This document shows, one piece after another, positions 1 to 64,000 of a DNA stretch of 64,000 nucleotides (position 1 is its first letter; the number at the start of each line of letters is the position of its first letter). Under the pieces are notes generated by a model that saw only the letters and a list, made by a program, of their open reading frames with translations, ran no database searches and was not told where the DNA came from. The stretch is taken from assembly GCF_009389715.1 (NCBI RefSeq), contig NC_052393.1, positions 1,860,001 to 1,924,000 on the forward strand, written 5' to 3'. Position numbers and translations under genes: made by a program. The DNA is from Phoenix dactylifera (Eukaryota > Streptophyta > Magnoliopsida > Arecales > Arecaceae).

Positions 1-320
1 GGTCATTAGTTTCTTTGTGTCCTTTGCAAATTCGTGTCTTAAGTAAGTGTTATCTTTGTATGAATGCACATCATCACTTTTTAAGCACATCATCACTTTT
101 TAAGCACATGACAAGCTGCATTTTATGGGAAGAAAGATCAAACTTATTAATACAAGATATTGGAGTTGTTGGTACGGATGCTGAAATTACTCTTGATCCT
201 TATTTTTCAATACTTTCATAAGTTCTTGTATGTTACACGCCATGGTCGATTGTCAATGGTGCAATGCAACCATAACTGTAACCCTCCACCTTTATCCCAG
301 CTATTAGGGGTTGGCTTTCT

Positions 321-390
321 GGATCCTTACTCGCCAATTATTCCAATTTAGGGTTATGGATCCTTACTTGCCAAGTATTCCAATTTAGGG
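321..390. repeat. Two-copy tandem repeat, period 37 bp, in a UGGT intron
   Basis: GGATCCTTAC followed by a TTCCAATTTAGGG tail occurs at 321 and again at 358 with a few substitutions. This is a local duplication of no evident function. A smaller two-copy repeat (TCATCACTTTTTAAGCACA) lies just upstream at about 71-108. Confidence 0.8.
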
Positions 391-824
391 TCTTATACCA
401 TGGAGAAACTATACTGTTAGAGTTAGAACTAAATTGTTCTGATAGATAAACTGCTGTCTTATTCCATAGGTACCACAAAACATTAAATATCACTAAGGAT
501 CTCATTAATTCTATTTTTATCAGGTAACAATTTAAACAGGATTGTATGTCAAAAGCATAATTGATATTAAAGAACATGGCTTCCTAAAGGTCTGATGGGG
601 TTCTAAGGTTGCAATATTTAAAAATGTGCTGGAGCATCTGTTTTGATCTGCAACTTTCAGGGATTAAATCTGTAGCGACAAAAAAAATCAAAAGAATGTA
701 ATCTTGATAATCGATTTGGTTATTGTATCATTTCTTTACAACTAAATATCTTTGACATTTAATGTTACATTTATGACTACTATATAGACTTGTTTTTGAC
801 CTTCTCACTGTATTTTGTTTGCAG

Positions 825-3800
825 CAAATTTTATAGTGACGTCATAATGCTGGTTACTTCTTCACTGTCTACCCGTGAAAGGAGTTCTGATCAAGCCCAT
901 TTTGAAATTTTGAATGCAAAATACAGGTGTTTGTCCATTCTTTACTGCAAAAGAACTAACTATTCGTACCAAAATCATGCTCTTTGCTTTGCTATGTTAC
1001 TAGTTTCTGGTATGATGATGAATTTTATAAAGTGCTTGCTTGTTTTAGTCTGTTGTTGCAATGATAAATAGAAGCTTAGATTTATTTCACGATTGTTTGT
1101 CCATGAAAAAAGTAGTTCATGAGACCTCGAATTCCCATGTTCCAGCATGCATTATGCCAGCTGGTCCCAGCCCTAATTGATTGGCCCGAAAATCCCACCT
1201 CCGCCTCGCCGGCTAGAAGAAATGAAGTGCCGTATAGAAAGGGTCATATGATGTGGCTCATTCCAAAGGAATTCTAGCTCATATATCACTACTCCAATCA
1301 TCGCCTTTTCCAAGTCTTGTTTCGGAGCTATGATCTGTTGAGTCTGCTGAGCCAAGACCTGACTTGCTAAGCTAGGTTTTTCTTTGCTCTATCTATTTGT
1401 TCGTACTCTCTTACGAGTTCTTCTCCTTATGATCTAACCTATTTGCACTCCTTATTTAAACACACGATGTTGTCAAGTTAATTAATCATGCCTTCCATAA
1501 GTATATTTAGATATTGTGCTTGCTTATTTATTTGCTTTATAGTTTATATAGATATGATTCAGAATGTTTTGAATATAAGGATTCAAGAAGCTAATGTTGC
1601 TGTCTATAGGGGTTGGCAAGAATTTGATTGTTCTTTAGAATAGGCTTGAAAATAGATAGCTGGGGTGGATTCCTCCTGCGCCAGAATTGGAAATTTCTAT
1701 ACCATATAGTCCTTTAAGTCCAAGATAAGTGGTCAAAGGAATTTCAAGGTGAATCCTAAGTGAGCAGTTCAATGCGAGCTCCTCCTATTACTTCTTTTGG
1801 TTGGAAGGACAATATCTAAGAGTGTACAAAGGAATGATTATTATCATTAAGAACTTACAATATTTAAGAGTGCATAAAGAAAAAATAATTGTGTTTAATG
1901 AATCTAGTTCCACTACATTAACACTCCAAAATCAGAATTGCATGTAAAGGTTAAATTGAAAGAGAGCTAAACCATTATACCATCAATTGATAATCACACA
2001 ATTATAATTGAAACCAAAACTAATTATCAATATCATTTAATGCATTAAGCAACTTGATTTGTAGGTCATAGTAAGCAATTTTACCAGAACATTGTGCAAT
2101 AGAGAGAGTTGAATAAAACAAATTAATTGTTGTAGGAACAAGAATAAGGTTCGTAATCTTGGTACGTACCCCATACCAAGTGGATATAGTGTCGGTACAC
2201 CCCTGCATACTAAGTCTCGGTTTAATACCAGTATGATACAATACGTCCGGTATTGTGGCAAAATTTTGAGGTGAGTCCGGCAAAATTTGAGAGGATAGAA
2301 TCCAGAAATGAGTATATGATAGGGTTGAAAAATTGAGAGATGAGAGTTTTTTTTTTTTTTAAAAAAGAAAACCATTAGTTACTGGCATCAATTAGCTAGT
2401 GGATGTGTAGACCGCCACTTGAAAAACCTTGGTTGCCTGCTCTTTGATTTTGAACCTAGTTATGGTCCACTTAGGTAATCGGCCATTTATAGGAGCTCTA
2501 AATGGTTCAGCCGAACAGCCTAGATGTCTTGGTGATTGATTGTGATTCTGCGAGAACATTGCTTTACAACTATTTGCATGTTGAAGCAGATTTTTGTTAA
2601 GCATTCTTTGTTGAGTATGATGTCAATCCTCGTTGATAGAAGATGATGAAGTTCAAATCTTGCGGTTGGATCTGATGATCTAAGAGTAGATAATCGGATT
2701 AAATTGGATGTAAAGATGAGAAAAACAGGCGGTGAATTTGAAACAATTGATTTGACCATTGAACAAGCCAGACAAGTCTTGGAGGGTAGGTATAATGCTT
2801 GGCAGCCACCATGCATTAGAAAAGAGGACACATCTTTCTATGTCTCAACAGTGTCATTAGCGGCGTGAAAAGTTGAATCTGAAGACCTTCAAAACCCCAA
2901 TGGCCTACATTTTCCTTATAATTATTGAAGTAGATTTTATATAGTTGAACATTTCCTCCCTAAAAATTGCCATGAGGCATGATTTCCTCTCAAATTTTAC
3001 CTCCATATCCTCTTTCTTTTTTGCAATGGCCATGTCCTTTCTTGCCCACATGTTCGATTATTATCTCTTGCTGTAGCCTTGCTCTCTTGTTTCTGCAAAA
3101 AAAAAAACTTTTTTTAAAAGAATAAAACTTAAGAAAGGTATCTAATGCCTCTGACTAATGTCAAAAGAAATTAGTGTATGCTCTTTTCTAATACATAAAA
3201 AATAAGTATATCAAGGCATTTCTTCCAGAACAGATATTTCTCCCTATGATACAAGAAAGTCCTTGCATTCTAGAGATTGTAAGTTGGCAATGTTTTTCAT
3301 GTAGGGAGCAAGGTTCAAACAAGGGTTTCAACACTGGCACCAAGCTCCATAAAAGTTGTATCTTGGAATGGTTGGGATTGGTACAGTCGGTATGGATTGA
3401 AACAATTAGGATCAACAAGAATAGAAAGGAACAAGTGCGGTCGGTACAAGCTTGTCGGTACACAACTGGTAGACCGATAAAGAGAACTGGTGTCCCGCAC
3501 CTATAACAGTACCCTTTTTCTGTTGGAATGGTACAACACCGCTGATGATGTTTAAGTTCTTGGTTCAGATTGCCTAGGCAAGGCCAAGTTGTGGACCCCC
3601 TGTGTGGCCTAAGTGGGCAGCGAAATACCTCAGTGTTTGCTTAGGGAAGAAAGGCCTCCAATCCTCAAATATGCGTGCCTTTTATGATATTACATAAATA
3701 AGCATGTGCATATCATATATATACTCTTTTTCACCACATATGGCATCATTAAAATTATTTTCACATACAAAAAAGTCCAAAGGTCGAAATTCACAAGGAG

Positions 3801-6800
3801 AGCAACCATAACAGTGCCACCATTGCAATAGCCAGCAGGAAATAGGAGGACCAGGGAGGCAGCAACCAACAGGCTATAATGTTGCAGCCATAATTCATTG
3901 GCAAGTAGTATAGATGCTAACAAGCCAAACAAAGAGGAAGAAATATAAAAACAAGGGAAGCATAACCATATGAAACAGTAGCAGAAGAAAAAGAGGGGAA
4001 ATAAAAACAGAGGATGAAGATGGCAGAGATTGGACTGATCTGAAGAAGGGGGGAGGGTTGGGTAAAAAATAATTTATGGATACCTGGCACCAGCGCTAGC
4101 TACTGCTTCTTCTCATCGCCACCAGTGGATCCATCGCCAACTGTTGATCACCCAACCGGCCACCAAATTAGGTAGGTACGAGTTGCTGGTTCCAAAATAC
4201 TGGTGGTAGTTTCTGCTGCCCTCCCGATGTCCTTCCATATGAGGCTCCAGAAAGGGGAAGAGAACCTCGAAGAGGTAGGGTTTAGGCAGGCTTGGCCTAG
4301 GCAGTCTGACCCAAGTGCCGCCTTCAATAACACGGCCATACATATATTGATCTCCCTATAATATGCATATCCATCTTGCAGTATCATATGTTAACGGCAT
4401 GGCTATGCACGCATTAACTCAGAAATGTAGACTCTGTACATGCCAGGTTTCTAGTTCGAGATAAATGTAAAGGTGCTATTTAAAGACTCTTAAGTTTTCT
4501 CTTCTAAAATTGTTCCTTTAAACAAGTAATATTTGACTCGTTCAGATTCAGCATACACTTATGTCATTATACCCTGTATATTGAGCTAATCTTACCCCTT
4601 CAAATAAACTATATGCAATATAGAACTTTTAGAGTTAGCCCGGATTTTTGTACTCCAAAATCTTTGGATTGGTTACACTACAGCTCTTGTATGTGTTAGA
4701 TTATTTGAGGAAATAACTGGCTGAAAGCTGTCATTTAAACATTTTCTGTTTATTCACTAAATGGAGCAGTGTTCTCCAACATATGATTTAATGCTGATGC
4801 TGATGAGTGACCAAAATGCTGATATGTTTTGCGTTGCATTTACCTGCTTCTTTACTTACATAAATACATAATAGCATGCAAATGTATGCCATGTATATGT
4901 TTGCACGCATGTATATCTGTGCATGTATGTGTGGATGCATGATGCATATTTACACACATATCTATATATACACACAAACAGAGATGTTTGTATGCCATGT
5001 GTTCATGTATATGCTATTCATATATTTGCTTAATGCATTGTTTGGAGCTTGGGTTATTTAGTTTGATTGGTTTCTGCATTTGAATACTGTTACAAGATCT
5101 GGATTACTGCTTTTCTGATATCTCTTTTACTTATATCTCTTTTCAGTGCTGTTATTCTGAATAATCAGAATTCAAGTATACATATTGATGCTGTAGTCGA
5201 TCCACTAAGTCCCTCAGGGCAAAAGCTTGCTCCACTCCTTCGTATACTCTGGAAATGCATTCAGCCCAGCATGAGAATTGTACTTAACCCAATTGTGAGT
5301 TCTGACTGTGATCTTAATGCAATGGTTTGTCTCATCTATAATTTATAAAAAAAGGGTCCATCTAAGCTTGGAATTACCTAGTTTTAAAATGTTGTTTCAC
5401 ATGCTTGATAGAGTCTCACGACCCATTTATTTGCTTTTGGCACAGTTTAAACCTTATAACCGACATTTCCATTTTTTTCTTACGCTCATATTTCTTCTTG
5501 CAATTCACATGCAAAGATTATCTGAAACACTAGCCTAGATTTTTTCCCCTTTCTGACACTTTATGAAAGTCTCCTCCTACAATTGTGATTCTACATGATA
5601 GGGAAGTTGCCACTCATGGTCATTTTAATTGGCACCCGAATGAATCTTAGTTGACCATGTTCTTGTAATTAAAAGCAAATATCTGAATCAATTCACATCT
5701 TAAAAAGTTTCAGATTGATGCTTTTTCTGCTTTCCTAATCAGGCCTATGTGGATTGCTGCCAAAACTCAAAACTAATAAATATTAGCATAATTTATTTCG
5801 TTTCATCCACGATCTGCATTCAGCATGCTTTGTCTGATAAAAAGGCTTTCTGTATGTCAACTATGCTTTTGTGATGTCTGATCATTTTTCCAATGCCAGG
5901 ACTAGAATTAGATAGGACTAGTGAAAAAGGATTGTGGTTTCTTTTGTTTTGGAAGATTTGACATTTTATCAGACTGAGAGAAACGACTACATAAATTAGA
6001 GAGCAAATGTATGTGATAAAACTTGTTTATAATCGTTATGTCTATATTGACACTAATTATGTACTTGAAGACCTTATTGACATTGTTTTCCCCTGGATGG
6101 AAAATAATGATACATAACTTGTTTAACAAACAAATAGGTAAGCATCTATACATAAGGATTCTTAAAAACTTGAAATTCGTTCTACTCCATTGGTCATGAA
6201 ATGATGGCAAGGATCTAGCTGATTCGAAAAGGGCTGGTCATTGGAGAAATAATGGTGGTATAGTTGGTGGAAGACAGAGAAGGAGAGGGTTTCAGAGTAG
6301 GCAAAGTCCTTTCTTCTACCACCATAGTGAAGGCGTTGGCAGGAGCTGGGAAGATGTAGTTAAGGAGAGCAGGGGGGTATACAAGAAAGTGTCATTCCTT
6401 CTTCTTCCCAAAAAAGCTTTCTCCATGTTCCTAAACCATTTCCTAGTGGTTCCTGCTATCAATGTGGTGAAGCTGGCCATTTTAGGTGAGAGTGCAGAAA
6501 CTCTGTTGTCTGCGTTGTTTGTGGAGGGTTAGGCTATTCTGTTAGGAGATGTAAGAAGGCATCTTTCAACAAGGAAGGTATGGATCTGGGTGGAGGAATT
6601 GAGAAGCTCCATACCTTTATTCTAGTTAATGTGGAAGTTAGAAATAACAATCCTCATTGGCATTTGGAGGCGATGATTAGGGTGGAGGCCATGCAGGCAG
6701 TGCCCAGGTCACGGACTTGATGCTCAAATATGCTTTGGAGAAAACTTTGGGTTTTATCTACATAACTGGATTATAGTTTTCTTTTAGAAAATCACATCCA

Positions 6801-9800
6801 GTAAGATAGTGCAATAGCCTCATATAGTTGTGGGGAATATCTGAATGATAAAAGTATGTGCAAATTACATCTTAGCGCTGCATTTGGAAGGAAAAAGTTG
6901 AAATTCAACTATATAACCGATTATGAAACAGTTTTAAGACAGAAAGACTATCAAAACTATGGAAATATAAATTTCATTCCATTACATTATTTGTAATCAC
7001 TCTCATTCTTGAAGATTTGGTATTATGGTTTACCTTTTAGCTAAACATTATTCAAAGTTTTATAATTAGTAGATGTTTTCCAGTATGAGTTCATATATTC
7101 ATCTTTTGAATGCTGTCAGCTTAGATCTTTCTCACATTTGTTTGAATAAGGCTTTTGTATTATTCAATTGTTGTACGTCTGTCAACAGAATTGCTATAGC
7201 TTCTGAATTTTAAATTTAAATATCTTTAATGAGCATATTAGTTACCAATGATTGAAGAGCAGCTTATATTTATGTAGTTATTTTTCATAAATTTCACTCT
7301 ATATATTTATGGTCTTATAGGAACTGACATGTTTCTTTTTTTTTCAAAAAAATTGCAGAGTTCTCTTGTGGATCTCCCTTTGAAAAACTACTATAGATTT
7401 GTGGTCCCTACAATGGTATTGTCAAAGTACCTGCATCAATTATTGTTCTCCACTTTCTATATTTTTATTCTTACACTAACATGCATATGTAGGATGACTT
7501 CAGTGCTGTTGATTATTCTGTAAATGGCCCTAAAGCATTTTTTTCAAATATGCCGTTGTCAAAAACCCTCACTATGAACCTTGATGTCCCTGAGCCATGG
7601 CTTGTTGAGCCAGTTGTTGCCATGTATGTTGTTCGCTGGACCTAATATATAGTATTTAATTTTACTTATTTTTGTGCTGTTTTTGGCATCAAACTAGTTG
7701 CCGCTTCGCATTCTAATATTTGATATGGTGATTTTCCATTTCCTCAGCCATGACTTGGACAATATTCTGCTAGAGCACTTGGGTGATGTGAAGACTTTGC
7801 AAGCGGTGTTTGAACTTGAAGCGCTTCTCTTGACAGGTAAACAGTTATATTCTAAATCATACTTTGATTGTATTGGGGGGTTTATATTGAATGAAAATTC
7901 TGTCTTGCAGGTCATTGTTCTGAAAAGAATCATGATCCACCTCGAGGACTTCAGTTGATCCTTGGTTCCAGGCACATTCCTCACTTGGTTGATACACTTG
8001 TCATGGCTAACTTGGGTTACTGGCAAATGAAAGTTTCCCCTGGGGTATGGTACCTACAGCTTGCTCCTGGTCGAAGTGCAGATCTTTATGTACTGAAAGA
8101 AAGCGAAGACGGAAGGCCGTTCCACCCATCTTCCAAACTCATAACAATAAATGATTTGAGGGGCAAACTTGTACGCTTAGAAGTAGCAAAGAAAAGGGGA
8201 AAGGAACATGAAGATTTACTGAATGCTTCTGATGATATCCAACTGCAGGAAAAGAAGAAAGTATGCCATTTTCTATATCCCATTTCAATCTAATTTTATT
8301 ATTTGGAGTGCATATTTTTTCATGGTAATTCTCTCTGCAGGGAAATCAAAATATTTGGAATACAAATATATTGAAATGGGCAAGTGGATTGATCAGTGGT
8401 AATGAGCTGTCGAGAAAGGGAGATGAGTCTCCACTGGTAAATATCAGTTTTGTTTGCCTTTTCTAATTCTCAATTTCTGTTGATTATTGAAAATCTGCCG
8501 GTACTGATGTGTTAATATCATTTTGTCTTGTACCATCTGTCTGGCATGCCACATCATGTGTGATCGCTATTTTAAATGCTCCTACAGCCATTAGATGCCT
8601 GAGTGGATTCATGGTGAAACAACTTTATGAAAGGCTTCATTTAATCTCAGTCTGATAATCTGATCTGTAATGGGGATACAGTTCTCTCATAAATCTTGAA
8701 ACATTCCATGTTTCAACAACATTTTTTTGTTCTACCCATCTTGACCATGTGTCATGTAGTAATCAGCAACTCTCTCCCTCCCTTTCTCTGTGTCTATTTC
8801 TTGTCTATATGCACTTTGCTAAAATTCATATGTTCAGAGTGTGATTTCATTATTGCATAGAGTTATACATGTAATAGCAACAATAGAACTGAGAGTTCAT
8901 GATAGCAAAGAAATCAATCGAACTCATAGTGTATATATAATGTCCTATCACTTTATTATCAAATTACACAACATACTGTTATGCAAAAGGGAAAATTCAG
9001 ATATAGGATTGAAGCCTCGAAGGGTTTCACTCATAAGCCACTTTCAGTTACACTGTTACAATACATAATTCATTATTTCTGATTACGAGTTATCTATATG
9101 GCATTGCTATTGATGTTATGGATTTGCATCCTAGGGCCATGAGAAGGGTGGAAGACATGGAGAAACAATAAACATATTTTCAATTGCTTCTGGACACTTG
9201 TAAGTACATGATCTTGTTTCTCTTGTTTTCAAATGAATGGTAAATAGGAAAGCATCTTTTTATTGGGTTTTCCCTATTTCGAGCTTATATCAAGTGTGTT
9301 TTATTGTGAATGTTAAAACTCAAGTATCTGACTTCACATGTTATTTACAAGGGCAATCAAATGAAGGATTGCCTAGCTTGGAGAGCTTGCAAGTTAGAAT
9401 GCTGAGTTTTGATCTACTAACTTCCCTGGGGATTGTGATGCAAAGCTTCAGTTGTAAGTGGACGGGGCTTGCCCCCTCTTGGCTACCAAACAGAAAACAA
9501 ACATCTGGCTTCACTAGTGGAACATATTGTAACTTATGAAATAATTACATTATATGCATCATAGCGGTGTGTAATTACATTCTTTGTGATTTTGCACAAG
9601 CTTTATAAGCCAATCATAAGTTTGTGGTATCCTAAAAGAAATCATCAATAAACAAGCTTTGTCCCATCAAGATAAGGTTGCCCCATCAAGATAAGGTTGC
9701 TGTAAGTCTTTTGACCCGCCCCACATTCTTGCTGTCATTTTTCCTGAACCTTATCCTGAATGCAAGACCATGAGAGTATGAATGTTATATGAATACATCT

Positions 9801-11833
9801 AGGCTCTGGGAATTGGAAGACTCATTTTAGATGATCTATGTCAGCGAATGAGAGTATGAATGTTATATGAATGCAAGCATTTCGGTCGTAAACTGTTTGG
9901 TGCTGACGCCATAAACTAAAAGGCTTATACTTGATATTTGAAGACAAATGTTAATTTTATTTTTCTGCCTGCTTTATTGACGCTTTTGAACGAAACTAAC
10001 ATATACAATCCTAGTGATAGAATTCTATTCTTCTCCTTCAGATTATTGTTGCCAAATTTTGTTTTTTCTGGATATCTAGCCAAAAATATGTTGCTGGGGT
10101 TCATACATTTGACAAACTACCTTATAAAGTTGTTTCAATTACCACTTCAGCAAAGAAATATGAAAACACTACTAATCAGCCATTGGCATTTTATACTCTT
10201 TCAATGATTTAAATGGAAGAATGTTGACAATTTTGGTTTCTTCTCTTTCTTTGTTTTTTTCCCTTTATGCAGGTATGAGCGCTTCCTCAAAATCATGATT
10301 CTGAGTGTTCTTAAGAACACTCAGAGACCAGCAAAATTTTGGTTCATAAAAAACTATCTTTCACCTCAGTTTAAAGTATGCTTGTTATTTTTCTATATGT
10401 AGACTTACTGTGACGTCTAAAATTTTCTGTCATGTTGACATACCATCTTTCAATTCTTTGTGCAGGATGTTATACCTTACATGGCACAAGAATATGGATT
10501 CGAGTATGAGCTCATCACCTACAAATGGCCTACATGGTTGCATAAGCAGAAAGAGAAGCAGCGGATCATCTGGGCTTATAAAATCTTATTTCTTGATGTT
10601 ATTTTCCCTCTCTCCCTTAAAAAGGTATCTTGAAAGTTTTCATTTCTAGAACACAAAAGTTGGTTTTTCCTTGCTAATCCTTTCATCTTGTTAGTTTCAC
10701 AATCCTCAGGTCAGGACTTAAAAAGTTCTGAGTTCTTCACATCCTACTATGGCATTCCTATGCAGGTAATTTTCGTTGATGCAGATCAAGTTGTAAGGGC
10801 AGACATGGGGGAGCTTTATGACATGGATCTAAAAGGAAGGCCACTTGCATACACGCCTTTTTGTGATAACAATAAGGAGATGGATGGCTATCGATTTTGG
10901 AGACAAGTTAGTGATCTTTATTATTCATTGTCCTTGTTAATTTTTGCCTGAGAAGTGATTTGAGGAAACTATATTTTCTCTACATCTCTGCCATAACTTC
11001 ATACTTAATATTTTTTTGCTTTCTTGTTACGGAAAAGGGATTCTGGAAGGACCATTTACGAGGGAAGCCATATCATATAAGGTATGTGACTACTGCATCC
11101 ATCTTATGTTTGATGTCAATCTCTTAGGAAATGCAATGATAAAATTTCTGATATATTTATGAAACATTTATACAGTGCTTTGTATGTTGTTGATTTGGTG
11201 AAATTTCGGCAAACCGCATCTGGCGATACACTAAGAGTGTTTTATGAGACTCTTAGCAAAGACCCTAATAGTCTTTCCAATCTTGATCAGGTAATATTCC
11301 TAAGACCACATCATTATTTTTGTTGTTGTAAAAGAGACCTGTTTAATCTCTTTTGAGGCTCTAGTTGAGGGTTAAAATAAATGAATAGATTATTGATAGA
11401 ACTACATTGGTCCTGGCAATACTTGTTAGTAGGCCAAGATTTGACCTGAACGCAACCCAATTTGGTCACGTTTGTGTTGCATATTTCATATGATTTTGCA
11501 ATTATGAATCAACCCAATTAACCAGTTCAATAGTTGGGTTGGCTCATGTTTGGGTAGATTTGACCTGCATCATTTTATATAATAATGTTATATATAATGC
11601 ATCTGCTATCTGTACATTCTTGCGATTGTGGAAACCCTCGGTCTCCTAAAGCTCTCCTCTCCCACAACCAATCCCTCTATAGTCTACCTATAGTCCTCAT
11701 TATCTGCTGGTAGCTCCTGAAGGCACCAACTGCGATGGCCATGGGCAGCCATGAAGGTCAAATGCACACCTGCCTAGCCCCCTCCCCCAACACATACGCA
11801 AATCCTTTCCTCCCTCTTCCTTTATGTGGCTAA

Positions 11834-11888
<55 letters not shown>

Positions 11889-12958
11889 CGCGCTCTGTGT
11901 GTGTGTGTATGCGCATATTTGTCTATTGGTGTGCTAGCCCACCAACCCATCCCCTCACTCTCCACCTATCATTGGCCTCATTCCACACTCTTGTAGCCCC
12001 TATGTCCACCCAACTCCAACTGGCAATCCTTGTTGCCCCATGTTTAACCACTTGACCTCTCTAGCCCTTAATCCTAACCCAAACCTATAAATTAAGGCCA
12101 TGTTTGGTTCCCAGGAATAGAAATATTGAGTTTCTTTGCGCCAAACCGACTGGGGTGTATCAATACTATACTAGCATGGTACCGGTATAGGATCCAGTAC
12201 CAAGATTATGAATCTTGTCAAAATCCTTTGCAATCCTTTTTGCTGCTTCTTTCCTCCATTCACCTAAATCGAAGGCTTCAGGCACCTCCTTTCTCAAATA
12301 GGTTGAAGCAATCATAACAAATGTAACATCGGAATAAAAAATGGAAGCAAGTCACACAACTATGTAAAATTGCTAAAGTTGAATGCACAGATATTTGTTT
12401 TTATAAGAAAGATTCCTGAAATGGCAGACATATAGACTGCATATTGCATGTAAGTTTTCCACATTTTCAGGTATACTAATTTTTCAAATTAACAATATTT
12501 TCAATGTTAACTGAGACAATACCTATGTTATCCCCAGGATCTTCCAAATTATGCTCAACATACAGTACCTATATTCTCTCTTCCCCAAGAATGGCTCTGG
12601 TGTGAGTCATGGTGTGGGAATATGACAAAGTCGAAGGCAAAAACTATTGATCTCTGTAACAATCCCATGACCAAGGAGCCCAAACTTCAGGTAATTTACT
12701 ACAACAAACTTCGATTTTTTTTTCATTTTTTTGATATTATAAAAAGTTGTCTCTTAGCATTTCATTCTTTTCATTTAGGGTGCTAGAAGAATAGTACCTG
12801 AGTGGGTTGATCTTGATGCGGAGGCAAGAAAGGTGACTGCAAGAATCTTAGGGGAGGAGATTGAATCCAAAGAACCAACCCCTTCCACATTACCACAGCC
12901 TACTAGTTCAAACAGTAAAGGTCAGGAAGAAGATGCAGAATCTCGGTCAGAGTTGTAA
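825..12958 (+). CDS. UGGT: UDP-glucose:glycoprotein glucosyltransferase, C-terminal 15 exons (5' part outside window)
   Basis: ER-lumen folding sensor that re-glucosylates misfolded N-glycoproteins for another calnexin/calreticulin cycle. Exons join in phase with GT/AG borders: 825-926, 5147-5294, 7359-7415, 7493-7623, 7748-7836, 7911-8260, 8341-8436, 9135-9199, 10273-10375, 10466-10624, 10766-10906, 11038-11081, 11176-11290, 12538-12690, 12779-12958. They encode about 643 residues, roughly the last 40% of a protein usually near 1,600. The early exons give the end of the thioredoxin-like sensor region and the beta-rich domain. From the exon at 9135 ([14 protein letters not shown]) the GT24 catalytic domain runs to the end; its DxD metal/UDP-sugar motif (FVDADQ) is at 10772-10789. 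The protein ends in RSEL, a plausible ER-retrieval tetrapeptide. No exon was found in 1-824, which I read as intron. No frameshift or internal stop was seen, so the gene looks functional. Confidence 0.95.
2140..2285 (-). repeat. GGTACC-rich dispersed repeat, copy 1 (UGGT intron)
   Basis: Dense in GGTAC/GTACC/CGGTA words. Read on the minus strand it ends with GTACCAAGATTACGAACCTT, nearly the same as the end of the copy at 12138-12215 on the plus strand. That indicates a dispersed family rather than chance composition. No coding capacity or terminal repeats are visible. Confidence 0.5.
3310..3530 (+). repeat. GGTACC-rich dispersed repeat, copy 2 (UGGT intron)
   Basis: Contains repeated GGTACAGTCGGTATGG, CGGTCGGTACAAGC and TCGGTACACAACTGG words, the same vocabulary as 2140-2285. 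The two short opposing ORFs here come from this composition and are not considered genes. Confidence 0.4.
3566..4308. repeat. Possible TIR-bounded element (UGGT intron), weak
   Basis: The left end CAGATTGCCTAGGC and the right end, read on the other strand as CAGACTGCCTAGG, form imperfect inverted repeats about 740 bp apart, both followed by GGCCAAG-type sequence. No matching target-site duplication was found. The interior is non-coding. It may be a decayed hAT-like element or a chance pair of CCTAGG-rich words. Confidence 0.3.
6241..6720 (+). pseudogene. LINE ORF1 remnant with CCHC zinc knuckles (UGGT intron)
   Basis: Conceptual translation around 6451-6560 gives [10 protein letters not shown], then a stop, then [16 protein letters not shown] and VRRCKK. 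This is the paired CCHC knuckle arrangement of plant LINE ORF1/gag-like RNA-binding proteins. In-frame stops and the lack of a long ORF show that it is dead. It lies in the intron between the UGGT exons ending at 5294 and starting at 7359, in the sense orientation. Confidence 0.6.
11837..11908. repeat. Compound microsatellite (CT)n(CG)n(TG)n in a UGGT intron
   Basis: An uninterrupted run of CT units (11837-11872) changes to CG units (to about 11892) and then, after a short CTC break, to TG units (to about 11908). The alternating purine-pyrimidine CG/TG part is the kind of sequence that can adopt Z-DNA. It lies in the 1.25-kb intron before the exon at 12538. Confidence 0.95.
12138..12215 (+). 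repeat. GGTACC-rich dispersed repeat, copy 3 (UGGT intron)
   Basis: Contains GGTACCGGTATAGG and ends GTACCAAGATTATGAATCTT, matching the minus-strand end of the 2140-2285 copy. Confidence 0.5.
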
Positions 12959-13707
12959 CTCTTGCTATACTTTTGTTCAAGTTTTATAGTCTTGATTGAA
13001 ATTCCACCCCTTAGCACATTCAAGATCGAAACAACTTGGTGCGTCAGCTGGCTAAGGGGACCCAAAGAGCCAAACTGCAGGTTTATTCAATAGGCCCCGA
13101 GTATTACTTGCCATGCGTGCATGACACATTCCTTTGGCAGAATGTGCTCATCTTCATCATTTTCACTTGTGAAGTAGCTGTATAAGAAAATTGCCTGTGG
13201 TTTATCAAGAAAAATTTTGATTTGCTACATGAAGTTGACATCCCAAGATTGAGGAACTGCGGGAAGTTATTATTTGATGCAAGAAATACAGGTAGAGAAG
13301 TTGTTGGCAGAATTTTGTGAAAGAGTTAGTTTTGGTACAATGATAAATATATCATTTGCATTTTAGGTAAATCTTCTTAGCCTTAATTAATTATTAAGGG
13401 CTTCAGAATTCAGATGGTTTATTTTGAAGCAGTAAGGTATCATTTCAAATTAAAATGTTGATCCTAATTTGTTGGATGAAGCCTTTCTATGATTAATTCT
13501 ATAGTACAGCCTATTGGTTAAATCTTTGGATGGCTAGGTTTTTATATCAAAAGGCCTGCCTTGTTGATTGGAGAGGCCTTAATGAACATTATTCCGTTCT
13601 GGATGTTGCGGATCTTGTCTCTGATCTTTCGAGCTGTCACAGTTTTTAGAAGTATGCTGTCATATTCTGTCATCTGTTAAACAAGGGGATTCAACCATTA
13701 ACAGTTC
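12959..13707 (+). other. UGGT 3' UTR and downstream flank
   Basis: A/T-rich sequence after the UGGT stop. The 3' UTR must lie here, but I see no strong canonical AATAAA to fix its end. No ORF or RNA gene was recognised. Confidence 0.6.
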
Positions 13708-13715
13708 GTTGTGTA

Positions 13716-14688
13716 CAGGGGCGGCTCAATACATTCTGAGGCTTAAGGCGAATCCAATGAACGGGGCCTCTTTTTTTAATAATAATTTTTTTAATAAATA
13801 TAAAATACGTAAAAATATATATAAAAATAGATAGTTATCAAGTACATTATTTTAACAAAGATACATGAATCTAACAAAGATAGACAATAAGCTTTTTCAA
13901 TTTAATATAATTCTTGAATGGAAGCCCATAAAAGTAATTATCCTAAATGAAGAGCCATGAAACTAATTAAATAACTGAGATAATGCTTGGCAATATTGTT
14001 TACCATGTCAAGCAAGAGCCGAATAGGAAAAGGTCATCCCATGGCACTTCATGGTCAAGATAAAGAAAAGAATTTGTCCATAAAGAAACCTTTCTATAAG
14101 AGAAAGTAGGGTCATTATGGAAAATTCACTCCATCTAATTGATAAAAGTTCCATCCCACCATCTCCCCTTCAAATGAGTACCCAAGCGGCAACTGCAACA
14201 CAGCAGCCATTCAACCCCCTCCCTCCTTTTCTCTCTCTACCACCCAAGAGGGGAGAAGAAACCGAGAGGAGAAAACTAAAAGAATCTCCACCCTCCAAGA
14301 AGTCCATCTCCAATCCCCCTATCTTTCTTCCGGATGGCCCAGCTGGATCAAGAGTAATGTGAGGGAAGGAAAACCAAGACCAAAACCAAAAAAGAGAAGG
14401 GATGAAAAGATAAGAGTGGCTTCAGGCGTCTATCAAGCCAACCAAATCCTTCCTCTCTCTCTCTCTCCCCACCCAAAACAAAACTATTGTCCCCAACTTC
14501 CCAAATTGCCCCTCTGCAGGCCAGGAAACTCTCCACCTCCCTTCCATCAAGGGGGAAGACTCGTAGCCAGCTCCAGATCCCGTTTTATATGGGGCCTTTG
14601 CTTCCTTTTGGTCAGCCTCCCGGGGGCTATCCATTGGCCCGGGGCCTTAGGCAACCGCCTCGGTCGCTTAGGGCTCGGGCTGGCCCTG
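13716..14688 (+). mobile_element. Non-autonomous hAT-type DNA transposon, 973 bp
   Basis: The left end CAGGGGCGGCTC and the right end GGGCTGGCCCTG form imperfect terminal inverted repeats of the CAGGG-type common in hAT elements. They are flanked by a perfect 8-bp direct repeat GTTGTGTA at 13708-13715 and 14689-14696, the duplication length expected for hAT. Subterminal GAGGCTTAAGGC at the left and GGGGCCTTAGGC at the right add further inverted symmetry. The interior is AT-rich for its first third, then GC-rich (about 14100-14600). It has only short ORFs and no transposase domain, so it would need a transposase in trans. The GC-rich part could be captured host sequence, but I do not recognise it. 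Confidence 0.88.
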
Positions 14689-14696
14689 GTTGTGTA

Positions 14697-15334
14697 CTTC
14701 AAGGTTTAATTCTTTATGAGCCGGCTTGATAGACATTTCTGGGATCCTATGTTGCAGGTTGCTTCCAATTCTCTAATCTTGCTGACTGGTGTCAGAGTAT
14801 CTAGCTTATGTCAATTTCTAGTCACCGCCTATTTATAAAGAGAGCTGGTGATGGTAATCTGAATCATCTGTTTTCGACTCTTAGAACTAGTATCAAGCCC
14901 AAATTACGTGACCCGTCCGCTTTTTGCTCTAGATATAGAACAATTTTTTCTGCATTTATAATGTAGAGCACATGTAAGCTACAAATGGATTAGGTTGGAT
15001 TGGAGCAATGCTTGACCTTGCTCTTATACGATTCTATAATCTGGTGATGATTTTGGGCTGAATATAACAAATTAGCTAATCAATTGGGTCCATGAAAGGG
15101 ATTTGAGATCCAATGGGGTTAGTACGATCTGAACTTGCTTGAAATGTTTTGGTTGTTGTGATTGGATTAGGTCGAGTTTGCAATTTGAGTCAAATATTTA
15201 ATTATTTTTTATAACTAAAATATAACTATAAAATACTAAAAAATGAATAAAATTAAAAAGATCTGATTGGATCTTGAATTTTTATTCAAATACTTTGATT
15301 TCATCCAACTAAATGATTGTTCTAAAATTTATAG
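14697..15334. other. Intergenic; no gene seen
   Basis: AT-rich, with repeated GGATTAGGTTGGATTGG-like words around 14985-15330. Similar GGTTGGGTTG-type sequence occurs at 11450-11570. Probably old repeat DNA without coding potential. Confidence 0.5.
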
Positions 15335-15612
15335 ACAATGAAATGTAAATGGAGAGGTGATGGTCGTCCACTGTTTAGAAATATTTGTAGGATAATGAAA
15401 GATTGTGACTTATTTCATGCTGCTCATGTATATCGGAAAATGAATAAAGCTGTAGATTGAGTCGCCTCTTTCGTCGCTCATCACTCAGGAGATGTCTTTT
15501 AGATGTGTTTTGTAGCCGCCTCCTCACTCTTACATCATCTTTTTTCCATCGACTCTGTTGGTTGCACTCATTCTATAGCAGAGTGAGCAGCCGTTGTACA
15601 AAAAAAAAAAAG
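15335..15612 (+). mobile_element. 5'-truncated LINE 3' end (RNase H remnant plus poly-A), copy A
   Basis: Conceptual translation gives HAAHVYRKMNKAVD, a stop, then VASFVAHHSGDVF. This is the C-terminal end of the RNase H domain of plant LINEs; compare the intact copy at 55030. It ends with GAGTGAGCAGCCGTTGTAC and a 12-base A run at about 15600. Stops show that it is dead. The 5' limit is approximate. Confidence 0.7.
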
Positions 15613-16667
15613 TAAATGGTTAAGTATAATAAAAAGAAATAAATGAGAGGTGTTGTTGTTGAGATGAAAAGAAAAAATTAGTTTAAATAAGAGCTCATTT
15701 AAGGAAGTCGGCAGTGAAGGTGGAGGTTTATATGATTCCAATTTATAAGTTGGATTGGATTGAGTTAGGAATGGGTCAAGCTTATTTTTACCGATCCAAA
15801 CTATTTTTATCGATCCAAACTAGACCTATATGATACATTGACCATGCTGTGTTGAAAAATGCAAGAGCTTAATCTAAAATGTAGATTAGGTCCAATTTTT
15901 TAACCTGACTCGGTCCATGAATCTTCGGGTACGGATCAGAACCAGGTACGGTTAGTTGCATAATGAAGTCGGTTTGACCCATTTGCAGCCCTGGGCTCGT
16001 AGCTTCGTGGCCCTTAAAAACGTCCCCACGGGGGGGCCTATTGGCGGTATGCGACAACAGTTTTCACCATCAAAAATCGTGCAACTGAACTTGCAACCAT
16101 CATTATGCAACTATGCGCGGGCCATAAGCCTTTCAACAATGATAGGCACCTCTATGTGGTTGCCAATTATCCTACTGCTGATTAGTAACAGTCACCGAGT
16201 TGGCTGCAAGGATTTTCTTAAGGTACAAATCGGGCATTAAAAAAAAAAGAATTAGGGATTTTGTTGTTTTGCTCTCTCCAACGCCAAGCTAGCCCCTCTT
16301 CTAAAAATAGAGATAGCTTAGTATTGAAAACATACCAAACCTGAATTTTTTTTTGGATACCCACGTCGACAAGACAAAAGGCTTACAAAATTTTTAAGCC
16401 TTCATCCAAAAAAATTCTATACAAGCCATGATGTTACATTTTTTTGAATAATATTTTCCATTTCATAATCAAAACTTGCTCCATCATCCCAATCATACTA
16501 CCATTCCATTTGCAATACCCGATCTCGAAATTTCATATCCACCATCTCCTCCTTTATGACCTTTCACTCCCTCCACATTAGACTTAAATTCTCCCTCTTT
16601 GGCACCTTCCCCACCAACACAAGATAATGCTCTTTTCTATAGTGCTTCAAATACATTTTGGGTATTG

Positions 16668-16670
<3 letters not shown>
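15613..16670. other. Intergenic; no gene seen
   Basis: Several short ORFs without recognisable similarity, and AT-rich direct repeats of CGATCCAAACTA around 15795-15825. Nothing here can be assigned. Confidence 0.5.

Positions 16671-16722
<52 letters not shown>
16671..16722. repeat. (TC)n microsatellite, about 52 bp
   Basis: About 25 uninterrupted TC dinucleotides ending in TCCCTCCCC. On the minus strand it reads as an Arg-Glu repeat inside a 117-residue ORF (16564-16917), which I consider an artefact. Confidence 0.95.
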
Positions 16723-16726
<4 letters not shown>

Positions 16727-17094
16727 CCCAAAGCGTTTATTTGAGTCGGAAATATATTGTGGACATTCTTGAAGACACTGGCTAGACCACTGTAACTTGC
16801 CCATCCTTCTTTCTCGTGGAATAAAAACTTAAACTCACGAATCAAGATGATGATCTCCTTACAAATCCCTCTACCTATGGATGCCTGATTGGAAAGATAT
16901 GGCACAAATCCTAACAAAATTCATATCTCAAGTTAGTTTATGCGCCAACTGTGGAAGCCTCATAAGGATAATGCTATTTGACTACTACATTATTTAAAGG
17001 CCACTCCTTGTCAAAGTATCCGTCTCTCAGCTACCCGGGACTTAAATCTCACAAATTATTGTGACAGGGCTAGTTGTCCAATGACTCGCGGCTC

Positions 17095-17700
17095 TACCTT
17101 CGGCTATTGCATATTTCTTGGCTCCAATTTCATATCTTGGAAGACAAAGAAGTAGAACACTATATTTCGTTCATCATCAGAAGTAATATATCGTGACATA
17201 GCTATTGCTACTTCTTAGATCACATAGCTAAACTATTTGCTCCATAACCTTGGTTGTAAGACTTTCCTACCTATCATATTATTTTTTGGCAATCAAACGT
17301 GGTTAAACTATTGCGGCCAACCCTATTTTTCATAAATGCACCAAGCATATCGAAATCAGCTACCATGTTGTCTGTGAGAAAATTCAAAAAATGGTCTTAT
17401 TCATACATCTTATGTGTCTACCTTTAAGCAGTTGGCCGATCTCTTTACTAAGTCATTGGGCAAGAAATAATTTTATTTTATTCATACATCTTAGGTGTTT
17501 GAAACTTCCACGTACCAACTTGAGGAGGGGTGTTAAAAATTTACCAAACTTGGGCATAAGTTCTTTTCATTAGATCGTATGCCCAAATTTGATAATTTCG
17601 AATGAAATCATGTGCCCGCATTTGGTAAGTTTTTAATAGTTAGGATGCTATTTAGTGAGAAGGACAAGACTTGTATTGGCCCTTTGCTAGCCATAAACAC
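17095..17700 (+). mobile_element. Ty1-copia retrotransposon 3' remnant: RNase H, polypurine tract, LTR start
   Basis: Translation of 17101-17200 gives YCIFLGSNFISWKTKKQNT and RSSSEVIYRDIA. Further on come LIHTSYVSTFKQLADLFTK and SLGKK. These are the copia RNase H signature and the conserved pol C-terminus. A purine-rich GAGGAGGGG at 17522-17530 (polypurine tract) is followed by TGTTAAAAATTTACC, the likely start of the 3' LTR. That LTR contains an inverted pair: TACCAAACTTGGGCATAAG and, about 35 bp on, TATGCCCAAATTTGAT. Stops and frame changes mark it as dead; the LTR end was not found. Confidence 0.75.
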
Positions 17701-19398
17701 CGTTGGCCTCCTTTCTTTAAAGTGGCGATCGTCCCCTTCAATCATGGACTCTAATGGACTTTAGCCTCCTTCTTCAGGCGGGTTCGGGTTGTATCTTTCG
17801 CGGTAACCGTACTGCTCTCAAAACACTTCGAACTCTTTCGGTCATCCACCTGCACAGCTCTGGAGGTAACCGTAGCGCAATCCAACAGTGCACCATTCTT
17901 TCGTGCGAAAGGTACAACCCTTGTCCTCTCCAGGCTTCTCACTCGACTTCTCTCTCGCTCGCTTTTGTTCTCTCTGTTCTTTTCACTCCATCGATCGCCT
18001 ACCATCCATCCGCCCTCACGGATTTCTACCATGCCAGAATCAAGAACACCTGCCCTCACCCCCATACCATCCTTCTTGAGGGCCGCAATGCATCCATTAT
18101 CCTCAAGCGACATCTTGTAGGACTGCAGAACCCGTATGTCAGGATTCTTATAACCTTCCACTTTAGCCAGACCCACTTCTGACGACAAATGGTTATGAAC
18201 TATGTGAGACTGTCATGTATCCAGCGAAAGTATCTATACATGATGCAGTTAGTGATTTGTAGCCTTAAATTAGTAGCAGTTACGAGAGATTTTAAGAATG
18301 GAGGCTCCAAATGTGCATCTAAAGACTGTCCTTCCCATGGGAAAGGTCTGATATGTGCTCATGGTGTCATGCAAAGAAGTGCGGTAGTGGAAGATTTATT
18401 ACCTTCTTGACAATTGCCGATCGTTGTTTGGGCACTTGAACATTTGATGCCATCTTTTGGATGGGAAAATAGCTAAAATATGTTCCAGAATACTCATAAA
18501 AAACATCAATATTGAACTGACTGAAATGGTGCATATCAAACCAAAACTTAATATAAATCTCACCCCATATCAAGCTACATATCAAGAATTCCTGATTCTA
18601 GAAATTTTAAATTTTGAATTTCAAATAGCATAAATTTAGAATTGATTTTAGAGATCATTTATTATTTTTTCCTTTTTTTGTATCATTCTAGCTTCAATCT
18701 TTCGTACATTTTTAACTACAAATATACATGATGACTAACTCACAGAAAGAGGTGGGAAAAATTTCTCACAATATTCTTTGCTATATATTCTTCTCTCCAC
18801 AATAATAAATGAGGGAAAATAGCAGTTGATTAGAAGAACATGGATACTCTATTGCAATCAACGCAAGGCAAACCTTCAAACCGGAACGGATGGGGGTTGT
18901 GGTGGATTTTCTTAATTCCCGGCACGGTGGAGCGGGCGTGAGGGCAAACAGAGTGGAGAGAAGGAAACAAGATGGAGTAAAAGGACTCTCATGTCACGAT
19001 TGAATGGAATTAGGCTTTTAAAAAGGATCAATAAATCAAAAGAGTTAAAAGAAAGAAACATGTAAAGAACCAAAACTTTCTCTAATTACACTAAAAAACG
19101 CACGCTGAAAAGGTCAGTGATGCAACTAATTCAGGATAATTCTTATTTTTTCTTTGGCCGACTAAATATCAGAAAGTTCTTGATTTTTCTTTTTCTTTAT
19201 TTATTTTCATTTTTTCATCTCCCATACAAATCCCAAATGTTGACCAGAAAGCTTCACTCTTAACTGCATATATCTTTATAACTCATATTTATTTTCACAT
19301 AGCTAAGACCATACATTCTGCCGCCAAAAAAACCAAATGGCTGTTGATATGTATATCAGCCAATCAATAAGCCCAGCCCAAGTATAGGCTATATATGT
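17701..19398. other. Intergenic, C/T-rich start; no gene assigned
   Basis: Between 17751 and 18188 there is a long ORF on each strand (142 aa on +, 145 aa on -) over the same CT-rich sequence. Neither resembles a family I know. A third ORF (18189-18410, 73 aa) is also unrecognised. The remainder is AT-rich. The part next to 19399 carries the 3' UTR of the subtilase; TTTATT at 19196-19201 (AATAAA on the - strand) is a possible poly(A) signal. Confidence 0.45.
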
Positions 19399-21675
19399 TC
19401 AAGCGAACATAACAGTGATAGGACTCCTTACCACATGCTTGTTAGATACCCACTTCAGATGTCCTTCAGAGATGTGGCCTTGTCTTCCACTTGTGTCCCT
19501 AGTGCTAAAATACACATTGAAACTCTTGTTTTGATTCAGCTCCATGAAGCTTAGCTTCTCAGGATAAACCTTCACCTCCACCCCTTCTGGTGCACTCACT
19601 TGCACTGCATAAACCGATTCAGCATCCCCTACATTCCTCACTGTCCGCGTGATGGTCTTCTCCGCATTCGATCCCATGGACACCAACATGGAAGGGTAGT
19701 TCAACTCCTCAGCCGTTACAGTGTCAATCAGAGAACACTCCGTCGGTCGGCGGGTGACCGTCGAAACTTGCTTGTCGGTGTATCCCAAGCCACAGAGGTA
19801 GGGGATGTAATCGCTAGGTTGGAGGTCGTAGATTAACCCCGGATCATTGGCCTTCAATGGATTCACATGTCCTGCTCCCATGGCGAAGAACCTGGCGGCA
19901 TTCAGTGTCTCATCGGTTATCGGCCTGCCGTCGTGGTCGAGCATGTCGGAGGATGTCATCATTGCCGATTTGATCGCTGCAGGTGACCAATCGGGATGCG
20001 AAAGTTTGAGCAGGGTGGCGATCCCGGCTAGCAGAGGAGCCGACATCGACGTGCCGGAGATCATGTTGAATGATGAAGTGAAATTGTTGGCAGGGTCGAG
20101 AGACGGCGGACCGATGGAAAATGGCCATGCAGCGAGGATGTTCACGCCTGGTCCGATGATATCAGGCTTCAGGATGCCTTCGTTGACTAGGCTCGGGCCT
20201 CTCGAAGAGAATGATGCAACTGCGGGAGATGGAGAAGCTCCATACAATGTGCCTTTGAAATCGATCGTCGCCGTGGGATTCGATGATGACTTGATGTAGG
20301 CCATGATCTTCAATCCATCGTTGTAGCTTACGTGGGATGTCGGAAGGACGTGAGCTCCGGCCTTGGTCGTGAAGCTCTGTTTCTCATTATTCGTCAGTAT
20401 CATCGCGACGCCGCCGGCCTTCTTGACGACCACGCCCTTTTCGATGCTGGTATTGGTGCCACCGGTGTGGCACAGCACCACCTTCCCCTTGACGTTGATG
20501 CGGTTCAAGGATCCGTCGCTGCAAGCCTTGGCTCGAAAGCCGCCACTCATGCCAGGGTATACCACAGGCAACAGGATGGATGTGAATCCAGTGGGCTGGT
20601 ACGCCGACTCGCCGTCGAGCTCCTCTCCATTCCCGAGCTTGACGACCGCCCTTATAGCTCTATCCATGGTGCTTGCTCCGACCGTCAGGACCCAGGGGGC
20701 GTCATTCTCTACGGTGCCTTTAGATGGCCCAGAGTTTCCGGCAGAGCAGCTGACGAAGATCCCCTTCTCGATCGCAGCCAGTGCGCCGATTGCTATGCTA
20801 TCATCGTAGAAAGGCGCTGCTTGCCCACCTAGGGAGATCGAGAGCACGTCGACTCCGTCGCCAATGGCGTTGTCTATGCCCGCCAATGCATCGCTCGCGA
20901 GGCAACCACCGCTGTGGCAAACCTTGTAGATGGCCAAGTGAGCATTCGGCGCCACCCCAGAGGCAGTTCCCCTTGCGTTGCCGAGAACGTCGGCATTCTT
21001 GACGAAGTTTCCGGCTGCGATGCTGGCGGTGTGAGTCCCATGCCCAACCGCATCAAATGGAAGGTCCTTGCACCCGTTCCTGAATGACCTCGCACCAACT
21101 ATCTTGTTATTGCACAGCGTTGGCTTGAAGTCGCAGTGCCCCTTCCACTTGATTGGCGCATGAAGCATGCCTTCATCCTTGAATGAAGGATGGGCAGGGA
21201 AAATGCCGGTGTCGAGGAGGCCAATGACCATCCCCTTCCCCAAGTTGGTGTCCCTCAAGAAGCAATTCCCTTGGTTCATCCACAGGAAGTCCGATACGTG
21301 CGTCGTGTGGAGACTGAGCATTCGGTCAGGGTGGGCATGCACAAAGCCATGGATCCTCTCCATGACTTCTACTTCTTCATGCGTTAGTTTCGCGGCGAAT
21401 CCGCTGATAGCATTTTGGTATGAGTAGACCATCCGTGGCTCGCCCGATGCCAGGGTCTTGGATGGCAGGAAGGATTGATACCACTTCTGACGTTCTGCAG
21501 CACTGAGGAGCTTCGTGCTGTTGGGTCTCTGTACATGAACAATGTAGGTCTGCTGGTCCTTCGCATGGCCATCTTGAATAGGTATGGGCAAGAGCTGGCA
21601 ATGAGTTAGTAGAAAGGAGGAATAAAAGAAGACCAGAAAACCAAAGAGCAATAGAAATGTCTTGTGGCTCCTCAT
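19399..21675 (-). CDS. Subtilisin-like serine protease (plant SBT1-like), tandem copy 1
   Basis: Intronless gene for a 758-residue S8A protease, presumably secreted to the apoplast. In order: signal peptide (about 1-26), inhibitor I9 prodomain (43-125, YIVHV to LHTTH), catalytic domain with Asp155 (GLLDTG), His212 (GHGTHTAS), oxyanion Asn314 (SAGNSGP) and nucleophile Ser543 (SGTSMS), a PA insertion (about 345-470) and a C-terminal Fn3-like domain (about 655-757, TRTVRNVG to HVVRSPI). Length and architecture are normal for plant subtilases. One oddity: the SGTSM motif is followed by SAPLLAG, where subtilases usually have PH, so the conserved His after Pro is Leu548. The triad is complete and activity is expected. 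A paralogue follows upstream at 24037-26301. The first Met is chosen because it precedes the signal peptide and a TATA box lies suitably upstream. Confidence 0.96.
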   Translation of the reverse strand: MRSHKTFLLLFGFLVFFYSSFLLTHCQLLPIPIQDGHAKDQQTYIVHVQRPNSTKLLSAAERQKWYQSFLPSKTLASGEPRMVYSYQNAISGFAAKLTHEEVEVMERIHGFVHAHPDRMLSLHTTHVSDFLWMNQGNCFLRDTNLGKGMVIGLLDTGIFPAHPSFKDEGMLHAPIKWKGHCDFKPTLCNNKIVGARSFRNGCKDLPFDAVGHGTHTASIAAGNFVKNADVLGNARGTASGVAPNAHLAIYKVCHSGGCLASDALAGIDNAIGDGVDVLSISLGGQAAPFYDDSIAIGALAAIEKGIFVSCSAGNSGPSKGTVENDAPWVLTVGASTMDRAIRAVVKLGNGEELDGESAYQPTGFTSILLPVVYPGMSGGFRAKACSDGSLNRINVKGKVVLCHTGGTNTSIEKGVVVKKAGGVAMILTNNEKQSFTTKAGAHVLPTSHVSYNDGLKIMAYIKSSSNPTATIDFKGTLYGASPSPAVASFSSRGPSLVNEGILKPDIIGPGVNILAAWPFSIGPPSLDPANNFTSSFNMISGTSMSAPLLAGIATLLKLSHPDWSPAAIKSAMMTSSDMLDHDGRPITDETLNAARFFAMGAGHVNPLKANDPGLIYDLQPSDYIPYLCGLGYTDKQVSTVTRRPTECSLIDTVTAEELNYPSMLVSMGSNAEKTITRTVRNVGDAESVYAVQVSAPEGVEVKVYPEKLSFMELNQNKSFNVYFSTRDTSGRQGHISEGHLKWVSNKHVVRSPITVMFA

Positions 21676-21744
21676 TGGGAATCAATGGAGAGAGAGGGGA
21701 GAAGGAATGGAAGGAGTGGTGGGGTGGTGGCTGGAGCCAGGAGT

Positions 21745-21765
21745 CGAAGATATATATAGATGAAT
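21745..21765 (-). promoter_or_regulatory. Likely TATA box of subtilase copy 1
   Basis: CTATATATATC read on the minus strand, about 75-80 bp upstream of the ATG at 21675. This leaves a short leader of about 40 bp if transcription starts some 30 bp downstream. Confidence 0.6.
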
Positions 21766-24036
21766 TTTGAGAGGAGCAAAGAATGTTGAAATGCTGAAAT
21801 CGTGCACATAGACACTTAAAATATTCTCTCTAAGGACATGACCTCTAATATTAGTAGGAAACTTCCATTCTAACCCAATGAGCACATGCAGTAGTCTTCA
21901 CTACTCAGATAGCATCCAATTTTCCAGAATGTTGATCATTCTAATTTTGTCCTCGGAACAAGCTGAATTCGTAGCTGTTACCAAGGACGAGAACCAAGTG
22001 ATACCTGTCATCCAGTAAAATTGTCCTTCCACCTACATCAACCTATACTAAGTGATTGTTTTGCTAGCAAAATCATTGTAAGTGTTAGATGAAACAGCTC
22101 CATATATATTAGCATATTTGTGGTTGATTAAATAAGAAGCCGCCTAGCAACTGAAGGAATTGATGGAAGGTTTGCTCTGCAACAGCAGTGCCGCAGATCG
22201 GAAATTAGCTTGTTTTAGAGACTGGTATCTGTAGCAGGTACTGGGTGGAGATGGTAATAGGACGCAGATATTAAGGGTTTCTCTGCAATGGATTTTGGTT
22301 TCATATCTAGGATACTAGGGTTACAAAATGTACATAATTTGTGACCCTGGAATATACAAATAAGGTAGAATGTGGCTTGGTTGCAGCCATCTGATGCCTG
22401 AGATATGTAAGCAGTACAACAATTTTAAAGACTCCCAACCTCTCTCTCCCCAGATGCCAGAGCTATGTAACTGGTACAGCAGTTCTAGCAATATCAGAGA
22501 TTTTCATATTTAATGATTCTGAAGTTCGTGATAAAATAGTTAAAAAAGAAGAAGAAGAAGAAGAAGTTTGGTACAAATTGATCAAAGCCAACATATGGAA
22601 GTCAAAAGGAGTGGAATCTCATCAGACAAACCTTTTAAATGGTCATACATGCTAAAATTCAATACCTACGGTATTATATATATTAAGTTAGCACCATTAA
22701 AGCAGAAAAATTTTGGAAGAGTGCCCTCAAACTTTCAGGAAACTATTGTTCAGAATTGTTAATTAATTTGCATACCCTGTACAGGGTAATATTTATAGGG
22801 TTGCGAGGCCTAAATAGACTAAAGATGCATATCAAACATTTTGGAATTGCACAGAACTCAAAGACGTCAAGAAAGTCTGCAGTAATCTACTGAATGTCAA
22901 TCTTAGGCAACTTGGCCAGATGCTCCAAATAAAAGTGTCATAAGAGAAGTTTTACTTTGCAGTCTGATACAGTGGTGACCAACTTTTCTAATTTCAATTA
23001 TTGAATTAGATAGGTATTCATGAATCTGACACCATAACCCATTGTGAGAGATCCTACAAATTGCATGCCGATTAGCATTAAGAACTGATTAAGACCAGCT
23101 TTTGATGACCGCCTAGCTAATAAAGGTGAAAAATCTGAAATGGTGTCAGAAATCCATATGGACAAGATGTTGAATTGACTACTTTGAAAGCTATTTAGAT
23201 CGACGATCAATAGTATCAAATTTCGTTTTATGCCTTTCCAACTTTTCTTGGTCTTGCAGGCCTTGTCTTGATTCACTTTGATTGTTATTGGACAGAGGTA
23301 ATGTTCCTACTCCTGCGCTACTCTATTCAATTTCACATAATATCCATCAGACCATTCATTTTTTTGAAGAGTATGCATTAATCTATTCACAAACCATACA
23401 TTTATAGAACATTGAAAAAGTTAAATCTGCATCACTAATCCTCTTAATGCACATACTCATGAAGAATGATTCAGTTGCGTGGTCGACACTGATTAAATCA
23501 TCCGCGATCACACTTTACCTCAGAGATTCTCTGAACTCTATTTTAAGACCAATTTTTATTTCACATTTTTGTGTTCTGGATAATTATAGGTATATATCAA
23601 GTATATCAAATAATTTCATGTCGTTGATTTGGTATTGAAGTGACATCAAACATCATACTAATCTTTTATTGAGTTAATATTCTTAAATAAAGAAAAACAT
23701 ATGTCTGATAATAGACATAGGACCAGCCATACGGACAAATATCAGACTGATTGAACACCATCATGATTGGGTATTATTGATTTTTAATTATATTATAAAA
23801 CAAGATGCTCTCTCTCTTTTCCCAATCTTTTCTTAAGAAAAACAGGGCAGGCTTTCTTGATATGAATTTATTTCCACCATGACAAAATGGTGAGATTACA
23901 AAATGCCCCAAAAGTTGACCATATCAACAACAATTTTGAAACATTCATCATGGAGAAGGACCCTGAATACAGGGTCCTAATCCAAGGTGAATGAACAACC
24001 CCCAAAGCATAACTCTAGTAGCTCAACTAAGAAATC
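21766..24036. other. Spacer between the two subtilase genes
   Basis: About 2.3 kb of AT-rich DNA with only short ORFs, containing the upstream promoter of copy 1 and the 3' flank of copy 2. There is a short AAG-type run (GAAGAAGAAGAAGAAG) near 22550-22566. No transposon ends or genes were recognised. Confidence 0.6.
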
Positions 24037-26301
24037 TCAGATGAAGGAGGCCGAGATAGGACTTCTCACAACATGCTTGCTAGAAATCCACCGTAGTTGC
24101 CCCTCCGACACCATGCCCACCTTGTCATTGGTGTCGCCGGTGGTGAAGTACACATCATAGACCGCCGTCTGATTGATCGCCGAGAACACTAGCTCATCAG
24201 GATACACCGTCACCTCCACCCCCTCCAACGCATCGACCTGCACCGAGTACGCTTCATTGGCCTCTCCGACATTCCTCACCGTCCGCGTGACGGTCTTCTG
24301 CGAGTCCGGCCCGATCGACACCATGAACGTCGGGTAGTTCAGCTCCTCTGCTGTGCTTGGCATCAAGCTTAAACAATCTATCTGGCTGCGAGCAATCGCC
24401 GACACTTGTCGGTCGGTGTACCCCAGGCCGCAGAGGTATGAGATGTAGTCGTCGGCGGTGAGGTCGTAGATGAGGCCCGGGTCGTTGGCCTTAGATGGGT
24501 TGACGTGCCCTGCGCCTGTTGCAAAGTAGTTGGTCGGATTCAAGGTCTCGTCGGCGATGAGCTTCCCGTCGCTGTTAAGAGTGCCGGAAGATGTCATGAT
24601 GGCGGATTTGATCGCCGTAGGGGACCAGTCGGGGTGCGAGGCCTTCAACAGCGCGGCGATGCCGGCGAGATGAGGAGCCGCCATCGATGTGCCGGAGAGG
24701 ATGTTGAACGTGGAAATGGAGTCGTTTCTGGGGTTGGGCCCGACGGCCGAAGGCCATGCAGCAACGATGTTCACACCAGGCCCGATGATGTCCGGCTTCA
24801 AGATGCCGTTGTTGATCGTGCTTGGGCCTCGTCCGGAGAAGGCCGCGACGGTGGGTGACGGGGGAGTCCCGTACCATGTGCCCTTGAAGAGGATCGCCGC
24901 CGTGGGGGTTCGCGAGGACTTGACGTAGGATTTGATCTTGGTGGCGGCGGCGTAGCTCACATGGGCCGCCGGGATGACATGGGCACTCGCCTCCGGGGTG
25001 AACATCTCCCGCGCCCGGTTCATGAGGATCATCGCGACCCCGCCAGCCTTCTTGACGACCGCACCCTTCTCGATGCTGGTGTTCGATCCGCCGGTCTCGC
25101 ACAAAACTATCTTTCCCCGGACGTTGATCCCATCCAGCGAGCCTTCGCTGCACGTCTTGGCCCGAGAGATCCCCCTCTCCCCAGGGTACACCAGCGGCAA
25201 TTGGATTGCCGGAAAATTTTCCGGCTGATACATGGTTTCTCCGTTGATTTCTACTCCACTTCCGAGCTTGACCGTCGCTCGGACTGTCCGATCCATGGTG
25301 CTTGCCCCGACGGTGAGCACCCACGGTGCATCGTTCTCCACGGAGCTCTCGCGAGGCCCTTCGTTGCCTGCCGAGGAGCTCACGAAGATTCCCTTCGCCA
25401 CCGCAGCCAACGTGCCGATGGCCATGCTGTCGTCATAGAAGGGCTCCGGTGGGGATCCAATGGAGATGGAGAGCACATCAACTCCGTCGGCGATGGCTTG
25501 GTCGATTCCGGCCAAGATATTGCTCCCCAGGCACGTGTTGTAGCACACCTTGTAGATGGCCAGGTGAGATTTCGGCGCCATCCCGGCCGAAGTGCCCTCG
25601 GCATGGCCAAGGACAGCAGCACCGTGGACGAAGCTCCCCGCAGCTATGCTGGCCGTGTGCGTGCCGTGCCCGTCATGGTCCGCCGGAGAGGCCCGGCACC
25701 CCGTGCTGAACCCCCTCGCGCCGATCAGCTTGTTGTTGCAGACGTTCACGTCGAAGTCGCAGACCCCCTTCCACTTGTACGGCGGGAGCGGCATGCCGGA
25801 GTCCATGAAGGAAGGATGGGACGGGATGATGCCGGTGTCGAGCACACCGATGATAACCCCTTGGCCTAAGTTTGAGTCCTTCCAAAAGCAGCGGTCTGGG
25901 TGGAGCCCAAGGAAGTCCGGCGAGTGTGTCGTGTGGAGGCCGAACTCCCGATCGCGGTACGCATGCACGAACCCTTCCATCGATTCCATGGCCTTCACTT
26001 CGTCTTCGGAGAGCCTGGCGGCGAAGCCGCTAATGGCATGGTTGTATGAGTACACAAGCCGGTGCTGGCCAGGGGCAGTGGTGGGTGGCAGTAAGGATTT
26101 GTAGTACTTCTCTCGGGCTTTGGGGCCGAGCAATCTGCTGTTATCGGGCATTTTGACATGAACGATGTAGATATCACGGTCGCCAGAATTTGTGCAGCGA
26201 CTGACGACGGGAAGGAGCTGGCCGTGGGTGACGAGAAGAGATGGGTGGGAGAAGATCAGGAAGAGAGCGGAGAGGAGGAGGAGGAGGCGCCTATCCTCCA
26301 T
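24037..26301 (-). CDS. Subtilisin-like serine protease (plant SBT1-like), tandem copy 2
   Basis: Intronless, 754 residues, collinear with the gene at 19399-21675 over its whole length, so the pair is a tandem duplication. Signal peptide about 1-27; I9 prodomain about 44-126 (IYIVHV to LHTTH); catalytic Asp155 (GVLDTG), His212 (GHGTHTAS), Asn313 (SAGNEGP) and Ser539 (SGTSMAAPHLAG, the usual form); PA insertion about 345-470; Fn3-like C-terminus with TRTVRNVG. Codons are clearly more GC-rich than in copy 1, which creates long shadow ORFs on the other strands (for example 302 codons at 24961-25869). Probably a secreted protease; the substrate cannot be told from sequence. Confidence 0.96.
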   Translation of the reverse strand: MEDRRLLLLLSALFLIFSHPSLLVTHGQLLPVVSRCTNSGDRDIYIVHVKMPDNSRLLGPKAREKYYKSLLPPTTAPGQHRLVYSYNHAISGFAARLSEDEVKAMESMEGFVHAYRDREFGLHTTHSPDFLGLHPDRCFWKDSNLGQGVIIGVLDTGIIPSHPSFMDSGMPLPPYKWKGVCDFDVNVCNNKLIGARGFSTGCRASPADHDGHGTHTASIAAGSFVHGAAVLGHAEGTSAGMAPKSHLAIYKVCYNTCLGSNILAGIDQAIADGVDVLSISIGSPPEPFYDDSMAIGTLAAVAKGIFVSSSAGNEGPRESSVENDAPWVLTVGASTMDRTVRATVKLGSGVEINGETMYQPENFPAIQLPLVYPGERGISRAKTCSEGSLDGINVRGKIVLCETGGSNTSIEKGAVVKKAGGVAMILMNRAREMFTPEASAHVIPAAHVSYAAATKIKSYVKSSRTPTAAILFKGTWYGTPPSPTVAAFSGRGPSTINNGILKPDIIGPGVNIVAAWPSAVGPNPRNDSISTFNILSGTSMAAPHLAGIAALLKASHPDWSPTAIKSAIMTSSGTLNSDGKLIADETLNPTNYFATGAGHVNPSKANDPGLIYDLTADDYISYLCGLGYTDRQVSAIARSQIDCLSLMPSTAEELNYPTFMVSIGPDSQKTVTRTVRNVGEANEAYSVQVDALEGVEVTVYPDELVFSAINQTAVYDVYFTTGDTNDKVGMVSEGQLRWISSKHVVRSPISASFI

Positions 26302-26373
26302 TGGGAAAAAGAGAGAGGGAAGGATAATTCGGGTTAGGGGTTAGGCTTTGCGGCTTGAAGTGTTGAAGAGCGC

Positions 26374-26384
26374 GTATAAATATA
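26374..26384 (-). promoter_or_regulatory. Likely TATA box of subtilase copy 2
   Basis: TATATTTATAC read on the minus strand, about 75 bp upstream of the ATG at 26301, the same spacing as in the neighbouring paralogue. Confidence 0.6.
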
Positions 26385-26683
26385 CGTGCATGGGACTTAA
26401 AAACAGGACAAGGGAAAAGGACCCATGCACACCTCGTTGCCCCCAACACAACAGGTTTAACTAAATTCACATAATTCAAGTTAGGCTTTCAACAGGGTCT
26501 TTCCATGTCAGCCAATGCAACAAATGACAGGTACGCATTTCTGGTGGGACCCATACGATTAACCATCGTTTTGATGCACTGATAAGAAATTTGCTATCAA
26601 GAGCTTAAGAGAGAGCATTTCAAGCATACATGTGGCTGGGCCTCAGGAAGTTATTCAAATACTAGAGGATACCAATACGAAGC

Positions 26684-26999
26684 CAGAGCTCGCTCAACTC
26701 TTAGGTGGTTGAGACGGTCGCCTAAAGACTTCAACTCCCAAATGTATTTATTATAGTGAGTTGCAAGGTGAGCGTCCAAATGCATTGAGAGTCCCCAATA
26801 TACTTAGAGGCCTCAAATGTTACGTATCTTTATAGCTATAAATGTATTGAGGCCTCTAAATGCATTTATGTTAGAACGTATCTGTTACCTAAAGAAATGT
26901 ATTATCTCTTTCCTTATTTATGCATTAAGGCCCCCAAATGCATTTATATTGGCGCCTTTGAGTTTGCCTTAAGCCCCCAAACGCATTGAGCCGCTCCTG
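26684..26999 (-). mobile_element. Short hAT-related MITE, about 316 bp
   Basis: Read on the minus strand it starts CAGGAGCGGCTCAATGCG with GGGGGCTTAAGGC just inside, matching the left end of the element at 13716. It finishes with a GGCGACCGTCTC and TTGAGCGAGCTCTG segment matching that element's right end. The interior holds about six variants of an AAATGCATTT-centred unit. No 8-bp target duplication is preserved (flanks TACGAAGC and TATATATG differ), so it is an older insertion or an altered copy. Confidence 0.65.
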
Positions 27000-29510
27000 T
27001 ATATATGAAGCCCTTACATGGTGCCTGGAGTCATCAAAGATCGGCTTGCACCCTATGCTGCTATTTACTATCCTTGCTATATATCCTTCATGATAAAGAT
27101 GCAAAGTTTAGGAACTACTTGCTGTTTTTACTGATAAAAGTGGTCAAGAAAAGGAAGACATGGTATCTTGAGTACTTGGAAGATAAAAGACGTATGGAAG
27201 GTGGCAATATGCTCAAGTGGCCGGCAGGCTAGCTAATCATCATGGCCATTGCAAGATATAATCATACTGATGATGGTTGTCTCACAGTGTCTACACAGAG
27301 AAGTGCAATTAAGCTGGATGTACTGCAAGATGTAGCTCAATTATCTCATCTCACATGGCAAACCAACCTTCCATGTGAACTTGTGGAGCTGTAATTGGTA
27401 CACAAGTTGGATCATGCATTCTCAAATTGTTATTTAATGTGTTCCATCAACATGATAGAGTTAGGGATTGTACGGTATCGTTCAACCAGGCTAGATACAT
27501 CAACATATAATATCGGTTGCTAATCTGAATGAGATAGCTAAATAGCATCCAAAATAATTGTATGAAAGCATAGAATTGTTTTCGTACGTTGAAATAATGT
27601 ATATAATATATCATAATCTTTTTGAGAAAAAATATCATAAAAAGTTGTGGAGCAAAGAGGATAACCCCCTTCTGCATCCTTGATTAACAACGGTCATAAA
27701 ATCCAATCCCAATATTTGTGTCACCTAATTTATTTCGACATACGCCAACCCCCTTCTCTCTTTTCTTTTTCTTTCCCTTTTTTTTTGTAGAACCCCTTTC
27801 TCCTTTTCAGCCAAAAACTTTGCATTTCCTAATTATTCACAAATTAATTTTTCTTCTTTAAAATATGAAAATGAGAAATTAATGGGAGTTTGCACATGCC
27901 CACGGACTAGTTTGATGGAAAGAATATTTAGTGGGTGGAAGAACACTCAGTTTACTTGCTCTCCTCTCTCTTAAGAGTATGTAATAGCAAATGGAGACCC
28001 AATATTGACAACATCGTTGCACCCTAGATCCGTACGGTTAGCTACTCACTTGACCTTTGGCTTAGAACCCTCATAGTAACAGAATTCGTATATTAGGTTG
28101 CAGGAGAATGTTAGATGCTCAATAGAGTCACGTATACAAAATCCTTTTCCGTACCATTATCAGGTTGTTTTGTTTAGTACTACCGTAAGCAGGCAAAATG
28201 AAATGTTCAAATCCATTAATATAGCTACCATGACACATGGAGCGCTTGGCAATGACAAAAAGCCAGATCATAGACCTTATCTTGAAGGGATACACAGCCA
28301 ATGATAGTTCATGAATCCAAGGAAAATCAAGCAATGCAGGTAAGAATGCAGTATCCTCTAAGATGCGTGGTTTACACTACAGAATACTGTGTAGCGCTCG
28401 ATAGCTACTACAAGAAAATATACGGCTATCAACAGCAATAACAACAATGCACCATGTCTGATATATAAAACTACATTATTTGATAGCCATCCATCTTTTG
28501 ATAGGCCTAAATACTCGATAGATGTCCCTTTTGCATTATTGAATAGGTTCAAGAAATGCTTGTAGACCTGTTGCCCATTCCACTACTTCAAAGAAACTAC
28601 CCAATTATTGGTCTGGATCAAGAAGCCTCCATTGCTGCCAATCTGTCTCCAAGAGGAGATAGCTGACCGTCCATCAACATTGTCACTGCTCTCAGCTCCA
28701 TTTTGCTCCTCTCTCTCTCTCTCTCTCTTGATGAAATGATACTATCTCTTTTTTATTTAAAAAAAAGAAGAAAAAGAAATGAACAGTGCAGGCATGTTTT
28801 TATTTATGTTTTAATTGAATGTGCTCAAATATTCAGTTCGTATTATTTGGTTGCTTATTTCATCCACTTAAATCTCTATGTGATGGGCTTCTTCCTAAAC
28901 CTATGAGCTCCATTTAGATGGCTTCCAATATCCAACACAGGGGATCTCAAGGACCACCATAATCAAGGAAGGCAATTCAATGTTGGCTTGAGGGGTCTTA
29001 GAGGCTCTCGTATTTGGTGTTCTGTAAGAAGGCCATTTGTGAGATGGAGTGACAACACTAATGAGATAGTATGTAAACAGTGTAGATCACAGCAGAACTC
29101 GTATTCTTCACAATCTTGTTTCACTTAACAAATTAACAAATTACTGGACATATAACAAATTACAAGAAATGAGTGTGTAAAGAAACTGAACAAAGTTAGA
29201 GCTGTTTATGATAGCGAACTATTTCTGCTTGAATTAGTGCTTAAGAAAAATAGTTTCTCTGTAATTTGAAACAATAAAAATCTTCAAAAGATATAGGGGT
29301 GATATGCATCCAAATGGTGAGAAAAGCATAGATAGTAACGTCTTGTTCTTTCAATATCAACATTCCTAGAAAAAAGTATGTTGTTGATAGAAAAGATCAA
29401 AATACCGCGTATTCCTGTGACAGCAGGTAAGATATTTATAGAATACAATTTCTAACTCAGAAATCAAGGTGACTTGTATGAATTAGCTTTGAGCATAGCT
29501 TCAAATTCAG
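27000..29510. other. Intergenic; no gene seen
   Basis: About 2.5 kb of AT-rich DNA with a small (CT)n run at about 28711-28728 and scattered short ORFs without recognisable similarity. It contains the 3' UTR of the gene ending at 29511. Confidence 0.55.
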
Positions 29511-32005
29511 TTAATGCCATTGCAGGCCCCCCAAGGTGGTAGATCCCATTGCTTCCCATACTTCATTGCAGCCAACCTCTTCACTGTCTACTCCTTCCTT
29601 GTCACCATCCCACCATCCACATCCATTTGCATCTGAAAACACAAACGCACAAATTAAGGAAATATTTATTCCAAAAGTAAATAATATATAACACACTGGC
29701 CTCAGTGAAAGCACAAATTAGGCACAGGCACTAGATAGTCACGCAGGCATAGCCTCTCAAATTAAGATGATACCAGGTCCACAAGATGTGGACTCAAAAG
29801 GAGTCCAAACAAACAAATTTAATAAGCTGTGCCTCAGCCAAATCTTCTAGTTGTTTCATCTCCACACCAAAGTTCATCCAGGAATCTGTAGAAATTTCTG
29901 TTCCAAGTAAATGCATTCGATGCTATTTCATTTGATACACCAACAAAAGTGGTGGGCACAATTTTCTCTGTCAATGTGTTTTGGGGACAGTCACAGAACA
30001 TGCAGGTGTTTGCTCGCAAGCACTTAACCTAATTGATTAAAATTAGCACTACTCACAGTGATTATAAAGGGGTTTGGATCCCTGGTCTATGAACCTCTTC
30101 TCTCTTTTCTTTGGTCGGGGCTTTGGATCATCTCCAAGAATGACTAAATACTTTGGGGTAGAATCCCTCTCATCATCACCTGACAAACCAAAGATGACAG
30201 ATTAAGCTTCATGTTGTCAGCTTCTAAAACAGGTCGGCGAAAACTGATAAGCCAATTTATTAAGTGAACTATCTGATAATTTAAAGAGTACATGTCTGCA
30301 TCATCTTAAGGGCAAAGTCAATGAGTTAACCTATCTTTGCATAATGAAGAAAGAACTTGGACGACTATTGAGCCAAAGATTTTTTGAGAGAATTTATCAA
30401 GCTGATGATAAGTGCATAAGCATGAAATCAAATTTATAGCTTATTTGGCACCATGTAGAAATAATAAGAGAAATGTCCTAAATTTCTTGCTTTACCGTCT
30501 CTAGCTTTCATATTTGATTTCTATAATTGGACTATAACAACAATTTTTGTCCATTTATATTAGTCTATCAGATCATCAAGGTTCAATAAATCAATGTTTT
30601 CAATTGCTTCTTCTCCGAGAAAAAAAGTTCACGACCCGTGGGTCTTGTACCTCCACACGGCATTGCTCCGTCAGGCTTTCGCCCATTGCAGAAAATATCC
30701 TACTGCTGCCTCCCGTAGGAGTCTGAGCCGTGTCTTAGTTCCAGTGTGGCTGATCATCCTCTCGGACCAGCTACTAGGACTAGTTCAAAAAAATATAATA
30801 ATAACATAGCAAATGATGATGATTCATTGCAAAGGAGGATAACACGATCTAGTTCTCGATACCAACAAGAAATATTTACTATTTAAAATGGTACAACGAC
30901 ATAAAAAAAGAGCCCTACTTTAGTTGATACATACATGCACAAATACAAATGTACATGTATGTGTGTGTGCACGTGCGTGTAGGAAATTTTTTGATCTACC
31001 TTCTGAAACCAAAATAAATAGCTATAAGCAGGTCTTCAACGGGGAAAAAGAAAAAGGGATAGCAGAAGTTCATTTCCTTGGTGAAATAGTGATGAGTTGC
31101 CCACCATTTGGCTCAAGGGTGGGAAAGACCAGAACTCTTAATTCCAGAAGGAACTTGGTGAGAGTAATAGCAATATGCTCAATATTAGTAAGCATATTGT
31201 TCTTAAGAAGTCCAAAACCCCATTTCAATTAATTTAATTCTCACAATGCTAACAATTGTGAGAAGAAAATAGTTCAATAAGCTAAACCATGAAATTCTAA
31301 CCTTTATATTTAGGATAGACTTTAACATTAGATTATAAAGAAGAAAAGGATGCAGAAAGGCCCCCAGCTATTAGCATAGTTGGTTGGTATCTCACTCCCA
31401 TGGGCTTGCCCCAAAAAGGGGGCGCCATGATCCCAGAAATCCCTTCATCCAATGATGCACCAAAATGATTAAAAAAAATCACAAACTTTTTTTAAAAAAA
31501 GCCAGCAATTTTTAACTAATAAATCAAAATTGGGAACATATAGGTCACATCCAAAATCCAGCACAAACCTGAAGGAACTCCACATGGGTCCTTTCTTTTC
31601 CTTGAATCCTGGTTAACTCCAGTAGATTCCGACTCAAATCCTCCAACTCCACTAACCCCGCTTGTTCCAATGCTGCATTCATCTTTTGCCGGCCGATTGA
31701 ATCGCCGGAAACTAGCTTCATCAAGAACTAAACCCCCACCGGCCGCATCATCTCTTTGACGCCCCAAATCCTTGTTGCCGGACCCAATTGATGCAAAGGT
31801 GCTCTGCTTCACCTGCGATGGAAGGAATCATCCCATTCAGCAAGCTTTTCAGGACGGAAAGCCATAAAAAAGATTCAATCCATGGCGATACCTTAATCGA
31901 TCTGCTGGTAGTTTTTGCGATCTTTCGATTCAAAAACTCGGATAGCGACACCGATTGCTTCGATGGCTTTGATCGTGCGTCTTCATTGGGATGCCTGGAA
32001 ATCAT
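29511..32005 (-). CDS. Conserved plant protein of unknown function (200 aa, four exons)
   Basis: Exons on the minus strand: 31892-32005, 31569-31812, 30057-30179, 29511-29632. They join in phase with GT/AG borders into 200 codons plus stop. The N-terminus has SKQSVSLSEFLNRKI, a patch I recall from uncharacterised angiosperm proteins. The middle is low-complexity, Gly/Ser-rich and acidic, with basic clusters SRKRKDP and KPRPKKREKR that could act as nuclear localisation signals. Exon 3 has YLVILGDDPKPRPKK. The C-terminus NHYANGCGWWDGDKEGVD to TTLGGLQWH is the most distinctive conserved block. No enzymatic domain is recognisable. The start Met at 32005 is the first in the frame; an acceptor-like TTTCCAG overlapping codons 2-4 leaves open an upstream exon. 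Function unknown, perhaps nuclear. Confidence 0.8.
30629..30775 (-). pseudogene. Plastid 16S rRNA fragment (NUPT) in an intron
   Basis: The plus strand reads as the antisense of plastid/bacterial 16S rRNA, including TGCTGCCTCCCGTAGGAGTC (the universal site near position 340) and CCAGTGTGGCTGATCATCC. Upstream is the segment GGCATTGCTCCGTCAGGC. Changes such as CTTAGTTCC for CTCAGTCCC show that it has drifted since transfer to the nucleus. It lies inside the second intron of the 29511-32005 gene; the rRNA sense strand is the same as that gene's. Confidence 0.9.
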
Positions 32006-32414
32006 AGAAACAAAACCCTAATAAAATTTATCCGATGGGACAGATAGAATAGAAAAATATAACAGCAATCGAGAAACTGGAGGGGAAAAAGTTAGCACCT
32101 TGATGCGGAGACGAAAGAGGAGAGAAGGGTAGTCTGGCCAAACGGCCTCACACCTGACCGATTTGCCTTCATTTTTTTCCCCACTTCCTTTTTACCTTCT
32201 TCTATTCCTCAAGAAATCGCGTTGGTTTTTTTAGCGACCTCCGGCTTCTTCTCGCCTTCTCCGAGGGGAGTTTGGGATTCTCTCGGCGCCAGATTTGAAA
32301 CTTTTTGGCCTCCCCCTCTCTTCCCGCCCGTCGCCAGAATCTGCGAGACGAAAAGGTTGCACTTGGATCTGGGCTAACAAACCGGTCAATTGATCGGGTC
32401 AGATCCAAGCTAGA
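32006..32414 (-). promoter_or_regulatory. 5' UTR/promoter region of the 29511-32005 gene
   Basis: Sequence between the start codon and the LINE tail at 32415. It is rich in CT on the plus strand (GA on the transcribed strand). No clear TATA box was seen, so start site and elements cannot be fixed. The LINE insertion limits the proximal promoter to about 400 bp. Confidence 0.4.
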
Positions 32415-32883
32415 GCTGTTTTGTGATCAGGACCATAACTCTGGACTGATTGCTGTGGGAGGCGATGCACTTTCAAAGTATTAGCTTTTGGTGCGGAGCT
32501 TAGGGCAGCATGAGAGGAAATCTTCTATGCGAGACGGGTGTTAGAGGCTGGGAGCATTATCCTCGAGAGGACTCGGCCATGGTGATCGAGTGGATACGAA
32601 AGAAGAGACGAAGGGAGGTAGAACACGCACTGCTATGCAACATCTATTGACTAGCGAGGGAGTGTAGTGCCTTCCCGATCGTGCATATGTACCGAGAGGT
32701 AAATAAGGCAGTTGACTGGGTCTCCCCTTTTGTTGCCCAACACTTCAGAGAGGTCCTCCAGATTTGCCATGTATTTGTTCCCCTACTTCTGAGTCGTTTT
32801 CTTTCTCTTGACTTTGTTGGCTGTGCTCATGCGGGATGTGCGTGAGCAGCCAGTGTACCCAAAAAAAAAGAAAGAAAAAAAAG
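32415..32883 (+). mobile_element. 5'-truncated LINE 3' end (RNase H remnant plus A-rich tail), copy B
   Basis: Fragments in shifting frames read VIRDHNSGLIAVGG, then AFGAELRAA and IFYARRVLEAGSIILE, the RNase H order seen intact at 55033-55506. It ends with GCGTGAGCAGCCAGTGTACCC and an A-rich tail at 32860-32883, sharing its 3' end with copies A and C. Frameshifts and stops make it non-functional. Confidence 0.75.
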
Positions 32884-33845
32884 CCAATTCAGAAAGAATC
32901 CGGGCCAAGGAAGCACTCAGAACCCCCACTACTGAGTTCAGAACTTCAGATCCTCTCCTGCTTGCGCTTCTATCGATCCAGACCTGTCCTGCTATGGGTT
33001 CCACTCTATTCTACTGAAAAAAAAGAATGGCACCCTGGCATCTTAATAGATTTACCCACCTCAAGATTTGGCAAGAGATTGGAGATCCAAGGAGGAGTTT
33101 CTTCCATGCTAACTTGAACACTCTCAGTAGCATCAATTGAGATTCAGAAAGGTTAGGAGTTGAGTCGAGCTTATTAAGTCGATGCTAAAAGCTTGACTGA
33201 TATTGACGATAACAGAGGATAGAGCACTCCATTTGAAGGCAAATAGTCTCTTAAAATTATTAAATTTTGAACTGAGATATGTCAAAAATATTTTCTCAAA
33301 GAAGAGATAATGTTAAAAATAATTAGGCAGCATCCGAGCTCATCATCTATGCAAACTGACTTCCCACTATATACATACAAATGAATTCTGGCTCTGCAAG
33401 CTGCACAATACTTTATAACCTTTGTTTTTCTAGAAAAAAAATTCTTGAACCTTCAGTCGAGTTACTTAAAATAAGTCGGCAACATCTAAGCTCTTCTGTC
33501 ATGTTGACCTACCAATGTGTATATAACATCTTGCACAGCCCTATGTTTCAACATCCCTCAGCGGAACTACGACTAACTATTACAAAATAGCTAGAGATTC
33601 AGCTTGATTTGGATAACAATGCATGTGCTGCTGTATTCCATATTCATGCCACAAAAAAGTTAGCCATCAATAGTCTAAGAATCAAGCACAACCGCATGGT
33701 TTGCTGGCTTAAGGCAAGCTTTTGCTCCGAAACACCTGTTTCATGGATCACTGTATGCTGAAGACAGCCTAGATTCTAATACAGCATCAAGATGTTAAAA
33801 AAATATTAGTTTTCTGTATCGCAAGCCAAAGAGGGCAAGAGCAAG
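32884..33845. other. Intergenic; no gene seen
   Basis: Short ORFs only, none recognised. The part next to 33846 contains the 3' UTR of the following minus-strand gene. Confidence 0.55.
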
Positions 33846-36800
33846 CTAATCCTTCAACATCTCTTGGAAAGGATCCTCTGTTTTAGGACCAGGAGATGGA
33901 GATGAATCAGCTGGAGTTGCAGTATCTGAAGGTGCTCTCAGAGACTTTGAGATGACACCTTGTTCTTCCATCACCTCCAGTGAAGCTTTCTCCTTGGCTT
34001 TTTTCGCTCTCTCTATTACTTCTTCCTGCATTGATTAGCCTTGTCAAAGCAATCTTATAATGTGCAAAATGGAATTCACAGAATACTTAATCATAGATTA
34101 GCAATTAAAAGAGTGCAGGTAGTTAAAAAAATATCAGGAATATTGAATATTTCGTAATAAACACTACGGCATAAAAGAAGTGCTGACTGGTCTTGTCAAC
34201 CTTTACTTCAATCAGCGGAAGGCAGCATGGAGTAACAGCATCTAGAGGAATGATATATTGACAGCTTTCTTGGAGTCATAGGCCCTATTTGGAACATTCT
34301 ACAAGTTGAAGTCAAACATGCCTACTAGGCTTCTTCCGTCATTGTTCAACTCTTATTAACATGTTCCCATGTTCTTGAAATTCCAGGATAAGTCCCCAAC
34401 TTATTCTATTGCTTTATAATCGCCACTGATCATGGAGATTTACGATTTATATTTTAGTTCAATATATCTGCTTAATCTGTTGTTCTGATACAGTATGTTT
34501 TTGCGTACCCTCAGTTATCGAAGCTGAAGGCAATAAATATCTCTGGATTATCTACACTATCTCTTTGACTATCATGAATTCATTTATTTTGTCTCTAATT
34601 ATTTTAAATTCTTCATTACAAGTTTAGAATAGTTGAAGACAGGCCTTGGTGCAATAGTAAGATGGCTCCACTATGAGCTGAGTATCACAGATTCGGAACA
34701 TAAAAATAGCCTCTTCACACCCAAAGATAAGGCTATGTACCTTTGATCCTCCCTAAACCCCAAAGTGGCAGTAGCTTTGTGCACTAGAACACCCTTTTTT
34801 GTAAGTTTAAAATAATTAAGCTCTTTAAATTTTCAGAATTATAAAATACTTGAATCCCTCTTTAGTTTGTCTCATGCTATAAAGCTTCTCTACTATTTGG
34901 CCATGTCAATTTCAACCCTCTTACTTTTCTCATGCACAATGCAGTGTTCCTTAGTTCTATCATAAAGATAATTATATAAAGGACTTATACCTAGAGCAGG
35001 TACAGGATGAAGCTGTATACAGAATATACATGACATAAACCAGATTGAAATACGAAAGAATGTCCATGCCACAAAAAGACTGTGCAATAAAACATGTAAA
35101 TGCTGTTTTATATACACTATTATCCTACTAATGCACTTAGTGGTAGCAATCTTTGCTCATAGACGTCTCACATAGCCAAAAAAATTCATAGTATTTAATT
35201 TGGCGTTATCAAAAAAATGGAAATCTAGACACAAACTATCAAGCATAATACATATAGCTTTAGAGCATGTGAGCAATTCCCAGCCAAATTGTTAGAGAAG
35301 CTACTCAAGTTTATTCCCAAAGTAAGCACATATGGTTTCAATTTCTAACAACAAACAAGACTGTTACTTTCCAATGTATCGATATTGAGTGAGCCCGATC
35401 AGACTTGCAATTTCCCTAGTACCGAAATATCACATAAGCAATAGGTAATTTGACCATCAAAAGTAGAAACCTTCAAAAATATAAAACTCACATATGATTA
35501 CTTCATTAACTACAAAATCTTGGACTCTCACCTGGAAATCTTGGACTTGCTTTTGTTGCTCAGCTTGCCATTGACCAATTACACTCAAGATCTCCCCCAC
35601 TGAAGATTCTATTCTTTCATTTAGTGCTTCTGCGAAAGCTTTTCCCAAGAAAAATGCATCAAGAATAACTTTGCTATCATTTTCACCTATCCAATAGTCA
35701 GAACTCATTAGCCAAAAGAAATATGTTGATAGATATGTAACTTTGTACAGGGCCATTTGTTCTAGTAAATCTGGAATCACATCACTTGAGACGATCATGC
35801 ACATGCTAACTTGATTTACAGTTTACAGCAATTTAAGTAAACAGTATGTTGTCTGGTGCTCGAAAGTTGCAAGATCTTTTTTTTTAAAAAAGGAAATTCA
35901 TTAAAGTTCATAAACTGAATGTAGCAACAAAAGAAAAGTGCATAAACTGAATCACTCAAACCAAATGCTTCCAACATAAGATGGTTAAGATAATGGTTTC
36001 AACAAGTTGAGTGGATGACAATTGAAAAAATAACTTTCTGAAGCCCATATTAGCAATTTGGGTACCAGGAACCCACATGTTTCCTTCACAGAGAACTGCA
36101 AAAATCCCCTGGATAGCTTGCAAAAACATGGTCCTCTGGCTAACCTATATATCTATCCCATTCACACCAAACATTCCTGAAAGTATAGGGTGCACTTTCC
36201 CAATGAAAAGTTCAGATTTGCATCAAAGCACCTGCATAAGTTGAATGAGCAAAAATGGCATAATCAAGCTTATTCTGCAAAAAGCTAAGATACCTGGATA
36301 GATTTTCCAAATTATCCATAAGAAACCTATTTAAGATTATATATGGCCCCATAAAGAGAGCAGAGATAATTTATGGAACGACAAAGGGCACATTATGTTA
36401 GATTCATGCTGTCTAGTGCCAACCCTAAGTATGAGAAAGTCATGAAAGAAATCACTTTCCAATACTGGCACATTTTTTTGGGGTGCATGTATGTGTGTGG
36501 AATCAAGCATCATCAGAAGAAATCAAGCTGAAAAGCTGAAAATTGCACCCACAGACCTCACAATAAGCAAGGTAAAACATAAAGTAGGATTCAAACCACT
36601 AGCCAAGAAGAGCTACTTAGGCTTTCTACTTGAAGACATCCCCCCCCCCCCTCCCCTCTTCCTTCAGGTATACAAACAGCCAAAGACTTTGTATCATGTG
36701 TTCGCTAAAACACTTCAACTGTAAAATCAGTTAAAACTCCAAAAATATAAGGCTCAATGTGCATTAGCAAAGCTCTACTCGTAATTCATTTAAGGATCTA

Positions 36801-39647
36801 TTGGGCACACTTCTTGATACCGATCTAAGAGATAATATCTATCTCAAAACCACCAAAACGAAATAGAAGCCCATCTCACTTCCTCTTCTCATTCTCCTCT
36901 GCTTTCTCTTGACTGGAAGGGAAATGCAAATGTCGGTGTAGAAGAATGAGTACCCCTGACATTGCAAGAGGACTTTGAATGAGTACCCCTGACATTGCAA
37001 GAGGACTTTTGTGTACCCTGCTGCCACTCTGCTACTTCCTCTAAATCAACAATGACTCATAAATTCCGGTGTTAGTTTGATTTGTATTATGATCAATGGG
37101 CCATTTAGATATTATGTTTTTTTATTTTTCTAGTAAAATTCCTACTAAAGGTAGCATTCCTACTAAACTCAGTAAATCCTACTAAAAGGAGTCCTAGGTG
37201 AGCTGAAAGTGAAAGGAATTTCCATTAATTCTAGATAACTTCGAGCTGACATGAAATTTAACATCCTTGAAATTTTCATATTAATTCTGAAAGCTAATTT
37301 AAAGGTAGATCTATAGTCCTAGTTTGAGATATATCAAAGCCAAGGAATCATATGTGACATACAAGCTGCGTTAGAATAGTTTATCTTACTAGGACTGTTT
37401 CAGATGCCAAATGTTTATGAGCTTTATGCAAACAGATAATCAGAAAACCCTTTTTTCAAAAAAAAAAAAGACAGCAAAAGTGAGGATTCCAGGTTTTAAG
37501 AATTATCACTTTAACAAAAAGTGATATCCAAATAAATCTGAACACTGCAAACAAATATAAAACATCATTGTTCTGAAAGTACTCTTAACTTTAGGAGGAA
37601 AAAATAGAATGAAAGTGTGCTGAAGTTTAATACTATTAGCACATATCCTCCTGGATAAAATGTCAAAAAAGATGTATATTCCACAGGTACAAGTTTATAC
37701 ATGAAGTCAATGGTCAAAGTGCTATTGGCACTGAGCATGCGCTATGGCTGGCATGGCAGTTGCCATGCTGATGCACATGCCATACCATGGCAAAACAAAA
37801 TAAATACAACTATATGAAAACATCATAGACATTACTTCAATTAAAAGAAATTTTTTAAAAAAAGACTTAATAGGTGCCATGACAACCCAGTGCTAGGTGC
37901 CGATACTGGCCGAGCACAGTGCGTGCCAACCGACATGGACTGATACAAGACAGCACTTGAAATATGCATCAAATAGACGTTCTTGTTATATGAAAAAAAA
38001 GAATAATTTGAATTTGAGAATTTGACCATCAAGCAATCTAAGTTGTTTAATTGTTTGCTTGATCTCAATACTCATTCATGTGATTCTCTGAATCTGAAAT
38101 CCAATCTTGTGTACCTTTCATTCAATCCTATAATCCATATTTATTCTACAACAGTGGAAGAAAGCATGTTTTGTACTAATTTGCTTGATGCAACTTTTAC
38201 TGAAAATTAGGCTCTACTTTACACAATGATTCTTCAATCAACATCCATGTGTAGTTCTTGCGGGACAACATCATCATGAAAATCGCAGGTCTTTCTCTTC
38301 TTTAATCTAGCACCGCTATAGGATCCCTGACGTTGATGGTATCTTCCTTTATTTCCTTTCAAAAAATTAAATTCCAATAAAACCTGGTATCTAAACACAT
38401 ATGAATAACCCTGAAGTGCAAACCAAAAAAACTGTAGGACTTTCCCAGCCCAAACCTGGAACCAAAATGTCGCTTCCAGAACCTGAACTAGATTCATTTA
38501 AAAGATCGATCATAATATATATTCACATAATATTGTAAATGGCACATTTAGATATTACAAACTACCCTTGAATACTGTAAAGAACTTTGTTTTATTCATT
38601 GGAAAATAGCACGATTTCACCTTGATCAGACAGCATGGAGAGTCTCTATATGATCAAATACTCAATATGTCAAGCTGATGCACCCTTGATTGAATTACAA
38701 AAAAAAATCCCATTCCTAATCATCAAATTGAAATTGTAACCGGAATGGCCATGGAAATCATAAGCTGCAACATCAAGGAGGAACCTTGTTACTCTAACAA
38801 TCTCCTTTTGAGGACACTGGGACTTCAGAAAGCCTATACTACCATCTTAATCAATCTCATTGAGATAATTCAATCAAAATGAAGTCTGGTGAAAAGTGAG
38901 CATCAATTGCAAGATGGACCCCCAAACACAAAGATTGATTTGGGGACTTACTGTGGCAGCTACCAGAGTCAGGCCTCTATTTCCCTTACCTAGAGTCGAG
39001 GGCAGCTCGCGAAGGGGATAAAGATGGCCATCAGGAATTCTGATGCTTCTATTTGTGAATAGAAATTTACCATTCTTCCTATATATGTCTTAGACCTACT
39101 TGTTGCCCTATATATTTCTTTGATGCCTGATACCATATTCTCGCCGAAAACTAGACTGATATTTCGAAATAATTTGTTCAGATCCTTAAACTTCCTCAGA
39201 TGTCCATCGTCCTGGGAACATCGGATACCAAATCTTTATATTGGGATTACGAATTATGCCGCTTGAAATAACCTTGGCACGGAATCAATTTCTCAAAACC
39301 CTTAACGAAGGAGAAAAAGAAACCCATCACCGACAAGCAAAAGCATATGAGATTCGATAAACATGATAAAACAACACATCAGCTGCTAAAATTAGTAAAA
39401 GAGAGGGCACTGAGACGGAGATGGAGGAGGAGGAGAGTGAAAAGGAAGTAGTTTGCGCATTACCTGAACCGGGGCTTGGTGGTCCGCTGCTGCTGCACCG
39501 TACGCCTCGTCTCCCACCGGATCCCGCGAGGCTCGTCCTGAGCTTTAGGTTCGGAGGGGGTCGAGTTCTGGGAGATGGGAGGGGGAGGAGAAGAGCGGAA
39601 TGGCAACGGCTAGTTTCTACCGTCGGAGAAGCGGAGATCCCTATCAT
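33846..39647 (-). CDS. At4g13200-like plastid (plastoglobule) protein, 172 aa
   Basis: Exons on the minus strand: 39464-39647, 35532-35686, 33846-34025; they join in phase into 172 codons plus stop. Residues 1 to about 50 are rich in Ser, Arg, Pro and Leu with almost no acidic residues, as in chloroplast transit peptides. The conserved core begins at the second exon: GENDSKVILDAFFLGKAFAE, then NERIESSVGEILSVIGQWQA and EQQKQVQDFQ. Exon 3 continues EEVIERAKKAKEKAS, a likely amphipathic helix, and then a Pro/Ser-rich tail. This matches uncharacterised Arabidopsis At4g13200, reported in plastoglobule proteomes; the molecular function is unknown. Introns are 3.8 kb (35687-39463) and 1.5 kb (34026-35531). 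Length agrees with the family (about 180). Confidence 0.85.
34639..34803 (+). mobile_element. tRNA-derived SINE (Au-SINE-like) in an intron
   Basis: TGGTGCAATAGTAAGATGGC resembles the Pol III A-box region and ATCACAGATTCGGAACA a decayed B box. AGCCTCTTCAC, GGCTATGTACCTTTGATCC and CTTTGTGCACTAGAACACCC follow, the body order of the plant Au SINE family as I remember it, ending in T6. Flanks AGTTTAGAATAGTTGAAG (34621-34638) and AGTTTAAAATAATTAAG (34804-34820) are an imperfect target-site duplication. It lies antisense to its host gene, in the intron between exons 2 and 3. Confidence 0.75.
36945..37010. repeat. Two-copy tandem repeat, 33 bp
   Basis: AATGAGTACCCCTGACATTG plus CAAGAGGACTTTG occurs at 36945 and again at 36978 with one final change. 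It lies in the first intron of the 33846-39647 gene. A C10 tract lies nearby at about 36641-36650. Confidence 0.9.
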
Positions 39648-39774
39648 TATTCACGAAGGTCTCCGTGCGACCGAAACCCAACTTGGATCCTCCACCTTTT
39701 TCGCATTTTATAATCTCTTTCTTTTCACCAAAATTTCAGCATGATGTGGAAGTAATTGGGCCGTCAAATAGGAA

Positions 39775-40375
39775 GCTGTGCTCCATCGTTTGGGCGATGG
39801 TGATTAGAGATGATGGTCGACCTGAAGCAAGATTTGTTATTATGTTCATCACTCAATCAGCACAAGATTTGATGATCTCTATTTATCTATTTTTTATTAC
39901 AAATCCTTGATCATGTCCGTAACTCTAACAATCTCTCTCCCTTACCTAGAATGATCATGGCCGGAGGTCGACGCACTTTTGATGAATCTATTCCTGTAGC
40001 GGAGCTGCACGCGGCATGGAAGGATCTTAGATATGCTAGAGTATACCTTGGTATTTGACGGATACTCCTAGAAGGCGTCTCATCCATAATGGTTGACTGG
40101 ATTCGGTGCCGGCGGGCTAGGCCGGACCTACACCTGCTACTCTAAAACATTTGGAGTATAGGGGAGGAATTGGATGTATTTCAGGCTTCGCATGTATTTC
40201 GGGAGGCGAACAGTGCTGCAGATTGGATCGCCTCTTATGCAGCCCATCATTCCGAGTCTGTATTTTGGGGTACTTATGATCATATACTGCAGGCATTAAA
40301 TCGTGTTTTGTCTTGTGATTGCTTTGGGCTCTCTCACCGATGAGTGTAGTGAGAAGCCGGTTCACCAAAAAAAAA
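39775..40375 (+). mobile_element. 5'-truncated LINE 3' end (RNase H remnant plus A-tail), copy C
   Basis: Fragments read IVWAMVIRDDG, then AGGRRTFDESIPVAELHAAW, then SSIMVDWIR and ASHVFREANSAADWIASYAA, the RNase H motifs in the order of the intact copy at 55033. Frameshifts, stops and an insertion around 39840-39950 disable it. It ends AGTGAGAAGCCGGTTCACC followed by A9 at about 40367-40375. It lies just upstream of the gene ending at 39647, on the opposite strand. Confidence 0.8.
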
Positions 40376-40444
40376 CTCTCTTATAAATATCTTTAAATAA
40401 TTATATCCTAACAAATTAGAAGACAATGTTATTTCTGCTATTTA

Positions 40445-40668
40445 TGTAAGAACTCATACGGACATGCGTTTAGTCTCATATTGGTTATTTACTGGATAGA
40501 TTTTAGATATTTATATAGGATCAAAAAATCTAAATAATACATTCCAGCTAGCTTTTTGGATGAGGTCTGATTGTTACAAATAGTATCAGAACCGATCCGG
40601 CCCATAATCTATGCGAACTAGGCTACATTATAGCACGAATTTATTGAGTTGACCACGGATCGATTGTG
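40445..40668 (+). mobile_element. TRIM retrotransposon fragment: LTR plus primer-binding site
   Basis: A diverged copy of the 45775 TRIM. The LTR runs 40445-40578 (TGTAAGAACTC to TTGTTACA), followed by AATAGTATCAGAAC, a decayed initiator-tRNA primer-binding site. Internal sequence CGATCCGGCCCATAATCTA follows. The second LTR is missing. Confidence 0.8.
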
Positions 40669-40687
40669 AATAAAAAAAGAAAAAAAA

Positions 40688-40856
40688 GATATTTTAGGAC
40701 TGATAATCAGAAAAACGACATGATTTGTTCTCAGAGAAAAGTATTTTTAGGACGGTGTAATGTATTAAATGATATTTTAGGACTGATAATCAGAAAAAGG
40801 ATAAAACATGGTTTGTTCCCAAAGGAAAGTATTTTTAGGACAGTGTAATGTATTAT
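40688..40856. repeat. Two-copy tandem repeat, about 83 bp
   Basis: GATATTTTAGGACTGATAAT starts at 40688 and again at 40771, followed in each copy by TTGTTC and AAAGTATTTTTAGGAC and closing with GTGTAATGTATTA. It begins right after the broken TRIM internal region. An AT palindromic stretch follows at about 40998-41055. Confidence 0.85.
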
Positions 40857-41258
40857 AAAATTAACTTAATGGTATTTTGGTTTGAAATGTTGACAAATTA
40901 AAATCTTACAGAAAAATTATTTCCAAACTCAAAACTCCCTTTCATTAATATAGCATAAAACAAGATTAAATGAATTTCTTCCGATTTTTACAAATATGAT
41001 ATTATATTATAATATAATTATAGATTATATTATAATAAATTATTATATTATCATTGATAGCGTGTGTGAGAACGTGGATAAAGAAGACATGGACATCTTT
41101 AAGAGCATTGTCGGCTCCAAAGTTCAGCGTGAGAAGAACTTTGGTCACGTGCCCAATCCTAATTCGGCAACGTAAATATATGCTGCTCACAAGGGTATTT
41201 TCGCGAACCAACTACGCAGTACGAATCCATGCCCCATCTCTGCCGCTTCCCCCTTTTT

Positions 41259-42313
41259 GGGTGGTTCTATATACACCCCCCCTATTGCTAAGGACACCCC
41301 CCAAAAACCAAAAAAAAAATACCCAAACTGACCTTTAGTGTAATTACCATATTGCCCTTGAAATTTTCTCAGTACACCCCCCCTTCCTCCTCACTGCCGC
41401 CTCCTCCCCTCCCCCTCCTCCTCACTGCCGCCTCCTCCTCCTCCTCCTCCGCCTCCCCCATCACCCCTCCTCCTCCTCTTCCTCCCCCCCTCCCCCTGCG
41501 CCCGCTTCCTCCTCCTCCCCATCCCCCACCTCCCCGTCCTCCTCCTGCGCCTCCCCCCTCCTACCCCTCCTGATTCCCCGCCTCCCCCATCACCCCTCCC
41601 CCTCCTCCTCCTCCTCCCCATCCCCCACCTCCCCGTCCTCCTCCTCCGCCTCCTCCTCCTCCTCCTCCCCATCCCCCACCTCCCCGTCCTCCTCCTCCGC
41701 CTCCTCCTCCTCCTCCTCCGCCTCCCCCATCACCCCTCCGCCTCGTCTTCCTCCCCCCTCCCCCTGCGCCCGCTTCCTCCTCCTCCCCATCCCCCACCTC
41801 CCCGTCCTCCTTCCTCCTCCTCCCCATCCCCCACCTCCCCCCCCTCCTCCCCTCCACCTCCCCGTCCTCCTCCTCCGCCTCCCCCCTCCTCCTCCGCCAC
41901 CTCCTCTCACTCCTCTTCTCCCACCTCCCCGTCCTCCTTCCTCCTCCTCCCCATCCCCCACCTCCCCCTCCGCCTCCCCCCGCCTCCCCGTCCTCCTCCT
42001 CCGCCTCCCCCCTCCTCCTCCGCCGGCGAGGTGCTCGTTGCTCGGGAGATGGCCGGGGAGGTGCTTGAGGCGAGGTTTTTTGGGCGGAAGGGAGAAGCCG
42101 GCGGGTGTTTTGGAGGGGAAGAGCGGGGTGGGGGGGTTTGGGGGGTGTAGAGAGCAATTTAGGTGAGGGGGTGGGAAGGGTGGGGGGTAATTTAGGAATT
42201 TTTAATTTTTTAGGGGTGTCCTTAGCAAATGGGAGGGTGCAGAGAGTATTTAATTTTTTTTTAATTTTTGGGGGGTGTCCTGAGCAACAGGGGGGGTGTA
42301 TATAGAACCACCC
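41259..42313. mobile_element. Mutator-like TIR element with C-rich minisatellite, 1,055 bp
   Basis: Terminal inverted repeats of about 60 bp start GGGTGGTTCTATATACACCC at both ends and continue with GCTAAGGACACCCCCC (left) or GCTCAGGACACCCCCC (right, read on the - strand). Flanks carry a 9-bp direct repeat CCCCTTTTT (41250-41258 and 42314-42322), the length expected for Mutator-like elements, although its low complexity weakens the evidence. The right side has at least one more degenerate terminal copy (about 42208-42250). The interior 41390-42030 is a (CTCC)-type minisatellite with recurring CCCCATCCCCCACCTCCCCG. No transposase is present, so the element is non-autonomous. Confidence 0.75.
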
Positions 42314-42322
42314 CCCCTTTTT

Positions 42323-43298
42323 TTCCCCTTCACCCCCCTTCTTCCCCAAAACACCCCCCGGCCGGCCCCCTCTGCTTCGCTCGTCGACAGCCCTGAAACC
42401 CCCCAAGAATCGAAGTAGATCGAAGATTCTCTCGTCGATTCCATCGCCAATTCGGTCCTCGTAGGGTTTTAATCCATCGATCTCACTCTATTGCGGTTTA
42501 CCAATCCTTCTTGCACTTCTTGGAGCTCGATCTTGGATCTTCTCTCCTTGGGTGCTCTTGCCCCATCGGTATGGATTCGTTCTTCTTCTCAGCGCTATAA
42601 TTTGTTGTCATTTTCTGACAGGATGATGTTATTGTCCTGGTTGGGGGAGTGGATCGTAGCTGCAAGCTAGGGTCCATGCTTGCCTGAAAGATTTGCTGGG
42701 ATTTCCGGTCCTAAATTTCTGGATTTGTCCGGATTTGAGCTGGATTAGGTAGTGCCTTGTAGGAAAATGGAAGTTTGCTCTCGTAATGTATTTTGTGAGA
42801 CCGGGCTTGCTGGAATTTACACTCAGTTAGGGCCTGTTTTTCGCCTTTCTTTTCGTTCTGGCTGTGTTTCTTGCTGCAGAGCCCTGATTTTTCAGATAAT
42901 TATTTTGGATTTCGTGTTTCTTTTACCCACCCACTTCGCTGCTAGCTCAGTCTAGCATAGGCAATTGCATGGACAAGGAATATATTTAGATCTGATCGTA
43001 AATTTTCAACATAAAAATTATAATTGTATTTTTTGATGGGTAGATTAAAAGGCTATTTTTCCCCATTATGTTCAGGTCTAACTTGCTATCAGTTGTTAGA
43101 TACCAGATGATTGCCACTAATGGGTCCAAGTGTGGTAATGTTCTGATATAAGATGCCTTGGATGAATTGGGTTAGCTGTCATTATGCAATTACTGTTGAG
43201 ATAATGCGGTGATATGGCAGTTGTGCAATCTATTTTAGTGCACTTAATTGCTTGATTAGTTCATTCTGAGGAAAAAAAAGGATAGCTATAGTTGTTTC
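42323..43298 (+). promoter_or_regulatory. Leader, probable 5'-UTR intron and promoter of the MUSTANG-like gene
   Basis: C/T-rich leader-like DNA (CTTCTTCCCC, CTTCGCTCGTCGAC, CCATCGATCTC) follows the Mutator-like element. A donor CATCG|GTATGG at 42569 and an acceptor TCTGAG|GAAA at 43270 would remove a 5'-UTR intron of about 700 bp just before the ATG; an intron in the leader is inferred, not proven. No TATA box was found between the TIR end and the leader. Confidence 0.5.
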
Positions 43299-45080
43299 AT
43301 GGCTGGCCACTCATTAGCCCATCAGGATCATAATCTAGTTGTTCCAGACCATTCTCTTGTCATTGGCCAAGAGTTCCCAGATGTGGAAACCTGCAGAAGG
43401 ACACTTAAAGATATTGCTATTGCTTTACATTTTGATCTTCGGATAGTGAAATCTGATAGGAGCCGATTCATAGCCAAGTGCTCCAAGGAAGGATGCCCCT
43501 GGCGAGTTCATGTAGCAAAGTGTCCTGGTGTCCCTACTTTCTCAATCAGGACCTTGCATGGGGAGCATACATGTGAAGGAGTTCGCGGTCTTCATCACCA
43601 GCAAGCCACTGTGGGTTGGGTTGCCAGATCCGTGGAGGCCCGACTAAGAGATAATCCACAATACAAACCAAAGGAGATATTGCAAGATATCCGTGAACAG
43701 CATGGGGTTGCTGTGTCTTATATGCAAGCTTGGCGTGGGAAAGAGCGAAGCATGGCTGCAGTCCATGGCACTCTTGAGGATGGATATCGCCTTCTTCCAG
43801 CATACTGTGAACAAATAAAGAGAACAAATCCTGGGAGCATTGCATTAGTTTATGCAACCGGTCCAGAAAACTGCTTCCATCGTGTGTTTATTTCCTACCG
43901 TGCATCAATATATGGTTTTCTGCATGCTTGCCGGCCACTATTGGAACTTGATAGGGTACAACTTAAAGGAAAATACCTTGGAGGTTTGCTTTGTGCCTCA
44001 GCTGTTGATGCTGATGACACACTATATCCGCTGGCATTTGCTATTGTGGACACAGAGAGCGACGAAAATTGGATGTGGTTTCTATCAGAATTGCGAAAGC
44101 TCCTTGGAGTTAATACAGACAAGATGCCTGTATTAACAATTTTGTCCGAGAGACAGAATGGCATCGTAGAAGCAGTTGAAACCCATTTCCCCACTGCTTT
44201 TCATGGATTCTGCCTGCGTTATGTAAGCGAGAGCTTCCGTGATGAGTTCAAAAATTCAAAATTAGTCAACCTCTTTTGGAATGCTGTGTATGCTCTCACT
44301 GCAGCTGAATTTGAGGCAAAGGTAACTGAGATGATGGAAGTTCAAGATGTTATGCCTTGGTTCCGTCTTTTTCCACCTAACCTCTGGGCTGTTGCATACT
44401 TTGAGGGGGTACGTTATGGTCACTTCACTCTGGGAATCACGGAGATATTGTATACTTGGGCCCTTGATGGCCATGAACTTCCTATCGTGCAAATGATGGA
44501 ACACATACGCCATCAATTAACTGCTTGGTTTAATGATCGTCGCAATATGGGAATGTCATGTTCCTCAGTTCTTGTTCCCTCTGCTGAGAAGCTTATTTCA
44601 GAAGCTATTGCTGATTCACGTTGTTATCAAGTCCTCCGTGCAAATAAAGTGGAGTTTGAGATTGTATCATCTGAGAGAACAAATATTGTTGATATACAGA
44701 GCTGGTGTTGCTCATGTCGTCGGTGGCAAATCTATGGTATCCCATGTGCACACGCGGCTGCTGCACTTCTATCTTGTGGTGAAGATGTCCGGCTCTATGC
44801 TCAAGAGTGTTTCAGCATTAGGAAATACAGAGAAGCCTATTCACAAATGATATATCCCATTCCAGATAGAAATCTTTGGAAGGAATCAGGTGAGGGAACA
44901 GAAGGTGGAGGTAACAAAGCAGATATTATTGTACGCCCTCCTAAGACTCGTCGGCCACCTGGCCGCCCCAAAAAGAAGGTTCTTCGGATAGAAAGTTTAA
45001 AGCGCCCAAAGCGAGTTGTTCAATGCGGCCGATGTCATCTATTAGGGCATTCTCAAAAGAAATGTACATTGCAAATCTGA
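43299..45080 (+). CDS. MUSTANG-like domesticated Mutator transposase
   Basis: Uninterrupted 593-codon ORF. MuDR-type N-terminal DNA-binding region about 20-95 (Cys61/Cys66 and His90/Cys92 suggest a zinc site); MULE transposase domain about 215-310 (LKGKYLGGLLCASAVDADDT, FPTAFHGFC); SWIM zinc finger Cys471-x-Cys473 to Cys483-x-His485; AT-hook-like RRPPGRPKKK (551-560); CCHC knuckle Cys576-Cys579-His584-Cys589. This is the architecture of MUSTANG (MUG) proteins, Mutator transposases recruited as host genes that affect growth and flowering in Arabidopsis. There is no PB1 domain, so it fits the MUSTANG-A group. Of the acidic triad, Asp218 is retained, but the second Asp, in the usual SDRQ, is Glu284 (SERQ). 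No terminal inverted repeats bound the gene itself. FAR1-type proteins are more distant alternatives. Confidence 0.9.
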   Translation: MAGHSLAHQDHNLVVPDHSLVIGQEFPDVETCRRTLKDIAIALHFDLRIVKSDRSRFIAKCSKEGCPWRVHVAKCPGVPTFSIRTLHGEHTCEGVRGLHHQQATVGWVARSVEARLRDNPQYKPKEILQDIREQHGVAVSYMQAWRGKERSMAAVHGTLEDGYRLLPAYCEQIKRTNPGSIALVYATGPENCFHRVFISYRASIYGFLHACRPLLELDRVQLKGKYLGGLLCASAVDADDTLYPLAFAIVDTESDENWMWFLSELRKLLGVNTDKMPVLTILSERQNGIVEAVETHFPTAFHGFCLRYVSESFRDEFKNSKLVNLFWNAVYALTAAEFEAKVTEMMEVQDVMPWFRLFPPNLWAVAYFEGVRYGHFTLGITEILYTWALDGHELPIVQMMEHIRHQLTAWFNDRRNMGMSCSSVLVPSAEKLISEAIADSRCYQVLRANKVEFEIVSSERTNIVDIQSWCCSCRRWQIYGIPCAHAAAALLSCGEDVRLYAQECFSIRKYREAYSQMIYPIPDRNLWKESGEGTEGGGNKADIIVRPPKTRRPPGRPKKKVLRIESLKRPKRVVQCGRCHLLGHSQKKCTLQI

Positions 45081-45774
45081 CACTTTTGGACATTTTCTTT
45101 TTCAATTAAAATCTTTGTTATATTCTTATATGTGCAAGGAAGTAGAATTAGTGTTGTATCATGCAATAGAAGTTTGTTCTAATTTTTCTTTTCATCGCTA
45201 TATGCTCTTTATTTGATTAAAGCTGAGGATGCTGCTCTTTTATGAAAGCCTGTTATGGATTTGCTTTATAAAGATTCATTGAAAGCTCAAATCCATGCTT
45301 TCTTGTATTTCTTTATGTTACAATTCCTTTTGCTAAACTAGAGTCAAAGAAGTATGCGATCAGAGGCATGGACAAGAAAGCAGGTCATATGCGCTCTTTA
45401 GGTGCAGGCTGAGGCTTGGCAAATTTTGGTGGCGGTTAGTTTCTTCAGTGTTCCTGTATAATTTTATATTTCTTTATTCAGTAAACTTTGTCTAATTAAA
45501 ATGAATTATTTACTTTAAATGCTGAATACTTTCTTCTTTCTATGTGACTAATAATAGTATATTTACCAAAAAAATACTTTTATATGAGGCCATATATATA
45601 CTTATGTTATAAGGAGTATCAAAGAAAATCACACAACTAGGATGATCTGCAAGGATTTTGAGGAGAACTTCGTCCTGAAACTTTATATAAGAGAGGTCAT
45701 TAATTGTTGAATGTTGGACATTCTTGGTTCCATGTTACAAGGGAAAGGATATTGGAATTTGCAACAGATGATGG
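45081..45774 (+). other. 3' UTR and downstream flank of the MUSTANG-like gene
   Basis: AT-rich, ORF-poor DNA. The 3' UTR must lie in the first few hundred bases, but no single poly(A) signal stands out. Confidence 0.5.
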
Positions 45775-46212
45775 TGTGAGAACCTGTGCAGGCGTGTGTT
45801 TAGTCCCACATCGGTTATTCGCTGGGTAGATCTTGGGTACTTATACAGGATCAAGGAACCCAAATAATAACTTCCGGCCAGCCATTTGGGTGAGGTCCTG
45901 GGTTGTTACTAATGGTATCAGAGCGGACCCGGCCCATAACTTACGTGGACTAGGGGACACTGCAGCATGGATCCATTGGGGCTGACCACGGGCCAATCGT
46001 GGTGTTTGTGATTAGATTTGAATAGATATAAACCCTTAGCTTGACGAGGACGTCAGGGCTTGAACGGGGGGAGTATGTGAGAACCTGTGCAGGCGTGTGT
46101 TTAGTCCCACATCGGTTATTCGCTGGGTAGATCTTGGGTACTTATACAGGATCAAGGAACCCAAATAATAACTTCCGGCTAGCCATTTTGGGTGAGATCC
46201 TGAGTTGTTACA
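45775..46212 (+). mobile_element. Complete TRIM (miniature LTR retrotransposon), 438 bp
   Basis: Two LTRs, 45775-45910 and 46076-46212 (136/137 bp, TGTGAGAACC to TTGTTAC[A/T]), differ by four substitutions and one indel. Between them are only 165 bp: a primer-binding site TGGTATCAGAGC (45913-45924, complementary to initiator tRNA-Met) and a polypurine tract GGGGGGAG just before the second LTR. GTCCCACATCGGTT is typical of plant TRIM LTRs. Flanks GATGG (45770-45774) and GATTG (46213-46217) are a 4/5-matching target duplication. It has no coding capacity and depends on other retroelements. No 5S rRNA-like segment is visible, so it is not Cassandra. Confidence 0.93.
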
Positions 46213-47221
46213 GATTGTTCTGGCAAATGATGGCTATCACAGTAGCAAAATACTACCTAATAAGCTTTATAGTTTCTTGGATTATAACTTTTCAGTTCCT
46301 GGGATTGGGAGGATTTGCAGTTCTGTGATGCCCTCAATCAAATAAGTGTATTCTTCTGTCTAATTATTGAACTGATTTAGATGACTATTTGCATCAGTCA
46401 GCTGTCCTTGATGTGAACTGTAGGTTGGGTCATTGATGAGGACAAAGTTCTTTGAAATATGAAGTGAAAATCTCATCCCAAGTTTCAGATCTTTAGAATA
46501 ATTGGGTTGATCACTTTCTGAGAGTGATGGCAGAGTGAAAAGGCATCCTTATCCCAAAAGAAAGAGCTTTTGAGTATCCTTTGATTGCCTGTGCACTGGC
46601 TTTTCATTATCCAATTCCACCCTACTTTATAGGCAAGAGTATTGTCTTCCATCAAGGAAGTCAGAGTAAGGTCTAGAGGTGGCAGGTCTAGAGAATTTGA
46701 ATGGAAACCAACTTCTATGCATGTCTTTGCTCAAATACTCCTAAGTATGCTTGCTCCAAGTCTTTAAAATCACCTTTAAATGCTTCACCTTGAATAGAAG
46801 GACGGTTAAATGTTCAGTTAGCATTCCAAATATGATGAGGAATTATGGTAGGATGTGCGACCTAATTAATGCAGAGTCTGAAAGGTGAGGCTGGAAGTCA
46901 TTGATATTGAATGGCCCCAACAGGAAGAAGTTAAATTGCTGGCAGGCATGCAGTGAAAATACAAATTAAGGAAATATTGCAATGTTTGTAGATTTACAAG
47001 GTCCCATCCAGGTTAGCCCGTGATTTTCTACCTAGGATACTTTTTTCTGCATGTCAAGAATGAAGAAGGTGGTGTGACACACACACTGCTTTTTGCTGCA
47101 TTTTAAGAATGATAATGGCGGTACTGACACACACAGAGATACTATTCATGAAAGCACATATTTGAAAGGGTAAAAAAAACATTTTTATTTTTCTGTTTCA
47201 TCATGGAAATCATATCGTTAT
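46213..47221. other. Intergenic; no gene seen
   Basis: AT-rich with a diverged two-copy repeat of about 50 bp at 47041-47145 (TCAAGAATGAAGAAGG and TTAAGAATGATAATGG, each followed by GACACACAC). No coding similarity recognised. Confidence 0.5.
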
Positions 47222-47383
47222 GATCCAAAAACTTTGCAGAATCACCTTTTCACTGTTTTTCTTATTTCTTGCTTTTTCTCAAGATTATCTTAGAAATTGA
47301 GCTGAGATCCAAAAAACTTTGTCGAACACCTTTCTCACTGTATTTTCTCTTTTTGCATTTTCTCTTAATTATCAACCAAGGGA
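47222..47383. repeat. Two-copy imperfect tandem repeat, about 84 bp
   Basis: GATCCAAAAACTTTG at 47222 and GATCCAAAAAACTTTG at 47306 each begin a unit continuing CACCTTTTCACTGT or CACCTTTCTCACTGT and ending in an AATTATC/AGATTATC word. Confidence 0.7.
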
Positions 47384-50300
47384 CTGGCTTGTTTGTGGTC
47401 ATTGTATGAGAGAAGAGAGAGTGACTGATGGAGATAAGGGAGAAACCTATCTTAACTGGAATTTGATTCCCTGAGCAGTATATATCTATCTGGACTGACA
47501 AAGCACATAAGATGATTTATGGCTATGGGCTCCAAAACAGTTATTTTGATTACCTTCTGGCGTATCCAAGGCAAAATGAGTCCACTTTCCTTCAAGGAAC
47601 ATGATCTTACTTGAAACCAAACAGACTTGAAAGGTATGTACAACACCAAAACCCAGTTATGAACTTATGTCAAACTGATCTAAAGTGATAGGATGTTAGT
47701 TGTCATACATAATTCCAAGTTTTTGCAGATATTGTTGCTTAATTTATTTCATACTTTTGTGATGTAACAAGCATCACAAGATCATAAAAAATCTTTATCA
47801 TTAATTTGTTGTATGATCACTTTCCATAATGTACATATTGATAAAAGTATATCGAGAAGTTTGTTGCATGCGATTGTATTTAAACTCATGTAACACATTG
47901 TTTGATTATTTTTTATGTTTTCTCATTTGCACTTTAAAGGTGAATTACTACGGCTGCTAATTTCAATCCACTTTAACCATCAATAGCTTACAAAGTGGAC
48001 TAATAACTTACCTTAGCCTAAGCCAGAGTGTGTTTATAGCCAAAACTTTATGGTGTCTGTCTGGCTGTCTGGGTGCTCTGCTTTAGGTTGTCATTGCTTA
48101 GGACCCATTGGTGGTTGGACAACCTTGACATCAGCATTATCATGCAACATCACTGTCTTGCTGGAATTTTATTTATATGCATGAAGAAAAAGAAGATATA
48201 ATGAAGAGGTTTATGAGTTTATATGTCAATAAGAAAGAGAATTTTGAAGTTGATGGTGTTGGACCACCGAGAAAGTTCTTAAGTTTCAAAATAATTAGTA
48301 ATGGTGAAAGCAATTAATGAATTTGATAAATTTTAGCCTTATTGATATTTTATTTTTAAGATGATGTCTACAAGTATTATTTTTTAGGTGAGAGGGAAAG
48401 AAGCTGAACCATGGGTATGACATCTGGAGAGCTTTATACCTGAGTAAAGCAATTCAGGTGAGTTCTCGAGATTGGGCAAGTCCGTGACTCTTTTTATTTA
48501 TTTTTCATTCTCTTTTTATTAACAAATCAACTTCTTTTTCTGTCTGTATTTTCTTCTTTGTTCTCTTTTCTCTTTCTTGTCGATTTCTTGCTGCATCACT
48601 CTATTCTGAATTTTGAATTTAATTTTATTATTGACGTTGTTGGCTTGTTGCTTGCATGATAATAACAAGAAATTTTGCCATGCATATGTTAAACATGTCT
48701 GTGTCTAAGGCTTTTTTTTTGGTGTTTGTGCACGTGCGCCAGGGAAAGTAGTCACAGCCTTCTTTTTCATATTGAGTCTGGGTAAAATATCCTGAATCTT
48801 GTAGCAACATGGGATTACTTGAAAGTACCTCAGAACTGGGAACTCTGTCCAACTGCATGTTCTTAAATGATTGGCATGGTGGTCTATCCTTTTGCTGGGA
48901 TTTGAGTATAAAGATGAGAACTAGAGGAATATAAGGGAAAATGAGACTCTAATTACTTGTTAATTGGGTCAGGTGAAGGGAAACCTAAAAGATTGGTATG
49001 CTATACAGTATTCTTAATTTTGGTTTTGTTGATGTTTGAGTTGGTCGATGGTGTAACTTCAGTCATAGGTTTGGCATGAGTGCTTTTTTAATTGAACTTG
49101 GATGGTTTGTTGTCATTCCTGCAATATTTTTTCCATTTTGCTTTATCCACTAGAGCTCATTTTAAATATCAGCAAAGTAACTTCATTGGCAGAGAAAACC
49201 TCCACCCAAGTTTCTTCAAAACATTCTTATGGAAGATAACAAACAATTTTATATTCTATGAGAATGAATTAGACCTTCTTAGAATCTTTTTCAAAACATG
49301 CATTTCACATATTTTAAGCTTATAAAGAATGAGAATGCCTTCATATTTTTTATGGTTAGATTTAAAGGTTTAAGGAAAAAACTTGCCTCCATACATCTGA
49401 TGTATCTGCGGCTATTGTTGGGGGAAGTTGAAACCATTAGTCTTTATGAAGTAGTGGTTGTTGGCATGGAAGAAATTGTCTGCAGTCATACTTGAATTGG
49501 TCAGTGTTCCTAGTTTGATGCTTCAAACCGTAAGATGATTTTATTGTTTCTCCTGCAGGATGCACTTTCCCATGTTTATGTGTTCCTGCTTGCATAGGTG
49601 CGGGTGTTGGGATTAGCGGTTCTGGTGTCCCACAGCTATTAAGGATGTGTGATATTTCACATATAGCATATCAATGAAAGTTTATTTGGATTCTGATAAA
49701 GTAGCATATTTTTATTTTCACTATGCAATGGTTCTTTCCTATTATCTTTTAATAATGATTCCCTCTCTATTACTGCATACTACAAGCTCTCCTTTATCAT
49801 TCGCCAGATTTTCTTAGTCAATGAATGATGGTGAACATGCTTGTTATTGGTTAGTCTTGCATCTCCTCAGAATTCTGCAACCAGATGTTACTGTCATGTT
49901 TCATGAACCAAATGAACTGAGCTTCCACTTTCTTGAAGTCACCATCGATGATTATCAGGAACCGTTGAGCTCTCAATTTATTTTATTTAAATAATGCTTT
50001 GATTTAGAAAGAGGTACTCTATATTTTGGGTTTTTTCAATTGCAAAATTGTAGGCTGCCTTTCTGTTGTTCTGTAAGTTAAATTTCAGGATGAGCTAGCT
50101 GTAGTTAAATCTCTTTGTCTCTGTTTCTTTCAGTTATTAATCGTGTCATCTCAAACATCCAAACTGGTGACAGGCTTTGGCGCAAAGGTAAGATTGGTCC
50201 ATTATAACCTGAGTGTGATAGGCTCAAAGCCACACCGGATCTCATAGTGGCTGGAGTCTCGATGCCCCTGTTTATTTCAGACATCCAAACTCTATTTTAC

Positions 50301-52842
50301 GTGATAGGTATTGTAAGCTTTTTGTGAGTAATTTTTAGAATATGTATCACAAATTTACCTTAAGTATCCTATTTTATAAAATCAAAAATGTTTTGACACA
50401 TCTGGATCCGATGTAGTCTAATATTGTGGAAGGACTTACTTAATTTATTATATACTTATGTTTGCTAATATTTTAATGGTAAATGTTTTTTTTATTAAAA
50501 AAAAAGATGGTCTCTCATCAGCTTCATTAAAAAAACTAAATTGTTACATCTAGTCCCAGATAGGGATGAAAACACAAAATAAAAATACAATAAGAGATGA
50601 AGAAGGGAGTGAAGAGGGGATAGATATAAGAGTGACTAGAGCTGTCAAATTCCTTATCTGAAAGGTTATTAGAACCTGGAGTTTCACCTCTTCTCTTACT
50701 TGGCTACATAGATCCAGTTCGAAATAAATGCCCATCACCATACCCTTCCATGTTGCACTTATCCTGTCTAAAAACCAAGCTTTTCCCGTGAAATTAATGG
50801 TAAATAGTCAATTCTTGGAATTTATAATGTTGATATTACTATATGACTATAAGTTGTGGTCTATAATTTATGATTAAATGCTAGAACTTTTAGATATTGA
50901 TGCTCTTTTGTATAGTATGGCTCATGTGGTAACCTGATATGCTTAGTGTTTTTTTTTTTTTTTAACATATACTAGCGAACAAAACAAGTAGAATTTTTGA
51001 ATAAGTAGATAAAAATTATGTGTAAACTTTTCTAAATTTTAAAAATTTATATTAAGAATCATATTATACACAAATGGAAATTTTAAAAAAAAAAGGAACA
51101 AGATTGAACAAGATTGCATTTTAAGTTTTTGATTTCAAAATGACAATATTATTCCTTGATGCAGAACTTATGCATTTCCAAAGTTAAGATATTTTAGAAG
51201 AATGTAAAAAGTGGACAAAAGCACTAAGAGATCTTGGTGGGTGTACGTGGAAGGCTTTACATAATTAGTAGCTTGTTTCATCTTTCATATGTAATTAGGA
51301 ATTCAGGAGAAATTGTTTATGACTTGAAAAATGCTTTTGGGAACTCATTTGTGCATATGAAAAGTTTTGCAGGCCCGCATATTGGTGGACTGGGCACTTG
51401 GTATTCAAACATCTATCGCATTGCACCAATTTCCTTGCGTTATGGTAATACCTTCGTGCCATGGGGTATAAGAAGCTTTTCATATGGTTATGGTAATACC
51501 TTGTTTTATGGTAACATCTATTGACATTAGAGAATTCTAGGATTGTCACGCTTTTATGTAAAAGAAAAACAATCGGAAAAGTTATTATACGCTTTGGAAT
51601 TAAAGGAAAAGGAACTGAAATACGACTGAATAGGATAAAGAGTTAGGGAAAAAATTGGATAAAAATGTTATAAAGTTTTAAATAAATATATCAAAAATTA
51701 AAAATTCTTATTTTAATATAGATATGAATAATGTATTTGTAACGTATCCTATTTGTAAGATTCACTGTCTTGGTGTATCTTTATTGCATTATGTTAAAAG
51801 TTCATATTTAAAAATTCATGTTAACAAATAGGGTGGGTAATTTAAAGATTCATATTATAATTTATCAGACAAGAGGTTGATGGGTGAGTTGATGGGAAAA
51901 AAGAATCTCTGTATCAATTGGACGTTCTAACTAGATAATGAAGAGGCTCCCATTATGTGCATATGAATTTATCCCTCGTGCATATGATTTATAGAATTTG
52001 TTACCAAATATAAAAGATTAGTCGATTATAGAATTGTCGAATCAGTGGTAATAAGCTTTATGAATTTTTCATGTCCGCATAACAGGTGCTCAGAAGTATT
52101 TTCTTTTCATTGTACTGTAGATGCTAGAAACTAGTGATAAATTTAGCATTACAAAGATATAAAAAATATTTAATTTCATAGTTACTGAGAAAATTAAATT
52201 TTGGAGCGACTGATCTTATGACTTCCCACTCACGCAATCCGTTCTTATCTAGACGCTTTGGTGTTGAATATGTCTGGAGTGCGAACACTACTGAATTCTT
52301 GGAGACGGCAAGACTCAACACAATACTATTGGACACCCCAAGAATGGGCAAGTTTCTTGATGAGCCTTCCATGTGATGAATCAACATTGTAAGTTTTAAA
52401 ACCTTAAACTCTCGACCAATTCAAGTTAAAATGTTAGCCTAAAAGTTAGACACTTCTATTATACTTTCTAGAATTTAAGTGTAGAGCACTTCAAGAAACT
52501 TATGATGCTTGGACATATGAAAGTCATTGAGATCTAAAAACAAGCCTGACAAGTTGGAAGTAGGTAAGTTTATTGGAGATAACTAGTTTTATAACAATGC
52601 TCTGAAAATAGCAACCCCAGCTTCCACTTGCTTCAACAGGATATAGGGTTAGGAGGGTAGGCACAAGCCTCTTTGATTTGCCGTTAAGTGCTGGATCCAT
52701 TGAATGAGTTTAGTAGAGAATTCTGCCTCCAAAAAAGAAAGCCAAATGAGGTATGGGGACGTAGATGATCAAAAAGAAAAAAAAATCTTAATTGAAAACA
52801 TTGTAGATTAGATTTTCCTCGATGCTTCAAACAAAAGATTGT
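47384..52842. other. Gene-poor AT-rich region
   Basis: About 5.5 kb in which every ORF is short and unrecognised. At 50165-50225 a TGGCGCAAAGGTAAG word with a following GATAGGCTCAAAG resembles the Pol III promoter part of a SINE (see findings). Poly-T/A runs occur at about 48711-48720, 50490-50510 and 50948-50963. I see no RNA gene, LTR pair or terminal inverted repeats. Confidence 0.5.
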
Positions 52843-52947
52843 CCTCTGGTATAGCGCGGGTCCTTTTAAGTTCCGACCGCAATAGAATTATGGCTGCAAT
52901 CTACAATAAAAGCATTCAAGTTTATTAGCTGTTCATAAAAGCAATGA
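52843..52947 (+). repeat. Dispersed repeat, copy 1 of a pair with 57540
   Basis: CCTCTGGTATAGCG to GCAATCTACAATAAAAGCAT and TTCATAAAAGCAA matches 57540-57645 with scattered substitutions over about 105 bp. Identity unknown. Confidence 0.8.
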
Positions 52948-53915
52948 CATTCGATTTCGTGTTGGATTCATGGAATGAACGGTTTATTTGGATTAGCTTG
53001 TAGTAACCCAATACTGCTACAACCCAAATCCTGTTGGAGAGAGAAAAAATTTATTCATGAACCTTTTTTTTCTTTCTATAGACCAAGAAGCCCACAAATA
53101 AAATGTACGCTGAGACTAGAACAGGTCTCTAGAAAAATACTGGTTGGGTAGGCCAATAGATTCGATTCTTATAGAAAATACAGTCCAATTCTACTGAATT
53201 ACTTAAAATTATAATTTTCTATTTTAACTAGACATCCCAGTAGAAACAAACATATAAGATTAGTTGCTCCATCTAGAAGAGGCATTGGAAAGAGAGAGTT
53301 CAAGGCTCCCAGGAGACTTGGGTTGGCCCCTTTCTACATCAGCTTCAGGAGCATCATGGCCATGGAGCGAGAGGAGCTTGTCAAGCTCGCTCTGGTATCG
53401 CCTCATCGACAGCAGTCATTGATTCCTATGGGTCGTGCGGCTAAAAGGGAGCGGAGAGGAGGGGAGGGGAGGAGAGGACCGATGGTGGTGGGGTGCTCCT
53501 GTGGCATCCAAAATTAAAAAATATAGGATTCTCTGCAGCGTGACTTCTGCATCCATAGTGCAGTTCCGTCGTATCATCCATCTACAAGACGGACAGTTCA
53601 CAGTTCCTCGTCAATGCGACAAACTGTGTAGTGTACTAATGGTGCCTTGTTGTATTCGAAGAATGAGAACCATCCATCTTCAAAATGGATGATATGGTAG
53701 CGTAGCTATCTATGATGGTACTGCACTCTTCAATCCAAGATCTTAAAATCAAAAAGTAGGCTTGTAGCCTGATTTCAGCCTTGGCTTTAGTTGCATATAT
53801 AATCCCATCCACCATTAAGCATCCAAGGAAAGAAACTTGCGTGGCAGTGTTTTTTTTCTTCTGCGGGACATACCAAACCAGCGAGATACGCGCTATCAAG
53901 TTGCAAGGACAAGAA
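52948..53915. other. Intergenic; no gene seen
   Basis: Short ORFs only. A purine-rich GGAGAGGAGGGGAGGGG tract lies at about 53452-53470. Confidence 0.5.
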
Positions 53916-54391
53916 GGGCTCGTTTGGTTCGCGGAAAAAGAAGGGAAAGTGTGGTCAACAGAAAAGTAATGAGATGTCTCTTTTTTGGTTGGAGTTTTTA
54001 AAGAAGTGAGATGAGAAAGTTGTATTCCCATGGGAATATTATTCCCACATTTCATGGGAAAGTCTTTCCCGTGAGAAACATAGGAAAGTTACTTTCCCAT
54101 GAGGCGGGAATCACTCTTTTTTATTTTTTTCCAAAAAAGCCTTTCAGTATTAAAGAAGCATTAAAGATGCATTAAAGATCTAATTTTTATTAAGGGCATA
54201 ATAGGAATTATACATAACTTTTTCAGGAAAGTGAATGGCCAACCAAACATAAGCACTTTGGAAACTTATTACTTTCTCATGGTCAACCAAACATGCTAAA
54301 AGTACTTTCCTAGACATTCTTTTTCTAGAAATTTGTTTTCCAGAAATCATATTTCTAGAGGAAAAATGCTTTCCGCGAACCAAATGAGCCC
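53916..54391. mobile_element. Tourist-like MITE candidate, 476 bp
   Basis: The left end GGGCTCGTTTGGTTCGCGGA and the right end, read on the - strand as GGGCTCATTTGGTTCGCGGA, are near-identical terminal inverted repeats with the GGGC(T)xGTTTGG start common in PIF/Harbinger-derived MITEs. A 3-bp repeat GAA flanks both sides (53913-53915, 54392-54394); PIF/Harbinger elements usually duplicate TWA, so superfamily assignment is tentative. The interior is AT-rich with more inverted words (CTTTCCCATG and CATGGGAAAG types) and no coding sequence. Confidence 0.7.
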
Positions 54392-55021
54392 GAAGTGCCC
54401 ATCGACATGTCATTGCAACCAAAATTAATCCACAGTGACGTGCTTTCCGGCTCGTCAATACTTGGTCCAAAATGCAATTAATCCTTTTAACCTTTAAACT
54501 TTTTAGTCCATTCAGCAAAAGAAGGGACAAAGGAGGGGGCGAAAGGCACAATATAACTTTAAGGACGTCCTCGGTCGTGCTCTCCACGTACACCATGCTG
54601 GGGGATCTTGCATGTTCGAGACCATTACCTTTGGGAAGCCAATGTTTGTTATTGCTTGATTAGCTACAAAGCCCGACTAGTTTCTCAGGTGGTTGAAATT
54701 GATTGGCTTCCTGATAGGTCGATGCATGGCATGTCAGTTTTGATCATCTTTGGGTAGGAGAGAAAACAGTATAAAATGTTTAATCATGCAAAATTTCTTC
54801 CATAAAAGGTGACTAAGAACATATGAGATGTATGCTATGATTGAGTTCATGTCCTCCCTAATGGCCCTCATGATGCACCGCCACCTTGCTACCATGGGAT
54901 CTGGTGGACTGCACATAGATTTTGCCTACCTTGTGGAAACCATTTCCCCTCACGTTTTCATTTATTTAGTTTTTATATGAAAAGGTTAAAACTAAAACCA
55001 ATCGTAACATTGAGGTTTGAA
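54392..55021. other. Intergenic; no gene seen
   Basis: Short ORFs only, none recognised. Confidence 0.5.
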
Positions 55022-55029
55022 GGCCATGA

Positions 55030-55562
55030 ATTTTGATGAATTTTGATGGCGGTATGGCGATGGATAGAGCTTCTGGAGGAGTTGGATTTGTTATTAGGGA
55101 CCAGTATAGCAGATTGATTGCAGCTGGAGGTCGGAGCACTTCAGGATTGACTGTTGTTGGGGCGGAGCTACGAGCTGCTTGGGAGGGCATCCGGTATGCG
55201 AGATGCGTGCTGGGTGTCGATAGATTGTGCATTGAGGGAGACTCTGCCACGGTGATTGATTGGATATGGGGAGTGGATAGATATGGTGACGGCCACCCAT
55301 TAATTCGGGATACCCGCAAATTGGTTCAGGAAATGCTAGTTGTCCAAATTGGTCATGTGTATCGTGAGGTGAATAGAGCTGCGGATTGGGTCGCCTCATA
55401 TGTAGCTTATCACTCTGGGGACGTCATTTGGACGAGTCTAGCTAGTGTTCCCCACTTGTTACACTGTTTATTTTTCTTTGACCTGGCAGGATGTACTTGC
55501 TTTTGATTTAGTGGGAATGAATTGCCGTTTTAACAAAAAAAAAAAAAAAAAAAAAAAAAAGG
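55030..55562 (+). mobile_element. Recent 5'-truncated LINE insertion with intact RNase H ORF, copy D
   Basis: The ORF 55033-55506 (157 aa) is a near-complete RNase H domain: Asp5 (NFDGG), GFVIRD, Glu45 (AELRAAWEG), Asp70 (EGDSATVIDWI), then HVYREVNRAADWVA with Asp118. All four acidic positions are kept. A run of about 24 A follows at 55537-55560. The insertion is bounded by an 8-bp direct repeat GGCCATGA (55022-55029 and 55563-55570), as expected for target-primed integration. The upstream endonuclease and reverse transcriptase parts are missing, so it cannot move alone. It could be mistaken for a host RNase H-like gene. Confidence 0.88.
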
Positions 55563-55570
55563 GGCCATGA

Positions 55571-57539
55571 CCTCTTGGACCCACTTGTTTTTTTTTTAGT
55601 GCCGTCCAAGCGGTGAATGATTGGTCTAATAATGCATGCCAAAGTGAATGCCCCGCTGAGAAAAGGTTGTCCAAGTATTTAACGCTAATTGGGCAATCAG
55701 TTTATGAATGCTAAACGTACATATTTCAACTAACGCCAAGAATAAAGAAAAACAACAGCAACAACGTCGACTTATACACCGATGATACAAAAGATTTATC
55801 CATATCAAAAAATTGCATGTTTCTGCTTGATGAACCAATTTTAATAGCAGTGCATGCATAACAATTGGTAAGCATCACATCAAGGCATTACTCTAATATA
55901 TATATATATATATATATTTTTAAATAGAGAGAAACTATATACTCATCTTGAAAGTGATAAAAAGAGTAAATTTGATTCTTTCATGAATTATTTAGCGCAA
56001 AATTAGCATGCTGTCATTGGAAAACTCCCCGAACCCACTAATAAATTGCTCAAAAAACTGGGTTTGCTTCATAACAAGTATTTTGTCACCGTTCTTATGC
56101 CGATACAGGGATAAATAGGGTAATCCAATATATATGGGCCTTCTCAAGGGATTAAGTGCGATATAGCAAGTTTAACAGCTAAAGATTAATATTTTTTTTA
56201 AAAAAAAAGGATCTTCTCGACCCTCTCTCCCCATAAAATAGATAGATTTATAAAAACATAGCATACATAGCTATACATATTATACTCATTTTATGTTTAC
56301 AAGAAAAGTTATTCATTCATTTTTTGTACTCATTCATTTTTTCTATAACTAAATTCAAACTGCTTGCTTGGGGAAAAAAAGAAAGAAAGAAAGAGAGAAA
56401 GCTTAGTCCAGCAGTCAAAGCAGCATGTCGGCCATTTTTCCAGTGCACGAGAATTTTGAGAACATTTTCCTTTGCCAACGTCCGTGTAGTCTTCTCTCTA
56501 CTATTAATTTCTAAAAAGTTTTTCGGTGAGTAATCCCAATGATTGATAATGCTGCGATGCACATTGGGCATAGCTCGAATGCAACCAGTCATGAACTCAC
56601 GTTTTAAAAGCTTACATTGTTAGGTGGCCAACCGGCCTTTTTATTTGTGGATGTGGGACTATGTTTCCATCAATCTCTATTCTAGATCACTCAAAGAGAT
56701 AGTGTGTCATTAATGTCTATTCCAGACCACCTTTATCACCATCTTTGACATCTTCGTCACTGCACCCTTGGCCATCTACCTCGTCGTCAAATACGTTTTC
56801 ACTCAACTTGAATCTCGAAGATACTACCATAAGCATTGGTGAGAAGATGGTCGAGTCCCACCTGAACCATTTATGGAGCATGGGAAGGGTGATGATCTAT
56901 GGAGTTGGAGGGCCATCCTTTCAACCACTTGGCTTTGACCGGTGTCTCCCTACCTCCGTAGCTGAGCCACACTTCAGGAAGGCCTGTAGAGGTTCCTACG
57001 CTTGTGTTCTCTTTGCAAGCTCTCTCTTTTTTGATTATTCTTCGAGGAGGTGCAGCTTCCTTGGTAGATGAAAGGACAAGTGAAATATCCCAGCAGATGA
57101 GGAAAGTGGAGGCGATGTTGGGATGTCATCAAAATAAAAGATTGCAAGTGAAGTGCCCTTCCTGCATGAGAAGGTTGAGCAAAGAGATTCTTGTCTTACA
57201 AAGCAATATATATATATATATATATATTTCTGATTTACTAATATTTATACTTAGAATTGTTTTTATGTGTTCAAATATTTGAGGAAGAAGAAAAAATTAA
57301 AAAAAAAAGAAAAAAAAATATTTCTCTATTCCATCATATTCAGTCCACTTCAGAAGTCAAATATACTCGTATATAGGCTTCCTGCAAAAAAAATAATATA
57401 GAATGATATAAAATTATGCTAATAAATAAAAAAATATATTTTTTTTAATTTACTGTTATTTATACTTTGAATTATCTTTATGAAATCCATGTTTTTTTTT
57501 GTTTATTAATATGATTAAGAACTGCTTAATTGTTCTATG
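55571..57539. other. Intergenic; no gene assigned
   Basis: Contains (TA)n runs at about 55894-55918 and 57205-57228, a GAAAGAAAGAAAGA run near 56380 and poly-A/T tracts. The segment 56700-57070 translates in one frame to TIFDIFVTAPLAIYLVVKYV, which looks like a hydrophobic helix, but it ends in a stop and I cannot assign it. No gene is called. Confidence 0.45.
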
Positions 57540-57645
57540 CCTCTGGTATAGCGTGGACCGTTTAAGTTCAGACAGAAGTAGATTTATGACTGCAATCTAC
57601 AATAAAAGCATTCAAGTTTATTGGCAAGTTCATAAAAGCAAAGAC
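57540..57645 (+). repeat. Dispersed repeat, copy 2 of a pair with 52843
   Basis: CCTCTGGTATAGCG to TGCAATCTACAATAAAAGCA and TTCATAAAAGCAAAGAC parallels 52843-52947. One frame continues without stop as an 80-codon ORF (57499-57741) of unknown nature. Confidence 0.8.
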
Positions 57646-59199
57646 TTTCCAAGGTGGAATCCAGCTTCTGCTGATATAGACCACGTCAAAAGATGGAGAA
57701 GTCAAATGGTAGATCAACCTATAATTAAAGCTTCCAATTGACTAATCAATGAGGAGATTAATAGGCACTTGACATTGATAAATACTTTAATAATTTAGGA
57801 CCATGTTCATTGTTGAATAAATAATTCTTTCGAGAAAAAATTTAATGAATAAACAGCTTACTAAATAGTGCAGAACTAATGCAGGTTCTGTCTCCGAGAA
57901 GAAAAAGAAAAAGTTTATGCAGATTAGACATTGTTGGCATTTGTTAAGCGTGCAAAAAAAAAAGAAAAGCATGCCAAGCCTAAGTGGTTGTATCTTTCCC
58001 ACCAAAGAAGAATTTTCTTCTTTCACGTGAATTCATCATTGGATCATCCACTCATTACTTCGAAATCTATGCAAGTAGATGAATAATGTAGTTCGGATTG
58101 CTTCGAGATTTGTGTGACTAGTGATCCAATGATGGACTCGAGTGGATGAAAGGAGCTTCTTTTGCGCAAAAGTTGCAAACCTCTCCCACGAGGCTTATAA
58201 ATGTTGATTTGGCGGTCAGAAGTTTTATCTTTCATGCGAAAGAAGAATTCACCTTCACAAAAATTCACCGTTGGATTGTACTATAGGCCTTTCGAGATCT
58301 ATGCAAACGAATAAACAAAAAATTTGGAGTGCTTTGAAATATGTGCATAGTTTGAACCAAAAAGTCCTAAAATAACATCGACCAAGTTCACAACATAAAA
58401 CAACATAGACTATTTCTTTGTGCGGAAGATGCAACCCGAACTCTAATTTGGTATTATACTAATCAAACAAACTTCTGTGCAGGACACCAAATCCCTAACA
58501 GCTGTAATAGAAATTATTTTCTTTTTAATCTGTGCTTTCAACTTTTTTTTGACATTAAAATAATAATCATCATAGCTGCCATTGTACATTATAAGTATAA
58601 AATAGGAAACAATATCAGAAAAATAACATTACTTTCCGCATTTCTATCCATTTAATTAAAATATTATATTCTTCAGACTGTTTAATAATTTTTGAAAGAA
58701 AACTGATAGACAAGAAATAATATTTTATTCAGAGAAATGGTACATACAAAAATGATAGTTGCTAATTGTAGCATGATGGACTTATATAATATAAACAACT
58801 TGTTATAATGTTTTTGTTTTCTTTTTATGTTTCAGACCAGTTATTTTCTATCCATTATAATATATATAGCTTTCCGTTGAAGGATAAGGGAGACTGAGAA
58901 CTGTTATAATGATGATTATAATATTATAACAGCTTTCATTTAAACCTTGCTCAGCGACCTCACCAACTCTGGAGACCACGTTGTCCAAGTCTCCACCGGG
59001 CTGCTGTCGTTGTGCTACCCAAATTGTGACTGTGATGGGTGATTGGAAGGGGAACGGAAGAAATGCTTGGCCTGAAAAGCTTCTTCATCCTTCACCGTTG
59101 TCCAGATATTTCGGAGCAAAGGATGGATGCAACCATTGCTCCTTGGACTCTTTGGATCCAGCTGATGACCGTGGCCGAGTCTCTCTTCAGGAAATGGAA
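57646..59199. other. Intergenic; no gene seen
   Basis: Two diverged copies of a unit with AAGAAGAATT, TTCACGTGAATTC or TTCACAAAAATTC, and GAAATCTATGCAA or GAGATCTATGCAA start near 58006 and 58228. The remainder is very AT-rich. No gene recognised. Confidence 0.45.
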
Positions 59200-59390
59200 T
59201 CCTTTTTAAAGGGATGGCTAATCAGACTAAGCATATTTTTAGAGAAATAAATGAAGTTATAAATTGGATTGTTTTGTATGTTGCTAATTATCTCGGAGAC
59301 ATTCTCCATATTGGAGAAGAAGAGTTACGAGCGCTAAATTTATTATTTTCTAATTTTATTAAATATATTTATATTAAAATTATATAAATT
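59200..59390 (+). mobile_element. Degenerate LINE 3' RNase H remnant, copy E
   Basis: One reading frame gives HIFREINEVINWIVLYVAN and YLGDILHIG, aligning with HVYREVNRAADWVASYVA and YHSGDVIW of the intact copy at 55033. No A-tail is visible, so the 3' limit is uncertain. Confidence 0.55.
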
Positions 59391-59789
59391 ATTTATTTTA
59401 ATTAAAAATGGCTAATTGGACAGCATCGTGACGGCCGTGATGAAAAAAGTAGAGAGAGAATGCCGTGGCAACCGTTGATCCAAAATCACCCATAGATTTC
59501 ACGAAATAAATATGTCATAACTTTCAGCAAGTACTTCACCCGTTGATATCCAAAGTCACTTCATTAGGCAAATAAATGATTAGAATCATTAGATTAAAGT
59601 GACTGAAAAATTAAAACAAATCTTTAGCTCACACTTTCATTTCTTGCTTGGCTCCCCACCAATATTGCTATTAGAATAGTTCTTGATGGTTGCAATCCAT
59701 ATCCATCGACAATTAATGATTTCTCTTAAAACTCCTTGGTCCCATCATTCCTAGCATTGGGATTTGGGTGATCTTTCTTTTTGGTTTAC
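59391..59789. other. Intergenic; no gene seen
   Basis: AT-rich without recognisable features. Confidence 0.5.
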
Positions 59790-60024
59790 TCGGTCACCTA
59801 AAACTCCGTCCTCCAAATGCATTTATTATAGTAAGTTTCAAGGTGAGTGTCCAAATGCATTGAGGCCCCAATGCATTTGGAGGACTCAAATGCTACGTAT
59901 CTTTGTAGCATTGGGATATATCTTTACTATTTTTTTACTTATGTATGCATTGAGGCTCCCAAATATATTTATGTTGGGGCCTTTGAGTTTACCTTAGGCC
60001 CCTAAATACATTGAAACGCTCTTG
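59790..60024 (-). mobile_element. Truncated relative of the 26684 hAT-like MITE
   Basis: Read on the minus strand it begins CCAAGAGCGTTTCAATGTA with GGGGCCTAAGGTAAACTCAA, then repeated AAATGCATTT-type units and a closing TTAGGTGACCGAG. This is the same order as the element at 26684-26999, but the far terminus is missing. No target duplication was found. Confidence 0.65.
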
Positions 60025-61548
60025 GATATTAGTGAACAAGAATACCAACATTTCCAATGAAACTGTTTTATCAAAAAAAATTGGCCAGTGAAACTCCCCA
60101 GAAAAAATAATATATATATCAAAAAGCTTTGCAGGTTGGTGCTTAAAAGGAATTCATACTCATTCATCTAAATAAATTCACTAATTGATTTCTAATTCTA
60201 TGCAGTATTACTTTTCTGATGCCAAACTCTTCTCAAAAAAAAAATGCTGAGAAATAGTTGGAGATCAATACCCTTAAAACAATCATGGACCTATAGTTAG
60301 ACAAAAGGATGAGCATGAAGGGAGATTTTTTTTCTTCTAAATAATAGATATAAAAAAGGTGACGTAGTTTAGGTCATGATTCTTTTTGCTGGTTTCATTA
60401 CAAACTCCTGCAGCAGCTTTAGCCATCTTTCTTCTCGAAGGCTGTTCTAAAACACTTGAACATGGAAGGGTGAAATACTTAATTACCCTCGTCGACATTA
60501 CTTGGGAGGTTCTGAAATTGAGCTACTACTTTTGGTGCTCAAAAATTTCCGAGAGATCTTTAAGATTCAAAGTCGAAAGCTTCCTCAAAAACATATTTTA
60601 GAGGAAATAAGAAGTGATAAGAGCTTTTTACAGGAAAAGCACCTTGCCAGAATGCAAGAAAATGAATTCACTGAAAGTGTAATGAAACTACCCTAAAGCC
60701 AGAAGAACTCCGGAATATTAACTAATAATTTGGTTATACCGCCAATTTGACAAAGTTTAGTCTTGGTAAAGGTCATCAATGAGTTGAGCAATGTCATTAC
60801 CTCCCCTCGAAAGAAAAAAGCTAAGAGTTACCTAATTCATATATAGGACCCGGCAATATATTCTGTATTAGGTTTCTTGGTGAAAAGTCGATGTAAACTG
60901 ACCTGATATTGCTTGCAATTAAATATTTTGGTTATGGTATGTGATTCCAAGAGGAACCACCGTCTTTGCTATCCTTGCAGCAGTCTCTCTTTCTTCAAAG
61001 ACCCTAAGCATTTAGATCCATGGAGATATTTTGACGATCGAGTTTCTCCATCGTGCATTTGTTTGCATGCAATAAAATGCATGCAATGATTATTATAGCA
61101 AATGCTAATTCAGATATCAAAACAAGGAGATTTTGCCTATCCACGCTGCAAGAAGGCGGTCATGATTGGGTGTGTAGCTACTTCATTTTTCTGATATCCT
61201 GGTTCGTAATAGAAAGTTGAAACATCCAATCTAGAAGCCAACAGGACTATAGCCTTGTGGTTGCAGCATCTGTTTCCATTTTTTAAAATTTCTTAAAGAA
61301 ACAGACGAAGAGAGAGAGAGAGAGAGATCAAATCTCAGCAAAAAGAGGAAGAGAGACCTAGGAGATTTTGGAGAAGCCATTTGTTCTGCAAGCCAAAGAG
61401 GTTCACATACATTCAAATTTGCTATTACATGAATGCAAAATCATGTATTTAGATCTCTTAAATAAACTATATATTTTTTTTTATTATAAAAGAATGGACT
61501 AAATGCATTGTAGTATGAAACACTAACCAGCGTGAGGGGCACACTTCA
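60025..61548. other. Intergenic; no gene seen
   Basis: Short ORFs around 60386-60696 are unrecognised. A (GA)n run lies at 61310-61326. No supported gene. Confidence 0.5.
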
Positions 61549-61687
61549 TGTGAGAACATGTGCGGGTATATGTTTAGTCCCAGATCGGCTGTATAATAGA
61601 CAAATCTTAAGTACTTATATGAGACCAAAAAACTTAAATAATATATTTTGACTAGTCTTTTTGGATGTAGGATCTTGGATTGTCACA
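61549..61687 (+). mobile_element. Solo LTR of the TRIM family
   Basis: TGTGAGAACATGTGCGGG to TTGTCACA, diverged from the LTRs at 45775 and 46076 but collinear over about 139 bp. There is no primer-binding site after it. Flanks CTTCA (61544-61548) and ATTCA (61688-61692) match at 4 of 5 positions, as expected for a solo LTR left by recombination. Confidence 0.8.
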
Positions 61688-62809
61688 ATTCAGTTTGTTG
61701 GAATATGTGGAAATAGAGGAATAAAGTAAAGCACTAAAGGAGCTCTTGGACAAGGGCATTCCAATAGCAATTGGGTTTCTGTTCTTTCTATTCTACTTCA
61801 ACTTTGCGTCTCCATATTCTTTTTTCCAAGTATAGGTGAAGTCTAAGATGGGACCTGAAGCCTTAACACTATATTAGTCAGTTTGGTAGGAATGCAGCGT
61901 ATAGGGATTTTCACTCAGATGAATAACCATCATATTCTTTAAAAAGAAAAAAAGAAAAGGCTTTAAGTAATTATGGGAGTCTTTTAAGTCGTCATGGGTT
62001 CTATGGGAGCCTTCTATCGTAGGCGGAAGCTGCGCTACTACCTTCTTAGAGGAAGAAGAGGAACGACTGATTCACTTTGCGAGCTCTAAAAAAACGAGCA
62101 TGCCAGCAGGGGTGGCTAGATTCAAAACTCATCAACTCATGATCAAAAATTCAGACATGAATCTAACCTGCTTATTATACAGATAATCCAACCCGAGACA
62201 CATAACCTATTTATCGAACAGGCCAAGTCAAGCTAAACATAATAAACATATTAAAAAGTTTTTTTAATAAATTAAATAGATTTAAATAAGTTAAGCGAGT
62301 TAGATTAAATAAGACATAAATAAGTTAAACAGGTTTAGATAGATTAAATAGCTCATCCGAGTCAATTATTAAATAGATCAAAATAGATCAAATAAATCAA
62401 AAATTTTAATCAAATCCATATCATTTAATATCATTAGATAGATAGAACTAAACAGTTAGTTCATTTATGATTAAAATTTATTTATATCAAATTCAAACCA
62501 TATCATAAATTGCCCCGTCTACGTGCGAGATCGAGGCAGCTGGCTGGTGGTTTATAAGTGAGGAGTTTGGAGCGAGCGTTGGCTCCATCCAAAATTCCAA
62601 TTGCTGTGCAAACAAACAAAAGAAGGGCAAGACTATCACAGCCCGGGACAGGGGGCCCTATTTAATAAATGAGACACTCCGCTATCCTCTTCCGTTGTGA
62701 CGGCTTATGAGTGGGGTTGAACTAGAATTTCCTCTTGCAAAGGATTCCTACAAATACGGGGTCTCCGTGGACGGGGCTCCCTACCCTGAACTAGTTTAGG
62801 AGTGGAAGC
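61688..62809. other. Upstream region of the P450 gene
   Basis: 62100-62510 is an AT-rich repeat-like stretch with many AAATAAGTTAA and TAAATAGATTAA variants. Nearer the gene, TTTATAAGTGAG (about 62551) and TATTTAATAAATG (about 62660) are TATA-like words roughly 260 and 150 bp before the ATG; which is used cannot be told. Confidence 0.45.
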
Positions 62810-63101
62810 ATGGACTTGGTTAGCTTGGTCTATCTTTCCTTGGGCATCTTTACGTTATGCATGCTCTCCAAGGCTCTCACTGTCGTCTGGTGGAATCCTT
62901 TGAGGATCCAAAAGCATTTCCTTGACCAGGGAATCAGAGGCCCCGGTTACAGTCTCCTCTTTGGGAACCTAAAGGATATTGCTCAAATCCATCGCCAGCT
63001 TCAGCGTGCACCACCTCTGCCATCGCCAAGTGAGAGCAAATCACACCACTACATGGCTGAACGCATCTTCCCTCACGTTCCCTTTTGGAGTACAAAGTAT
63101 G
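62810..63101 (+). CDS. Cytochrome P450, clan 72, first exon (gene continues beyond window)
   Basis: ATG at 62810 opens 97 codons, then a donor TATG|GTAAGC at 63102 in phase 1. Residues 1-24 are a hydrophobic ER anchor. VVWWNPLRIQKHFLDQGIRG and PGYSLLFGNLKDIAQIHRQ form the clan-72 proline-rich hinge ('QGIRGP...GN'), and the exon ends FPHVPFWSTKYG, the place where clan-72 genes (CYP72, CYP714, CYP721, CYP734) carry their first intron. The insert of Pro and Ser at about 67-78 is somewhat long. Family cannot be decided without the haem-binding exon. No stop or frameshift; no further exon was recognised up to 64000, which I read as intron 1. Confidence 0.85.
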
Positions 63102-64000
63102 GTAAGCACTCTAATTTCGAAACTCATCAACCAAGTTGCATGTCAAAAATTTAACAAGGGTGAGTCTTAATGCAAAGATAAAGTTGTTTCGTTGCTTCTC
63201 CATATGTAAGTTTGTTTGGCCCTCACTACATATCGCATTTGCGAGCATATCGTACACTCAGTAGCTCTTTTTTTTATCGATACTAAATATTTAGAAAAAT
63301 TAAAACAAATTTATAAGAAAGATGATGGAAGTCAAGAGGTCTTTTTTAGCTTTTTGATGGAAGGGACCCTACGTAATGGGTTATCATTTATCAATTAGAG
63401 AAAGTATATCTACCGATAAGTTTGTTGGCATGCGTATACCGAGCAAATCCAATTACAATCCAAAGAAGAACATCAAGCTAGCAAGAGTTTAGATATTTTT
63501 ATTTTGTTTATTTTATTAATAAATTAGGAGGCATGTTCCAACAAATAAGTTTTTTTATCCAATAAAAAGTGAAGAGAAAGGTAGCAACTTAACATCTTAT
63601 TGCACGTTATGTTTCATTGTGATATGGTTGCATTAGCCACTGTAACATATTATTTTAATTAAGAGGGAGAAGTCACTTTCTTAGATAAATAATGGCCTTG
63701 ACAACCATTATAATGGTCAATAATTGTTTCAGCAGCAATATATTAGAGCGGCATAATGCATTATTAAGCCTTAAATTTTTGTTGTCAAATTTTATTTTTG
63801 CTTTTGATCCATAATCAAGCATACAATAATTCTACAATATATAGTTTCTTTATATTTACTCCTAATATATTTTCTAGAGAGAGAGGGAGATTCACACAAA
63901 TTTCCAGCATGCAACTAGTGCCACTACCTTAGCCAACACAAACAACTTCAGCATCTTATATAAACTAAATTAATATTTTAATTTATCTTAATTATTGAGG
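63102..64000 (+). other. Start of P450 intron 1 (no exon seen)
   Basis: About 900 bp of AT-rich DNA up to the window edge, with no segment resembling the expected next P450 exon. Confidence 0.6.

Follow-up and report, generated by a model that had tools for sequence, protein, structure and literature searches.

A Mutator-like element, probably of recent arrival, upstream of one of two duplicated MUSTANG genes in date palm

INTRODUCTION

In the date palm, Phoenix dactylifera, a Mutator-like element lies directly upstream of a gene domesticated from a Mutator transposase. The question raised by this locus is whether the two have anything to do with each other: the host protein could have affinity for the ends of the element, the element could supply promoter sequence to the gene, or it could have landed there as an ordinary insertion. 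We addressed this question in a window (the whole stretch of DNA analysed, 64,000 nt, C2:1860001-1924000) and in searches of the genome (773 Mb in 2391 contigs).

RESULTS AND DISCUSSION

Structure of the element

The 1055-bp segment at 41259..42313 (+ strand) represents a non-autonomous Mutator-like element, a shortened relative of a 7-kb autonomous element, as judged from its inverted ends, its identity to a copy on C7 and its absence at a duplicate gene. Its terminal inverted repeats, at 41259..41321 (left, + strand, with sequence common to other copies) and 42251..42313 (right, − strand), are 63 nt each and 92% complementary in arm comparison; they are long, as in other Mutator-like elements. 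They are flanked by an exact 9-bp direct repeat, CCCCTTTTT, a target site duplication at 41250..41258 (left) and 42314..42322 (right); being a low-complexity sequence, this repeat taken alone is weak evidence. A second, subterminal copy of the end motif is present on the right side (42199..42246, 81% identity to 42258-42305), while the interior at 41390..42024 is C+T-rich and of low complexity (limits set by eye). The 22-nt end motif, with up to three mismatches allowed, has two matches in the window, both being the element ends, and was found in 0 of 100 shuffles.

The first-pass annotation, made from the letters of the window, was right about inverted repeats of ∼60 bp and about the 9-bp direct repeat; its assignment of the segment to non-autonomous Mutator-like elements is supported by the inverted ends as well as by copies and 9-bp duplications elsewhere in the genome.

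Copies of the element in the genome

A search with the first 72 bases of the element gave 1205 candidates. Of these, 40 were scored, the window's own included, and all 40 matched at 100% over 71 or 72 bases; thus the first 71 bases are identical in 39 further scored copies. The 26-base end pattern (up to two mismatches) had 569 matches in the 773-Mb genome, with 0 matches for the reversed control. From 30 end loci, fetched with 3 kb each, 23 were two-ended, the window's locus included; the second end was beyond reach at L002, L006, L012, L014, L024 and L028, and L027 had an altered left end. An exact 9-bp target duplication was observed at 19 of the 23 two-ended loci, the four exceptions being L015 (10 bp), L021 (7 bp), L005 and L025 (none); exact 9-bp duplications were also present at a copy on C6 and at both completed autonomous copies described below. 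In 22 of the 23 loci the end motif is doubled at one end and single at the other; L015 has a single copy at each. Seven copies (L001, L009, L016, L019, L026, L029 and L030) had GC content of 0.62-0.66, the other 16 of 0.50-0.52.

The first-pass annotation had tied its reading to the existence of other copies with 9-bp duplications, to be sought with the terminal repeat. Such copies were found at 18 of the 22 loci other than the window's own, which, with the 569 matches, confirms a Mutator-like family. The family is high-copy, probably young, and may still be mobile. In the open-licence literature, searched by words rather than by comparison of sequences, we recognised no publication on this family.

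It could be argued that C-rich low-complexity DNA gave rise to the ends and the repeat by chance, given that both the interior of the element and its duplication are of low complexity. Yet the end pattern is present hundreds of times versus none for the control, the exact duplications at other loci differ in sequence, and the site is empty at the duplicate gene; we regard this reading as having practically no probability. Chance origin of the ends as such is ruled out by the shuffles, the family-wide duplications and the genome-wide motif count.

Autonomous members and their transposase

Of the seven loci with no regular second end in reach, five (L002, L006, L014, L024 and L028) open into a transposase frame. 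Three single-ended copies were extended by 6 kb and two of them were completed, the third being C223. The completed copies, both autonomous members, are located at C7:9767773-9775120 (7348 bp) and C8:24355443-24362400 (6958 bp); the 22-nt end motif recurs in each, along with an exact 9-bp duplication (GAAACGAAT and CTCAATAGC, respectively). The transposase exon carries a MULE domain (PF10551, E-value 1.7e-27), so that a partner with the same ends possesses a MULE-domain transposase, as is characteristic of Mutator-like elements. The same exon has a FAR1 DNA-binding domain with a score barely above the threshold (29.4 bits versus a cut-off of 28.1). A frame downstream of the transposase holds the motif DGNCGFRA, and we take this frame to be OTU-like; it had no match in a Pfam search, and its similarity to solved structures was weak, with OTU domain-containing protein 5 in two rows (E-value 0.04) and RNA-dependent RNA polymerase as the label of a better row (0.009). 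On the strand opposite to the transposase there are two plant mobile domain frames (E-values 1.5e-55 and 1.4e-10).

The 394-aa transposase exon was found at 105 places with 97-100% identity (the best 105 of 410 candidates), and 98 of these 105 scored exons were stop-free. At least 13 of the 105 sit, in correct orientation, 734-834 bp inside one of 100 ends among the matches listed (pairs were picked by eye, distances computed). Judged from these sequences, the autonomous family is a candidate for current activity.

Comparison of the window element with the C7 copy showed 99% identity over the left 134 bp and 97% over the right 262 bp. As to a captured host gene fragment, the feature of Pack-MULEs, these ends match the autonomous element and the C+T-rich middle has no match in the autonomous pieces.

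With non-autonomous derivatives of the MULE superfamily the element shares long inverted ends, the 9-bp target duplication and an autonomous partner with MULE-domain transposase; the date palm family differs in that, with its FAR1-type transposase, OTU-like frame and opposite-strand plant mobile domain, it was matched here to no named family. MULEs with captured plant mobile domains have been described from grasses and Amborella as fusions with the transposase (PMC5418596). The autonomous members in date palm also carry plant mobile domain frames, whereas here these are separate and on the opposite strand rather than fused as in the elements described in that source.

Insertion preference

To characterize insertion sites we took all 128 frames of at least 70 aa flanking 22 two-ended loci, with the window locus excluded, along with 150 of 151 random frames. 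Host-gene domains were matched in 3 of 128 flank frames versus 6 of 150 random frames; no preference for coding flanks was seen in this comparison. Retroelement domains were matched in 0 of 128 versus 9 of 150. The CpG ratio was 0.89 in 500-bp flanks versus 0.56 at random loci (p 0.009) and 0.75 versus 0.59 in 200-bp flanks (p 0.10), while GC content gave p 0.04 and 0.13 over two flank lengths (22 versus 20 loci, four tests in total, uncorrected). These mixed data weakly support the view that the family avoids methylated repeats. Enrichment of pyrimidine patches near insertion sites was borderline (p ∼0.05; the five random points drawn at each locus are not independent). No preference of the family for gene starts was demonstrated in the flank tests of 22 loci. 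In maize and rice, occupancy of Pack-MULEs is described as peaking immediately upstream of transcription starts, with maize Mu classed alongside (PMC7337890); the location of the window element would therefore be an ordinary one for such an element.

The MUSTANG gene and its duplicate

The gene downstream of the element (43299..45080, + strand) is a MUSTANG gene by its domains: a single coding exon of 593 aa contains PF03108 (DBD_Tnp_Mut), PF10551 (MULE) and PF04434 (SWIM) within one open frame, an architecture that matches the one given for MUSTANG in PMC3435246. The inverted ends upstream of it form a separate unit with its own target duplication. A duplicate on C5 has 94% protein identity. 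The values for the pair (dN 0.03, dS 0.26, dN/dS 0.12) indicate that the gene is under constraint, i.e. under purifying selection as in MUSTANG-A genes; constraint and domain architecture together support the MUSTANG-like gene proposed at first pass. The gene probably belongs to subfamily A, the grouping being made by domains and identity: as in that subfamily of the MUSTANG (MUG) genes, whose definition also includes the lack of a PB1 exon, the three domains lie in one exon, and the dN/dS of 0.12 is the value reported for MUGA (PMC3435246). The difference is that one of two duplicates here has a transposon at its start region.

With a C16 gene as outgroup, protein changes since duplication numbered 11 in one copy and 11 in the other, 15 more being attributable to neither. 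No trace of an effect on the protein was thus seen, nor any sign of relaxed selection in the element-bearing copy. In the MULE domain of both duplicates, glutamate occupies what is presumably the place of the second catalytic aspartate; the protein is thus probably not active as a transposase.

Directly downstream of the gene, the window segment 45775-46215 resembles a TRIM-type miniature retroelement: a single 35-nt LTR-like probe matches it at 45780 and again at 46081, with a sequence similar to a tRNA-Met primer site in between at 45914. A diverged match lies at 61554. Decayed sequence similar to this miniature retroelement was seen by eye at 40500-40680.

Empty site and age of the insertion

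Upstream of the coding exon, the two duplicates can be aligned as far as 41257 (79% identity over 41158-41257), and the alignment resumes at 42361. At the junction the C5 duplicate has a single TTCCCCCTTTT, the element being absent from the same place. This empty site supports the element boundary and suggests that the insertion most likely postdates the duplication of the gene. Of the 22 copies compared with the element, L026 (4 differences in 403 positions) and L019 (5 in 407) are closest, as counted on aligned positions outside the repetitive middle with gaps set aside (23 of 24 copies were oriented for comparison). With an empty site and divergence of ∼1% from the nearest sampled copies, the insertion appears young; transposition of the window element is what the empty site and the near-identical copies point to. 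At plant substitution rates, the common ancestor of the nearest copies would be roughly one to two million years old, or younger.

We therefore consider the following account of identity, origin and recency to be highly probable. The element is non-autonomous and represents a shortened form within a Mutator-like family that is young and present in high copy number; intact 7-kb members presumably mobilised it in trans through their FAR1-type transposase. Its recent insertion into the start region of one of the two MUSTANG duplicates produced the 9-bp target duplication.

Possible effect on the promoter

Over 42361-43427, which takes in the conserved 5′ leader region (42361..43298, + strand), the gene and its duplicate are 73% identical, a conservation that supports the earlier suggestion that the leader begins about where the element ends; an intron at ∼42569-43075 (GT..AG, by eye) is likely. 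Upstream of the insertion, a block at 41166..41210 (+ strand), conserved at the duplicate gene and probably part of the promoter, contains AAATATAT at 41174-41181 and TTTTCGCGAA at 41198-41207, the latter being, as we assume, E2F-like. The insertion separates this block, which ends ∼50 bp before the element, from the conserved leader, now 1.06 kb away. In the gene-facing end, TATATAG reads outward at 42299-42305 and is followed by a pyrimidine-rich stretch. The proposal that the element supplies promoter sequence to the gene is therefore anatomically plausible. TATATA belongs to the family's end sequence; it does not indicate selection at the MUSTANG gene. As with other Mutator insertions located at transcription starts, the likely effect would be a shift of the probable promoter block away from the leader, while the gene-facing TATATAG end may provide a core promoter. 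Taken alone, such a promoter effect is possible, at somewhat less than an even chance.

The same young insertion could have had no effect on the gene if the start of transcription lies further down within the leader and signals from upstream act across 1 kb; this competes with the promoter part of the above account only. Conservation of the region from 42361 and continued constraint on the gene speak for it, the displacement of the conserved block against it, and we see it as a substantial minority possibility.

One could speculate further that the gene-adjacent end serves as a docking site for the FAR1-type transposase of the family, making the gene suppressible by transposase. In maize, hcf106-mum1 is one suppressible Mu allele. 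For the Mu1 allele a1-mum2, expression in adult tissue is described as occurring only without MuDR transposase, so that a Mu1 insertion can render a gene dependent on the transposase state (PMC2563033). As in these maize insertions at transcription starts, a Mutator element end adjoins a leader in date palm; the difference is that the maize allele of that source is defined by expression, the date palm case by sequence. The many open transposase exons (98 of 105 scored, from 410 candidates) would fit such docking, but the transposase copies may be silenced, and we judge it quite unlikely.

MUSTANG and the ends of the family

Affinity of the host protein for these ends, as put forward in the first-pass annotation, found no support: the family transposase is of FAR1 type (29 bits, cut-off 28), MUSTANG of MuDR type with DBD_Tnp_Mut. 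A WRKY-GCM1 domain is assigned to both MUSTANG and FHY3 in PMC3435246, and this common assignment makes the FAR1 and MuDR types kin, which leaves some room for affinity. MUSTANG as the family's own enzyme was set aside because autonomous members carry the FAR1-type domain. The nearest multi-copy relatives of MUSTANG, on C13 and C2, have 40% identity to it, and no such ends were found in the 9 kb taken at each, the right borders lying beyond. These two loci (L055, C13:4733501-4742500, and L056, C2:24620501-24629500) are 99.8% identical to each other over 6.6 kb and have tandem repeats near the left border, with no long inverted ends in the sequence taken.

A second case of co-occurrence was observed on C6, at a MUSTANG-A-like gene with 51% identity to the window's gene. 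A family copy of 879 bp (L042, C6:17630055-17630933, duplication AAGGTAAAT) sits there 1.93 kb before the start codon and is oriented opposite to the gene, with a pyrimidine-rich, leader-like stretch ∼100 bp beyond its end (by eye). Upstream of the C16 gene, the C155 gene and the C5 duplicate, no family end was found within 3.3, 3.4 and 5 kb, respectively, nor in ∼3 kb upstream of the match at seven further MUSTANG-like genes, the true starts of which may lie further up. Counted after the fact, a family copy is thus present upstream of two of the five genes that identity places in the MUSTANG-A-like group, and of two of all 12 MUSTANG-like genes.

If the MUSTANG protein bound these ends, the element would place the gene under self-regulation, an idea of the first-pass annotation. 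Retention of DBD_Tnp_Mut and SWIM, the two cases among five genes and the kinship of FAR1 and MuDR types described in PMC3435246 are in its favour; nevertheless, the family transposase has another type of DNA-binding domain, such ends were seen neither at the two nearest multi-copy relatives (within 9 kb each, short of the right borders) nor in ∼3 kb upstream of the seven further genes, and the C5 duplicate does without the insertion. We find it very unlikely. The account that we prefer, a recent insertion moved by the FAR1-type transposase, most likely leaves MUSTANG without a part in the mobility of the element.

For a gene set chosen after the data were seen, the chance that at least two of five genes have a copy within 3 kb upstream is 6e-5 (569 copies) to 3e-4 (1205 copies) under even spread, and 0.002 to 0.02 if every copy is upstream of some gene, with 28,000-40,000 genes assumed; for two of all 12 MUSTANG-like genes it is up to 0.10. 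The co-occurrence is intriguing: unlikely under even spread, it is not very unlikely under a strong promoter preference. It is very unlikely, in our estimate, that a possibly mobile MULE family repeatedly lands upstream of MUSTANG-A-like genes (two of five, in separate insertions and opposite orientation) and controls them by docking of its FAR1-type transposase on the ends; if true, this would be a live transposon regulating its domesticated relatives.

Significance

What the locus offers is an apparently young insertion at one of two near-equal duplicates, with the untouched duplicate as an internal control. It has also brought to light a MULE family of high copy number that may still move and in which many transposase exons are open. 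If the element does alter expression of the MUSTANG gene, the locus would be a clean example of a transposon driving a domesticated transposase gene apart from its duplicate.
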